Source of the DNA: a bacterium
Lineage (GTDB): Bacteria > Hydrothermota > Tepidihabitantia > Tepidihabitantales > Tepidihabitantaceae
NCBI GenBank assembly: GCA_035505375.1
Contig: DATJQV010000064.1
Location: 1-50,284, forward strand
Direction: 5' to 3'
Length of the DNA stretch: 50,284 bases
Positions 1 through 50,284 of this stretch are shown here, piece after piece; position 1 is the first letter of the stretch; every line of letters begins with the position of its first letter. The position numbers were made by a program, and so were the translations under genes. The notes under the pieces are model-generated. The model was not told the origin of the DNA. It did no database searches and was given only the letters and a program-made list of their open reading frames with translations.

Positions 1-60
1 TCATGCGGGCAGATGGCAAGGATAGGTGATAAGTCCTTGGATTAGTGGCGGTTTGGGACG

Positions 61-384
61 CTGTGCGACTCGCCCTGGGGGTCACCCCGGGAACGGTTCC
101 CAAGGTGGTTCCGACGGCGGTTCGGCACATGACTTGGAGGGGGACTCTCGGAGGGACTTGGCGGGCGATGTTCAGGGCAACTTGTCCCGTGGTTTGGAGG
201 GCTACCCGCACCGCGACTCGGCACGCGACTGGCGGTATCTCTCGGACGGCAATTCGCGTCGTGACCCGCGGCGTCACTCGCGAGATGACCTTCACTGCTA
301 CTCGTGGAGTGATTCGGAAGATGACTTGCAGGGTGATTCTCAGGGCGAGTCGCGGGGCAAGCTTCCGAGCTTTGCGGGCCACGG
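61..384 (+). repeat. 12-bp periodic degenerate array A1 (27 units)
   Basis: The stretch divides into 27 consecutive 12-bp units without any insertion or deletion. Units are degenerate, with an approximate consensus TCGGAGGGTGAC. The first units contain the 13-bp palindrome GGGAACGGTTCCC at 89-101. Read in one plus-strand frame the array gives tetrapeptides of the type x-R-x-T (for example WRGT, FRAT, RHAT), and other frames are also open, but no start signal or signal peptide supports a protein. Three more arrays with related units occur at 12488, 25622 and 45969. The function is unknown. I see no gene in 1-467. Confidence 0.8.
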
Positions 385-467
385 CCGCGTTACCATCGCT
401 ACGCAGGTCGAGCCCCTAGAGCCGACATAGAACCGCCTGTCACTCCGAGCAGGGGAGGCGGGATGGC

Positions 468-495
468 TTGAAAGGGGCCGGTTCTTTGATATAGT
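468..495 (+). promoter_or_regulatory. cmk promoter (TTGAAA, 16 bp, TATAGT)
   Basis: TTGAAA at 468-473 and TATAGT at 490-495 are separated by 16 bp. The cmk ATG lies only 7 nt after the -10 box and has no Shine-Dalgarno sequence, so the transcript is probably leaderless. The same geometry recurs through the window. Confidence 0.75.
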
Positions 496-502
496 GCCCT
501 CT

Positions 503-1201
503 ATGAAGCATCCTCGCGGATTCATCCTTGCAATTGACGGCCCTGCCGGTTCGGGCAAGAGCACGACCGCGCGGCTGTGCGCGGAACGGCTCGGGTTCCG
601 GCATCTAGATACCGGGGCGATGTACCGGGCGGTGACGTTGAAGGCTTTGTGGACGAACACGGACATCGCGGACGGACACGGACTGGCACGGATGCTCAGA
701 ACTACTCGCGTGGGGGTGGGGTGGAGCCGGTCTGGCATGCGCGTGAAGCTGGACGGCAGGGACGCGAGCGAGGCGATTCGGAGCCCGGAGGTGAGCGGTT
801 TCGTCTCCGAAGTATCGGCGATTCCGGCGGTGCGGAAGATGATGGTCGCCGAGCAGAGGCGGGTCGCCGAAGGTCAGGCAGTCGTCTGTGAAGGGCGCGA
901 CATCGGCAGCGTGGTCTTTCCCGATGCCGACCTGAAGATATTCATCGAGTGCGACGTGGCCGAGAGGGCGCGAAGACGTCAACTGGAGCTGGCCGGGCAG
1001 GGCGTGTGCACCGGACAGAAGGCAGTCCTGGCCAACTTGGTCAAGCGCGACCGGATTGACTCGGGCCGCGAGGTGAGTCCATTGCGGAGGATGCCGGATG
1101 CGGTGCTTCTCGATACATCGCACCTGACAATAGAGGAACAGGTTTCCGTGGTTTGTGACCTGGCAAGGAGAAGGATGAGGGCGGAACGCGTGAGGCGGTG
1201 A
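503..1201 (+). CDS. cmk: Cytidylate kinase
   Basis: Phosphorylates CMP and dCMP with ATP in the cytoplasmic pyrimidine nucleotide pathway. The P-loop GPAGSGKS is at residues 13-20, followed by DTGAMYRAVT, the CEGRDIG motif and the lid region RDRIDSGRE, which is the standard bacterial Cmk order. The 232-residue length is normal. I chose ATG 503 over the in-frame GTG at 494 because the GTG overlaps the -10 box at 490-495, whereas 503 falls where transcription should begin. plsC starts 2 nt after the stop. The order cmk-plsC-ispH-rpsA is a known conserved cluster in several bacterial phyla. Confidence 0.95.
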   Translation: MKHPRGFILAIDGPAGSGKSTTARLCAERLGFRHLDTGAMYRAVTLKALWTNTDIADGHGLARMLRTTRVGVGWSRSGMRVKLDGRDASEAIRSPEVSGFVSEVSAIPAVRKMMVAEQRRVAEGQAVVCEGRDIGSVVFPDADLKIFIECDVAERARRRQLELAGQGVCTGQKAVLANLVKRDRIDSGREVSPLRRMPDAVLLDTSHLTIEEQVSVVCDLARRRMRAERVRR

Positions 1202-1202
1202 G

Positions 1203-1859
1203 ATGCGGTTACGCTGGATGGTCGGGTACGCGATTGTGTACGCGTTCGGACGGATGGTTCTGAAGGTGCGCGTTAGTGGGCGGAACAAGCTTGTCCCAGG
1301 GCCGCAGATACTTGCATCAAACCACGTGTGCAACTTCGACCCGCTGCTGGTCGGACTGGGAGCGCGGCGCGAGATTCACTTTCTTGCCAAGGAGGAGCTG
1401 TTCAAGGCTTCGCGCTGGTTCGACTGGCTCATTCGTACCTATAACGCTTGGCCGGTGCGACGCGGCGGGGCAGACGCAGGGGCAATCAGGAGTTGTTCGT
1501 GGCTGCTGGAGAGGCGCCAGACCATCGTGCTCTTTCCCGAGGGGACGAGAAGCAAGACCGGTGACATTAACGGCTTCAAGCCGGGCGTAGGCATGCTGGC
1601 CATCAGTAACCATGTGCCTGTGGTGCCGGTTCACTTGGGTGGCGTGTCGCGCTCAATCATCTCCTATTTGGTCGACCGGGACTTCGTGAAGCGCGGGTAT
1701 CGGAAGAAGCCGACGCACAACGAGGGCATCAGGATAGCATTTGCGGACCCGGTTTACCCGGATGGATTTGCTGCCGACAGGCAGGGATACGAGGAACTTA
1801 CGCAGGAAGTGGAGAATCGTGTTCGGGAATTGGCAGCGAAGTCAGAAGCTAGAAACTAG
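1203..1859 (+). CDS. plsC: 1-acyl-sn-glycerol-3-phosphate acyltransferase
   Basis: Adds the second acyl chain to lysophosphatidic acid in phospholipid synthesis at the inner membrane. The catalytic NHx4D motif is visible as NHVCNFD at residues 40-46, and the substrate-binding FPEGTR is at 111-116. The N-terminal 20 residues (MRLRWMVGYAIVYAFGRMVL) form a hydrophobic membrane anchor. At 218 residues it is within the usual PlsC range. The ATG follows the cmk stop by one base, so the genes are probably translationally coupled. The last residues (KSEARN) run into a purine-rich simple-sequence tract that continues into ispH, so the original C-terminus may have been altered by that repeat. Confidence 0.93.
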   Translation: MRLRWMVGYAIVYAFGRMVLKVRVSGRNKLVPGPQILASNHVCNFDPLLVGLGARREIHFLAKEELFKASRWFDWLIRTYNAWPVRRGGADAGAIRSCSWLLERRQTIVLFPEGTRSKTGDINGFKPGVGMLAISNHVPVVPVHLGGVSRSIISYLVDRDFVKRGYRKKPTHNEGIRIAFADPVYPDGFAADRQGYEELTQEVENRVRELAAKSEARN

Positions 1860-1956
1860 AAGGCAGAACGTTAGGATGAAGTCAAAGGCCAAAAGCCAAA
1901 AGGCAAGAGCCAAAACGCAGAAGGCGAGAGGCGAAAGGCGAGAGGCGAAAAGCGGG
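1857..1956 (+). repeat. Purine-rich simple-sequence tract (ispH start)
   Basis: A run of imperfect copies of short motifs such as gccaaaag and ggcgagag spans the plsC-ispH junction. It supplies the putative N-terminal extension of IspH, rich in Lys, Arg and Gln. Such tracts reappear elsewhere in the window with other sequences. Confidence 0.6.
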
Positions 1957-2808
1957 CGGAATTCGGTAATCGTGGCCAGGCCGACGGGGTTCTGTTTCGG
2001 GGTGGAACGGGCAATCGGACTCGCTAAGTCGGGGAAGAAACAGTTTGGCCGAATCTCGACGTTGGGCGAGTTAGTGCACAACCCCTTGGTGCTCAAGGAG
2101 CTGGAACGAGAGGGCATCAGGTCGGTCCGTCGTGCCCAACAGGTGAGTGACGGTGCGCTGGTCATCCGCGCCCATGGGTGTCCGCCCGAGACTCTCGCGG
2201 AGTGCCACAGGCTGGGAATCTCGGTCGTGGATGCGACCTGTCCGTACGTCCGCAAGGTCCAGAACGTTGCCCGCCGTCTGAAGGAGAAAGGGTACACCGT
2301 GGTGGTGGTCGGCGAGCGGAATCATCCCGAGGTGAAGTCCATTCTCGGCTATTGCGAGGGCCGGGGCCGCGTATACTCGCCACGGATGCGACTGCGGGGC
2401 GGCAAGGTCGGGGTCGTGGCCCAGACCACGATGTCCCGGGAGCGGCTAAGGGAAGCTGTTGCCAACCTTTCCCGGTTTCGCTATACTGAGCTTCGGATCT
2501 TTGACACCATCTGTGAGGAGGTGGCTGCCCGACAACAGGCCGCTGCCAGAATCGCACAGCAGGTGGACTTGGTAGTCGTGGTCGGCGGCCGCAACAGCGC
2601 CAACAGCTCCCGACTGGCCGAGATTGCTCGCAACGCGGGCTGTCGCGTCGTCTTCGTGGAGCGGGCAGCGGAAGTTCCGCGCCGGGCCGTCGCCAAGGCC
2701 GGCCGGGTCGGAGTCGTGGCCGGTTCATCCACGCCGTCACGGGTGGTGCGAGAGATCGTTGAGATTGTCAGAAATCCCGCTAAGGAGGACCGTCTTAATG
2801 TCAGTTGA
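1876..2808 (+). CDS. ispH: 4-hydroxy-3-methylbut-2-enyl diphosphate reductase
   Basis: Last step of the MEP isoprenoid pathway: a [4Fe-4S] enzyme that makes IPP and DMAPP from HMBPP. Numbering from ATG 1876, the cluster cysteines are C40 (GFCFG), C122 (DATCPYV) and C213 (TICEE). The substrate-binding residues H68, H100, H150 and E152 sit in LVHNP, RAHG and NHPEV. The core begins near residue 31, so ATG 1876 gives a 30-residue Lys/Arg-rich extension derived from a simple repeat. The true start could lie further downstream, for example at the GTG in the first core codons. The gene overlaps rpsA by 11 nt; linkage or fusion of ispH with rpsA is known in Firmicutes. Confidence 0.93.
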   Translation: MKSKAKSQKARAKTQKARGERREAKSGRNSVIVARPTGFCFGVERAIGLAKSGKKQFGRISTLGELVHNPLVLKELEREGIRSVRRAQQVSDGALVIRAHGCPPETLAECHRLGISVVDATCPYVRKVQNVARRLKEKGYTVVVVGERNHPEVKSILGYCEGRGRVYSPRMRLRGGKVGVVAQTTMSRERLREAVANLSRFRYTELRIFDTICEEVAARQQAAARIAQQVDLVVVVGGRNSANSSRLAEIARNAGCRVVFVERAAEVPRRAVAKAGRVGVVAGSSTPSRVVREIVEIVRNPAKEDRLNVS

Positions 2809-4585
2809 GGATAGCAAACAGGAAGGCCCCACCGGCCTGCCTGAGTCTGAAGCACCGAGCACAACGCGGCCGGCGCCGAAAACGACCGCCGAGCTCTACG
2901 CGGATTCATTTCCGCGGCTGCGGCTTGGTGACATCGTTACCGGTCGCGTGGTCAAGCGTTTGACCAATGCCGTGCTGGTGGATATCGGCCTGAAAGCCGA
3001 AGGGGTGCTGTCGGTCGAGGAGTTCAGGAACCGCGACGACGCAACGGAAGGACGCGAGGTGAAGGTCTATCTCGAGTCTTTCGAGGACCGGGATGGCTTC
3101 CCGGTGATATCCAAGAAGAAGGCCGATTTCCAGCTTGCCTGGGAAACCATCAAGCAGAAGTCCGAGAGTGCCGAAGGCGTGCCTGCCACGGTTATCAAGC
3201 GTGTGAAGGGCGGGCTGGCAGTCGAGATTCTCGGGCTGGATGCTTTCCTGCCCGGCTCGCAGGTTGACCTGCGGCCGGTGCCGAATCTCGACGACCTCAT
3301 CGGCAAGCCACTCGAGGTCAAGATCCTGTCCGTAAACTGGTACAAGAAGAACATCGTTGTGTCGCGGCGGCTGTTGCTCGAGGAGCGCCAGGAAGAACTC
3401 CGGCGCGAGCTGTTCAGCCGGCTCAGCGTGGGCGACGTGATCGACGGGACCGTGAAGACGATTACCGACTTCGGCGCGTTCGTCGACATCGGCGGCGTGG
3501 ATGCCCTGCTGCACATATCCGACCTGGCCTGGAACAAGGTCGTCCACCCGACCGAGGTCGTGAACGTCGGTGACCAGTTGAAGATAAAGGTCCTCTCGGC
3601 CGACCCCGGCACCGGGCGCATAACCGTAGGCCTGAAACAGCTCACGCCTCACCCGTGGGAACGGGTCGAGGAGAAGTACCCGGTTGGCGGGAAGGTGAGG
3701 GGCCGGGTGACGACGCTGGCCGAGTACGGAGCCTTCGTGGAGCTGGAAAAGGGCATCGAGGGCCTGATCCACGTCTCGGAAATGTCCTGGACCAAGTCCA
3801 TCCACCATCCTTCGCAGATTTTGGCGATGGACCAGGAAATCGAGACGGTCGTTCTCAATATCGACAAAGAGAACCGGCGGATATCGCTGGGCCTGAAGCA
3901 GACCCTGCCCGACCCGTGGTCGCTGGTCGAGGAGAAGTACCATGTCGGACAGCGCGTCGAGGGCAGAGTCCGGGCGTTGAAGGAGTTCGGAGCCTTTGTC
4001 GAAATCGAGGAGGGCATCGAAGGCCTGATCCACAACGCCGACATCTCGTGGACCAAACGTATCAAGCATCCGCGCGAAGAGCTCAAGAAGGGTCAGCGGG
4101 TCGATACCATAATCCTCGGTATCGATAAGGAGAACCGCAGGATAACGCTCGGTCTGAAGCAGACCCAGGAAGATCCTTTCTACAGCATCAGCAAGGAGCT
4201 GAAGGAAGGCGACGTCGTGAAGGCGCGGATTGTCGACCTGCCCAAGCCGGGCGTGGTCGTGAGCCTCAACTACGACATCGAGGGGTTCGTGCCGTTGAGC
4301 CAGTTGGCACGCGGCGGCAAGAAGGCCAAGGAAAAATACGAGATCGGCGAAGAACTGGAGTTGAGAGTCATTCGCGTCGATCTTGAGCACCGCCGCATTG
4401 CCCTGAGCGAGCGGGCCCTGCAGCCCGATGCCGAACCGGTCGAAGGGGAAACCGAGGAACGTCCGGAGCGCGAGCGTGACCGCGACCGCGGCCGCGAGCG
4501 GTATCGCGGAGAGGAACTGAACGACCGATTCACGCTCGAAGACCACCTCCGGGAGTTCGAGGAAGAGCGCGACCTGGAAGCTTAG
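2798..4585 (+). CDS. rpsA: 30S ribosomal protein S1 (six S1 domains)
   Basis: RNA-binding ribosomal protein that helps mRNA engage the 30S subunit. ATG 2798 is chosen because a strong Shine-Dalgarno AAGGAGG lies 9-10 nt upstream; an in-frame extension to 2624 runs through ispH and is unlikely. Six S1 (OB-fold) domains can be read in order. The later ones carry the repeated pattern GxVxGxVxxxxxFGAFVxxxxGxxGLxHxS, with partner sequences such as FGAFVDIGG, YGAFVELEKG and FGAFVEIEEG. The C-terminus is a highly charged Arg/Glu/Asp tail (about residues 550-595). The gene overlaps the end of ispH by 11 nt and is probably the last gene of the cmk-plsC-ispH-rpsA unit before mtaB. Confidence 0.95.
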   Translation: MSVEDSKQEGPTGLPESEAPSTTRPAPKTTAELYADSFPRLRLGDIVTGRVVKRLTNAVLVDIGLKAEGVLSVEEFRNRDDATEGREVKVYLESFEDRDGFPVISKKKADFQLAWETIKQKSESAEGVPATVIKRVKGGLAVEILGLDAFLPGSQVDLRPVPNLDDLIGKPLEVKILSVNWYKKNIVVSRRLLLEERQEELRRELFSRLSVGDVIDGTVKTITDFGAFVDIGGVDALLHISDLAWNKVVHPTEVVNVGDQLKIKVLSADPGTGRITVGLKQLTPHPWERVEEKYPVGGKVRGRVTTLAEYGAFVELEKGIEGLIHVSEMSWTKSIHHPSQILAMDQEIETVVLNIDKENRRISLGLKQTLPDPWSLVEEKYHVGQRVEGRVRALKEFGAFVEIEEGIEGLIHNADISWTKRIKHPREELKKGQRVDTIILGIDKENRRITLGLKQTQEDPFYSISKELKEGDVVKARIVDLPKPGVVVSLNYDIEGFVPLSQLARGGKKAKEKYEIGEELELRVIRVDLEHRRIALSERALQPDAEPVEGETEERPERERDRDRGRERYRGEELNDRFTLEDHLREFEEERDLEA

Positions 4586-4606
4586 GCAGAGTCGGACGGG
4601 TCTGAC

Positions 4607-5827
4607 TTGTCCGACGAGTCGGCCCTAGGTGTGAAGCAGCCTACCGCGACCGTACTGACTGCCGGCTGCCGCCTTAATCAATCAGAGAGCGACGCCCTGA
4701 GGCACCGATTGGCGCTTCAGGGCGTTGTGCTGGTTGATACGCCGGAGCAGGCTGACACCTGCTACGTCAATACCTGCACCGTGACCGCCGAAGCCGACCG
4801 AAGTTCGGTCCAGTTGGTGCGCCGGGCGTGCCGGGCCGAGAGCAGGCCGCGCGTCGTGGTGCTTGGGTGTCTGGCTGAGCGCTCGCCGGAGCAGGTCAGG
4901 CAGATTGCCGGAGTATCAGAGGTCTGGAACAACCGGCGGAAGCAGGACGAGATTGCGGGCCTCGACCCTGCGCCGGTCCGAAGCCGGGCGATACTCAAAG
5001 TCCAGGATGGTTGTGACCACCATTGTTCGTACTGTATCGTCCCCGGCCTGCGGGGCGACCCACGGTCGGTTCCGGCGCAGAGGGTCCGCGAGCAGTTTGA
5101 ACGGCTGCTGGCGGCGGGCTTTCACGAGGTCGTGCTTACCGGCCTCAACCTCGGCACCTACAGGGATGGTGAGACGACGCTGGTCGGACTGCTGGACATG
5201 TTGCTTAAGTCGTGCTGCGGCGCGCGCATCCGGCTGGGGTCAATCGAGCCCGACACCATCGACGATGCCCTGCTCACCGTTCTCGCCGACAGCCGGATCT
5301 GTCCGCACCTGCACATGCCGTTGCAGTCAGGGGATGACGCCGTGCTTGCCATGATGAACCGACGCTACCAAGCAGCGGATTTCGGCCGGCTGATCGAGCT
5401 TGTCCTCAAGGTCAGGCCGGAGACGAACATCGGGACAGATGTGCTGGTCGGCTTTCCGGGCGAGACCGGCGAGTCATTTCGGCGTACCAGCGAGTTCCTC
5501 GCCCGTACGCCGGTCGGCTACCTGCACGTTTTCCCGTTCTCGCTCCGACCCGGAACCGAACCTGCCTGCCGGGGTGAGCCGGTTCGCCATGGGGTCGTCC
5601 GCGACCGGGTCGCAGACCTGCGGGCCTTTTCCGACCGGCGCCGGCACGACTATCAGGCGCGCTTTGTCGGAACCGTTCGTCCGGCGATTGTCGAGACAAG
5701 TCGGACCGCCCTGACCGACAACTACCTGCGGCTGAAGGTGACCTCAACCGAGCAATTTGCGCCGAGAGCGCTCGTCAGCCTCCGCATCGGTCAGGATGGC
5801 TTGGTCTTAACCGGCGGCCCGTGTTGA
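4607..5827 (+). CDS. mtaB: tRNA t6A37 methylthiotransferase, MtaB type
   Basis: Radical-SAM methylthiotransferase that converts t6A37 to ms2t6A37 in tRNAs decoding ANN codons. The N-terminal UPF0004 domain carries cluster cysteines near residues 21, 57 and 88. The radical-SAM triad CDHHCSYC is at C136, C140 and C143. GFPGET and a weak C-terminal TRAM-like region follow. Its 406 residues match MtaB better than MiaB or RimO, and the N-terminal motif TAGCRLNQSESDA is typical of MtaB. The start is uncertain: TTG 4607 gives the listed protein, while GTG 4631 would remove eight residues and begin VKQPTATV. No clear Shine-Dalgarno sequence precedes either. Confidence 0.85.
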   Translation: MSDESALGVKQPTATVLTAGCRLNQSESDALRHRLALQGVVLVDTPEQADTCYVNTCTVTAEADRSSVQLVRRACRAESRPRVVVLGCLAERSPEQVRQIAGVSEVWNNRRKQDEIAGLDPAPVRSRAILKVQDGCDHHCSYCIVPGLRGDPRSVPAQRVREQFERLLAAGFHEVVLTGLNLGTYRDGETTLVGLLDMLLKSCCGARIRLGSIEPDTIDDALLTVLADSRICPHLHMPLQSGDDAVLAMMNRRYQAADFGRLIELVLKVRPETNIGTDVLVGFPGETGESFRRTSEFLARTPVGYLHVFPFSLRPGTEPACRGEPVRHGVVRDRVADLRAFSDRRRHDYQARFVGTVRPAIVETSRTALTDNYLRLKVTSTEQFAPRALVSLRIGQDGLVLTGGPC

Positions 5828-5851
5828 CAATCAGGCACTGAGGCCTAAGCT
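5824..5851 (+). promoter_or_regulatory. Promoter for skp-lpx operon (TTGACA, 16 bp, TAAGCT)
   Basis: TTGACA at 5824-5829 and TAAGCT at 5846-5851 are separated by 16 bp. The -35 box begins within the mtaB stop region. A transcript from here would carry the long inverted repeat at 5864-5951 in its leader before the GTG start at 5987. Confidence 0.6.
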
Positions 5852-5863
5852 GAGAATGTTGGA

Positions 5864-5951
5864 GATGCAACATGAAAAGTGCAAGATGCAGACTGCAAGA
5901 TGTATGACCTCTGGCGTCGGTTTCCTCATCTTGACCCTTGCATGTTGCATC
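5864..5951. repeat. 25-bp inverted repeat in the operon leader
   Basis: Arms at 5864-5888 and 5927-5951 are near-perfect reverse complements, with a loop of about 38 nt that contains a further copy of the gcaagatg motif. The RNA would form a strong hairpin between the promoter and the Shine-Dalgarno sequence AGGAGG (5977-5982). It may be a dispersed palindromic repeat, a regulatory leader, or an attenuator; no T-run follows, so it is not a simple terminator. Confidence 0.7.
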
Positions 5952-5986
5952 TTGACCTTTGAAGTCCTTAGTAGTTAGGAGGATTT

Positions 5987-6943
5987 GTGAGAGCTTTGCG
6001 ACTGGCGATCATTCTCTATCTCGGGGCCGGTGCTGCGGTTCTTGCGGCCAAGGAGTTCCGAGTCGGCTACGTTGACTATGACCAGGTCATTACCAAGTAT
6101 GAGGGTGCGGCGGATGCGAAAAAGGACATGGATACCGTCCGTGCCGGCTTCGAGGCGAAGGCTGAGTCGCTGAAGAGTGACTATGAGAAAGCACAGGCGG
6201 AGTACTCTTCCCAGCAGCTCACGCTCTCCGAGGAGGGAAAACGTGCGAAGAACGCCGAAGTAGACCAGCGAAAGAGTCGTTACGACAGCTACATCTCTCA
6301 GGTCTACGGTACGGGCGGTCTGATTGACCAGCGTTACAAGGAGCTGATTGCGCCGATCGTCCAGAAGATCGACTCGACGGTGGGGAAACTGGCGGTGGAC
6401 GAGGGGTTTGCCTTGATACTGGATGCATCGAAGGCAGGGATCGTCTACTCGGACGCCGGGCTCGACCTGACCCAGGACGTTGTGGACGACTTGAACCGCG
6501 AGTTCGCCCCGGTCGGGCCATCGGTGACGAACAAGAAGGTATATGCGCTGATGCCGGTCTTCAACTCCAACGACCTTGCGGCGCAGGACCACGCGGGGCA
6601 GGAGATTCGAGATTCCGCCTACGCAATCGTGCACGCGCAACCTAATGTGGACATGATTCCCGACCCTCAGGTCGACCAGCAGTTGCAGTCCTACGGGCTG
6701 CAGAATCGGCAGGTGCCGCTCGACAAGGCGCTCCAAGCCGGTCGCGCGCTCAACGCCGATTACGTGATATACGGCAGTGCCAGCAAGCAGGCCCAGAAGA
6801 TCCAATTCCAGCTCTCGATTGCCGACGTGAAACAAGGGACCATGCTCAAGAGCCAGCAGGGCGAGATAGCCCCGTCCGAGGACATGAAGTCAAAGGTAGG
6901 CGCGGTAATCCGGGTCCTTCTTGCGTCAGTTGCGAACCCCTGA
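5987..6943 (+). CDS. Skp/OmpH-like chaperone fused to a TolB-N/CsgG-like domain
   Basis: The GTG start follows AGGAGG by 4 nt. A signal peptide (about residues 1-21, ending VLAA) indicates the periplasm. Residues about 22-170 resemble OmpH/Skp: the entry motif RVGYVDYDQVI, a long charged coiled coil (about 40-110) and a return segment with DEGFALILDASKAGIVYSDAGLDLT. Skp holds unfolded outer-membrane proteins for the BAM complex. Residues about 180-318 are extra: they start with KKVYALMPVFNSND and include LNADYVIYGSASK, like the small alpha/beta domain of TolB-N, CsgG or FlgT proteins. Ordinary Skp is about 160 residues, so this is a fusion. It leads the lpxD-lpxC-fabZ-lpxA run. The family call for the second half is tentative. 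Confidence 0.75.
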   Translation: MRALRLAIILYLGAGAAVLAAKEFRVGYVDYDQVITKYEGAADAKKDMDTVRAGFEAKAESLKSDYEKAQAEYSSQQLTLSEEGKRAKNAEVDQRKSRYDSYISQVYGTGGLIDQRYKELIAPIVQKIDSTVGKLAVDEGFALILDASKAGIVYSDAGLDLTQDVVDDLNREFAPVGPSVTNKKVYALMPVFNSNDLAAQDHAGQEIRDSAYAIVHAQPNVDMIPDPQVDQQLQSYGLQNRQVPLDKALQAGRALNADYVIYGSASKQAQKIQFQLSIADVKQGTMLKSQQGEIAPSEDMKSKVGAVIRVLLASVANP

Positions 6944-7571
6944 GCCGGCCTGGGTTGAGAGAGGCGCGAAGCTCGCGCCAGACGTCGTGCTCTCGCCGTT
7001 TGTCTACGTTGGTCCTGATGTAGAAATCGGGCCGGGCTCGGTTGTGGAGTCGAATGTGACCATCAAGGGCAGTACGACAATCGGCGCGCGGGTGCACGTC
7101 GGTCCGGGCACCGTAATCGGCTGTACCGGGTTCGGGTATGAGAGGCGGGACGGACGCTACCAGCCGCTCGAACACGGCGGTCGTGTCATAATCGGGGACG
7201 ACGTTGACATCGGCGCCAACTGCACGATTGCGCGGGCCAAGACGGGACGGGAAACGCGAATCGGCCGCGGCACGAAGATCGACTGTCTTGTGCACATCGG
7301 TCACAATGTGGTGATTGGCTGCGACTGCATTCTAGCCGGACAGGTCGGAATCGCGGGCAGTGCAATGATCGGCGACCGCGTGGTCCTCGCGGGGCAGGTC
7401 GGAGTGAGCGACCACGTCACCATTGGCGACGACGCGGTCATCTATGCGAAGTCTGCGGTGTTCCGTTCGGTGCCGGCGGGCGCGCGCTACTCCGGAATCC
7501 CGGCGAGACCCCACACGGAGATGAAGCGGCTTTGGGCGAGCCTCTGGCGACGGTTCGGGCGCAACGCATGA
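6921..7571 (+). CDS. lpxD: LpxD-type UDP-3-O-acylglucosamine N-acyltransferase (short)
   Basis: Left-handed beta-helix acyltransferase that adds the N-linked acyl chain in lipid A synthesis. Hexapeptide repeats fill nearly the whole protein. Family motifs are visible: GCTGFGYERRDGRY, IGDDVDIGANCTI, HIGHNVVIGCDC and a C-terminal SGIPARP. At 216 residues it lacks the roughly 100-residue N-terminal uridine-binding domain of E. coli LpxD, keeping only about 25 residues before the helix. The start is uncertain: TTG 6921 overlaps the previous gene by 23 nt and I see no clear alternative. Its stop overlaps the lpxC ATG. It could be a minimal LpxD or a related acyltransferase, but the operon favours LpxD. 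Confidence 0.8.
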   Translation: MRQLRTPEPAWVERGAKLAPDVVLSPFVYVGPDVEIGPGSVVESNVTIKGSTTIGARVHVGPGTVIGCTGFGYERRDGRYQPLEHGGRVIIGDDVDIGANCTIARAKTGRETRIGRGTKIDCLVHIGHNVVIGCDCILAGQVGIAGSAMIGDRVVLAGQVGVSDHVTIGDDAVIYAKSAVFRSVPAGARYSGIPARPHTEMKRLWASLWRRFGRNA

Positions 7572-8362
7572 GTGGGGCTACGATATCAAGTGCAGCCGGA
7601 TTCACCGGCAGGGATTGGATGGGCCGCGCCAAAGCGAGCGTACGACTGTGTCCGGCCGGGCCCGGTACGGGAATATGGTTCAACGGGCATGTACGGGCGA
7701 CGACCGCCGGCGCCAGCGTCTCAGACCACATGATGTCCCTCGGCCGAGGTCGTCACAAGGTCCGGATGGTCGAACACCTGCTTGCGGCTTGTTCAGGGCT
7801 GGGTATCACCGACCTGGCCGTGGAGACAAGCGGGGACGGCTTACCCATCGGTGACGGCAGCGCCGGACCGTACGTGCGCCTGTTGCGTGAGGCCGGCATC
7901 GTACGGTACAAGGAAGGGCCAAGGCCGGCGCTCCTGGGCCGGCCAGTGCTGGTGAAGGAAGGCCCGCGGTTCATTGCCGCGGTCCCGGCCCACGGCTTGG
8001 CGCTAAGCTGTCTGACGCGTTTCCCTGAGTTCGGGCCGCAGTTCGGTGCGCTCACGGTGACGCCGGCTTCGTTCCAGCGTGCCCTGGCACGAGCCCGGAC
8101 ATTGGCGCGAACCGAGATGTCACCGGCCGCGGTCCAGAAGAGATACGGTTTGCGCTTCCGGCTCAGGCGGGTCGGCCGGTTCGTGTGCGCCGAGCGGCTG
8201 CGGTTCACGGATGAGCCCTGCCGACACAAGGCGTTGGACCTGCTCGGTGACCTGGCATTGCTCGGCAGGCCGCTTGAAGCCGAAGTCTTCGCGTTCATGC
8301 CTGGACACGATTTGAATCTCACTTTTGTCCGGACAGTTGAGAAAGAACTGGAGGATTTATGA
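7568..8362 (+). CDS. lpxC: UDP-3-O-acyl-N-acetylglucosamine deacetylase
   Basis: Zinc hydrolase catalysing the committed step of lipid A synthesis. I chose ATG 7568, which overlaps the lpxD stop as ATGA. The zinc ligands are visible: H70 in MVEHLLAA, and H220 and D224 in CRHKALDLLGDL. The likely catalytic histidine is H247 in MPGHDLN. The substrate-passage region GDGSAGPYVRLL follows the first motif. At 264 residues it is somewhat shorter than E. coli LpxC (305), mainly in the N-terminal half and the inserts. fabZ follows with another ATGA overlap; in Bacteroidetes these two enzymes are fused, so the adjacency is informative. Confidence 0.93.
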   Translation: MSGATISSAAGFTGRDWMGRAKASVRLCPAGPGTGIWFNGHVRATTAGASVSDHMMSLGRGRHKVRMVEHLLAACSGLGITDLAVETSGDGLPIGDGSAGPYVRLLREAGIVRYKEGPRPALLGRPVLVKEGPRFIAAVPAHGLALSCLTRFPEFGPQFGALTVTPASFQRALARARTLARTEMSPAAVQKRYGLRFRLRRVGRFVCAERLRFTDEPCRHKALDLLGDLALLGRPLEAEVFAFMPGHDLNLTFVRTVEKELEDL

Positions 8363-8793
8363 CCGAAGTATTGCTCGGGATGGAACAGATAAAGGACCTG
8401 CTGCCCCACCGTCAACCATTCCTATTCATAGACGCGGTCACGAAGATCGAACCGAACTTGATTGAAGGATACCGCGACATCAAGCCGGAAGAGTCCTACT
8501 TCGCCGGGCACTTTCCCGGTTTCCCGGTTCTGCCCGGTGTGCTGATGGTCGAGGCCATTGCCCAGACTGGAATCCTCCTGGTGCTGAAGATGAAGGAGGA
8601 GCGCCGCGGACGCAACACCCTCTTTGCCGGTATAGAGAACGTGAGGTTCCGTCGTCAGGTTCGGCCCGGCGACCGCTTGCTGTTGTCCGCGGATATCTTG
8701 AGCGGCCGTTCTTCGGTGTACAAGATTCACGGCACAGCCAAGGTGGGCGACGAACTGGCATGTGAGGCGACCGTCATCGGCGCGCTGCGGTAG
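8359..8793 (+). CDS. fabZ: 3-hydroxyacyl-ACP dehydratase FabZ
   Basis: Hot-dog fold dehydratase of type II fatty acid synthesis; in lpx operons it competes with LpxA and LpxD for hydroxyacyl-ACP. The catalytic histidine H51 (FAGHFPGFPVLPGV) and glutamate E65 (MVEAIAQ) are present, and the N-terminal LLPHRQPFLFID is standard. The 144-residue length is normal. The ATG overlaps the lpxC stop by 4 nt. A 36-nt gap separates it from the proposed lpxA start. Confidence 0.95.
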   Translation: MTEVLLGMEQIKDLLPHRQPFLFIDAVTKIEPNLIEGYRDIKPEESYFAGHFPGFPVLPGVLMVEAIAQTGILLVLKMKEERRGRNTLFAGIENVRFRRQVRPGDRLLLSADILSGRSSVYKIHGTAKVGDELACEATVIGALR

Positions 8794-8829
8794 CACGCCC
8801 CACGACGAACGCCGGGCAGGTACGTTCAC

Positions 8830-9633
8830 TTGAACCCCGGAACCCCGGAACCCTCGAACCCTTCGGGTTCGGTCCACCCTTCCGCCATCGTCGGCCCGCA
8901 GGTCAGGCTCGGGCCGGACTGCGAGGTCGGGCCGTTCTGCCATCTTGAGGGCAGGGTCACGGCGGGCGGGCGCAATCGATTCGCGACCGGGGTCGCAATT
9001 GGTGGACCGCCGATGGATACTAAGTACCTTGGTGAAGACACCGACGTGCGAATCGGTGCCGGTAACACATTCTTCGAATACACGACGGTGCACCGCGCAA
9101 GCGGCGAAGGCAACACAACCGTCATCGGCGACGATAACTTCATCATGGCCTACGTTCACATCGCCCACAACTGCCGGATTGGTGATGGTTGCGTGGTAAC
9201 CAACGGCGTACAGCTTGCAGGATACACCGAGGTCGGGAGCCATGCGAACATCGGGGGGCTTGCCGGCATCCACCAGTTCTGCCGCGTCGGCACGCTCGCG
9301 ATGGTCGGTGCCTGTTCGTACGTCAGCAAGGACATACCACCATACATGCTTGCCGCCGGCAACCCGTGCCGCGTGCGCGGCATCAACTCGGTTGGGCTGC
9401 AGCGCGCCGGGGTCACTGCGACGGCACTGGCATTGCTGCGACGGGCGCACCGGCTCATCTACCGTGCGGGATTGAACCTGACTCAGGCCTTGTCTGCAAT
9501 CGAGGCCGACCTGCTCCCGCAGAGCGTGCCCGGCCGCGGCCAAGAACAGCTTCAGGAACTGGTCCGCTTCATGAGGTCGAGCAGTCGCGGAATCGAGCTG
9601 CGCAGCGGACGGCAGGGAGAGAAGGAGCCTTGA
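8830..9633 (+). CDS. lpxA: UDP-N-acetylglucosamine O-acyltransferase
   Basis: First acyltransferase of lipid A synthesis. The left-handed beta-helix is followed by a helical C-terminus (about residues 190-260). Motifs include GGPPMDTKY, HRASGEGNTT, the catalytic HIAHNC (H113) and IHQFCRVG. Its 267 residues are close to E. coli LpxA (262). The start is unclear: the best candidate is TTG 8830, just inside a short tandem repeat of aaccccgg that supplies an atypical Pro-rich leader (residues 2-13) before the normal SVHPSAIVGP. No ATG or GTG lies between the fabZ stop and the core in this frame. The next gene starts at TTG 9630, overlapping the lpxA stop. Confidence 0.92.
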   Translation: MNPGTPEPSNPSGSVHPSAIVGPQVRLGPDCEVGPFCHLEGRVTAGGRNRFATGVAIGGPPMDTKYLGEDTDVRIGAGNTFFEYTTVHRASGEGNTTVIGDDNFIMAYVHIAHNCRIGDGCVVTNGVQLAGYTEVGSHANIGGLAGIHQFCRVGTLAMVGACSYVSKDIPPYMLAAGNPCRVRGINSVGLQRAGVTATALALLRRAHRLIYRAGLNLTQALSAIEADLLPQSVPGRGQEQLQELVRFMRSSSRGIELRSGRQGEKEP

Positions 9634-11000
9634 GGAAGGCATTCGTTCTGCTCGCGTTGCTCGCAGTGGCCGTCGCACATGGTAATCCGTGGGCCTGCTT
9701 CCACGGCGACCCGCAGCACACCGGCAGCTCTGTGAACGTGGTCGGAAGACCGCTGGAGCGGGTGGCGGCATTCGCCGCCGACACTTCCATCTCGGGCTCG
9801 CCCGTGGTGCGCCAGGACGGATGTGTCCTCGTGGGAGCCCGCGACGCGAAGCTCTACTGCCTCGGGCCGCGCCTGGATACGCTGCTCTGGGTCGCGGACC
9901 TCACGCCCTACGGTTCTAATATCTACTACTCCTCGCCCGCGCTCGACGACTCAGGCAACGTCTACATAACTACCAGCCGTAGGTTGGTCAAGGTCGGCAG
10001 CGGCGGCGCGGTGCTCTGGTCGTGGCCTTCGAACAACTCCCTCTCCATCAGCCACTCGCCGGTCATCGGGCAAGACGGCAAAGTCTACTTCGCCTGCTAC
10101 TCAGATTCGCTCTATGCGCTGACCCCGGACTGCAGCCTGGCCTGGGCGAGGGACCTTGGAGCAGCCGTCAATTCCGCACCGGCAGTCGGCATGGACGGCC
10201 GCATCTACGTCGCCACGACCCGCGACACGCTGAGCCGCAAGCTCTGGGGCTTCAATCCGGACGGTACGTCGCCGTGGTCCTTTGACCTTGCGGCCCAGGC
10301 TGAATACGCGTCGCCGGCCATCGGCCCGGATTCGACCATCTACGTCGGTGCCGGCCGCTACTTCTACGCGGTCCGGCCTAACGGTACGCTCAGGTGGCGC
10401 GACAGCCTGGCCGCCATGATTCAATCCTGTCCGTCGGTCGCCAACGACTCCACACTGTACGTTCTGGCCGGGGCAAGACTTTATTGCATAGGTACTGACT
10501 CAGTTGTCCGCTGGCGAAGGACACTGGGCGGCTCGAACTACTGCTCTCCTGCGGTTGATGCCGAGGGCAGCGTCTACGTCGGGACGGCCAATAGTATGAG
10601 CAGCACCTTCTACTGCATTGGGCCGGATTCAATCGTTCGTGACAGCTTCGTCTTCAGCAACAACATCTGGTCCTCACCGGCCATTGGCGAGAGCGGGCGC
10701 GTCTACTTCGGCGGCATGAACGATAGCCTGTACCTTTTTCAGGGCCCGGGTCCTGGAGTCACCGAGCCGAATCGATGTCTCGGCCACGTCAGCTTCTGCT
10801 TGCTGCCAAATCCGACCCATGGGGTCGTGCGGATAGCTCCTCCGGGTCGATACTCGGCCAAGGTCTTTGATGCCTGCGGTGCGCTCGTGGCCACTGCCTC
10901 GGACGCGGACAGAGTGGACCTGCGAGGGCTGCGTCATGGAGTCTACCTGGTGCAGGTTACCGGGTCGGGCCACTCGTCGCAGAAGGTTGTCCTGCGGTAG
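9630..11000 (+). CDS. Secreted PQQ-like beta-propeller with C-terminal sorting-like domain
   Basis: TTG 9630 follows AAGGAG closely and overlaps the lpxA stop. The encoded N-terminus (MRKAFVLLALLAVAVAHG) is a clear signal peptide. The body holds PQQ/WD40-like blades with repeated phrases of the type SPAxxxDGxxYVxxxDxxLYxL (for example SPALDDSGNVYITT, APAVGMDGRIYVAT, SPAVDAEGSVYVGT). About 80 C-terminal residues, starting near LLPNPTHGVVRI and ending VDLRGLRHGVYLVQVTGSGHSSQKVVLR in separate strands, resemble the Por secretion (T9SS) sorting domain. It is probably exported and surface-attached or released. Ligand and role are unknown. The position right after lpxA may reflect co-transcription only. 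Confidence 0.8.
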   Translation: MRKAFVLLALLAVAVAHGNPWACFHGDPQHTGSSVNVVGRPLERVAAFAADTSISGSPVVRQDGCVLVGARDAKLYCLGPRLDTLLWVADLTPYGSNIYYSSPALDDSGNVYITTSRRLVKVGSGGAVLWSWPSNNSLSISHSPVIGQDGKVYFACYSDSLYALTPDCSLAWARDLGAAVNSAPAVGMDGRIYVATTRDTLSRKLWGFNPDGTSPWSFDLAAQAEYASPAIGPDSTIYVGAGRYFYAVRPNGTLRWRDSLAAMIQSCPSVANDSTLYVLAGARLYCIGTDSVVRWRRTLGGSNYCSPAVDAEGSVYVGTANSMSSTFYCIGPDSIVRDSFVFSNNIWSSPAIGESGRVYFGGMNDSLYLFQGPGPGVTEPNRCLGHVSFCLLPNPTHGVVRIAPPGRYSAKVFDACGALVATASDADRVDLRGLRHGVYLVQVTGSGHSSQKVVLR

Positions 11001-11002
11001 TC

Positions 11003-11032
11003 CCATAGGTCCTATATGACCTATAGGTCCTC
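11003..11032. repeat. ataggtcct palindromic repeat (copy 1)
   Basis: ATAGGTC, GACCTAT and ATAGGTC follow one another; GACCTATAGGTC at 11019-11030 is a perfect palindrome. A related copy lies at 19077-19103 upstream of dapB. The folC start codon ATG 11016 and its first codons lie inside the element. Confidence 0.6.
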
Positions 11033-12476
11033 CATCGCCTTCCTCGACAGCCTCGTCAACTACGAGAAGCTCGCCGGGCCGCGGAACGAGTTCAAGCTCG
11101 ACAACATCCGCCGGCTTCTTGAGCTTGCCGGCAATCCCGAACGAAAGCTGCGCAACGTCATTCTGGTTGCGGGTACCAAGGGCAAAGGTTCAGTCTGCTA
11201 CATGCTTGAGGCGGCTTTGCGTGGCTGCGGGCTCTCGACCGGCATGTTCATCTCGCCGCACGTCCTCGACGTGCGAGAGCGAATTCAGCTCGACGGCAAG
11301 CCGATTCCAAAGAGCCTTTTCGCCAGTCTCATCGCCCGCCTCGCCCCGTTCGTTCAGACCTCGAAGCCCGCCAATCGCCAATCGGCAGTCCCCGTCAGCT
11401 ACTTCGAGCTGACGACGGCCATGGCTTTCCTGCTCTTTGCCGAACGGCAGCCCGACTACTCAATTGTAGAGGTCGGCTTGGGCGGCAGACTCGACGCCAC
11501 CAATCTCTCCGACCCGACAATCTCGGTTATCACCCGCATCGGGTATGACCACCTGAAGGTGCTGGGCAACACGTTGACCAAGATTGCAGGGGAGAAGGCA
11601 GGCATCATGCGTAAGGGCAGGCCGGTCGTCATCGGCGAGCAGGAACCGGAGGCGCTCTCGGCGCTCAAACGTAAGGCGCGCGAGTCAGGAGCACGGTCCG
11701 TGCCGTCCTCCGTCGTATCAGTCCTATCTGTCGAATCCGTCGCAGACGGTCTGAGACTCGACGCGCGCTGCCGGTTCGGGGCAGGCGAGATTCGCCTTCC
11801 GCTGCTTGGCAGGCATCAATCCGAGAACTGCCGGACTGCGCTGGCGGTGCTCAACGAGCTCTCGATGCTTGGCCGACGCATCAAGTTCCATTGCGTCGCG
11901 CGAGGGATGGAACGCGTGTCGATACCCGCGAGGTGCCAGATCGTCAGGCGAAGGCCGTTGACCATCGTCGATTCCTGCCACAACCCAGAATCGGGTCGCG
12001 CACTCGCCAACACCCTGCGAGACCATTTGCCGAAGGTTGCGAATCGCCGATTCCCTCACCCTCGCCCTCTCCCAGAGGGAGAGGGAAGGGGTGAGGGTGT
12101 CGAGCCGCCAATCGCGAATCGCCCTTCGCCGAAGGTCGTCCTGATCTACGGCTCTCTTTCGGGCAAGCTTGTGGCCGAGACCGTCGCTCCGCTCGCGCCA
12201 TACGTGGAGCAGGCGATTCTGGTCCAGCCCGACAATCCTCGTGCGATGCCGCTGGCCGAACTCAAGCAAGTCTTCACGCACCTGCGCATTCCCTTCGTTA
12301 CGGCCGACAACGTCCGCTCCGCCTTGTCCTTAGCTCGGGCTTCATCCCTCAGCCTTCATCGTTCATCCTTGCCTGTTGTGGTTGCTGGTTCCTTCTACCT
12401 CGCGGGCGAGGCCCTCAAGGTACTCGGACCATCAAGGGCTGGGCGCAGCCTTCGTCAGCACCGCGGTAGCCGGTAG
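11016..12476 (+). CDS. folC: Folylpolyglutamate/dihydrofolate synthase with repeat inserts
   Basis: Adds glutamate to folates (and to dihydropteroate if bifunctional). The Mur-ligase ATP loop GTKGKGSV is at residues 53-60, followed by SPHVLDVRERIQ, GLGGRLDATN and the C-terminal VDSCHNPES. At 486 residues it exceeds the usual 420-440. The excess comes from at least three inserts: a repeat of ccaatcg at 11369-11396, a 99-bp palindromic insert at 12029-12136 and a ttcatcc repeat at 12340-12372. The largest falls in the surface loop between LRDHLP and PKVVLIYGS, so activity could be kept. ATG 11016 comes from a palindromic repeat. The last residues run toward array A2, so the C-terminus may also be modified. 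Confidence 0.9.
   Translation: MTYRSSIAFLDSLVNYEKLAGPRNEFKLDNIRRLLELAGNPERKLRNVILVAGTKGKGSVCYMLEAALRGCGLSTGMFISPHVLDVRERIQLDGKPIPKSLFASLIARLAPFVQTSKPANRQSAVPVSYFELTTAMAFLLFAERQPDYSIVEVGLGGRLDATNLSDPTISVITRIGYDHLKVLGNTLTKIAGEKAGIMRKGRPVVIGEQEPEALSALKRKARESGARSVPSSVVSVLSVESVADGLRLDARCRFGAGEIRLPLLGRHQSENCRTALAVLNELSMLGRRIKFHCVARGMERVSIPARCQIVRRRPLTIVDSCHNPESGRALANTLRDHLPKVANRRFPHPRPLPEGEGRGEGVEPPIANRPSPKVVLIYGSLSGKLVAETVAPLAPYVEQAILVQPDNPRAMPLAELKQVFTHLRIPFVTADNVRSALSLARASSLSLHRSSLPVVVAGSFYLAGEALKVLGPSRAGRSLRQHRGSR
12029..12136. mobile_element. 99-bp palindromic insert in folC with 9-bp direct repeats
   Basis: The palindrome at 12053-12097 has two 21-bp arms (12053-12073 and 12077-12097) of the widespread ccctcaccc / gggtgaggg type. 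The 9-bp sequence gccgaaggt occurs at 12029-12037 and again at 12128-12136, exactly 99 bp apart, which looks like a target-site duplication. The 99 bp equal 33 codons, so the frame is kept. gcgaatcgcc also flanks the palindrome on both sides. It resembles non-autonomous palindromic elements known to insert in frame into coding sequences, such as the RPE elements of Rickettsia. Confidence 0.8.
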
Positions 12477-12487
12477 GCGTCAGCGGA

Positions 12488-12787
12488 GTCGGTCTTCGAG
12501 TCACCCTGCAAACCGCTGTCAGAGTCCCTCCGCAAGTCGCCTTGCCAGTCGCCGTGGCGACCGCACTGGAAGTTGGTCTGCAACTGACCGTCCGAGTGGA
12601 CCTGCGAATCAACCCGCTAATGCCTCCGAGACAAGCCTGCCGGTTCGTGGTCGGAGTCACGGTGCGAACCGGCCGCAGAATCGCCCTGGAATCGAGCTCG
12701 CGAGTCCCTCTCCGAACCACCCCGGGAACCGTTCCGGGAACGGTTCCCACGGCGACCCGCAGGGCGTCTGTTCTCGTGGGTGTCCTG
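12488..12787 (-). repeat. 12-bp periodic degenerate array A2 (25 units)
   Basis: Twenty-five consecutive 12-bp units fill the folC-12908 gap without an indel. On the minus strand the consensus is about TCGCAGGGTGAC, nearly the same as array A1 on the plus strand. The minus-strand beginning (12787 downward) also matches the beginning of A1, including the palindrome GGGAACGGTTCCC (12736-12748). So A1 and A2 share both a head and a unit, in opposite orientations. No gene is supported in 12477-12864. Confidence 0.8.
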
Positions 12788-12864
12788 ACGATTAACGTCA
12801 TGAGATTCAGCCATTTAGGTTGTCTGGAGCGTGTCGGCGGGCGCTGGCGTGCGTTTTCGGCGGC

Positions 12865-12892
12865 TTGACACGTGGGAAGCTCGTCCTAAGAT
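12865..12892 (+). promoter_or_regulatory. Promoter (TTGACA, 16 bp, TAAGAT)
   Basis: TTGACA at 12865-12870 and TAAGAT at 12887-12892, with a 16-bp spacer, lie just upstream of the GTG start at 12908. Confidence 0.75.
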
Positions 12893-12907
12893 GTAGTCGA
12901 GGTAACG

Positions 12908-14188
12908 GTGAAACCTATTACTTTCTTGGCGCTGCTTGTAGCGCTGGCCATGGCCCAGCACTGGGACATCGAAAAGGTTGACTCGGCGGGCTGGGGAGCC
13001 GCCGTTGACATGCGCTGGCATCCTGATGGCCGGCTGTTCCTCTGCTACAGCGCCACGTCCGGCATCATTCGTCTAGCATCCAAGGACTCAATCTGGTCCT
13101 ACGAGGACCTGCCGCAGTGGTATCCGACCCTGTCGGGATCGCAGGGATTCGACATTGACCGCCGTGGGCGTATTGGTGTGTCCTATGCGAGCACCGACAA
13201 TCACCATAGGTACGCTCTGAAGACTGATACTGGCTGGACTGATGTCCCGACGCCATTCAACGAAATCCCACCACACTATCCTTACTTGACAACACTGGAT
13301 ACCGCCGGAGCCCCGACAATCACCGTCCAGACGGGCGATGTGTTCGAGCTCGCCTGTCTGCGAGACACGACGTGGGTGCCCCGTACGCTTATGAGTGGCG
13401 TCTCCGATTATGAAAATGATTTCCACTGCTGTGATCTTGGTCCCACGGCTGAAGGTGTGGTGTGGGGTGTGTTCACTCACTTCATGTACTTTCCGCTCTG
13501 CTACATGTCCGGCATGGATCTCTACAGCTTCCAGGTGCGTGATTCTGAAGTCGCTGTGGTCCTTGTCCGCGATAACCCGTGGGGGATTGGGGCCGCGTCC
13601 GGGTGTGTTGACCGACAAGGGTCAGTGCACTCATGCTACTGCTACTGGCCCACGGAATTGTGCCTTGACCATACGGCGATCGACACCCCCATCGTGAATC
13701 TAACGGCAGTTAAGTTCGACTCGCGGGACCGTCCTCAGATAGCCTATGTACCGAGCGCGGGCGGGCTCTTGTACCGCTACCTTGAGGTCGGGGTTTGGCA
13801 CATCTTCGACCTGCAGGTCACGGGAGTAACGGCTCTCAGCCTAATCATCGACAAGCAGTCACAGCCTTTCGTCGCGTACACGACCAGCCAGGGAGTCTTC
13901 CTGGCGCACGGTGTTGACGTCGTCGGGCAGAGCGAGGAGCAGCGAGAGCCATCAGTTCTCGGCTCGTGGCCGAGAGCGGCGCTTGTCCGGAACGTTCTAG
14001 ACCTTCCGGTTTCTCCGCGCCCAGTTCGCGCCGCGCTCTTCGACATGACCGGGCGTCGGGTTGCGGACCTCCGCTCGGGTGCAAACGACGTGTCGGGTCT
14101 CGCACCCGGAATGTACTTCGTGCGGGAGGAAACGCAAGCCTCAAGCCACAAGCTCCAAGCCGTACAGAAGGTAGTAATCACCAGATAG
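12908..14188 (+). CDS. Secreted protein with sorting-like C-terminal domain, unknown function
   Basis: GTG 12908 is preceded by a weak gaggt Shine-Dalgarno sequence. The N-terminus (MKPITFLALLVALAMAQH) is a signal peptide. The middle has loosely repeated blade-like segments such as GFDIDRRGRIGVSYAS, CVDRQGSVHSCY and LIIDKQSQPFVAYTT, which suggests a beta-propeller of the kind found in BNR-like proteins. The C-terminal 80 residues contain ALFDMTGRRVADLRSGAND and LAPGMYFVREE, the same sorting-like domain as its neighbours. It has its own promoter and sits between array A2 and another promoter, so it is probably monocistronic. The substrate is unknown. Confidence 0.75.
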   Translation: MKPITFLALLVALAMAQHWDIEKVDSAGWGAAVDMRWHPDGRLFLCYSATSGIIRLASKDSIWSYEDLPQWYPTLSGSQGFDIDRRGRIGVSYASTDNHHRYALKTDTGWTDVPTPFNEIPPHYPYLTTLDTAGAPTITVQTGDVFELACLRDTTWVPRTLMSGVSDYENDFHCCDLGPTAEGVVWGVFTHFMYFPLCYMSGMDLYSFQVRDSEVAVVLVRDNPWGIGAASGCVDRQGSVHSCYCYWPTELCLDHTAIDTPIVNLTAVKFDSRDRPQIAYVPSAGGLLYRYLEVGVWHIFDLQVTGVTALSLIIDKQSQPFVAYTTSQGVFLAHGVDVVGQSEEQREPSVLGSWPRAALVRNVLDLPVSPRPVRAALFDMTGRRVADLRSGANDVSGLAPGMYFVREETQASSHKLQAVQKVVITR

Positions 14189-14211
14189 CCTGTGTCCTTG
14201 GGCGCGGGCGT

Positions 14212-14239
14212 TTGACTTGGGCGCACTGCGGCCTATGAT
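14212..14239 (+). promoter_or_regulatory. Promoter (TTGACT, 16 bp, TATGAT)
   Basis: TTGACT at 14212-14217 and TATGAT at 14234-14239 are 16 bp apart. The GTG start at 14249 follows by 9 nt with no Shine-Dalgarno sequence, which suggests a leaderless message. Confidence 0.8.
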
Positions 14240-14248
14240 TCCCTCTAA

Positions 14249-15283
14249 GTGAAGAACGACGAACTGCGCTTGTGGTATCGGCGCTATGGGCCACTTGGAC
14301 CGGACGCGCCGGAGCCGGTCTTTGCCGAGAAGGGCGAGGGCGCGTGGCTGGGGGATGCCGAAGGCGGGAAAGTTCTCGACTTCGCCTCCGGTGGGAGCGC
14401 GCCGCTCGGCTACAACCATCCTGATATTCGGCGTACTCTCAATCAGGTCGGGCACGCGCCCGGGTCAGACGAGGCCGTCACGTCTGACGAAGTCGCACTG
14501 ATGCAAAAGCTGGCCGAGTTGGTGCCGGGCGGGATGAACCGCCGGGTGCTGGTGTGTGAATCCGGGCGGGAGGCGTTGGCACGCGCGATTGAGCTGGCCA
14601 GGAATGAGACCGATAGGACGAGTGTGACATATCTGTCGCGCAGCGCTGAGGAGAAGCCGGCAATCGGCAAGGATGTGGCCGCGGTCGTGGCGCATCCTCT
14701 GGACGGGCGCATCAAATTCGCGAGGCAGGCGTGCGATGCTGCTGGAGCTTTGCTGATTGACGACGAGGCAGGCATTGGCCCGGGCACAGCCGGTCGGATG
14801 CTGGCCATCGAGCTTTCGGACGTGCGGCCGGACATCTATGTGCTTGGCCGGGGCTGGGCTGCTGGATTCCCCTTCGGCAGTTGTGTAACCAGGAGTTCCA
14901 CTCTGCGCTGGAAGTGCGCGACGGCCGGGAATCCGATGGGCTGCGCGCTGGCGCTTGAGACTATCCGACTGCTTGAGTCCGGGCTGCTGGAGCAGGGCCG
15001 GAAGCTGGCCGCGCACCTTGAGAAGCGGTTCGGCGCTCTGTCCAGCCCGAAGCTGGAGCCGGAGCTCTGGGGCGTCGGGCTGGTGCGGACCATTGTTCTT
15101 CGCAAGGGCAGAGACTTTGCCGAGGGACTGGCTCAGAAGTGCCGCGAGCATGGGCTGCTGCTGCAGGCCGTGTCTGCTGATACGATTGCGGTCAGGCCGC
15201 CGCTGGTCGCGCGTGAGAAGGACATTGACCTCGCCGCCGAGGTCGTGGGAAAGGTTCTGGCCGGCTTCGACAGGAAGGAATGA
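14249..15283 (+). CDS. Class-III aminotransferase fold lacking the PLP lysine
   Basis: The frame matches class-III PLP aminotransferases (acetylornithine, GABA or GSA aminomutase type): VLDFASGGSAPLGYNHP near the start, LLIDDEAGIGPGTAGRM, and PDIYVLGRGWAAGFPFGS. In active enzymes the last motif has a lysine (about LGKALGGGFP) that forms the Schiff base with PLP. Here the position is R201 (CGG at 14849). The protein has 344 residues, where 400-450 are usual. Much of the segment that normally holds the AFHGRT motif is missing, and the asparagine-rich NSGTEA loop reads CESGREA. So the fold is kept but catalysis as a transaminase is unlikely. The frame is intact and the promoter good, which argues against simple decay. 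The tilS ATG overlaps its stop. Its real role is unknown. Confidence 0.8.
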   Translation: MKNDELRLWYRRYGPLGPDAPEPVFAEKGEGAWLGDAEGGKVLDFASGGSAPLGYNHPDIRRTLNQVGHAPGSDEAVTSDEVALMQKLAELVPGGMNRRVLVCESGREALARAIELARNETDRTSVTYLSRSAEEKPAIGKDVAAVVAHPLDGRIKFARQACDAAGALLIDDEAGIGPGTAGRMLAIELSDVRPDIYVLGRGWAAGFPFGSCVTRSSTLRWKCATAGNPMGCALALETIRLLESGLLEQGRKLAAHLEKRFGALSSPKLEPELWGVGLVRTIVLRKGRDFAEGLAQKCREHGLLLQAVSADTIAVRPPLVAREKDIDLAAEVVGKVLAGFDRKE

Positions 15284-16314
15284 GCGCCGGGAAGCTGTCG
15301 GTTTCGGGCCGGTTCTTCGCCACTGTGAAGGAGTACGGTCTGCTGCCCGAAGGTTCCGGCGTGCTGGTCGCGGTCTCCGGTGGCGCAGATTCCGTCTGCC
15401 TGCTCGACTTGCTGCGACTGGCCCAGCCCCGGTTCAACCTCAAGCTCGCGGCGTTCCACCTTAACCACGGTCTGCGCGAGTCGGCAGCGCGGGATGAGAG
15501 ATTTGTCAGGAAGCTGTGTCAGGACTGGCGGGTCGAGTTGGTGGCCGCGCGGGCCGACGTCGCCGGGTACGCGAAGCGGCACAAGATGGGTATCGAAGAG
15601 GCCGGGCGCGAGTTGCGCTACCGGCACATGGAGCGCGCGGCCCGCAAGCTCGGTTGCGGCATTATTGCGCTGGGGCATACTGCCAACGACAACCTCGAAA
15701 CGATGCTTCTGAACCTCGCCCGAGGGGCGGGACCGCGCGGCTTGGCCGGGATTCCGGTGACCCGGACGTCCGAATCTCACCACAAAGACACAAAGACACA
15801 AAGGACGCGAGTCAGGTTCGCAAGGCCGCTGATTGACATCGAGCGGAGCCAGCTTGAACAGCACCTGCGCGCGCGGGGCATCGGGTGGGTCGAAGATGAG
15901 TCGAATCTTGATGTGAACTGCCGGCGTAATCTGCTCCGGCATGAGGTTGTGCCGGTCATGCTCAGGCTCAACGCCGGTGCAGTTGCCAATGCCAGGAGGG
16001 CGGCGCAACTCCTGACCGAGGAAGGCGAGTTCCTCGACAGCCTGTCAGAGGCGGCAGTTCGCGACGTGGCAGAGTGCGGCAAGGGTCGGGTGCGGATTGA
16101 CCTGCCCAGATTCAAGACCTATAATGTCGCTCTGAAACGGCGGATTCTAAAGCTTCTTCTTCCCGAACTGGATTCTCACGCGGTGGAAGGAGTCCTTGAG
16201 TTCTGCAATCGCGACACAGGCGGAAAGCTGACTTTGACCCGCGGCGTGCGGGCGCACCGGCACCGGGGGATGATTGAACTTGAACGCACTAAGGAGATTC
16301 TGAATGATGCCTGA
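15280..16314 (+). CDS. tilS: tRNA(Ile)-lysidine synthase
   Basis: Converts C34 of tRNA-Ile(CAU) to lysidine so that it reads AUA. The N-type ATP-pyrophosphatase loop VSGGADS is at residues 32-38, followed by HLNHGLRESAARDE, GHTANDNLETMLLNLARG and the RPLI motif before the C-terminal part. ATG 15280 overlaps the previous stop as ATGA. A segment of about 13 residues (SESHHKDTKTQRT) between GLAGIP and RVRFARPLID comes from a tandem repeat of cacaaaga at 15772-15810 and is foreign to the family. The insert lies just before the conserved RPL, in a loop. ftsH starts 11 nt before the stop; tilS next to ftsH is a widely conserved arrangement. Confidence 0.93.
   Translation: MSAGKLSVSGRFFATVKEYGLLPEGSGVLVAVSGGADSVCLLDLLRLAQPRFNLKLAAFHLNHGLRESAARDERFVRKLCQDWRVELVAARADVAGYAKRHKMGIEEAGRELRYRHMERAARKLGCGIIALGHTANDNLETMLLNLARGAGPRGLAGIPVTRTSESHHKDTKTQRTRVRFARPLIDIERSQLEQHLRARGIGWVEDESNLDVNCRRNLLRHEVVPVMLRLNAGAVANARRAAQLLTEEGEFLDSLSEAAVRDVAECGKGRVRIDLPRFKTYNVALKRRILKLLLPELDSHAVEGVLEFCNRDTGGKLTLTRGVRAHRHRGMIELERTKEILNDA
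15772..15810. repeat. cacaaagaca tandem repeat inserted in tilS
   Basis: Three imperfect copies of a cacaaaga motif interrupt tilS in frame. A related motif (ccacgaagacacg) forms the arms of the inverted repeat at 30886-30959, so the two probably belong to one dispersed family. Confidence 0.65.
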
Positions 16315-18178
16315 CAAGACCCAACGTAATCGGGTCATCGGGCCGCTGGCTATCTGGCTGCTCGTGTTCCTGGCCGCCTGGGTGGCGTGGAACTTCTTCG
16401 CCGGCCGACATGGGGCCCGCGTTTCCATCGATTATTCCGATTTTACGACCCAGTTGCAGGCGGGCAATGTGGACGCCGTGACAATGGTCGAGCACGACCT
16501 GAGCGGCTCGCTCAAGCAAGACGCTGAGGCTTCGACCCCGCGCGGAACGGTCAAGTACAAGGACTTCCGTACCTACATGCCCGACGACCCGCAACTGGTG
16601 ACGCAGTTGCGCGCGGCCAACGTCAAGATCGTCGCGCGGGCTCCGTCGCAGTGGACTACCATCCTGATAAACATCCTGCCCTGGGTACTGATTCTCGGCG
16701 TGTGGCTGCTCTTCATGAGAAGGATGTCTTCGGGCCAGGACCGGGCGTTCAGTTTCGGCAAGTCCCGGGCCAAGCCGATGGCGTCGGACCGACCCAAGGT
16801 CACGTTTGCCGACGTCGCCGGGGTGCCGGAGGCCAAAGAAGAACTGAAGGAGATCATCGCGTTTCTGAAAGCGCCGCACAAGTTCCAGAAGCTCGGCGGC
16901 AGGATACCCAAGGGCGTGCTGCTGGTCGGGCCGACCGGGACCGGCAAGACGCTGCTCGCCAAGGCTGTGGCCGGAGAGGCGGGCGTGCCGTTCCTCTCCA
17001 TTTCCGGCTCGGACTTCGTGGAGATGTTCGTCGGCGTGGGCGCGGCCCGCGTGCGCGACCTGTTCGAGCAGAGCAAGCGGAACGCGCCCTGCATCGTCTT
17101 CATCGACGAGATTGATGCGGTCGGCAGGCAGCGCGGGGCCGGCATGGGCGGCGGGCACGACGAACGCGAACAGACCCTGAACCAGCTCCTCGTTGAGATG
17201 GACGGCTTTGAAACCCAGGACGGTGTCATCATCATGGCCGCGACCAACCGCCCCGACATCCTCGACCATGCCCTGCTGCGGCCGGGGAGGTTCGACCGGC
17301 AGATAACCGTTGACCGTCCCGATGTGGTCGGGCGTGAGGAGATTCTCAAGGTCCACGTCCGCAAGATTACGATGGCGCCGGACGTCAATCTGAACGTGCT
17401 CGCCCGCGGGACTCCGGGCTTTTCCGGGGCGGACCTCGCGAATATGGTGAACGAGGCGGCGCTGCTCGCGGCAAGGCGGGCGCGGGCCGCGGTGACGATG
17501 CAGGATTTCGAGGATTCCAAGGACAAGGTCCTGATGGGCGTCGAGCGTCGAAGCCTGCTCATCAGCGACCCGGAGAAGCGTTGGATTGCCTACCATGAGG
17601 CGGGACATGCCCTGGTGGCGCGGATGATTCCGGGCAGCGACCCGGTGCACAAGGTCACCATCATCCCGCGCGGACAAGCGCTAGGCTTGACTCAGCGCCT
17701 GCCGCTGGATGACAAGCGGATTTACTCCCGCGCCTACTGCCTCGACCAACTCGCGATAATGCTCGCGGGCCGGGCCGCCGAGCAACTGGTCTTCTCCGAC
17801 CTTTCGACCGGCGTCCACAACGACATCGACAACGCGACGACGCTGGCGCGGAAGATGGTCACTGAATGGGGTATGAGCGATAAGGTCGGCCCGCTCACCT
17901 TCGGCTCGCCGAGCGAAGAGGTCTTCCTTGGCCGGGAGCTGGGCATGCGCCGGACCTTCTCGGACCAGACAGCCCAGACGATTGACAACGAGATACGCAG
18001 GATAATCGACGAGCAGTCGGACCGGGCGCGCGGCATGGTCACGAGCAACCGGGACAAGCTGGACGCGCTGGCCAAGGCGCTGCTCGAGCGCGAGACGCTG
18101 AACGGCGAAGAAGTAGACCGGGCCATGCGCATGGAACCCGCGGAGCCGCCGCCCGCGGCACCGGAAGTCGCCGCGTAA
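16304..18178 (+). CDS. ftsH: ATP-dependent zinc metalloprotease FtsH
   Basis: Membrane-anchored AAA+ protease that degrades misfolded membrane proteins and regulators. Two membrane segments flank a short periplasmic domain (about residues 12-34 and 120-140). The AAA domain has Walker A GPTGTGKT near residue 209 (most FtsH have GPPGTGKT), Walker [10 protein letters not shown], the second-region-of-homology sequence [22 protein letters not shown], and the zinc site HEAGH near residue 430. The 624-residue length is normal. The first ATG at 16304 is followed by a second Met codon, and either could serve. The gene overlaps tilS by 11 nt and is followed 9 nt later by dapA. Confidence 0.95.
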
Positions 18179-18187
18179 CAACCTGCC

Positions 18188-19081
18188 ATGAAGACGACAA
18201 CATCTTTTTCCGGATGCATCACGGCTCTGGTGACGCCGTTCAAGGGTGCGCGACTCGACGTCACGGGCCTGAAGGAGAACGTCCGATTCCAACTGAAGAA
18301 TCGGGTCAGCGGGCTTCTGGTCAACGGCTCGACCGGCGAGGCCCCGAACCTGAGCTCAGCCGAGTACGACCGAACCCTGGCCGCGGTCGTCGAAGAAGTC
18401 CATGGCCGCGTCAAGATTGTGGCCGGGGCCGGGACCAACAGCACCGCGAAATCCATCAAACAGGCAAAGCGGGCCGAGGCGCTCGGTGCGGACGCGCTGC
18501 TCGTGGTCGCGCCGTACTACAACAAACCGACCCAGGAAGGGCTGTACCAGCACTTCCGGGCGATTGCCGAGGCAGTGGAGCTGCCGGTCATCGTCTACAA
18601 CATCCCGCCGCGCAGCGTCGTCAACATCCTGCCCGCCACGATTGAGCGGATGGCCAGGGACTGCAGGAACATCATGGCCGTGAAAGAGGCCTCGGGCAGC
18701 CTAGACCAGTCGAGCGAGATTATCCAGCGGTGCGGCAACCGCGTGACGGTGCTTTCCGGTGACGACTCGTTGACCCTGCCGATACTCGCGGTCGGGGGCA
18801 AGGGCGTCATCTCGGTCGTATCCAACATCGCGCCGCTCGACGTTTCCAAGATGATTGAACACTACCTGGCCGGCGAGGTCGAACTGGCGGCCGGCATGCA
18901 CCGCAAGCTCTTCCCGCTCATCAAGGCGATGTTCATCGAGACCAACCCGACGCCGGTCAAGGCGGCAATGAACATGCTCAACATGGCGGCCGGCGAGCCG
19001 AGGCTGCCGCTGGTCGCACCGTCGGAGGCGAGCCTGAAAGCCATCCGGCAGGCGCTGATTGACTACGGCCTGCCGGCATAG
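18188..19081 (+). CDS. dapA: 4-hydroxy-tetrahydrodipicolinate synthase
   Basis: Condenses pyruvate with aspartate semialdehyde in lysine and diaminopimelate synthesis. It is a TIM barrel of normal length (297 residues). The Schiff-base lysine is K166 (MAVKEASG), the proton relay tyrosine Y137 is in VIVYNIPPRS, and NGSTGEAPNLS carries the pyruvate-binding GTTGE-like motif, here GSTGE. ATG 18188 lies 9 nt after ftsH without a strong Shine-Dalgarno sequence. dapB follows after a 33-nt gap that contains a copy of the ataggtcct repeat, so the two form a lysine/peptidoglycan precursor pair. Confidence 0.95.
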   Translation: MKTTTSFSGCITALVTPFKGARLDVTGLKENVRFQLKNRVSGLLVNGSTGEAPNLSSAEYDRTLAAVVEEVHGRVKIVAGAGTNSTAKSIKQAKRAEALGADALLVVAPYYNKPTQEGLYQHFRAIAEAVELPVIVYNIPPRSVVNILPATIERMARDCRNIMAVKEASGSLDQSSEIIQRCGNRVTVLSGDDSLTLPILAVGGKGVISVVSNIAPLDVSKMIEHYLAGEVELAAGMHRKLFPLIKAMFIETNPTPVKAAMNMLNMAAGEPRLPLVAPSEASLKAIRQALIDYGLPA

Positions 19082-19103
19082 GTCCTCTATGTCCTATTGG
19101 TCC
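19077..19103. repeat. ataggtcct repeat (copy 2)
   Basis: The sequence ataggtcctctatgtcctattggtcc at the dapA-dapB junction resembles the element before folC at 11003-11032. It overlaps the dapA stop and the region just upstream of the dapB start. Confidence 0.5.
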
Positions 19104-19114
19104 GATTCCCTGTT

Positions 19115-19885
19115 GTGAAAGTCATCGTCGTCGGCTGCTCAGGCAGAATGGGCGCAGAGGTCTGTCGTCTCATCGCCGAACAGGCAGATGTTGAACTGGT
19201 CGGCGGCATCGAGGCCAATGGCAACGCGTCGATCGGTGCGAAGCTCGGGTCCGGCGTGGTCGGACCTGACCTGGGCGCGATGGTCAACAACTGCGACGTC
19301 GTCGTGGACTTCTCGACTCCCGAGGCGACTGTTGCCAACTGCCGGGTCGCGGCGTTCGCCGACAGGAGCTTCATCACCGGCGTTACCGGGCTTAGTGCAA
19401 CCCAGACCAGCGAACTGCTGAAGTGCGGAGAGCAGATTCCGGTTATCCATGCACCAAACTTCTCGGTTGGTGTGAGCGTGCTGGGCGCTCTCGTCGCTGA
19501 AGCGGCGCGCCGGCTCGGGCCGGACTACGACGTCGAGGTCATCGAGACGCACCACCGGATGAAGAAAGACGCGCCGTCCGGCACAGCGGTCAGGCTGGTC
19601 GACATCTTGAAGGCAGGCGCGGGTCAGGCCAGTGTTGTGCACGGCCGGCAGGGCAAGGTCGGGGAGAAACCGAAGGGCGAAATCGGCGTCAGCTCAATCC
19701 GGACCGGCGGGGTCGTGGGCGAGCACACCGTGGTCTTCGGGTGTGCCGGCGAGCGGCTGGAGCTTACCCACAAGGCCGAAAGCCGCGCCGCGTTCGCGAC
19801 CGGCGTGGTCGCGGCGGTCAGATTCCTGAAAGGCCGCCGCCCGGGCTTCTACACGATCGAAGACGTGCTGGCCAGTCCGCGCTAG
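19115..19885 (+). CDS. dapB: 4-hydroxy-tetrahydrodipicolinate reductase
   Basis: NAD(P)H-dependent reductase, the step after DapA. The Rossmann motif VVGCSGRMGAEV is at the N-terminus. VVDFSTPEAT and the catalytic block ETHHRMKKDAPSGTA are present, and IRTGGVVGEHTVVFG is typical of the C-terminal domain. I chose GTG 19115, which gives MKVIVVGCSGRMG, over TTG 19097, which lies in a repeat. At 256 residues it is of normal length. It converges on hslV; the 116-nt gap holds only imperfect short repeats (tcggactt) and a weak hairpin made by gtccg and cggac, which may end both transcripts. Confidence 0.94.
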   Translation: MKVIVVGCSGRMGAEVCRLIAEQADVELVGGIEANGNASIGAKLGSGVVGPDLGAMVNNCDVVVDFSTPEATVANCRVAAFADRSFITGVTGLSATQTSELLKCGEQIPVIHAPNFSVGVSVLGALVAEAARRLGPDYDVEVIETHHRMKKDAPSGTAVRLVDILKAGAGQASVVHGRQGKVGEKPKGEIGVSSIRTGGVVGEHTVVFGCAGERLELTHKAESRAAFATGVVAAVRFLKGRRPGFYTIEDVLASPR

Positions 19886-20001
19886 GCGGACTGGCAATTC
19901 CTAATTCCTAAGTCCTGACAAATAATCAAGTTCGAATGAACCAATGTCCGGCAAGTCGGACTTGAATCGGACTTCGAGCTTCGACCTTCGGACTTCCGTC
20001 C

Positions 20002-20541
20002 TCAGATCGTTTCTATCGTGATTTCGGTGTTGGTGTAGACGCAGACCGCGGCGGCGGCCTCGATTGCCTCCCGCGCAATCTTGTCGGCCGGAAGCTGTGT
20101 GTGCTTCAGCAGCAGGCGGGCCGCGGCCAGCGCGTAGGGTCCTCCGGAACCGACCGCGACGACGCCGTCGTCCGGCTCAATCACGTCGCCGGAGCCCGAC
20201 ACTACGTACGAATACTGGCCGTCCATGATCCCGAGCAGGGCCTCGAGCCTGCGCAGCACGCGGTCGGTGCGCCAGTCCTTGGCCAGCTCGACCACGGCCC
20301 GGGGCAGGTTGCCCGAATACTCGTCGAGCTTCTGCTCGAACCGCTCGAACAGGGTGAAGGCGTCGGCGGTCGCACCGGCGAATCCGACCAGCACCTTGCC
20401 GTCGTGGAGCCTGCGGACCTTATGGGCGGTCTGCTTGATGATGGTTTCGCCCATCGTCACCTGTCCATCCGAGGCCATCGCGACCTTGCCGTTCCGGCGC
20501 ACGCCGATAATCGTTGTCGAATGCCATGTCTCGCTGTTCAT
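20002..20541 (-). CDS. hslV: ATP-dependent protease peptidase subunit HslV
   Basis: Proteasome-like threonine peptidase of the HslUV complex. The mature protein should begin at T9, after an eight-residue propeptide (MNSETWHS then [11 protein letters not shown]). ASDGQVTMG, the [14 protein letters not shown] motif and [18 protein letters not shown] are all typical. ATG 20541 is chosen because it lies 6 nt after a -10 box; a TTG one codon upstream is less likely. No hslU is next to it, so its unfoldase partner must be encoded elsewhere. It is transcribed away from the propeller gene at 20720, with divergent promoters. Confidence 0.93.
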
Positions 20542-20547
20542 CAAATC

Positions 20548-20575
20548 ATTCTACGCCGCAGTCGGCGGCTGTAAA
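20548..20575 (-). promoter_or_regulatory. hslV promoter (TTTACA, 16 bp, TAGAAT)
   Basis: On the minus strand, TTTACA (20575-20570) and TAGAAT (20553-20548) are 16 bp apart. The ATG at 20541 follows by 6 nt with no Shine-Dalgarno sequence, so the mRNA is probably leaderless. Confidence 0.75.
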
Positions 20576-20593
20576 GCCGGCGAACGCGCGATA

Positions 20594-20622
20594 TTGACTC
20601 CTGCTTGTCGCAAGGCTATGCT
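20594..20622 (+). promoter_or_regulatory. Promoter of the propeller gene pair (TTGACT, 17 bp, TATGCT)
   Basis: TTGACT at 20594-20599 and TATGCT at 20617-20622 point away from hslV. They precede the Shine-Dalgarno sequence and ATG 20720. Confidence 0.65.
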
Positions 20623-20719
20623 CAAACTGGCGACGCCGAGTGCGGCGGGGCAAAGGGAGCCCGCCCACATGTCCTGCAGGCGCCAGTCTGCCTGGGTCAT
20701 TTCCGCTTGGAGGTGCAGA

Positions 20720-23197
20720 ATGTCACCGGACTCTGCTCGACGTTCTTTGGCTCGAACCATTTCCTCACACATCCGGGCCGTGCGACCCGTGGCCGTGCTG
20801 TTGGCCATTTGCTGCTGCCTGTCGGCGGTCATCGGGCAGACCCTGGAGAAGACCATATGTCTTCCGGATTCGCTCGCGGGACTGATCTTTCCGCAGTGCC
20901 TCGCGTACAACCCAATCAACAACAAAGTCTACGTGGGCGGCGGTTCCGGCGACTGCGTGATTGCCATTGACGGCGCAACCAACCGGAAGATTGCTCGAAT
21001 CCCGGCTGGGATTAACGTGATGGCCCTGTGCCACAACCCGACCAATAACAAGGTCTACTGCGCGAACTACTCAAGCAACAACGTAACCGTGATTGACGGC
21101 GCGACCGACAGCGTGCTCGCGACCGTGGCCGTGGGGTCCGGTCCTCGCGCCCTCTGCTACAACTCGGCCAACAACAAGGTCTACTGCGCCAACTACGCAA
21201 GCAACAACGTGACCGTGATTGACGGCGCGACCAATGGTCTGCGCGCAACCGTGGCCGCAGGCAGCGCCCCTCGGGCCCTCTGCTACAACCTGACCAATAA
21301 CAAGGTCTACTGCGCGAACTGGGGGTACCCGGACTTCGACTCGACTGTGACCGTGATTGACGGCGCGACCGACAGCGTCATCGCTACCGTGACCGTAGGT
21401 AGCGCACCCGTCGCTCTCTGCTTTAACCCTACCAACAACAAGGTCTACTGCGCGAACTACGCGAACACCAGCGCGACCGTGATAGACGGTGCGACCAACA
21501 GCGTGCGCGCGACCGTGACCGTGAGCGGCCAGCCGCAGTCCATTTGCTACAACCCGACCGATGATAAGGTCTACTGCGGGTACTACACTCTCGGCAGCGA
21601 CTTCGTGGTCGTAATTGACGGCGCGACCGACGGGGTCATCAAGACCGTCCAGACCGGGGGCGGCCACCCGCTGGCCCTTTGCCACAATGCCGCTCACGAC
21701 CGGGTCTACTGCGCGCATGCATTCGGCCGGAGCGTGACCGTGATCAACGGCACAACCGACGGCGTCATCGCGACCGTGCCTGTACGTGCCGGTCCCTGTG
21801 CCTTCTGCTACAACCCGACCAACGACAAGGTTTACTGCGCGAACGATACCAGCAACACCGTGACCGTGATTAACGGCGACACAACCAACGCGGTTATCGC
21901 AACCGTGGCCACGGGCTACAACCCTCGCGCCCTCTGCTACAATCCGATCAACAACAAGGTCTACTGCGCAAGCTACCACAGCGCCGACGTGCTCGTCATT
22001 GACGGCGCAACGAACGGCGTCGTGGCGACCGTGCCCGCAGCCGGTCAGCCCATGGTCTTCTGCTATAACCCGGTCAACGACAAGGTCTATTGCGCGGACA
22101 GCTCGGTCCACGAGTTGATGGTGATTGACGGTGCGACCGACAGCATTGTCGCGACCGTACCAGTGGGTTCCCCGCCCTGGGCCCTCTGCTACAACGTGGT
22201 CGACAACAAGGTCTACTGCGCGAACTTCTGGAGCGTCAACGTGACCGTGATTGACGGTGCAACGAACGGTATCCTCGCGACCGTGGTCGCCGATACCCTG
22301 CCCTGTGCTCTGTGCTACAACCCGAATGACGACAAGGTCTACTGCGCGGACCAGAACAACTACCACGTAACCGTGATTGACGGCACGACCAACGCCGTCA
22401 TCGCAACCGATTCCGTAGGCATGACCCCCCGCGCCCTTTGCTACAACATGGTCAACGACCGGATCTACTGCGCCAATTCCGTGCACAACGACGTGACCTT
22501 GATTGACGGCCTGACCGACCACGTGGTCACGACCGTGGGCGCGGGCAGCTACCCTCTGGCCTTCTGCTGTAACACGTACAACAACAAGGTTTACTGCGCC
22601 AACTACGTCAGCGACGACGTGACCGTCATTAACGGCAAGAACGACAGGATTATCACGACCGTGGCCGCCGGCACCAAGCCTCAGGCGCTCTGCTACAATC
22701 CGCACGGCAACCGAATCTACTGCGCGAACTCCGGCAGCGACAGCGTGACGGTGATTGACGGTAAGACGAATGCGGTGGTTGCTACTATCCAGGTTGACTC
22801 CGGTCCATCGGCCTTCGCCTGGAATTCGGCCCAGAGACGCATGTACGTGGCGAACAGCCGGTGGTCCACCGTTTCGGTGATACTCGATACCGCTGCACCG
22901 GGAATCGCTGAGGTGACAGGAGGTGCGGCTCAAAGGACGCGCTCGGCCACGGTCGTCCGTGGTGTGCTGTACTTGCCGCGGGACACGACCGGCGCGGGAC
23001 ATGACCCAAATGGCCTACATTTGGGATCGTGTCCCAAGCCCTGTCTGCTCGACATCAGCGGGCGGAAGGTGATGAACCTGAGACCGGGCGCGAATGACGT
23101 GCGTGCGTTGGCGCCGGGGGTCTACTTCGTGCGTCCTGAACCGTCAACCGTGGGCCGTAAGCCGCCAGCGGTCATCAAGGTCGTTGTTACGAGGTAG
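20720..23197 (+). CDS. Secreted cysteine-rich YVTN-type beta-propeller
   Basis: ATG 20720 follows GGAGG (20709-20713) by 6 nt. The hydrophobic stretch PVAVLLAICCCLSAVIGQ is the signal peptide. The body has about 16 repeats of 42 residues on the plan LCYNPxNNKVYCANxxxxxVTVIDG, then xTxxVIATVxVG. These are YVTN propeller repeats, but the usual VYVAN reads VYCAN and the preceding strand has LCYN, so nearly every repeat has two cysteines. Sixteen blades suggest two or more propellers. The C-terminus carries the sorting-like domain (LLDISGRKVMNL, then GANDVRALAPGVYFVR). The next gene is in the same frame after one stop codon. It is probably an extracellular or surface protein; the ligand is unknown. 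Confidence 0.85.
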   Translation: MSPDSARRSLARTISSHIRAVRPVAVLLAICCCLSAVIGQTLEKTICLPDSLAGLIFPQCLAYNPINNKVYVGGGSGDCVIAIDGATNRKIARIPAGINVMALCHNPTNNKVYCANYSSNNVTVIDGATDSVLATVAVGSGPRALCYNSANNKVYCANYASNNVTVIDGATNGLRATVAAGSAPRALCYNLTNNKVYCANWGYPDFDSTVTVIDGATDSVIATVTVGSAPVALCFNPTNNKVYCANYANTSATVIDGATNSVRATVTVSGQPQSICYNPTDDKVYCGYYTLGSDFVVVIDGATDGVIKTVQTGGGHPLALCHNAAHDRVYCAHAFGRSVTVINGTTDGVIATVPVRAGPCAFCYNPTNDKVYCANDTSNTVTVINGDTTNAVIATVATGYNPRALCYNPINNKVYCASYHSADVLVIDGATNGVVATVPAAGQPMVFCYNPVNDKVYCADSSVHELMVIDGATDSIVATVPVGSPPWALCYNVVDNKVYCANFWSVNVTVIDGATNGILATVVADTLPCALCYNPNDDKVYCADQNNYHVTVIDGTTNAVIATDSVGMTPRALCYNMVNDRIYCANSVHNDVTLIDGLTDHVVTTVGAGSYPLAFCCNTYNNKVYCANYVSDDVTVINGKNDRIITTVAAGTKPQALCYNPHGNRIYCANSGSDSVTVIDGKTNAVVATIQVDSGPSAFAWNSAQRRMYVANSRWSTVSVILDTAAPGIAEVTGGAAQRTRSATVVRGVLYLPRDTTGAGHDPNGLHLGSCPKPCLLDISGRKVMNLRPGANDVRALAPGVYFVRPEPSTVGRKPPAVIKVVVTR

Positions 23198-23206
23198 GGA
23201 GGAGTA

Positions 23207-25555
23207 ACGAAACTCGTCCCTTCTCTGCTGGCCCTGTTCTGCATCGTGTCGCTCGCGCCAGGACAGTGGATTGAGGACCGGATACGATTGTCGGACTCCC
23301 TGGCCCGGCTGGATAGCATCTGCTCCGTTCAGTTCCACTCTCCGACGCACACCGTCTACGTAGCCGGTGACAGCGTGCTGGTTGCCGTCGATGCCGGGAC
23401 GCGCAGGACCGTGGCGCGGACCACTTTCCCTGGGGCGGTCAACATGCTGTCAAGTAGCAGTGCCGCCGTCAACAAGCTGTACTGCGCGACGTCTTGCGGC
23501 GAGTCGGTATGGGTAATGAACTGCGCGACCAACCACATTCTCACGACAGTGACGTTGGACGGCCAGCCGTGCGCCATGTGCTATGCCGCGGGATTGGTCC
23601 CGAGAACTGCTAAGGTCTACGCTGCATGCCCGTCGGAGACTTTGGTCGATGTGATAGACTGCACGACGGACAGTGTGGTTGCGAGGATGAGGGTACCATC
23701 CTGGCCATCGGCGCTCTGCTACAACCCGCAACTGAACCGCATCTACGTTGCCAAGTCGTTGTCCAACGAGGTCGCCGTCATCGACTGTGGCGCCGACACG
23801 GTAATCAGCACCATCTGGGTGCGCGGCGTCGAACCCACCGACATCTGTTACGACTCGGCGACCAGTTGCGTGTACACATTGAACCACACGAGCGGCACAT
23901 CTTCGGTCATCGACTGCGCCGGCGACAGCGTCGTTCGAGTCGTCGCGGTTGGCTCCAGTCCCGACCGGATGTTGGTGGGGCCCGAGGGCAAGGTGTACTG
24001 CGGCGGCTACTCCGACTCGGTCGTGACGGTGGTCGAGTCAGTGGGGACGCGCACAATCCCGGTTGGGCTGCACCTGTCGAGCATGAGTTCTGACCCGGTT
24101 AGCGACAAGGTCTACTTCGCCGCCTCGAGCGCCAAGGTTGTGGTCGTGGACGCCACCTCTGACACCGTAGCGGCCCGGATCTGGGCCGGTGAGGACCCGC
24201 GACTCGTCTGCTACGACCCGGTCGACACGAGCACGTGGGCGGCCAGCCCGGACGGCGCCGCGGTTGGCGTGATAGACGGCGCGACGGACCAGCTTACCGA
24301 CATGCTATGGTTTCGCGTCTTCAGCCCCGGAGCCTCGTGCTACAATCCTGACAACGACCGGCTCTACTGCCTCGGGCGGGGCCTGGCGGAAATTGACTGC
24401 GATTCCAACCGGGTACGGAGGGAAATCCCGGCCGGGAACTCGGCCGACTCGATAGTCTGGAACCCGGCCAACAACAAGATCTACTACAGCAGCCCGGCGG
24501 ACAACACGGTGTCGATTCTCGACTGCACGAGCGACAGCATTACCGCGGCCGTTGCAGCCGGCGCGAGGCCGGATGCGATGTGCTGCAGCGAAAACGGGAA
24601 GGTCTACGTGACCACCAAGGCGGGCGGCGTCGCGGTCATCGACCCGAGCGGCGACTCCATCCGGGCGTTTGTGCGGACTCCTTACGACCCAATAACGCTC
24701 TGCTACGACCGCACCGACAACAAGGTGTACGCCGGGATGGGGAGCAGCGGGCAGGTGAGCGTTATCGACGTGGGTCGGGATTCGGTCGTGGCGACCGTGC
24801 CGGTCGCCGACTCCTGCCGGCAGGTCTGCTGGAGCCAGAACCACGATAGGGTGTACGTGCGCCGCTACCGCGGACTGGCGGTCATCGATTGCACCAGCGA
24901 CACCGTCATGAAGAGTCCGGACTTGGCCGTCAGGTGGTGGGTTTGTTACGGTGACTCAAACTGTGACAAGGTCTACCTCTCGACCGACACCGCGCTGGAT
25001 ATCGTCAATGCTGTGACCGACACGCTCTACCGGAATCTGGGTCTATGGGGCGTGGAGCACATGCTTGACAACGGCCGATCGGACGCGGCCAATCGGTTCT
25101 ACTGCACCGACAACCTGAGTAGGGTAACGGTGATTGATGGCACGACCGACAGTATCCTGCGCTATGTCCAAGTGCGCGGGGGATCAACTGCTCTCGCCTG
25201 GAACCCGGTTCACTCGTGGGTCTACGTGTCGAACCCGGGCAGCTGCAGCATAACCGTGGTGAGCGATACCATGTTGGGAATCCAGGAAACGACTAACGAG
25301 AAACGCGGAACGATGAACGACGGGCCGACCATCATCCGCGGCGTGTTGTTCCTCGGCGCGGGACGTGACGCGAATGTTCTGCATTTGGGATCGTGTCCCA
25401 AGCCCTGTCTGCTCGACATCAGCGGGCGGAAGGTGATGAACCTGAGACCGGGCGCCAATGACGTGCGGGCGCTGGCACCGGGCGTGTACTTTGTGAGAGA
25501 AGCGCAAGCGCAAGCTCAAGCACAAGCTGTCCGCAAGGTCGTCGTCACTGAGTAG
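23207..25555 (+). CDS. Secreted YVTN-type beta-propeller with apparent ACG start
   Basis: A Shine-Dalgarno sequence (GGGAGG, 23197-23202) is followed after 4 nt by ACG 23207. From there the frame reads as a perfect signal peptide, (M)KLVPSLLALFCIVSLAPGQ. No ATG, GTG or TTG occurs between the preceding in-frame stop (23195) and GTG 23246, which would cut off most of the signal peptide. The 782-residue protein has about 16 divergent YVTN-like repeats (NKIYYSSPADNTVSILDC, NKVYAGMGSSGQVSVIDV) with many cysteines, in the pattern VIDC. It ends in the same sorting-like domain as the preceding gene, with 73 identical bp. It is probably co-transcribed with 20720 and a diverged duplicate of it. Confidence 0.78.
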   Translation, partial: TKLVPSLLALFCIVSLAPGQWIEDRIRLSDSLARLDSICSVQFHSPTHTVYVAGDSVLVAVDAGTRRTVARTTFPGAVNMLSSSSAAVNKLYCATSCGESVWVMNCATNHILTTVTLDGQPCAMCYAAGLVPRTAKVYAACPSETLVDVIDCTTDSVVARMRVPSWPSALCYNPQLNRIYVAKSLSNEVAVIDCGADTVISTIWVRGVEPTDICYDSATSCVYTLNHTSGTSSVIDCAGDSVVRVVAVGSSPDRMLVGPEGKVYCGGYSDSVVTVVESVGTRTIPVGLHLSSMSSDPVSDKVYFAASSAKVVVVDATSDTVAARIWAGEDPRLVCYDPVDTSTWAASPDGAAVGVIDGATDQLTDMLWFRVFSPGASCYNPDNDRLYCLGRGLAEIDCDSNRVRREIPAGNSADSIVWNPANNKIYYSSPADNTVSILDCTSDSITAAVAAGARPDAMCCSENGKVYVTTKAGGVAVIDPSGDSIRAFVRTPYDPITLCYDRTDNKVYAGMGSSGQVSVIDVGRDSVVATVPVADSCRQVCWSQNHDRVYVRRYRGLAVIDCTSDTVMKSPDLAVRWWVCYGDSNCDKVYLSTDTALDIVNAVTDTLYRNLGLWGVEHMLDNGRSDAANRFYCTDNLSRVTVIDGTTDSILRYVQVRGGSTALAWNPVHSWVYVSNPGSCSITVVSDTMLGIQETTNEKRGTMNDGPTIIRGVLFLGAGRDANVLHLGSCPKPCLLDISGRKVMNLRPGANDVRALAPGVYFVREAQAQAQAQAVRKVVVTE

Positions 25556-25621
25556 GTCACGACCGGAGTCCGTCAGACAGCTCGTCGGATGGCCGGGCAG
25601 GCGACCCGCCTTGGAGTTCCC

Positions 25622-25897
25622 CGAGTAATCCTCCGGGTAATCCTCCCGATAGGTCGGTAGATTGCTCTCCGGATTACTCGCCGAGCAATTCTCCGGGGAA
25701 TTCCGCGAGCAATCCTCGGGATGGCTCTTCCGATAGATTCCCGGGTAGATTCCCGAATAGCGGGTAGGATGGCCTTCCGGGTAGTCCTCAGAATAGCTGT
25801 CCGGGTAGCTCTCCGAGTTGCTCCCCGAATAGCCTTCCAGGTAACCCTCGGAATTGCCCTCGGGGTAACTCGGGGAGTAATCTCCGGAATAGCCGGG
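25622..25897 (-). repeat. 12-bp periodic degenerate array A3 (23 units)
   Basis: Twenty-three 12-bp units in a row without an indel; the plus-strand consensus is CGGGTAATCCTC, which on the minus strand is CGGAGGATTACC. One or two weaker units may extend it toward 25598. Minus-strand frames give tetrapeptides such as RRAT and RTAI or SEGY and PEDY. The unit resembles array A4 most closely. Confidence 0.8.
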
Positions 25898-26262
25898 GGG
25901 ACGGGATAGGGGAGATAGGCGAATGACCAATAACCAATTGCTAATGACCAACTTAGGAGATGCGGATGCCGGATTTGCTGGGGACTTATACTAAACTGGG
26001 GCGGCTCTGCCGGCACCAAGTCAGTATGCCGATTCTGTTTCACTACCGAAGGAAGTGGGCCAGAAAGCATGAAGGCTGAAGGATGAGGGATGAAGGGTGA
26101 ATCCCCGGTCAGGCTCAAAGCGGCTGCGGGCGCTGCGGACGCAAGCCGGGGGACACTTGGTTTCTGCGGCCCTTGCATGACAATGCGCGTCGTCTGCGGA
26201 TGCGTCGCTTCTAATCCTGGCGTCACTTGTGGTTTGTCGCAGTCCGCGGTTCCAGTCGCAGC
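25898..26262. other. Intergenic region with short repeats
   Basis: No gene is supported here. The stretch begins with a gggataggggagatagg tract and an accaataaccaattgctaatgacc-like tract, and contains a repeat of gaaggatgagggatgaag at 26069-26102. The latter is the reverse complement of the type of repeat found inside folC at 12340-12372. The rest (26103-26262) is unstructured to my eye. Confidence 0.5.
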
Positions 26263-26290
26263 TTGACAATCCGGCATTTGACACTAGCAT
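26263..26290 (+). promoter_or_regulatory. Promoter (TTGACA, 16 bp, TAGCAT)
   Basis: TTGACA at 26263-26268 and TAGCAT at 26285-26290, spacer 16 bp. The gene start at 26393 has its own AGGAGG, giving a leader of about 95 nt. Confidence 0.7.
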
Positions 26291-26392
26291 CGATTAGTCG
26301 GAAAGGTGATGAACGCGACTCGCAGTATTCGTTGTGAGCGCGACCTTCAGTCCGACTCAATCAGCATCGTGGCAGGATAGTAGGAGGAACCT

Positions 26393-29107
26393 GTGAGACT
26401 GTGCATTCTGGTTTCGGTGGTATGCGTTCTGACCGCATTCGGTTCGGTCCAGCCCGGGCCGGGATTCGACCCCAGGCAGGTAGTCCGGCAAGTGCACGCG
26501 CACGGGGATATGGGCGCAGCGTTGCATCCGGACCAGCCGCGCGCGGCCACAGGCGGGCTCAGTGACCGGCAGCCGTCCGCCTGCGGCGCGCCGCTCGACG
26601 GCGAGTTCCTCATCGATACGAACAGCGCGCTGGTGCCGGCGCCGGGTGAGCAGAATGCGCCGGCCGTCGCCTATGGTGGCAACGACTACCTCGTCGTGTG
26701 GGAAGACCACCGCAGCGGCAGCTACGACATCTGCGGTGCGCGGGTGTCGCCGCAAGGCGCACTGCTGGACCCATCAGGCTTTGTCATTTCGGCTGCGCCG
26801 TTCGACCAGCGCTATCCCGACGTCGGTTTTGACGGGACAAACTTCATGGTTGCGTGGCAGGACTCCCGACGGGGCTCCGGCTACGACATCTATTGTGCGC
26901 GGGTGACGCCGCAAGGCACGGTGCTCGACGCTAACGGCATTCCCGTCTGCGCGGACCCGAACGATCAGACCTATCCTGCGGTTGCGTTCGGCGACACGAA
27001 CTTCTTCGTGGTCTGGCAGGATAGCCGAAATCTGCCGGACACTTCCGACATCTATGGTGCGCGGGTCACGCCCGGCGGGCAGGTTCTTGACTCCAACGGT
27101 TTTGCCGTCGTGACGCACGCGCACGCCCAGTTCCATCCGGCCGTCGGTTTCGGCGGCACGAACTTCCTGGTGGCATGGCAGGACATGCGCGCCGCCGACA
27201 GCATCTCGTTTGTCTATGCTACGTTGGTGACGCAGCAGGGGAGCGTGATTCTTCCCAATGGTTTTCTGGTCTCGAACACGGCAAATGGGCAGTTTTCTCC
27301 CGCCATCGGCTTCAACGGGACGAACTTCCTCCTGGCGTGGCAGGATGAGCGCGGCAGCTTCCCTCCCGAACTGGGCATCTACGGGACGCGGATTACACCC
27401 GGGGGCGCGGTGCTTGACAGTACTCCACTTGGGCTCTGCACAGCCTCGGGCCAGCAGGTGGTACCGTCAGTTGGTCTTGACAGCTCGAACTTCCTTGTGG
27501 TTTGGCAGGACCTTCGCAACGGCGGCACCACCGACATCTACGGGACGCGGGTGTCGCCCGCCGGCACGGTGCTCGACGCCGGCGGCATTGCCGTCACCCG
27601 GGCGGCAAATGGCCAGGGGGTTCCGGCCGTTGCCTTTGACGGCACGAACGCGCTTGCCGTATGGCAGGACGAGCGCAACGTAGTGGGAGAGCCTGACATC
27701 TACGGGGCGCGGGTGGCGCCCGGTGGCGGCGTGCTGGACACGAGCGGCATTCTCATCACCGAAGCAGCACGGGAAGAGCGCACGCCGGCGGTTGCCTTCG
27801 ACAACACGAACTACCTCGTGGTATGGGACGACCGTCGCGGCGGCTACTCCGATATCTACGGTACAAGGGTGTCGCCCGGAGGTACGGTGCTTGATCTTTC
27901 AGAGATCGCCATCTCGACGGCGGCAAATGACCAGGTCGCTCCGGCCGTCGCCTATGGCGATACGACCTACCTCGTGGTGTGGGAAGACCACCGCAACAGC
28001 GACTCCAGTGATATTTACGGAGCGCGCGTGATGCGCGGGGGAAACGTGCTCGACCCCGGCGGTTTTGTTATCTCGAATGCGGCAGGGGTGCAGAGTTATC
28101 CCGCCGTCAGCTTTGACGGCACGAACTTCCTCGTAGTCTGGCAAGATACGCGCAACGGCAGCACTTCCGATATCTACGGAGCGCGGGTTACGCCCGGACG
28201 GACGGTGCTTGACCCATCGGGCTTCGTCATCTCGCAGGCAATAAACCGGCAGCGCAGTCCCGCGCTTGCATTTGACGGCTCGAACTACCTCGCGGTCTGG
28301 CAGGACGACCGCGACACCGGCACTCTTTTTGACATCTTCGGAGCCCGGGTGTCACCCGGAGGCACGGTGCTTGACCCATCGGGCATTGCCATCACGCAGG
28401 CGCCGGGCAACCAGGCGAGTCCTCACCTGGCCTACAGCGGCTCGAACTACCTCGTCGCCTGGGAAGACTACCGCCGGAGCATCTACACTGACATCTTCGG
28501 TGCTCGTGTGTCGACCGGCGGCGCGGTGCTTGACCCGGCGGGCATTGCCATCTCGACTTCGGAATTCAACCAGCTCGACCCGGCCCTTGCGTTTGACGGC
28601 ACGAACTACCTCGTGCTGTGGGAGGACGAATGCAACAGCGGCTCGCCCGACATCTACGGGACGCGGGTGTCACAGAGCGGGTCGGTTTTCGACTACGGGC
28701 GGGTTATTACCCAGGACGGGGTTCAGTCGTACCTGGCGATGGTGCGCGGATCGGACAGCCAGTTGTTCCTTGCGTACGAGGGCTGGGCCGGGATGATCGG
28801 GAACAAGACCTACAACACGGACCGGATCTGGGGTTGCATGAACCCGACTCCCGGACAGGGAATCGAGGAGACGCCAAACGCCAAAGTGCGGGTGAGGAGC
28901 GGCGGAGCCACAATCGTCCGCGGCGTCTTGTACCTTCCGGCTGCGAGCGTCGAGCGTGAGGCGTCGTGTTTGCTGCTCGACATCGGCGGCAGGAAGGTGG
29001 CGGAACTCCATCCCGGCGCGAACGACGTGCGGGCGCTTGCCCCGGGCGTGTACTTTGTCCGCGAGGAACAGGCTCAGGCCACGAGCAGAGTGGTGATCAC
29101 GAAGTAG
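26393..29107 (+). CDS. Large secreted repeat protein with sorting-like C-terminus
   Basis: GTG 26393 follows AGGAGG (26382-26387) by 5 nt. A signal peptide (MRLCILVSVVCVLTAFGSV) opens the protein. From about residue 80, 13 full repeats of about 52 residues plus a partial one follow the plan PAVAFDGTNFLVVWQDxR, then DIYGARVxPxGxVLDPxG and IS. Each repeat probably forms one beta-propeller blade. I do not know a named family for it. The last 75 residues carry LLLDIGGRKVAELHPG and NDVRALAPGVYFVREE, the sorting-like domain. The gene has its own promoter and ends at a strong terminator shared with the converging 29293 gene. Codon use looks like that of its neighbours. The function is unknown. Confidence 0.8.
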   Translation: MRLCILVSVVCVLTAFGSVQPGPGFDPRQVVRQVHAHGDMGAALHPDQPRAATGGLSDRQPSACGAPLDGEFLIDTNSALVPAPGEQNAPAVAYGGNDYLVVWEDHRSGSYDICGARVSPQGALLDPSGFVISAAPFDQRYPDVGFDGTNFMVAWQDSRRGSGYDIYCARVTPQGTVLDANGIPVCADPNDQTYPAVAFGDTNFFVVWQDSRNLPDTSDIYGARVTPGGQVLDSNGFAVVTHAHAQFHPAVGFGGTNFLVAWQDMRAADSISFVYATLVTQQGSVILPNGFLVSNTANGQFSPAIGFNGTNFLLAWQDERGSFPPELGIYGTRITPGGAVLDSTPLGLCTASGQQVVPSVGLDSSNFLVVWQDLRNGGTTDIYGTRVSPAGTVLDAGGIAVTRAANGQGVPAVAFDGTNALAVWQDERNVVGEPDIYGARVAPGGGVLDTSGILITEAAREERTPAVAFDNTNYLVVWDDRRGGYSDIYGTRVSPGGTVLDLSEIAISTAANDQVAPAVAYGDTTYLVVWEDHRNSDSSDIYGARVMRGGNVLDPGGFVISNAAGVQSYPAVSFDGTNFLVVWQDTRNGSTSDIYGARVTPGRTVLDPSGFVISQAINRQRSPALAFDGSNYLAVWQDDRDTGTLFDIFGARVSPGGTVLDPSGIAITQAPGNQASPHLAYSGSNYLVAWEDYRRSIYTDIFGARVSTGGAVLDPAGIAISTSEFNQLDPALAFDGTNYLVLWEDECNSGSPDIYGTRVSQSGSVFDYGRVITQDGVQSYLAMVRGSDSQLFLAYEGWAGMIGNKTYNTDRIWGCMNPTPGQGIEETPNAKVRVRSGGATIVRGVLYLPAASVEREASCLLLDIGGRKVAELHPGANDVRALAPGVYFVREEQAQATSRVVITK

Positions 29108-29128
29108 ACGAGGCCGGGCCGGAACGCT

Positions 29129-29159
29129 GGGGCCGCGCCGGTTGGCGCGGCCCCCTTTT
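29129..29159. terminator. Rho-independent terminator
   Basis: GGGGCCGCGCC (29129-29139), a GGTT loop and GGCGCGGCCCC (29144-29154) are followed by CTTTT. It ends the 26393 gene. The minus-strand gene at 29293 converges on it but lacks a T-run on that side. Confidence 0.9.
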
Positions 29160-29292
29160 CATGGGACATTGCTCGCGGCCGGTAGTTTACGGCCGACCCG
29201 CGACCGGTAGTCGGGAGTCGAGAGCCTGCAATCCGACATGGCATGGCTCGTGCTTGGGCTTGATGCTTGGCGCCTCCAGGGCAAGGCAGTAG

Positions 29293-30759
29293 CTATTGAT
29301 GGCCGGGCGCAATCGGGCCGCGCTCCTGCAACGCCGCCTTGATGATGGTTGTAGTGATCGGTTTGCCGGTCTTGGACCCGACCGGCGACAGGAAGTAGAT
29401 ACCGGGCCGGAGGCCTGCACCGATTCGGTCGCCCCTACAGACAGCGACCCGGCGACCGGTAATGTCCGAGAGTGTGAAGGTCTCGGTTTCATGCCCCGGA
29501 ACTCGGGCCAGGGAAGTGAAGGGATTGGGCCGAACCAGAAAGCTGGTCGTACTTGCCGGATGCCTGGCCGGAGGTTCTTCTACGTCGAGTCTGCCGCTGG
29601 CGTCGGTCTTGATGAGGTAGACGTCGGCTAACGCTCCGTCGTAGGAACTGGAGTAGCCGGCGATGACGTAACCGCCGTCGGCCGTCTGCCTGACTGTGTT
29701 GCCCTGATCTGCGCCTGACCCGCCGAACGTGCTCGTCCAGAGCGTATCGCCCGAGGAGTTGGTCTTGATGAGATAGACATCGTCGTCCCCTGACATGTGG
29801 GAATCGGTGTACCCGGCAACGATGTAGCCGCCGTCGGTAGTCTGTCTAACCGAGTTGCCGACGTCGTTGCTCGCCCCGCCATAGGTTCTGGTCCAGGCTG
29901 TATCGCCCACGGAATCTGTCTTGATGAGATAGACGTCGCAATTAGTTGAGCTGAAGGTGTAGATGCCGGCAATAATGTAGCCACCGTCCGAGGTCTGCCG
30001 AACCGAGTTGCCGCAATCGTTTCCTAGCCCGCCGTACGTTCGAGTCCAGGTGCTGTCGCCTTGAGCGTTAGTCTTGACAAGATAGACATCGGCGTGGAAA
30101 TTTCCGTCTGGGCCGGTCAAGCCCGTGATAATGTAACCTCCATCCGTAGTCTGCTGGACCGACGCAGCAGAAGTCTGTCCCGACCCACCATACGTCTTGG
30201 TCCAAAGCGTGTCTCCCAACGCGTCGGTCTTCACGAGGTAGATATCACCGAGCGTTGCGCCGAACGACTCGGTGTAGCCGGCGACGACGTATCCGCCGTC
30301 GGTTGTCTGCTGGACGGAGTAGCCCTCATCCCGGCTGCCACCACCGTACGTTCTGGCCCAGAGTGTGTCGCCACTGGCATTGGTCTTGATGAGGTAGACA
30401 TCAAAGTTCCCTGCGCCGAAGGACGCGGTGGAGCCGGCAACAATGTATCCGCCGCCCGCTGTCAATGCCACCGAGCGGCCGACGTCGTTCAGCGTCCCGC
30501 CATAGGCTCTGGTCCAAAGCGTGTCGCCCGAAGAATCGGTCTTGATGAGGTAGACATCCGCATGTCCCCCGCCATGGGGCGCGGTATAACCGGTCATTAT
30601 GTATCCGCCGTCGGTGGTCTTTTCAAGCGCCAGGCCGATGTCGTCATAGTAGGGCGTGCCGTAGGTTTTCCACCAGCCTGCCTGAATTGGGGAAAGCAAC
30701 CCAAGGAAACCGGCACACATCAGGACAATCAGGCGGCGCACGCGAGTCTCAGCGCTCAC
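29293..30759 (-). CDS. Secreted seven-repeat beta-propeller with sorting-like C-terminus
   Basis: GTG 30759 (minus) is preceded by gggagag. A signal peptide (about residues 8-27, ending PIQA) follows. Seven repeats of about 50 residues read TYGGxxNDxGxSVxQTTDGG, then YIVAGYTxSxG and DVYLIKTDSSGDTLWTR, which suggests one seven-bladed propeller. Similar proteins are often called SBBP or Delta-60-like, but I cannot fix the family. The C-terminus (SFLVRPNPFTSLARV, then LSDITGRRV and GLRPGIYFL) is a sorting-like domain with the PNP motif typical of Por secretion tails. It converges with the 26393 gene and has its own promoter at 30825-30852. Confidence 0.8.
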   Translation of the reverse strand: MSAETRVRRLIVLMCAGFLGLLSPIQAGWWKTYGTPYYDDIGLALEKTTDGGYIMTGYTAPHGGGHADVYLIKTDSSGDTLWTRAYGGTLNDVGRSVALTAGGGYIVAGSTASFGAGNFDVYLIKTNASGDTLWARTYGGGSRDEGYSVQQTTDGGYVVAGYTESFGATLGDIYLVKTDALGDTLWTKTYGGSGQTSAASVQQTTDGGYIITGLTGPDGNFHADVYLVKTNAQGDSTWTRTYGGLGNDCGNSVRQTSDGGYIIAGIYTFSSTNCDVYLIKTDSVGDTAWTRTYGGASNDVGNSVRQTTDGGYIVAGYTDSHMSGDDDVYLIKTNSSGDTLWTSTFGGSGADQGNTVRQTADGGYVIAGYSSSYDGALADVYLIKTDASGRLDVEEPPARHPASTTSFLVRPNPFTSLARVPGHETETFTLSDITGRRVAVCRGDRIGAGLRPGIYFLSPVGSKTGKPITTTIIKAALQERGPIAPGHQ

Positions 30760-30824
30760 ATCTCTCCCTGTAACATCTGCCGACAGACGTCTGGTGGGGC
30801 GTACATATGCTTATTGCCGCTCAT

Positions 30825-30852
30825 AGAATAATCCTAGTTTGGATTCTGTCAA
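30825..30852 (-). promoter_or_regulatory. Promoter of the 29293 gene (TTGACA, 16 bp, TATTCT)
   Basis: On the minus strand TTGACA (30852-30847) and TATTCT (30830-30825) are 16 bp apart, about 65 nt upstream of the GTG start. Confidence 0.75.
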
Positions 30853-30885
30853 GCAGCCTAGGTATCCCTGAATCCGGAATAGATG

Positions 30886-30959
30886 GCCACGAAGACACGG
30901 AAACGGAGTGAAACGGACTTGTGGCATCCTGCACCAATTCGTTTCGTGTCTTTCGTGGC
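30886..30959. repeat. 20-bp inverted repeat of the ccacgaagacacg family
   Basis: Arms at 30886-30905 and 30940-30959 are near-perfect reverse complements around a 34-nt loop. It lies between the two divergent promoters at 30825 and 31040. The arm motif resembles the simple repeat inside tilS. Confidence 0.75.
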
Positions 30960-31039
30960 TTCAATATCGGTTCTGGGGGGATGTGAGGATGGGAGGATGC
31001 GGGAATCTGCGTGCGGCGTTCAAAGATGCCGGGTGCGGT

Positions 31040-31067
31040 TTGACTGGTAGGGGTGAGGCAGTAGAAT
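31040..31067 (+). promoter_or_regulatory. Promoter upstream of recJ (TTGACT, 16 bp, TAGAAT)
   Basis: TTGACT at 31040-31045 and TAGAAT at 31062-31067, spacer 16 bp. An ATG lies 7 nt later at 31075, as in the leaderless genes, but opens only a 14-codon frame; recJ starts at 31209. Confidence 0.7.
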
Positions 31068-31074
31068 GGACGCC

Positions 31075-31119
31075 ATGCCAACGACCGAGCGCAACGCCCC
31101 GGCGTCCCAACCCCGATGA
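31075..31119 (+). CDS. Possible 14-residue leaderless upstream ORF
   Basis: ATG 31075 lies 7 nt after a -10 box, the same distance as for cmk and rplR, and encodes MPTTERNAPASQPR before TGA. It ends 89 nt before recJ, in another frame. Between the two lies a tract of repeated ccattcgc motifs (about 31168-31202). The frame may be a leader peptide, or it may be the old start of a gene displaced by the repeats. No conservation can be judged here. Confidence 0.3.
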   Translation: MPTTERNAPASQPR

Positions 31120-31208
31120 CCATTCAATGACCAGCCCCGAAGCCCGAGTTCTCGACTCCGAATCTTCCATTTGCCACTCGCCATTCGCAATTCGCCATTC
31201 TTCCTAGC

Positions 31209-32831
31209 ATGTGGCCCCTGCGCGATGTCGATGAGCCCGCGGCCTCGCGGCTGGCCGAGGAATCCGGCGTCCCGGGTCTGACCGCGCGCCTGCTCTGGCT
31301 GCGCGGAGTGCGCGATGCGGAGGGCGTGCGCCGCTGGCTGGCTCCGGAACTCAGTCATCTCTACCCGCCCGAATTGCTGCCCGATTTCGCGCCGGCCGTG
31401 GCACGCATCCGCCGGGCCATCGCCGGGCGCGAGACCATTCTCATCTGGGGGCACGACGACCTGGACGGTATCACATCGACGGTCATTCTCTGCCGGTTGC
31501 TCACAGACCTGCGGGCCGGGGTAAAGTACTACATCCCTCAGCGCGGCAAGGAGAAGCACGGGCTGAACGGTGAGCTTGCCGCCGAGCTTGTGGGGGGAGA
31601 CCATGGCCTCGTAGTCACCGTTGATTGCGGCATCACCAACCGCGAGCAGGTTGCCTTCCTGCGGTCAAAGGGCATCGACGTGGTGGTAACTGATCATCAC
31701 GAGGTGGCCGAGTTGATGCCTGAGGCGGTTGCCAACGTTGACCCCAAGCGGCCGGATTCGAAGTACCCGTATCGCGGTCTGGCGAGCGCCGGCGTGGCGT
31801 TGAAGCTGGCGATGGGCGTCGCGCGCGCGGCACTCGGGCTGTCCGTTGCCGAGTTCATCTCGGTGCAGCCGCAGGAGTTCGCGATGGCCGTGCTCGGCAC
31901 GCTGGCGGACCGCGTGCCGCTGACCGGCGAGAACCGGACCATAGTCGCCGCGAGCCTGAGCAAGCTCACGGAGATCCCCGTACCGGCGGTTCGGGCAGTG
32001 TTCGAGTACCTGAACGCCGGCGAGCGGCTGACCGTGCACGGTTTCGTTACCGAGTTGCTGCCGCTGTTTGCCGCGGCCGACGGCAACGAGGGCGTCGAGA
32101 AGTTCCTGAGAGCGGACATGGATGAGGCGCGCGTGTGGGTAGTTGAGCTGGCCCGGCGACGTGAGGAATGGCAGCGGCAGGTTGAGGAGACCTACGGGCT
32201 TGCCCTGAAGCATCTGTCGGTCGGCGACGGTATTGTGTTCGCATGGGACCGGGGGCTCTCGCTGCGTGCGCTCGGTTCGTGCGCGATGCGCTTGAAGGAA
32301 AGGCATCAGTCACCGGCGATCGTGATGGGCTGGCGCGGTGACGCGTGGGTCGGTGAAGGCCGCGGAATCGAGGGCGTGAATCTTATGGACCTGCTTTCGG
32401 CCTGCAGCCGATTCTTCATGGACTACGGCGGGCACAAGAAGGCGGCAGGGTTCTCGATCAAGGATGAGATGGTCGATGAGTTCGTGCGTTGCGCCGAGGC
32501 CTACGCGCACGAGCACTTCGCGGGCCGGGTTCAGGTCGAGAACATCGTCAGAGCCGATGCCGTGTTGGCGCCGGCGGAGTTCGACGCCGAGCTGGTCAGA
32601 CTCGCACCTTTCGGCGAGGGTAATCCGCAGCCGGTGTTCGCGACCGGTCCGACCGAACTGCGGTACGGCAGTGATGGCTGGACCGTCGCCGGCAGGCCGG
32701 ACCTGGTCCTGCGGGCCCGTCCGGGAGTCCAGATTGACACGCGCCTGACCAGCAGTTTGCTCTATACCCTCGATGACTTCGGCCGGCTGACGATACTCGA
32801 TGCCAGGCCGGAGGAGCAATGGACAGGCTAA
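31209..32831 (+). CDS. recJ: Single-stranded-DNA exonuclease RecJ
   Basis: DHH-family 5'-3' exonuclease used in recombination and mismatch repair. The N-terminus MWPLRDVDEPAASRLAEESG is typical. Motifs: WGHDDLDGITST (motif I), VTVDCGITN (motif II), VTDHHE (motif III), YPYRGLASAGVALKL (motif IV region), and the C-terminal DHHA1 glycine motif YGGHKKAAGFS. Motif I reads GHDDLDG, where most bacterial RecJ have GDYDVDG or GDYDADG, so the first aspartate is replaced by histidine, as in some archaeal relatives. The 540-residue length is normal. ATG 31209 lacks a Shine-Dalgarno sequence and follows a repeat tract. Confidence 0.92.
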   Translation: MWPLRDVDEPAASRLAEESGVPGLTARLLWLRGVRDAEGVRRWLAPELSHLYPPELLPDFAPAVARIRRAIAGRETILIWGHDDLDGITSTVILCRLLTDLRAGVKYYIPQRGKEKHGLNGELAAELVGGDHGLVVTVDCGITNREQVAFLRSKGIDVVVTDHHEVAELMPEAVANVDPKRPDSKYPYRGLASAGVALKLAMGVARAALGLSVAEFISVQPQEFAMAVLGTLADRVPLTGENRTIVAASLSKLTEIPVPAVRAVFEYLNAGERLTVHGFVTELLPLFAAADGNEGVEKFLRADMDEARVWVVELARRREEWQRQVEETYGLALKHLSVGDGIVFAWDRGLSLRALGSCAMRLKERHQSPAIVMGWRGDAWVGEGRGIEGVNLMDLLSACSRFFMDYGGHKKAAGFSIKDEMVDEFVRCAEAYAHEHFAGRVQVENIVRADAVLAPAEFDAELVRLAPFGEGNPQPVFATGPTELRYGSDGWTVAGRPDLVLRARPGVQIDTRLTSSLLYTLDDFGRLTILDARPEEQWTG

Positions 32832-32870
32832 GGTTTAGATCAAGGCCAAGGTCAGGTCAGGACATCCGAA

Positions 32871-32923
32871 TCTCAACCTTCACCTCAACCTCAACCTGGA
32901 CCCTAACCTCAACCTCAACCTAG
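32871..32923. repeat. Hexanucleotide ctcaac tandem repeat
   Basis: About eight imperfect copies of cctcaa / ctcaac fill most of the recJ-rlmI gap. It is a simple-sequence tract of period 6, immediately before the rlmI start. The related caaggtcaggtcagg run precedes it. Confidence 0.75.
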
Positions 32924-32933
32924 ACCTTTTACT

Positions 32934-34100
32934 ATGCCTGACAAGCTCGTCCACGTCGTCCGCAAGAAGAGCCGGGGTCTGCATGCCTGGGTATTCTCCA
33001 ACGAAGTAACTCGGACCGAAGGCAATCCCGGGCCCGGGGAAACCGTTCAGGTCTTTGACCGGAAGCGTTTCCTCGGCTCCGGCATCTACAACGCACATTC
33101 GCTCATCCGTGTTCGGTTCTACTCGGACCAGAACGAGGAACTTGACACGGCTTTTCTACGGCGACGGATCGAGGCCGCACTCCAGTACCGGAGGATGATG
33201 CTGCCGGGGGAGAACGACTTCCGGCTGATGTTCAGTGAGAGCGACCGGGTGCCCGGGCTGGTGATAGACAAGTACGGCAGCCACTTCGTGGTTCAGACCT
33301 ATGCGCTGGGCCTGGACATGCGACACGAACTGGTCGTTGCCGCGCTGCGCGAGGTCTTCGAGGTCGCCTCAGTAATCGAGAAGAACGACTTCCGGCTGCG
33401 CGACCCCGAAGGCCTGCCTCGGCGCGCCGGCGTGCTGTTCGGCACACCCGAACCGCGGATTGTGATTTCCGAGAGTGGGGCCAGGTTCTACGTGGACGTG
33501 GCCGGCGGGCAGAAGACCGGGTACTACTTCGACCATCGCCTGACCCGGCGCAAGGTGAGGCAGCTCTCGGCCGGGCGTAGGGTGCTCGACGTTTTCTCGT
33601 ACACCGGTTCGTTCGCCATCAACGCGGCGTTGGGCGGGGCCGAAAGCGTGCTGGCTGTTGACGCCTCGGCTGCGGCCGCGACCATTGCCACGGAAAACTC
33701 GGTCCTGAACGGAGTCGCGGACAAGTGCCAGTTCGCCACCGACAATGCGTTCACGGCCCTGGCTGAACTTGATACCCAGGGCAGGAAGTTTGACCTCATC
33801 AATCTTGACCCGCCCGCGTTCATCAAGGCGCTGAAAGACAAGAATGCAGGAATGCGTGGGTATCGGCAGATCAACGCGCTGGCAATGAAGCTCCTGCCCG
33901 CCGGTGGGATACTCGTTTCTTCGTCCTGCTCCCACTACCTGTTCTGGCAGGACATGCTCGACATGCTCGTGGCCGCGGCGCAGGACGCGGGCCGCGAGTT
34001 CACCATTCTCGACCGCACGACCCAGGGCCCGGACCATCCGGTCCTGCTCTCGATGCCCGAGTCGGAATACCTTCGCGGCTTCATACTGCAGGTAGGCTGA
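32934..34100 (+). CDS. rlmI: 23S rRNA m5C methyltransferase, RlmI-like
   Basis: SAM-dependent class I RNA methyltransferase. The N-terminal PUA-like domain (residues about 1-75) has LHAWVFSNEV and VFDRKRFLGSGIYN. The EEHD-like middle is followed by the SAM-binding RVLDVFSYTGSFAINAALGGA, LAVDAS, NLDPPAF (motif IV) and SSSCSHYL (motif VI with its cysteine). E. coli RlmI makes m5C1962; target specificity here is inferred. The 388-residue length is normal. ATG 32934 has no Shine-Dalgarno sequence and follows a hexamer repeat. A hairpin lies 100 nt after the stop. Confidence 0.88.
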   Translation: MPDKLVHVVRKKSRGLHAWVFSNEVTRTEGNPGPGETVQVFDRKRFLGSGIYNAHSLIRVRFYSDQNEELDTAFLRRRIEAALQYRRMMLPGENDFRLMFSESDRVPGLVIDKYGSHFVVQTYALGLDMRHELVVAALREVFEVASVIEKNDFRLRDPEGLPRRAGVLFGTPEPRIVISESGARFYVDVAGGQKTGYYFDHRLTRRKVRQLSAGRRVLDVFSYTGSFAINAALGGAESVLAVDASAAAATIATENSVLNGVADKCQFATDNAFTALAELDTQGRKFDLINLDPPAFIKALKDKNAGMRGYRQINALAMKLLPAGGILVSSSCSHYLFWQDMLDMLVAAAQDAGREFTILDRTTQGPDHPVLLSMPESEYLRGFILQVG

Positions 34101-34200
34101 CGGCAGCCGGTTGCCGCTGGTGACCGTTCGTAAGTTGCTGTCGGAACGTTTCTTATGGCTTGGTCGACAATTACCGGGACCGCCTCAGATCACTTCCTGC

Positions 34201-34233
34201 GAGAGCCCGCACCGATCCGGATGGCGGGCTCTC
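34201..34233. terminator. Possible terminator hairpin after rlmI
   Basis: GAGAGCCCGC (34201-34210) pairs perfectly with GCGGGCTCTC (34224-34233) around a 13-nt loop. No T-run follows, so it may be a factor-dependent stop or an RNA-stabilising hairpin. The rest of 34101-34404 holds the promoter and leader of the next operon. Confidence 0.5.
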
Positions 34234-34248
34234 TGACCTTCAGTTCCA

Positions 34249-34276
34249 TTGACTTTACTGCGATTATCAGTATACT
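34249..34276 (+). promoter_or_regulatory. nfnA promoter (TTGACT, 16 bp, TATACT)
   Basis: TTGACT at 34249-34254 and TATACT at 34271-34276, spacer 16 bp. The transcript would have a GC-rich leader of about 120 nt before ACG 34405. Confidence 0.8.
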
Positions 34277-34404
34277 TGCCCCCGCTGCGGCTGGAGGCAA
34301 GCCTCGAGCCCCGACCGTGGCCCGCGGGGACGGGCCTCGGCCGCCTCGCGGTCTTGCAGCCGTCATCGTTTTCGCGCCAACAATCCTAATTTCTAGGAGG
34401 AGTC

Positions 34405-35274
34405 ACGACCAAGATTCTCAGGAAGCAGGTGCTTTCTGCGGGCATCAAGCGATTCGAGCTGGATGCCGCGGAGATTGCGCGCAAGGCCCTGCCCGGGCAG
34501 TTCGTCGTCCTACGCGTCAATGAAGAGGGTGAGCGGATTCCGTTGACCGTGGCGGACACGATGCCGGACAAAGGCATTCTCGTCATCGTGTTTCAGGAGG
34601 CCGGGAAGTCGACCAAACTCCTCGGCTCGCTCAACGAGGGCGACTCGATTCTTGACCTGATTGGGCCGTTGGGCCGGCCATCGCATATCGAGAAGTTCGG
34701 GACCGTGGTATGCGTGGGCGGCGGAGTCGGCACGCCCGAGATACTCCCGGTTGCCCGGGCACTCAGGCAGGCCGGCAACAAGGTTATTTCCATCATAGGG
34801 TTCCGCAACAAGGACCTGATCCTGATGGCGGACGAGATGCGTGCGGTTTCCGACGAGTTGATAGTCGCGACCGACGACGGTTCCAATGGCACCAAGGGCT
34901 TTGTGACTGACATGCTGAACCAGGTCATCGGCCGGGGAGAGAAGGTTGACCACGTGTTCGCGGTCGGCCCGGTAATAATGATGAAGATGGTGTCGAAGGT
35001 GACCCTGCCCCACAAGGTTCCCACTGTGGTGTCTTTGAACCCGATCATGTTGGACGCGACCGGGATGTGCGGAGTATGCCGGGTCGAGGTGGGCGGCGAG
35101 ACGAAGCTTGCCTGCGTGGACGGGCCGGAGTTTGATGGTCACAAGGTGGATTTCGACCTCCTGATGGCGCGGCTGCGCACCTACCTGCCCGAGGAGAAGC
35201 AGTCCCTTGAACTGTTCGAGGCGACGCATCTGACCGGCGGGTGTTGCGGCGGAAAAGGAGCGTGCCATGCCTAA
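34405..35274 (+). CDS. nfnA: NfnA/SudB-type ferredoxin-NADP reductase subunit, apparent ACG start
   Basis: Small FAD and [2Fe-2S] subunit of the NADH-dependent reduced ferredoxin:NADP oxidoreductase, an electron-bifurcating complex. FAD contact is at RIPLTVAD, the NAD-binding motif is VCVGGGVGTPE, and the cluster ligands lie in DATGMCGVCRVEVGGE plus KLACVDGPEFDGH. A Cys-rich tail (GGCCGGKGACHA) ends it. AGGAGG (34395-34400) is followed after 4 nt by ACG 34405, giving (M)TKILRKQVLSAGIKRFEL, the N-terminus expected for the family. The first canonical codon, GTG 34429, would delete eight residues and lie 28 nt from the Shine-Dalgarno sequence. nfnB overlaps by 8 nt. Confidence 0.85.
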   Translation, partial: TTKILRKQVLSAGIKRFELDAAEIARKALPGQFVVLRVNEEGERIPLTVADTMPDKGILVIVFQEAGKSTKLLGSLNEGDSILDLIGPLGRPSHIEKFGTVVCVGGGVGTPEILPVARALRQAGNKVISIIGFRNKDLILMADEMRAVSDELIVATDDGSNGTKGFVTDMLNQVIGRGEKVDHVFAVGPVIMMKMVSKVTLPHKVPTVVSLNPIMLDATGMCGVCRVEVGGETKLACVDGPEFDGHKVDFDLLMARLRTYLPEEKQSLELFEATHLTGGCCGGKGACHA

Positions 35275-36664
35275 GCCGAGTCCGAAGAAGACGCCGATGC
35301 GCGAACAGGACCCGCAGGTCCGGGCCCGCAACTTCGAGGAAGTGCCCTACGGGTACTCGCCGGAGGAGGCGGTGGAAGAGGCGAAGCGCTGCCTTACCTG
35401 CAAGAAGCCGGGTTGCGTGCAGGGCTGCCCGGTCAACATCAACATTCCGGGCTTCATCGGCCAGATTGCTCTGGGCAACTTCTGGGAAGCGATGAAGATA
35501 ATGAAGCAGACCAATACGCTGCCTGCCATCTGCGGCCGGGTATGTCCACAGGAGAGCCAGTGCGAGGGGCAGTGCGTGCTCGGCAAGAAGAACGAGCCGG
35601 TGGCGGTGGGTAACCTGGAGCGGTTCATTGCCGACTGGGAGGCGCAGCAGAACGAGTGCGTCATGTGCGAGATGCAGCCGGCGACCGGCAAGAAGGTGGC
35701 CGTGGTCGGGGCGGGTCCGGCCGGACTGACCGTGGCGAGCGACTGCGCGAAGCTGGGTCATTCGGTGATGATGTTCGAGGCCCTGCACAAGCCGGGCGGA
35801 GTGCTGGTCTACGGTATCCCCGAGTTCCGCCTGCCCAAGACAATTGTCGAACGGGAAGTGGGCTTCGTGACGTCGATGGGCGTGAAACTCGAACTCAACC
35901 ATGTGGTCGGGAAGCTCAAGAGCGTCGACGAGCTGCTGAAGGAATTTGACGCTGTGTTCGTGGGCACCGGGGCAGGTCAGCCGTCATTCATGAACATACC
36001 GGGCGAGAACTCGCTCGGCATCTACTCGGCGAACGAGTACCTGACTCGTTCAAACCTGATGAAGGCGTACCTGTTCCCGAAGTACGACACGCCGATTGTG
36101 CGCGGCAAACGCGTCGCGACGGTCGGCGGCGGCAACGTGGCGATGGACTCGGCCAGGACCGCGCTGAGACTCGGTGCTGACAAGTCCATGCTTATCTACA
36201 GGCGTTCGCGGGAAGAGATGCCGGCGCGGACGGCCGAGGTGCACCATGCCGAGCAGGAAGGGATCGAATTCAATCTGCTGACGAACCCGGTGCGGTACAT
36301 TGCCGATGAGAAGGGCTGGGTGAAAGCGGTCGAATGTCTGCGAATGGAACTGGGCGAGCCGGACGCAGGCGGCCGGAGGCGGCCGGTGCCCGTCAAAGGC
36401 AGCGAGTTCCAGATACCGGTCGACACGGTGGTGGTGGCAATCGGTAACAGCCCGAACCCCCTGATTCCTCAGACTACGCCCGGGTTGGAAACGGCGAAAC
36501 ACGGCAACGTCGTGGCCGATCCAAAGACGGGCCGGACCTCGAAGAAGGGCGTGTTCGCGGGTGGCGATATCGTCACCGGTGCGGCGACCGTGATTCTGGC
36601 CATGGGAGCGGGCAGGCTGGCGGCGAACTCGATCGACGAGTATCTAAAGACCGGCCAGTGGTAG
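35267..36664 (+). CDS. nfnB: NfnB/GltA-type NADPH-dependent flavoprotein subunit
   Basis: Large subunit of NfnAB (the homotetrameric GltA and SudA types are close relatives). The N-terminal cysteine motifs CLTCKKPGCVQGCPV and CGRVCPQESQCEGQC bind the [4Fe-4S] clusters. Two dinucleotide-binding motifs follow: VAVVGAGPAGLTVA (FAD) and VATVGGGNVAMDSAR (NAD(P)H). The C-terminal GVFAGGDIVTGAATVILAMGAGR is the second FAD contact. The 465-residue length matches the family. ATG 35267 overlaps the nfnA stop. Together the pair should balance NADH, NADPH and ferredoxin pools, which implies a ferredoxin-based anaerobic metabolism; that last point is inference. Confidence 0.9.
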   Translation: MPKPSPKKTPMREQDPQVRARNFEEVPYGYSPEEAVEEAKRCLTCKKPGCVQGCPVNINIPGFIGQIALGNFWEAMKIMKQTNTLPAICGRVCPQESQCEGQCVLGKKNEPVAVGNLERFIADWEAQQNECVMCEMQPATGKKVAVVGAGPAGLTVASDCAKLGHSVMMFEALHKPGGVLVYGIPEFRLPKTIVEREVGFVTSMGVKLELNHVVGKLKSVDELLKEFDAVFVGTGAGQPSFMNIPGENSLGIYSANEYLTRSNLMKAYLFPKYDTPIVRGKRVATVGGGNVAMDSARTALRLGADKSMLIYRRSREEMPARTAEVHHAEQEGIEFNLLTNPVRYIADEKGWVKAVECLRMELGEPDAGGRRRPVPVKGSEFQIPVDTVVVAIGNSPNPLIPQTTPGLETAKHGNVVADPKTGRTSKKGVFAGGDIVTGAATVILAMGAGRLAANSIDEYLKTGQW

Positions 36665-36735
36665 CGGAGATGATAGTCAGGAGCAGGCAACCGAAGCGCG
36701 AGGCTCGACGCGAGCCGAAAGCGAGGTACTAGAAC

Positions 36736-37683
36736 ATGAGCAGAAGTGACATCGTCCGGCGATTGCGTAAACGCAAGATCGGAGTCCTCATGGGCGGGTG
36801 GTCAAGCGAGCGCGAGATATCACTCCTGTCGGGACAGCGGGTCTTGAACTCGCTGAAGGGCCAGGGTTTCCAGGCGGTGGGCATCGACATCAGCCGCAAC
36901 TTCACGGACCAGATAAAGCACGCCAAGATCGACCTGGCGTTTGTCATCTTGCACGGCCGGCCCGGCGAGGACGGCACAATTCAGGGCTATCTGGATCTGC
37001 TCGGCATACCGTACACCGGGTCAGGCGTGACCGCGTCGGCCATCTGTATCGACAAGGTGATAACCAAGATGCTCTTCGAGCGGGTCGGCATACCGACGCC
37101 TCCGCACTTCGTCATCGAGACGGGTGCGGACGTGTCCGCGGTCGTGGCGGAGGCGGAGAAGCAGTTCGGTTATCCAATGATCGCCAAGCCCCGGGCCGAG
37201 GGTTCGAGCGTCGGCATCGAACTGCTGGAAGGCCGGCGGGGCGCCGTTGACCGCTGCGAGCGGGTGCGCCGCGGATTCGGCGACATTCTGCTCGAGCAGT
37301 TCGTCCCGGGCATGATTGCGACCGTCGGCATCCTGCTGGATGAACCGCTGCCGATTCTCGAACTCGTGCCGAGGCAGCAGCCGTTCTACGACTACGAGGC
37401 CAAGTACACGCGCGGGGAAACGGAGTTCGTGCTGCCGGCGCGGATCGACGCTAAGGTCGCCGACAAGATTAAGGAACTGGCGCTGAAGGCGCACCGCCTG
37501 ACCGGGTGTTCGGGATTCTCGCGGATCGACCTGGTGGTCAAGCAGGGCAAGCTGCCATATTTCCTGGAGATAAACACACTGCCTGGCCTGACTGATATCT
37601 CGGACTTCCCGGCCGAGGCCGAGAATGCCGGCATATCCTACGACGAAATGATATTCCGGATCCTCTCGGATGCGCTGGCGTAG
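36736..37683 (+). CDS. ddl: D-alanine-D-alanine ligase
   Basis: ATP-grasp ligase making the D-Ala-D-Ala end of peptidoglycan precursors. MGGWSSEREISLLSG and LHGRPGEDGTIQGYLDLLGIPYTGSG are the N-terminal and substrate loops. MIAKPRAEGSSVGIE, LELVPRQQPFYDYEAKYT and FLEINTLPGLTDISDFP (metal-binding Glu and Asn) complete the ATP-grasp site. The 315-residue length is normal. It lies 71 nt after nfnB; the gap holds the small inverted repeat ggctcgacgcgagcc and no clear promoter, so ddl may be read through from nfnAB. With dapA and dapB it supports a peptidoglycan cell wall. Confidence 0.95.
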   Translation: MSRSDIVRRLRKRKIGVLMGGWSSEREISLLSGQRVLNSLKGQGFQAVGIDISRNFTDQIKHAKIDLAFVILHGRPGEDGTIQGYLDLLGIPYTGSGVTASAICIDKVITKMLFERVGIPTPPHFVIETGADVSAVVAEAEKQFGYPMIAKPRAEGSSVGIELLEGRRGAVDRCERVRRGFGDILLEQFVPGMIATVGILLDEPLPILELVPRQQPFYDYEAKYTRGETEFVLPARIDAKVADKIKELALKAHRLTGCSGFSRIDLVVKQGKLPYFLEINTLPGLTDISDFPAEAENAGISYDEMIFRILSDALA

Positions 37684-37702
37684 TCTCATGCAGGCGATTG
37701 GC

Positions 37703-37730
37703 TTGACTTCCAGACGTTTCTCACTAGTAT
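37703..37730 (+). promoter_or_regulatory. rplR promoter (TTGACT, 16 bp, TAGTAT)
   Basis: TTGACT at 37703-37708 and TAGTAT at 37725-37730, spacer 16 bp. ATG 37738 follows by 7 nt without a Shine-Dalgarno sequence, so rplR is probably leaderless. Confidence 0.85.
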
Positions 37731-37737
37731 TCACGGA

Positions 37738-38085
37738 ATGATTCGCGACTCGCGGCAGCGCAGACATATGAGCATCCGGCGGCGTATCGCCGGAACGCCC
37801 GACCGTCCACGGTTGTGCGTCAAACGGAGCAACCGCTACATCTACGCGATGCTGGTTGACGACAGCCGGAACCGCGTGTTGACCGGGATTTCGTCGCAGG
37901 TCGCCGAAGTCCGGGAAAAGAAGCTCAAGCGGACCGAAGCGGCCAAGGAAGTCGGCAAGCTGATTGCCGGCAAGTCGAAGGAACTCGGTATCAAGCAGGT
38001 CGTTTTCGACCGGGCCGGCTATCGTTATCACGGCCGCGTCAAGGCAGTGGCCGACGGCGCGCGCGAAGGAGGTCTGGAGTTTTGA
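37738..38085 (+). CDS. rplR: 50S ribosomal protein L18
   Basis: Binds 5S rRNA in the large subunit. RRRIAGTPDRPRLCVKRSNRYIYAMLVDD and FDRAGYRYHGRVKAVADGAREGGLEF are the family hallmarks, given here as separate ends of the 115-residue protein. It heads a partial spc operon (rplR-rpsE-rpmD-rplO-secY) under its own promoter. The genes that normally precede it (rplN to rplF) are missing; ddl is there instead. The stop overlaps the rpsE start. Confidence 0.96.
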   Translation: MIRDSRQRRHMSIRRRIAGTPDRPRLCVKRSNRYIYAMLVDDSRNRVLTGISSQVAEVREKKLKRTEAAKEVGKLIAGKSKELGIKQVVFDRAGYRYHGRVKAVADGAREGGLEF

Positions 38086-38618
38086 TGCAGCAACAAGGAC
38101 GGGGCGCGTCGCTCGAGCCGGAACTGATTGAACGAGTCATCAGTATCAAGCGCGTGTCGAAGGTGATGAAGGGCGGCAAGCGGATGAGGCTGTCGGCATC
38201 GGTTGTCGTCGGCGACGGCAAGGGCATGGTCGGTCTGGGCCACGGCAAGGCGGCGGAAGTGGCGGTGGCCGTGCGCAAGGCAACCACCCGGGCGCGCAAG
38301 GACATGGTCAGGGTGTCGATTGCCGGCCATACGATTCCTCACGAGACGAACGGCAAGTACGGCGCGAGCCGCGTGATGGTGAAACCGGCGGCGCGCGGTA
38401 CCGGCCTGATCGCCTGTCCGCAGGTTCGGGCGGTGCTCGAGGCAGCCGGCCTGAACGACGGACTTTCCAAGTCACTCGGTTCACGCAACGCTTACAACAC
38501 GGCCCGCGCGACAATCGTTGCGTTGCAGCAGCTCAGAACCATAGAGCAGGTGGCGGCGGCGCGCAACAAGCCGGTGAGCCACCTGACCCGGAAGCAGCCA
38601 GAGTATGAAGCAGTTTAA
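38085..38618 (+). CDS. rpsE: 30S ribosomal protein S5
   Basis: Decoding-fidelity protein of the small subunit. The double-stranded-RNA-binding-like N-terminal domain has ERVISIKRVSKVMKGGKRMR and SASVVVGDGKGMVGLGHGKA; the C-terminal domain has VMVKPAARGTGLIACPQVR and GSRNAYNTARATI. I chose ATG 38085, which overlaps the rplR stop (TGATG) and follows aaggagg at 38067-38073, over a TTG one codon upstream. The C-terminus (about 20 residues past the usual end) overlaps the rpmD start by 14 nt. Confidence 0.96.
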   Translation: MQQQGRGASLEPELIERVISIKRVSKVMKGGKRMRLSASVVVGDGKGMVGLGHGKAAEVAVAVRKATTRARKDMVRVSIAGHTIPHETNGKYGASRVMVKPAARGTGLIACPQVRAVLEAAGLNDGLSKSLGSRNAYNTARATIVALQQLRTIEQVAAARNKPVSHLTRKQPEYEAV

Positions 38619-38784
38619 GGTCACGCTGGCCAGGAGCCTGATTGATCAGAAGAAGACCCTGAAGCGGACCGCGCGCGCTCTCGGCCTGCGCCGGATAGGG
38701 GCCACGCGCATCCATGACGACACGCCGGCAATCAGGGGCATGATATTCCAGGTGAAACACCTGCTGAAAGTGGAGGAGCTGTGA
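38605..38784 (+). CDS. rpmD: 50S ribosomal protein L30
   Basis: A 59-residue protein: MKQFKVTLARSLIDQ at the start, then LKRTARALGLRRIGATRIHD and a C-terminal IRGMIFQVKHLLKVEEL. This is the bacterial L30 length and pattern. ATG 38605 lies inside the end of rpsE and the TGA at 38782-38784 overlaps the rplO GTG, so all five genes of the cluster are chained by overlaps. Confidence 0.94.
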   Translation: MKQFKVTLARSLIDQKKTLKRTARALGLRRIGATRIHDDTPAIRGMIFQVKHLLKVEEL

Positions 38785-39218
38785 AGCTCGGTGAGTTGAA
38801 GCCCGTGCCGGGCGCTACCAAGCCGCGCAAGCGGATCGGCCGCGGCATCGGGTCCGGCCATGGCAAGACTTCGTGCCGCGGGAACACGGGCGCGGGTCAG
38901 CATTCGGCGCCGCGGCACGACGCGCGGTTCGAGGGCGGCCAGATGCCGTTCTATCGCCGGATTCCCAAGCGCGGATTCGTCAACCCTACGCGGAAGGAGT
39001 TTGCCCCGGTCAACCTGACTGACCTGGCGAAGCTCGACGTCGACGTCGTTACCGTCGAGCTGCTGCGGGAAAAGGGCATTGTCGGTCGGTACGAGTCGGT
39101 GAAAGTCCTGGGTGACGGCGAGCTCGGCCGGGCGCTGTCGGTTACGGCCCACGCCTTCTCGAAGATGGCACGCGAGAAGATTGAGAAGGCCGGGGGCAAG
39201 GCCGAGGTCGCAAGTTGA
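38781..39218 (+). CDS. rplO: 50S ribosomal protein L15
   Basis: Late-assembly protein of the large subunit. The N-terminal KRIGRGIGSGHGKTSCRG, then QHSAPRHDARFEGGQMPFYRR and IPKRGFVNP, are standard, and the C-terminal half carries LLREKGIVGRYESVKVLGDGE. The GTG start 38781 follows ggagg (38772-38776) and overlaps the rpmD stop. The 145-residue length is normal. secY starts at the TTG that overlaps the rplO stop. Confidence 0.95.
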   Translation: MKLGELKPVPGATKPRKRIGRGIGSGHGKTSCRGNTGAGQHSAPRHDARFEGGQMPFYRRIPKRGFVNPTRKEFAPVNLTDLAKLDVDVVTVELLREKGIVGRYESVKVLGDGELGRALSVTAHAFSKMAREKIEKAGGKAEVAS

Positions 39219-40525
39219 CCGGTTCGCTCACCAGCGTCTTCAGAATTCCGGACCTGCGCCGGAAGATACTTTTCACGCTCGGGATGGTAGTGGTCTACCG
39301 GCTCGGGACGCACGTCCCCACTCCCGGCATCAACGCCCACGCCCTCGGCTGGATGCTGACGCAGATGCGGGGAACCGTATTCGGGCTCTACGACGTGTTC
39401 GTCGGCGGCGCGCTGTCGCGTGCGTCGCTATTCGCGCTCGGCGTGATGCCCTACATCTCGGCATCGATCGTGTTCCAGCTGCTCGGTTCGGTCTTCCCGT
39501 ACCTGGAGAGACTGCAGCGAGAGGAAGAGGGCCGCAAGAAGATTAACCAGTACACCCGCTATGCGACCGTCGCGCTGGCCATCATCCAGTCTTCGACCAT
39601 CGCCATCTATCTCGAGAACCAGCCGACTACGCAGTACGGGACAATCGTCATGCAGCCGGGATTCTCATTCCGGATCATCACGATCATGACCCTCACCGCG
39701 GGCACCATCCTGGCCATGTGGCTGGCCGAGCAGATCACCGACCGGGGTATCGGGAACGGCATGTCGTTCCTGATCTTCGTCGGCTGCCTCGATGACACGC
39801 CGAACTACATCAGCCGCACGCTGGGCATGGTTCGTTCCGGTGAGTCGTCCTGGCTGGCGCTGGCGCTGCTGGCCGCGCTCATCTTCGCGGTCTACGCCGG
39901 GGTTGTCCTGCTGACTATGGCCGTGCTCAAGATACCGGTCGTCTACCAGGGCCGGGTCGTGGGCCGGCAGATGTACCGCGAGCACCGCACCAACCTGCCG
40001 ATCAGGGTCTGGACCGCGGGCGTGATTCCCATCATTTTCGCGCAGTCGCTCGTCGTATTCCCCTCGACGTTCGCCCAGTTCCTGAGGGTGCCATGGCTTT
40101 CGTCCATGCAGCACATGCTGGTCGCCGGCGGCTGGCTGTATGACCTGCTCTACGCGGTCCTGATTATCTTCTTCACGTATTTCTACACATCGGTCGTGTT
40201 CAACGCGCGCGATATCGCCGACAACCTCAGGAAGTACGGCGGCGCGATCCCGGGAAAGCAGGCCGGGGAGAAGACCGCCCAGTTTATCGACCGCAGTCTG
40301 ACCCTTATCACATTGCCCGGCGCGATGACGCTGGTGATTATCGCGTTGTTGCCCGGGTTCCTGATGAATTCGCTCCGCGTGCCATTCTACTTCGGCGGCA
40401 CGACCCTCATGATCATCGTCGGCGTTTCGCTCGACACCCTGCAGCAGATCGAAGCCCATCTGGTGATGCGACACTATGAAGGCCTGGTCAAGGGTGGCAA
40501 GTTCCAGGGCCGTTCGTTCGGATAA
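39215..40525 (+). CDS. secY: Protein translocase subunit SecY
   Basis: Central channel of the Sec translocon in the inner membrane. About ten membrane segments are visible. The N-terminus IPDLRRKILFTLGMVVVYRLGTHVPTPG and the plug/TM2 region (SLFALGVMPYISASIVFQLL) are typical. GNGMSFLIFVG, IPVVYQGR, GVIPIIFAQSL, IADNLRKYGGAIPG and the C-terminal LMRHYEG-like VMRHYEGLVKGGKF complete the family pattern. The TTG start 39215 overlaps the rplO stop. The usual followers adk, map and infA are absent; an ECF sigma gene follows 36 nt later, an unusual neighbour. Confidence 0.95.
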   Translation: MTGSLTSVFRIPDLRRKILFTLGMVVVYRLGTHVPTPGINAHALGWMLTQMRGTVFGLYDVFVGGALSRASLFALGVMPYISASIVFQLLGSVFPYLERLQREEEGRKKINQYTRYATVALAIIQSSTIAIYLENQPTTQYGTIVMQPGFSFRIITIMTLTAGTILAMWLAEQITDRGIGNGMSFLIFVGCLDDTPNYISRTLGMVRSGESSWLALALLAALIFAVYAGVVLLTMAVLKIPVVYQGRVVGRQMYREHRTNLPIRVWTAGVIPIIFAQSLVVFPSTFAQFLRVPWLSSMQHMLVAGGWLYDLLYAVLIIFFTYFYTSVVFNARDIADNLRKYGGAIPGKQAGEKTAQFIDRSLTLITLPGAMTLVIIALLPGFLMNSLRVPFYFGGTTLMIIVGVSLDTLQQIEAHLVMRHYEGLVKGGKFQGRSFG

Positions 40526-40561
40526 TCCCGGAATACCCTCCGCCCGACAACGGTAGATTGA

Positions 40562-41134
40562 ATGAGTGAGCCCGAGGCGCGGGCAAGCGACGTCCAGCTT
40601 ATACACCGCGTCCGTTCGGGCGACAACGATGCTTTTGACGAACTGATGAAACGATACGCCGCCAGCGTGTACAAGGTCACCTACTCGCTCACCCGCAACC
40701 ACGCGGATGCCGACGACCTCTCCCAGGAGACATTCATCCGGGCCTACCGGGCGATTGCCCGGTTCGACGAGCGCTACCAGTTCTACACCTGGCTGCGGCG
40801 GATCGCCGTCAATCTCTGTTTCAACCACCTGAAGCGCGGCAAGAAGTTCCGTTTCGTGCCCTTACCGGAGTCTGACGGCGAGGCGGAATCGGTGGATATC
40901 GCGGATCCGAACCCGTCGGCGGCCGACTCTGGTCTGCGCCGGGACCTGGATGCGGCGCTGGCTCACCTGCCGCCCGACCAGCGGGCCGTTTTCGTGCTGC
41001 GGGTGGACGAAGAAATGAGTTACGACGAGATCAGCAAGGCGCTCAACATCCCGGTCGGCACGGTGATGTCGCGGCTGAACCGGGCACGCGAGAAGCTCCG
41101 TGGGCTCCTGCAGGAGTATCTTCCGGCAACATGA
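40562..41134 (+). CDS. ECF-family RNA polymerase sigma factor
   Basis: A 190-residue sigma-70 factor with only regions 2 and 4. Region 2 spans FDELMKRYAASVYKVTYSLTR, then ADDLSQETFIRAYRAI and FYTWLRRIAVNLCFNHLKR. Region 4 spans LAHLPPDQRAVFVLRVDEEM and SYDEISKALNIPVGTVMSRLNRAREKLR, given here in parts. It directs RNA polymerase to a dedicated promoter set, probably an envelope or uptake regulon. The next gene, its probable anti-sigma, starts at the overlapping ATGA. No standard promoter is seen in the 36-nt gap after secY, so it may be co-transcribed with the ribosomal genes. Confidence 0.92.
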   Translation: MSEPEARASDVQLIHRVRSGDNDAFDELMKRYAASVYKVTYSLTRNHADADDLSQETFIRAYRAIARFDERYQFYTWLRRIAVNLCFNHLKRGKKFRFVPLPESDGEAESVDIADPNPSAADSGLRRDLDAALAHLPPDQRAVFVLRVDEEMSYDEISKALNIPVGTVMSRLNRAREKLRGLLQEYLPAT

Positions 41135-42297
41135 GACGCGCATGTGATGCCATCCGACCTTTGCTCGGCGCGTTCGCCGACAAGGAACTCGACCCCGACC
41201 GGACCCGTCAGGTGCAGCAGCACCTTGAGACCTGCGCCGACTGCAGGCGGGAGCTGGACCAGATTGAAGGGCTCGGCAGGATCGTTCGCGGCGTGCAGCG
41301 CCCGCGGCTCGTAGATGATTACTGGGACTGGCAGCGCGACCGGGTCTGGCGCGGGATTCTGAGCGAGGGCCGCCGGCCACTCTTGAACCGCCGTCCCATG
41401 CAGGCGTGGACCAGACTCCTCATGCCGGTGATAAGCGCCGCGGTGCTTCTGATAGCGGTCGTCGCCGGCTGGCACCTGCTCAGCGAGAAGTCATTCATGA
41501 CCGGCAGGGGAATGGTCGTGGAACGCATAGTGAGCCAGGGCCGAGAATCTCCTTCGGTGGCGGCTCACGAAGAGCGTGGGCAGGTTGCCGCAGCGAAGCC
41601 TGTCGGCACCGGGGCTGCAGCCAGCGAGGGGCAGGTTGAGCTGGCCGCGACCCGGCCGGGGGCCGCGAAAGCCGAGGCAGGTTACGGAGGCAAAGGCCTG
41701 GGCGCGGCCGGTACTCCATCGAGAGCAAAGCTATCCCTTGCGGAAAACAGGGCCTCACCTGCGCGGTCGGCCGCGGCCGGGGAGAGGAGCGACGAGCTGG
41801 CTTCACTCCCGCCGGCGACGGCCCAGCCGGTTGCCGCCGCGTCGGGCGCGCGCGGCCGGATCGTCTCCGGACCGGTGCTGCTCGAGACGCCGCCGCTGGC
41901 GGACAAGGACGCGCTCGACACCGGCACCGTCCTGCTCGGCGTGAAGACCGACACCGGCGGCCGGGTCCTGAGCGTCGCCGTGCACCGGAGTTCGGGGTCG
42001 GCCAAAGTAGACAGCGTGGCCGTGCGTCAGATGCGCCGGTCGCGGTTCCAGGCCACGGTGAGGAACAACCGCAGCGTTTCGGCTTCCTTCGAATACCCTT
42101 TCCGCGTACAGAAGACGCAGACCAGGCAGTCGGTTCAGCCGGCGACCCCGAGCCAGCCGACGAAACTGAACCATACCGACAAATCAGTGAAACAGGGAGA
42201 CCAGCCGGCGGTGAAGTCGCAGGATACCGTCAACAAACAGGACGATTCTCCGGACAGCGGCCAGCAGCAAGGAAAGCCGACAAGGGCCAGCCGTTGA
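41131..42297 (+). CDS. Zinc-binding anti-sigma factor fused to a TonB C-terminal domain
   Basis: The cytoplasmic N-terminus has the ZAS zinc motif: C5, then H31, C35 and C38 (Cx25HxxxCxxC), typical of anti-sigma factors that hold ECF sigmas. One membrane segment is near residues 93-117. A long Ala/Gly/Glu-rich linker follows. Residues about 263-326 (GTVLLGVKTDTGGRVLSVAV, then SVAVRQMRRSRFQATVRNNRSV) match the TonB C-terminal fold. A Gln/Lys/Asp-rich tail of 60 residues ends it. The domain would sit in the periplasm, where TonB domains bind TonB boxes of outer-membrane receptors. Infer: the sensor reads receptor occupancy or competes with TonB. A separate tonB follows. Confidence 0.82.
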   Translation: MRRACDAIRPLLGAFADKELDPDRTRQVQQHLETCADCRRELDQIEGLGRIVRGVQRPRLVDDYWDWQRDRVWRGILSEGRRPLLNRRPMQAWTRLLMPVISAAVLLIAVVAGWHLLSEKSFMTGRGMVVERIVSQGRESPSVAAHEERGQVAAAKPVGTGAAASEGQVELAATRPGAAKAEAGYGGKGLGAAGTPSRAKLSLAENRASPARSAAAGERSDELASLPPATAQPVAAASGARGRIVSGPVLLETPPLADKDALDTGTVLLGVKTDTGGRVLSVAVHRSSGSAKVDSVAVRQMRRSRFQATVRNNRSVSASFEYPFRVQKTQTRQSVQPATPSQPTKLNHTDKSVKQGDQPAVKSQDTVNKQDDSPDSGQQQGKPTRASR

Positions 42298-42337
42298 GAA
42301 AAGAGACTAAGAAGTAGTTCCAGGCGTAAATTCATGG

Positions 42338-42368
42338 GCGGCGGTGGTTTACCACCGCCGCTTCTTTT
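42338..42368 (+). terminator. Rho-independent terminator
   Basis: GCGGCGGTGGT (42338-42348), a TT loop and ACCACCGCCGC (42351-42361) are followed by TTCTTTT. It ends the transcript of the sigma/anti-sigma genes. Confidence 0.9.
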
Positions 42369-42416
42369 CAAGACTCTCAGCTCGACCGGGATGGAATTGG
42401 GCTTCCAACCGCATGG

Positions 42417-42422
42417 TATATG
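42417..42422 (+). promoter_or_regulatory. Possible extended -10 box of tonB
   Basis: TGG followed by TATATG forms an extended -10 element just before the tonB Shine-Dalgarno sequence. No good -35 box is visible, so it may depend on another sigma, for instance the ECF factor next door. Confidence 0.35.
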
Positions 42423-42440
42423 AGAGTGCAGGAGGTCAAC

Positions 42441-43250
42441 ATGAAAGACAGAAGCTATTCCGTGAACTGCGGCCGGAATGGCCGCGAGGCAGCCACCGGC
42501 GCGCTCGTCCTGCACCGGATGGACGGCCAGCATGAAGCCCGCTTCTTCGGGGCCGCGCTGATGATGGCGGTATTGCTGCATGCCGGCCTCGTCCTTTGCT
42601 TCTCCAGGTCCCATACCGCGCCGGGGCCGAATCCCGGCCCGGCAGTGGTGCAGAACCCCAATGTGGAATTCAACGACGTGAACCAGGTCGAGCAGCCCGT
42701 TGACCCGAGCTACCGGCCCGAAGTCGCCCAGGTCCTGCCCGAGGTCGCGCCGAACCAGACCGCGAACGGTCCGGCGATCCCTGACCGGTCTCAGGGCAAG
42801 ATCGACCCGAACGTGATTGACGTGAACCCCGGCGGGGTCGGACCAACCCTCATCATCGGCAACAACCAGGTGTCGATTGAGTCACTGCTGGTCGGCGAGA
42901 AGTACGCGGCGAATGGCGTCCGGACCATCATCGGTGTCCGTACCCGCGTGCCCCCGGTCGCCGTTCCATGGGTCAAGGTCGAGGTCAAACCTCAACCGGT
43001 CAGCATTCCGGTGCCTGCCTACCCGGAAGTGGTTCGGGTCGCCGGCATCGAAGGCCGGGTCGTGGTCCAGGCGCTCATCGACACCGACGGCTCGGTCGCA
43101 GCCGTGCAGATGCTGGCCAGTTCGGGCAACGCGCTCCTCGACGCCGCGTCCTGTGAAGCGGCCCAGGGCGCGAAGTTCACCCCGGCCCGGGAGCGTGACA
43201 AACCGGTGGCCGTCTGGGTCTCAATACCCTTCCAGTTCCATCTTCACTAG
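42441..43250 (+). CDS. tonB: Energy transducer TonB
   Basis: ATG 42441 is chosen because AGGAGG lies 5 nt upstream; an in-frame ATG at 42420 lacks one. One membrane segment is near residues 35-55 (FFGAALMMAVLLHAGLVLCF), with a histidine in it like the proton-relevant His of E. coli TonB. A Pro/Val-rich periplasmic linker (about 60-180) follows. The C-terminal domain (about 185-269) reads PAYPEVVRVAGIEGRVVVQALIDTDG and ends FTPARERDKPVAVWVSIPFQF, standard for TonB. It couples the proton gradient to outer-membrane receptors. Together with the preceding TonB-domain anti-sigma it suggests a receptor-linked regulatory unit. ExbB and ExbD are not in the window. Confidence 0.9.
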   Translation: MKDRSYSVNCGRNGREAATGALVLHRMDGQHEARFFGAALMMAVLLHAGLVLCFSRSHTAPGPNPGPAVVQNPNVEFNDVNQVEQPVDPSYRPEVAQVLPEVAPNQTANGPAIPDRSQGKIDPNVIDVNPGGVGPTLIIGNNQVSIESLLVGEKYAANGVRTIIGVRTRVPPVAVPWVKVEVKPQPVSIPVPAYPEVVRVAGIEGRVVVQALIDTDGSVAAVQMLASSGNALLDAASCEAAQGAKFTPARERDKPVAVWVSIPFQFHLH

Positions 43251-43265
43251 CGCCTCCTAACCCGG

Positions 43266-43293
43266 AAGGCGGGGCCGCAAGGCCCCGCCTTTT
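43266..43293 (+). terminator. Rho-independent terminator after tonB
   Basis: AAGGCGGGGCC (43266-43276), a GCAA loop and GGCCCCGCCTT (43281-43291) end in TTTT. Confidence 0.92.
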
Positions 43294-43351
43294 CTTGTCC
43301 GGGTGGGATGTCACGCGGCTTCAACTGCGCCGCGGGCAGCATGTAATGTGA

Positions 43352-43379
43352 TTGACACGTGGCGCGTCGGCCATAGAAT
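43352..43379 (+). promoter_or_regulatory. Promoter of the GT-C gene (TTGACA, 16 bp, TAGAAT)
   Basis: TTGACA at 43352-43357 and TAGAAT at 43374-43379, spacer 16 bp. It places the gene start downstream, at ATG 43420, and rules out an upstream in-frame start at 43303. Confidence 0.8.
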
Positions 43380-43419
43380 CAGCCTCAACATCGCGAAGAC
43401 GAAGCCGTCTGATTCCACC

Positions 43420-45855
43420 ATGCACCCGCGGAAAGCAACAGCGTCACCGAGGTCGAAACCTGCCCGGAAACCGGTCACGGGAACCCGCGTCACGCTGACC
43501 ATCGTCGCCGCAATTATCTTCGGCAAGTGCGTGTCCCTCGCGCCCTGGCGGTCGTGGTTTGTGGGAAACGAGCGGCCGGCCGTCTTGCCGGGGCATTGGG
43601 CGCATCTGGTCATTGCGCTAGTCGTCATTCTGCTCTTACCGGTCGCCGCCCTGCTCCTGCTCAGGTCCGGGAAGAGCGGACGTCAGTTCCTCGACCGGAT
43701 TCGGGCATCACGTGCGCACACCACGATAGCGGTCCTCGCGGTCATCAGCTTCCTGCTCACCCTGCTGCCGGAGAGAGCCGGCGGCAGGTTGATGGTCGTC
43801 AATCTCGCCGTCGGCAGCGCCGCGCTCACATTCCTGGTTGCCGTCGGGTATCCGGTTCTGGAACGGCTGCTGGCAATCCTCCGCCCGGCATGGAGATTCC
43901 TGGTTCAGGGGCTCAGTCCCGCACCTTTCCTGTTGCTCTCGGCGGGCGCGGTGTTCACGCTCGCCAACCTGATTTCCTGGCTCGTATTCCGGCATATCCC
44001 TCACGTACAGGACAGCGTCAGCCAGGTTTTCCAGGCCCGGGTCTTTGCGTCGGGACGCGTGACTCTCCCGGTACGATTCGAGGACTTCTTCTTCGGCTAC
44101 GGTCAGCTGATCAACGACGGCTCGAGGATGTATGCCCAGTACCCATTTGGACACTCGCTGCTGCTGGCGCTGGGTACCCTGATTCACGCCGAATGGCTGG
44201 TCAACCCGCTGCTGGGGGCGTGTGAGATTGTCGTGCTCTACTTCCTCGGTCGGGAGCTCTATGACGAGATGACCGGTCGCATCGTTGCCCTGCTGGGCGT
44301 GGCCTCACCCTTTCTCCTCTTCATGTCTTCGGAGTACATGAACCACGCCTCGGCGCTGCTGTTTCTCTCGTTGTTCCTGCTCTTCTTCTTCCGCGCTGTC
44401 CGTCCGCTCCGCCGTTCCGAAGCATCTCCCGCCCCTCGTCCCTCGTCCCTCGCCCCTTCATCGGGCTTCGCCGACCCGCTACTCAGCGGCCTGTGCCTCG
44501 CGATGGCGCTGAACATCCGTCCGCTCAGCGCGCTGGCCGTTTCTCTGCCGATTGCCGGCTACGGCGTCTACCTTCTGCTCAAGTCCCGATGGAGGACGTT
44601 GCCGGCGTTTCTGCTTCTGCTGGTGCCGGTCCTGCTCGGCATCGCTGCGTACTGCCTCTACAACTACCTGACCACCGGCAACCCGCTCCTGTCAGGTTAT
44701 GAGGCGGATGGTCTGCTCAAGGACTGCCACGGCGGCTGGGGTCCTGGCTTCGGCCAACGTGGATTCGCGGCCCTGGGTCCGTACACCCTGCTCCGTGCGC
44801 TGATTCAGACCGGCAACAACCTCAACGCCCTCAACCTGCATCTATTTCAGAGTCCGTTTCCCGGACTCCTGCTCATCCTACTGCTCTTCCTGACGTTCAC
44901 CCGCAACCCGGCCGATTGGGCGTTGCTCGGAGCATTTGTCGCGCTGCCTGCGCTGTACTTCTGCTACTGGTATCAGGACCTCTGCTTCGGGCCACGGTTC
45001 CTTTATGAAGCAGTCGCGCCCGCGCTGCTGCTGAGCGCACGCGGGCTGATTGAATTCCCGAGATTCATTCGTCGGGCAGTCGGTGCCGCAGCCGAGACCC
45101 GGACGCAGAACGTGCTCGCCATCGGCATGGCCATTTCCCTGGCCACGACCGCGGCGGTCGGCCTGCCCAGGCTGCTTCGGACCTACGGCAACCGGTATTG
45201 GGGCGTGGACAACCGGATTGACGCCATTGTGAAGGGACGCGGCATCAACAATGCCATCATCTTCTTCGGCAGCCCGCCGTCCGACACGTTCCAGAACTAC
45301 TACGGCGCCGGGTTCCTCCGCAACAAGCTCGACTTCGCCGGGCCGGTTATCTACGCCAGAAATGGCGGCCTCGCCAATTACCTGCTCATGCTGCGATTCC
45401 CCAACCGCGCATACTACTACGCTGACTGCGACACCTTCTTCAGGATTCCCGACATCGACCGGCTCCGCAACGCGCCTCCCATCCGGGACCTGGAGCAGAC
45501 CGCAAGCTTCGTCCGTGAGACCGGTTTTCCGGGACACCGTATCCTCCTCTTGCCCAACCGCGAGTTCGCGACCGTGTTCGGCGGGGAAAGCGTGCCCTTT
45601 CGTACCTTCAGCGAGGTCGACTACGACATACTGCGGGGTAGATTCCAGCCGTCCGGGCTGATGCCTGCGCTCGCCGTCTTCATGCCCGCCGACCAGCGCA
45701 CCTACCTGCCGCTATTCGGGCCGATGGCCGGGCACCAGAGCTACACGAGCGACGGCTATCGTTTCACCCTCCTGTTCGCGGCCGACAACGGAACGTACCT
45801 GGTCTACGACGTCCGGCCGGTCGGTGACGAAGGCACAGGCAGGCCCGGCGGATAG
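43420..45855 (+). CDS. GT-C-type polytopic membrane protein, probable glycosyltransferase
   Basis: An 811-residue membrane protein with about 12 hydrophobic segments and a soluble C-terminal domain (about residues 600-811). The first external loop has FRHIPHVQDSVSQVFQARVFASG, where an Asp (HVQDS) sits where GT-C enzymes of the PMT/ArnT (GT39) type have their catalytic acid. The later loop motif RFEDFFFGYG and the FGPRFLYEAVAP segment are seen in related uncharacterised proteins. Donor and acceptor are unknown. A Pro/Ser-rich stretch (SEASPAPRPSSLAPSSG) between two membrane segments comes from a ccctcgt simple repeat at 44427-44465. ATG 43420 is chosen from the promoter position. The gene stands alone between a terminator and array A4. 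Confidence 0.7.
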   Translation: MHPRKATASPRSKPARKPVTGTRVTLTIVAAIIFGKCVSLAPWRSWFVGNERPAVLPGHWAHLVIALVVILLLPVAALLLLRSGKSGRQFLDRIRASRAHTTIAVLAVISFLLTLLPERAGGRLMVVNLAVGSAALTFLVAVGYPVLERLLAILRPAWRFLVQGLSPAPFLLLSAGAVFTLANLISWLVFRHIPHVQDSVSQVFQARVFASGRVTLPVRFEDFFFGYGQLINDGSRMYAQYPFGHSLLLALGTLIHAEWLVNPLLGACEIVVLYFLGRELYDEMTGRIVALLGVASPFLLFMSSEYMNHASALLFLSLFLLFFFRAVRPLRRSEASPAPRPSSLAPSSGFADPLLSGLCLAMALNIRPLSALAVSLPIAGYGVYLLLKSRWRTLPAFLLLLVPVLLGIAAYCLYNYLTTGNPLLSGYEADGLLKDCHGGWGPGFGQRGFAALGPYTLLRALIQTGNNLNALNLHLFQSPFPGLLLILLLFLTFTRNPADWALLGAFVALPALYFCYWYQDLCFGPRFLYEAVAPALLLSARGLIEFPRFIRRAVGAAAETRTQNVLAIGMAISLATTAAVGLPRLLRTYGNRYWGVDNRIDAIVKGRGINNAIIFFGSPPSDTFQNYYGAGFLRNKLDFAGPVIYARNGGLANYLLMLRFPNRAYYYADCDTFFRIPDIDRLRNAPPIRDLEQTASFVRETGFPGHRILLLPNREFATVFGGESVPFRTFSEVDYDILRGRFQPSGLMPALAVFMPADQRTYLPLFGPMAGHQSYTSDGYRFTLLFAADNGTYLVYDVRPVGDEGTGRPGG
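44427..44465. repeat. ccctcgt tandem repeat within the GT-C gene
   Basis: About four copies of a ccctcgtc / ccctcgcc heptamer-like motif are inserted in frame between two membrane segments. It resembles the repeat insertions in folC and tilS. Confidence 0.6.
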
Positions 45856-45968
45856 CAGAGTCGGCCCGGCGGCGGGATAGACCGGTTGCCGTCCGGATGT
45901 CGGTCCCCATCCACCTCAGCCTCCACCAGCGCCGCCTCCTTGCACCGAAGAAGCGGGCCCGCATTCGG

Positions 45969-46232
45969 CTCGGGAGACAAACCTCCGAGCAAACCGGAGA
46001 GCAACGGCCGGAGCTAACTCGGGAGCAACCCGGACAGGAACCCGCGGACTTACCCGGGCCGCAACGTTCCGACCAACCCGGAGAGGAACCGATGGAGCAA
46101 CCCGTAGACTAACCGGGAGAGTTAACCGGAGAGGAACCCGTAGACCAACCCGGCGAATTCCGGTGGAGGTTCATCCGGGAATTGCGGTGGAGATAACCCT
46201 CCGAACGACCTACGAAGCAACCCTGTCCGCAA
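45969..46232 (+). repeat. 12-bp periodic degenerate array A4 (22 units)
   Basis: Exactly 22 units of 12 bp run without an indel, consensus CCCGGAGAGCAA (rotated: CGGAGAGCAACC). The plus-strand frames give tetrapeptides such as RRGT and RRPT or EQPG and DQPG. The unit is closest to array A3. It lies between the GT-C gene and the restriction locus. The remainder of 45856-46478 contains a short repeat of ccaatctg motifs (46380-46425) and no gene that I can support. Confidence 0.82.
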
Positions 46233-46478
46233 CCTCCTGCACTGCCCGGCAGGGGCTCCTGCCAACGGTGTAGGGGGTGAGAGGGTGGACTTGCGAGCTA
46301 CAGGCCTAACGCCTTGCGCACCAAGCAGATAGCCCCGGCATCCGCCCCGGCGTCTTGTAGCCGTATTTGCATACAAGCCCGCCCAATCTCCAATCGACAA
46401 TCTGCAATCCAGAATCCAAAATGTGCCCCACCCTCGACCCCTCGAATCCTGGATTCCTTGCCCCCTGGTCTTCTCTGC

Positions 46479-46507
46479 TTGACACACGCCTCTCATGCTG
46501 GTATAAC
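46479..46507 (+). promoter_or_regulatory. hsdR promoter (TTGACA, 17 bp, TATAAC)
   Basis: TTGACA at 46479-46484 and TATAAC at 46502-46507 with a 17-bp spacer, 30 nt before ATG 46538. Confidence 0.75.
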
Positions 46508-46537
46508 CTCCAGCGTGTTAGAGACCGGTTCAGCCTG

Positions 46538-48904
46538 ATGGGATTGAACGAAGCCGACACTTGTCGCAAGTTCGTCTTGCCGAAGCTGCTGGCCGCGGGT
46601 TGGGATAGCGACCCCCATTCCATAGCCGAGCAGAGAACGTTCACCGACGGCCGCATCTTCGTTGTCGGCGGCAAGACGGGACGCAGGAAGCAGAAGCGTG
46701 CCGACTACCTGCTCCGCTACACCCGCGACATTGCGCTCGCAGTTGTTGAGGCCAAGGCCGAGTACAAGCTGCCCGGCGATGGAATTCAGCAGGCCAAGGA
46801 CTACGCCGAGACTCTGAACCTCAAGTTCGCCTACTCCACCAACGGCAGCGGTATCATCGAGTTCGACTATCTGACCGGCGGCGAACGTGAGGTCGAGACA
46901 TTCCCGACGCCGGACGAGTTGTGGCTCCGCCTGCGGGGCAAGTCAAAGCTATCGAAGGAATCCACCGAACGTCTACTCACGCCCGGCCTGCATACTCCGG
47001 GCAAGACCCCGCGCTACTACCAGGAAATCGCAATTAACCGTGCGATGGAGCACATCCTCTCCGGCAAGCAGCGCACGCTCCTGACGCTGGCAACGGGCAC
47101 GGGCAAGACGTTCATCGCCTTTCAGATATGCTGGCGGCTCTGGAACAGCCGCTGGACCCGCAACGGCGAGTATCGCCGACCGCGCATCCTCTACCTGTCC
47201 GACCGGAACATCCTCGTGGACGACCCCAAAGTGAAGGACTTCAAGCCGTTCGACAAGGCGGCATGGAAGATAGAGAACGGCGTTGCGAACAAGAGCCGCG
47301 AGATGTACTTCGCCATCTACCAGGCGTTGGCCAAGGACGAGGCAAGACCCGGCCTGTACAAGGAATACCCGCAGGACTTCTTCGACCTCGTTGTGGTGGA
47401 CGAGTGCCACCGCGGCAGTGCGCGCGACGACTCCAACTGGCGCGAGGTTCTTGACTACTTCGAGCCGGCCTACAAGCTGGGCATGACCGCAACGCCTCTG
47501 CGCGAGGAGAACCGTGACACCTACCTCTACTTCGGCAACCCGGTCTACACCTACAGCCTCAAGCAGGGTATCGACGACGGGTTCCTTGCGCCTTACCGCG
47601 TTCATCGCATCCTGACTTCCTTCGACGCGGCCGGCTGGCGGCCGGACAAGGGCCAACTAGACCGCTACGGCCGTGAGATTCCTGACGGCGAGTACCAGAC
47701 TAAGGACTTCGAGCGAGTCGTAGCCCTGCGCGTGCGCACGCAGGCGATCGCGCGCAACATCTCCGACTTTCTGGCTTCAACCGATCGCTACGCCAAGACG
47801 ATGGTCTTCTGCGTGGACCAGGAACACGCGCGGGAGATGCGGAGTGCGCTGGTGAAGCTTAACCCCGACATCGTGGTCCAGTACCCCGATTACTGCTGCC
47901 GTGTAACCGCCGACGAGAAGGAAATCGGCATGGGCCACCTGGGCAAGTTCCAGGACGTGGAGACCCGTTCGCCGGTCATCCTGACGACGTCGAAGCTCCT
48001 GACCACGGGCGTTGACGCGCCAACCTGTCGGAACATAGTGATAGCCCGCGTGGTCAACTCACTGGTCGAGTTCAAGCAGATGATTGGGCGCGGCACGAGG
48101 GTTCGCGATGACTACGGCAAGCTCTACTTCAGCATCCTCGACTACACGGGCAGCGCGACCCGACTCTTCGCCGACCCCGAATTCGACGGCGAACCCGAGC
48201 TGCTGGATGAGGTTGATATAGACGACAACGGCAGACCGAAGACACCGCCCAAGCCGCTCAAACCCGAGCCATTGCTACCGCCCGATGAGCGCACGACCGT
48301 CGTCATTATCCATGACCGACAATCGGAGCCCCCTCGCAAGTACTACGTTGACGGCGGCACCATCCAGATTGCCGCGCAGCTTGTGTATGAGCTGGATGCA
48401 GACGGCAAGCAGTTGCGCGTGATGGAGCTGACCGACTATGCCGCCGAGAAGGTGCGCAAGCTCTTTCCCAACTCTGCCGAGTTGCGCAAGAAGTGGGCCG
48501 ATGCCGGCCAGCGCACGGAGATCATTCTGCAACTGGCAGAGCGGGGCATCTCCTTCGACGACCTGGCCAGGGTTACGAAACAGCCGGATGCTGATCCGTT
48601 CGACCTGCTCTGCAACATTGCCTTCAACGCGCCGCTGCGCTCGCGCCGGGAACGGGCGGAGCGGCTCCGCAAGGAAGAGAAACGGTTCTTCGAGAAGTAC
48701 CAGCCCGAGGCGCGGCAGATACTGGATGAACTGCTGGAGAAGTATGCCGACTTCGGAGCGGCTCAGTTTGAGTTACCCGACATCCTGAAGGTCCCGCCGA
48801 TATCAGAGCACGGCCGAGTGACCGAGATAGCCGACAAGTTCGGCGGGCCGGAGAAGCTGCGCGAGGCAGTAGGCGAATTGCAGGCGCTGCTGTATGCGGC
48901 CTAG
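46538..48904 (+). CDS. hsdR: Type I restriction enzyme R subunit
   Basis: Motor and nuclease subunit of a type I restriction-modification complex. ATG 46538 starts MGLNEADTCRKFVLPKLLAAGWD, the usual beginning, and lies just past the promoter; upstream in-frame codons run through repeats. The nuclease core reads RADYLLRYTRDIALAVVEAKAEY (D...ExK). Helicase motifs: LATGTGKTFIAF (Walker A, near residue 185), VVVDECHRG (DECH box, near 287), GMTATP and the C-terminal QMIGRGTRVRDD. The C-terminal third is acidic and helical. At 788 residues it is of the shorter EcoEI-like kind. No specificity subunit is in the window; M lies downstream but appears broken. Confidence 0.92.
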   Translation: MGLNEADTCRKFVLPKLLAAGWDSDPHSIAEQRTFTDGRIFVVGGKTGRRKQKRADYLLRYTRDIALAVVEAKAEYKLPGDGIQQAKDYAETLNLKFAYSTNGSGIIEFDYLTGGEREVETFPTPDELWLRLRGKSKLSKESTERLLTPGLHTPGKTPRYYQEIAINRAMEHILSGKQRTLLTLATGTGKTFIAFQICWRLWNSRWTRNGEYRRPRILYLSDRNILVDDPKVKDFKPFDKAAWKIENGVANKSREMYFAIYQALAKDEARPGLYKEYPQDFFDLVVVDECHRGSARDDSNWREVLDYFEPAYKLGMTATPLREENRDTYLYFGNPVYTYSLKQGIDDGFLAPYRVHRILTSFDAAGWRPDKGQLDRYGREIPDGEYQTKDFERVVALRVRTQAIARNISDFLASTDRYAKTMVFCVDQEHAREMRSALVKLNPDIVVQYPDYCCRVTADEKEIGMGHLGKFQDVETRSPVILTTSKLLTTGVDAPTCRNIVIARVVNSLVEFKQMIGRGTRVRDDYGKLYFSILDYTGSATRLFADPEFDGEPELLDEVDIDDNGRPKTPPKPLKPEPLLPPDERTTVVIIHDRQSEPPRKYYVDGGTIQIAAQLVYELDADGKQLRVMELTDYAAEKVRKLFPNSAELRKKWADAGQRTEIILQLAERGISFDDLARVTKQPDADPFDLLCNIAFNAPLRSRRERAERLRKEEKRFFEKYQPEARQILDELLEKYADFGAAQFELPDILKVPPISEHGRVTEIADKFGGPEKLREAVGELQALLYAA

Positions 48905-48913
48905 GAGGTAACG

Positions 48914-49429
48914 ATGAGGAGCTCAAAGGCTGAAGGCACAAAGGGGAAGAGATTCGAGGAGCTGATCGTCTATCAGCGGGCGCGGGGCTTGGTCAACGAA
49001 GTGTACGCGCTTACCCGACGGCCGGCGTTTGCGAAGGACTGGGGGCTTGCCGACCAGATACGGAGAGCCGCGGTCTCCATCATGTCCAACATCGCCGAGG
49101 GCTTCGAGCGAGGGTCCAACGTGGAGTTCGTCCAATTCCTTTACATCGCCAAGGGTTCATGCGGCGAAGTGCGGGCACAGCTCACCGTCGCAATGGACCA
49201 GGGATACATCACCGAAGCCGAGTGCGAGCGGCTGTCCGACACCTGCCGTATCATCAGCGGGATGCTCTCCAGCTTCATCAACTACCTCAAGGGCGCGAAG
49301 TTGCAGGGGCCGAAGTTCACGCCCTCGTCGCGCAATCAGGCCGCCGAAGAAGTCGAGAAGCGCATCCAGGCCCTACGTGCCGCACAGCAAGCCAACATCC
49401 GCAACCGCGGGCATTCCGATGGGACATAG
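48914..49429 (+). CDS. Four-helix-bundle protein (S23/TIGR02436 family)
   Basis: A 171-residue helical protein with the family motifs FEELIVYQRARGLVNEVYALT, DQIRRAAVSIMSNIAEGFER, FVQFLYIAKGSCGEVRAQL and a C-terminal ISGMLSSFINYLKG, here shown in parts. Members occur as 23S rRNA intervening-sequence proteins and resemble the Avd accessory protein of diversity-generating retroelements. No reverse transcriptase or rRNA is seen here, so the role is open. The Lys/Glu-rich first ten residues derive from a short repeat (caaaggctgaaggcacaaagg). ATG 48914 follows taggaggt. The gene lies between hsdR and hsdM, where such genes are sometimes found in type I loci. Confidence 0.85.
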   Translation: MRSSKAEGTKGKRFEELIVYQRARGLVNEVYALTRRPAFAKDWGLADQIRRAAVSIMSNIAEGFERGSNVEFVQFLYIAKGSCGEVRAQLTVAMDQGYITEAECERLSDTCRIISGMLSSFINYLKGAKLQGPKFTPSSRNQAAEEVEKRIQALRAAQQANIRNRGHSDGT

Positions 49430-49454
49430 CCGTCAGCCCTTGAGCCCCTCCGCC

Positions 49455-49790
49455 TTGAGCCGTTCCGCGTTTCAGCCTTTGAGCCAGGCTGGAGGTAACC
49501 CTTGAGTCGAACCGCGAAGCACGCCGCTGTGCCTCTGACTACCGCCCAGCAACTCGCCAGCCTCGTCAAGTCGGCGCGGGATATCATGCGCAAGGACCGG
49601 AGACTGGCCGGGCCGTTCCACTTTGAGCCGTTCAGCGTTTCAGCCTTTGAGCCAGGCGGGAGGTAACCTTTGAGTCGAACCGCGAAGCACGCCGCTGTGC
49701 CTCTGACTACCGCCCAGCAATTGGCAAGCCTGGTGAAGTCGGCGCGGGACATCATGCGCAAGGACCGGGGGCTTTCGGGCGACCTGGATC
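49455..49790. repeat. 168-bp tandem duplication of the hsdM start
   Basis: Two direct copies, offset by 168 bp (56 codons), begin at 49455 and 49623. Both contain a ttgagcc/tttcagcc repeat, a Shine-Dalgarno sequence, a TTG start and the first 35 codons of hsdM. They differ mostly at third codon positions (for example ctcgcc versus ttggca), then diverge. Confidence 0.9.
49502..49666 (+). pseudogene. Truncated first copy of the hsdM start
   Basis: TTG 49502 follows ggaggtaa. The first 33 residues (MSRTAKHAAVPLTTAQ, then QLASLVKSARDIMRKDR) match the hsdM copy at 49670, but the frame then runs through the repeat at 49623 and stops at TAA 49664-49666 after 54 residues. It is probably a leftover of the duplication. 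It could be translated as a short peptide coupled to the next start, 3 nt after its stop. Confidence 0.75.
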
Positions 49791-50188
49791 GGCTGCCGCA
49801 ATTGACCTGGATTATGTTCCTCAAGTTCCTCGACGACATGGAGAAGGTGCGCGAGCAGGAGGCGAAGCTCGAAGGCAAGCGGTTCCGGCCCGCGGTCGAA
49901 GCGCCGTACCGCTGGCGCGACTGGGCAGCAGACGAGTGTAAGCTGACCGGCGACGACCTGACCTCCTTCATCAACAGCGAGGAAGCGCGCGGCCCGGACG
50001 GCAAGAAGGGCCCGGGCCTGTTCAAGTACCTGCGCGGGCTAGCGGGCGCGAACGGCGGCGACCGGCGCGACGTCATCGCCTCGGTCTTCAAAGACGTGGT
50101 CAACCGGATGGTTTCCGGCTACCTCCTGCGCGACGTTGTCTCCAAGGGCAAGCGTGGCGGAAATGCCGTTGAAAGTGAGCGCGGCTAG
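49670..50188 (+). pseudogene. hsdM: Type I methyltransferase M subunit, N-terminal fragment
   Basis: TTG 49670 follows gggaggtaa. The 172-residue product holds the HsdM N-terminal helical domain: RDIMRKDRGLSGDLDRLPQLTWIMFLKFLDD, EAPYRWRDWA and VIASVFKDVVNRMVSGYLLRDVV, given in parts. In intact HsdM the sequence continues to the SAM-binding domain (about 500 residues in all). Here, after RDVV (about 50140), the sequence becomes unrelated (SKGKRGGNAVESERG) and stops at 50186-50188. The remaining 96 nt of the window hold no hsdM sequence in any frame that I recognise. The break fits an insertion or a deletion; the distal part may lie beyond the window. If so, restriction would be unbalanced unless another M exists. 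Confidence 0.8.
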
Positions 50189-50284
50189 TGGTTGCGGATG
50201 AGTGAGTTAAGTCTGTTTTCTCTGCTGTATTCTCGTGCATGGCTACCTTGCATGAGAAGTCGACCTGCTGTCGAGCGAAGGTGT

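Follow-up and report, generated by a model that had tools for sequence, protein, structure and literature searches.

A zinc anti-sigma factor with a TonB-like periplasmic domain and its ECF sigma factor in candidate division WOR-3: a possible envelope circuit linked to TonB

To our knowledge, the signals known to pass from the outer membrane to ECF sigma factors do so via a dedicated receptor domain (STN) together with FecR. In such FecI/FecR/FecA systems, and likewise in FoxI/FoxR and PupI/PupR, an ECF sigma factor is combined with a single-pass anti-sigma factor whose periplasmic part takes an envelope signal, with a link to TonB. The class I (ASDI) zinc anti-sigma factors, such as RsiW, ChrR, RsrA, and DdvA, carry an Hx3Cx2C motif, are encoded by genes overlapping the ECF gene, and have a membrane anchor in many cases. 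The TonB energy transducers are composed of a single N-proximal helix, a long linker, and the TonB C-terminal fold. The GltJ/AgmX protein of Myxococcus gliding has one helix and a cytoplasmic zinc ribbon, which binds a motility switch, and involves no sigma factor. We know of no TonB-like domain in the dual membrane-spanning anti-sigma factors Dma1 and Dma2 of Bacteroides. A TonB-like tail has been noted for GltJ/AgmX (PMC8262864), and the text of the class I anti-sigma classification does not mention TonB (PMC7406223). Sigma factors are not mentioned in a 2025 paper on the evolution of TonB and TolA.

The locus described here lies in a stretch of 50,284 nucleotides, called the window below. 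The host is uncultured; relatives on named contigs belong to candidate division WOR-3 and identify the host as a member of it. An earlier note, made from the sequence alone, had proposed that an ECF sigma factor, an anti-sigma factor with a TonB domain, and a TonB may form a receptor-sensing system, and knew of no study of the arrangement. The literature searched agrees with the latter point, as no system combining a zf-HC2 or anti-sigma domain with a TonB C-terminal domain was found there.

The locus and its spread

The features of the locus are collected in Table 1. The gap between secY and the sigma gene measures 36 nucleotides in every family genome that has the junction on a contig, and the start of the anti-sigma gene overlaps the sigma stop codon (ATGA). 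The sigma factor is 61 to 88% identical to its orthologs, and its nearest NCBIfam models are PRK11922, SigE, SigW, and RpoE, all scoring under their cut-offs. For tonB, the start at 42441 is preferred because AGGAGG precedes it, the start at 42420 falling within the promoter motif. By sequence, tonB lies outside the sigma/anti-sigma transcription unit, since a terminator and its own promoter motif intervene. Its product is the genuine TonB that the earlier note had expected, and its closest kin are the TonBs of Exb operons.

Table 1. Features of the sigma/anti-sigma/tonB locus (positions in the window)
Feature	Position	Strand	Evidence or remark
secY (context)	39215..40525	+	upstream neighbor of the sigma gene
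Promoter motif GGAATA-N16-GGTAGAT ahead of the sigma gene	40530..40558	+	as GGAATA-N16-NGTAGAT in 9/9 sigma-bearing family genomes
ECF sigma factor, 190 aa	40562..41134	+	Pfam Sigma70_r2 67 bits, r4_2 74 bits
Anti-sigma factor of 388 aa, anchored in the membrane, with its zinc domain in the cytoplasm and its TonB-fold domain in the periplasm	41131..42297	+	
zf-HC2/ZAS domain, residues 5-39, H31-x3-C35-x2-C38	41143..41247	+	zf-HC2 44.4 bits
Single transmembrane helix, residues 96-114, without His, N-in	41416..41472	+	positive-inside count
Low-conservation linker, residues 115-243, largely disordered in the model	41473..41859	+	
Periplasmic TonB-C-fold domain, residues 244-327, strand-strand-helix-strand, without YP/first-helix segment	41860..42111	+	
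Intrinsic terminator between anti-sigma gene and tonB	42340..42362	+	
Promoter motif GGAATT-N16-GGTATAT, 19 nt ahead of the tonB start	42393..42421	+	
TonB, 269 aa; complete TonB_C including the YP segment; TM helix contains a His	42441..43250	+	TonB_C 72.5 bits

Downstream of tonB, positions 43417 to 45855 encode a large multi-pass membrane protein, which weakly resembles glycosyltransferases of the LA_3751/3752 family and has no Pfam match, and a long ORF at 46367 to 48904 reads like a type I restriction or DEAD-box helicase subunit.

The spread of the locus was surveyed by protein search, by profile search of 147 genomes of the phylum, and by Pfam scans. The search within the phylum for zf-HC2 plus TonB C-terminal architectures beside ECF sigma genes found the fusion in no fewer than 15 genomes, namely, 9 of the 18 genomes of the window's family (f1), one genome of the same order (G102), and at least five of a second family of the same class (f6), with cut-off copies in two further f6 genomes. 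A profile scan of contigs yielded only five loci, all from WOR-3, and the plasmid search gave no further zf-HC2/TonB-fold fusion. Within f1, the nine genomes with the fusion, and no others, have the sigma gene, which adjoins the anti-sigma gene in all nine, as it does in G102 and in the f6 genomes where a contig covers the pair.

Some of the relatives depart from this layout. In f6 (L058, L060, and L064), the pair sits behind lysine-pathway-like genes and not behind secY, and the TonB-like domain is shorter still. The anti-sigma gene of G118 (L053:5183-6948) reads through an in-frame TAG, and the sigma gene of G115 (L050:9432) lacks a standard start codon where its orthologs have theirs; either may be a sequencing error or a real difference. 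The anti-sigma factor of G119 (L056:916-1602) has just 229 residues, with about 20 to 30 from the helix to the TonB-fold domain.

Domains of the anti-sigma factor

Two marks of the class I zinc anti-sigma factors (ZAS/ASDI), a zf-HC2 domain with Hx3Cx2C and an adjoining ECF gene, are present, in line with the zinc motif reported by the earlier note. The residues H31, C35, and C38 are invariant across 16 sequences, and a profile of eight orthologs finds DdvA (PDB ID 8rlz, E value of 4e-6) and RsiW (PDB ID 5wuq, E value of 4e-4) as sequence relatives of the zinc domain. Judging by family membership, this domain probably holds the cognate sigma factor. The membrane segment is the sole hydrophobic helix of the protein, as had been claimed, and is preceded by five Lys or Arg residues and followed by two. 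The C-terminal domain is placed in the periplasm: in this family of proteins it is the zinc domain that binds sigma, which requires it to be cytoplasmic, and the charge count agrees. The tested alternative, a C-terminal domain in the cytoplasm, was not borne out.

The C-terminal domain matches TonB_C with 29.9 bits (gathering cut-off of 24.6) over profile positions 15 to 76 of 79, with the first-helix/YP segment missing. In the AlphaFold2 model of the full anti-sigma factor, the domain has a pLDDT of about 90 over most of residues 270 to 320, and the domain modeled alone reaches a mean pLDDT of 86.4 and a pTM of 0.73, folding into a pair of long strands followed by a helix and a final strand. 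The top Foldseek matches in the PDB are TonB C-terminal domains with TM-scores of 0.5 to 0.7, the first being the Neisseria TonB bound to TbpA, which the eight-ortholog profile also picks by sequence (E value of 4e-9). Profile and fold models thus agree on the TonB C-terminal domain that had been read from the sequence. The domain is followed by a Gln/Lys/Pro-rich tail of 60 residues (42112 to 42297), which is also found in the two closest relatives, G114 and G115, and is short or absent in the others.

In an alignment of the anti-sigma factors with TonB and TonB-like proteins, mostly of the phylum, the YP-xx-A-xx-GI-EG segment of TonBs is absent from all f1 and f6 anti-sigma factors and kept only in the G102 ortholog, which has the full TonB C-terminal domain. 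Retained are the core (SSG, LD, A, and F) and, in f1, also the last strand. Measured against an energy transducer, the protein has the C-terminal fold and lacks the YP/first-helix segment. The motor-binding motif of TonB, SHLS, has its His in the transmembrane helix (PMC12204202); a His is present in the helix of the window's TonB and in that of none of the 15 anti-sigma factors scanned, which makes it unlikely that the anti-sigma factor is driven by ExbB/ExbD.

Compared with the two closest relatives, the TonB-fold domain is 74% identical, the zinc domain 66% and 56%, and the linker 29% and 28%. As the best conserved part, the TonB-fold domain is under constraint in a changed form, and not debris. 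The AU test rejected (p of 6e-6) a tree in which the anti-sigma domains of f1 and f6 share one ancestor distinct from the TonBs; the branches are very long, and we do not rely on this result.

Promoter motif and putative regulon

The comparison of upstream regions yielded a bipartite motif, GGAATA-N16-GGTATAT, before the sigma gene, tonB, and further genes, which we propose, by sequence association, as the promoter motif of this sigma factor. Written as GGAATW-N16-GGTAKAT, it has two mismatch-free sites in the window, before the sigma gene and tonB, with 0.02 expected by chance at one mismatch. Family-wide, 21 sites compare with 4 for the reversed pattern and, with one mismatch allowed, 35 with 1 genus-wide. 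Among 30 genus sites, 18 lie at most 60 nucleotides from a start codon that has a Shine-Dalgarno sequence and opens an ORF of 100 aa or more; of random positions, 5.6% do so. The p value of 1e-15 overstates independence, as orthologous promoters were counted separately. Per megabase, genomes that carry the sigma gene hold more exact sites (17 in 28.5 Mb) than those lacking it (4 in 18.9 Mb; p of 0.04), a weak test of co-occurrence, and the motif is absent upstream of the sigma gene in the f6 genomes. Since the motif ends 4 nucleotides before the start codon, the sigma transcript may be leaderless or nearly so.

The genome of the window has five motif sites, which precede the sigma/anti-sigma pair, tonB, a VIT-vWA gene, the gene of a small basic secreted protein, and an LptE-like gene, the last lying 143 nucleotides downstream of its site. 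The VIT-vWA gene (L079:3298-5652) encodes a secreted protein of 784 residues with an AgmX/TonB-like tail; it scores 126 bits for VIT and, below the cut-offs, 19.9 bits for TonB_C and 36 bits for myxo_SS_tail, the latter cut-off being exceeded by the G114 ortholog. The motif stands before the VIT-vWA gene in eight genomes, this one and seven relatives. It is also found before tonB in G000, G105, G114, G115, G116, and G118, before exbD-tonB in G120, and before an exbB-exbD-exbD-tonB operon in G118. Further sites precede ARPP-1 (G115, G117, G118, and G120), a serpin gene (G114, G115, and probably G117, where the ORF is cut off), and a MuiA-family gene (G117). ARPP-1 was not found in the window's own genome and is thus not a target common to all. 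An exbB gene of this genome has only a candidate site, GGAACG-N16-GGTATAT (L076:3358), 302 nucleotides before its start with a sigma-70-like promoter between. The strongest sign that the pair governs tonB is that tonB keeps the motif even away from the sigma gene, which suggests that the sigma factor may control the supply of TonB.

Proposed circuit, alternatives, and comparison with known systems

Five receptors that have plug domains and segments resembling TonB boxes (for example, DEVVVTADR) are encoded in the genome, together with two ExbB/ExbD/TonB operons and an M50 site-2 protease. STN gave no match in the genome and FecR none in the anti-sigma factor or the genome, the controls of both searches being detected, and none of the five motif sites of this genome precedes a receptor operon, as judged by the motif alone. 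With both domains missing from the genome, we reject signaling of the FecIR type.

In our preferred reading, for which we see an even balance, the ECF sigma factor and its class I zinc anti-sigma factor run a circuit of the cell envelope that is coupled to the TonB system. The cytoplasmic zinc domain would hold the sigma factor, and the TonB-derived periplasmic domain may act as a sensory or gating module, most likely pairing by its edge strand with a partner in the periplasm or outer membrane of the type that TonB folds engage. On changed engagement, the anti-sigma factor would free the sigma factor by regulated proteolysis, for which the M50 protease is a candidate, or by a change of conformation. 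Going by the shared, conserved, and well-placed motif, free sigma would transcribe its own gene with the anti-sigma gene, the stand-alone tonB, and the VIT-vWA gene and, in relatives, probably also exbD-tonB, the exbB operon, and the ARPP-1 and serpin genes. As the weakest step, the extra TonB, being of the same fold, might vie with the anti-sigma domain for the partner, which would complete a feedback loop. Several observations count against this circuit: tonB adjoins the pair in only four of the nine family genomes (G000, G105, G119, and, as exbD-tonB, G120), the linker of the G119 anti-sigma factor is very short, and two genomes of 83 to 84% completeness without a detected sigma gene still have the motif before the VIT-vWA gene.

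The serpin, MuiA-family, and ARPP-1 genes point to general envelope stress no less than to TonB, and a rather doubtful alternative is an anti-sigma factor of the RseA/RsiW type. Its domain would serve only to cover a protease site or to recognize some stress ligand unconnected with TonB, and the TonB genes would be mere bystanders in a regulon for general stress. The sites before these genes and the small basic secreted protein gene, the more distant LptE-like gene, and the M50 protease would fit, as would the zf-HC2 proteins elsewhere in the phylum, whose different tails, such as TPR, imply that the tail is exchangeable. However, across many genomes the motif repeatedly precedes tonB, exb genes, and the VIT-vWA gene with its TonB-like tail, beyond what is expected of bystanders.

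The receptor sensing of the earlier note, in which the domain competes with TonB for the TonB boxes of loaded outer-membrane receptors and so controls sigma release, stands in part and is unlikely as a whole. In FoxA, the TonB box pairs via its backbone with the last strand of TonB, with Arg266 and Arg271 of TonB as secondary contacts (PMC6699858), so that little sequence would be needed, and the last strand is what the domain retains; by our reading of the numbering, the two Arg residues fall in the segment lost from the anti-sigma factor. The conserved periplasmic architecture is real, the linker, at about 130 residues, might be long enough to cross the periplasm, the G102 ortholog has the full domain, and the receptors with TonB-box-like segments, the lack of FecR and STN, and the presence of tonB in the putative regulon all agree with the proposal. 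Against it stand the loss of the first-helix/YP segment from every other anti-sigma factor of the set, the G119 linker, which is probably too short to reach the outer membrane, and the motif sites themselves, since no receptor gene was found behind any of the family and genus sites, the five of this genome included.

Intertwined dimers are formed by short TonB C-terminal fragments that lack the N-terminal part, which is also missing from the anti-sigma domain, so that together with the site before tonB a heterodimer of TonB-fold domains reading free TonB directly can be imagined; it is very improbable, as such dimers may be artefacts and the partner TonB varies between genomes.

Returning to the circuit coupled to the TonB system, we tentatively consider a more specific form, less likely than the circuit itself, namely, a self-contained TonB homeostat, in which the domain is a decoy that samples the periplasmic or outer-membrane ligands of TonB and the sigma factor tunes the amounts of TonB, Exb parts, and TonB-tailed proteins to the point where the decoy loses the competition. 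If true, transcription would be set by the demand for outer-membrane energy coupling and not by one nutrient. A TonB-derived domain in the place of the sensor, with tonB in the putative regulon, would let the cell gauge the demand on its energy-coupling machinery, and with the motif, regulon, and domain boundaries predicted, the idea can be tested in a laboratory strain of Escherichia coli, although the organism is uncultured.

In comparison with FecI/FecR/FecA, the anti-sigma factor described here has a zf-HC2 domain in place of FecR and a periplasmic TonB-like domain in place of the beta-solenoid and STN, and tonB, with no receptor gene found, lies behind the sigma motif. It differs from RsiW, ChrR, RsrA, and DdvA by its TonB-fold periplasmic domain, and from the TonB energy transducers by the cytoplasmic zinc domain before the helix and by the lack of the motor-binding His, the first helix, and the YP segment. 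With GltJ/AgmX it shares the order of cytoplasmic zinc domain, helix, and periplasmic TonB-like tail, a likeness by description only. Dma1 and Dma2 likewise reach towards the outer membrane (PMC13088901), and the means of contact differs. ECF/anti-sigma pairs as such are known; new here are the TonB-tailed zinc anti-sigma factor and the promoter motif that links the sigma, tonB, and VIT-vWA genes.
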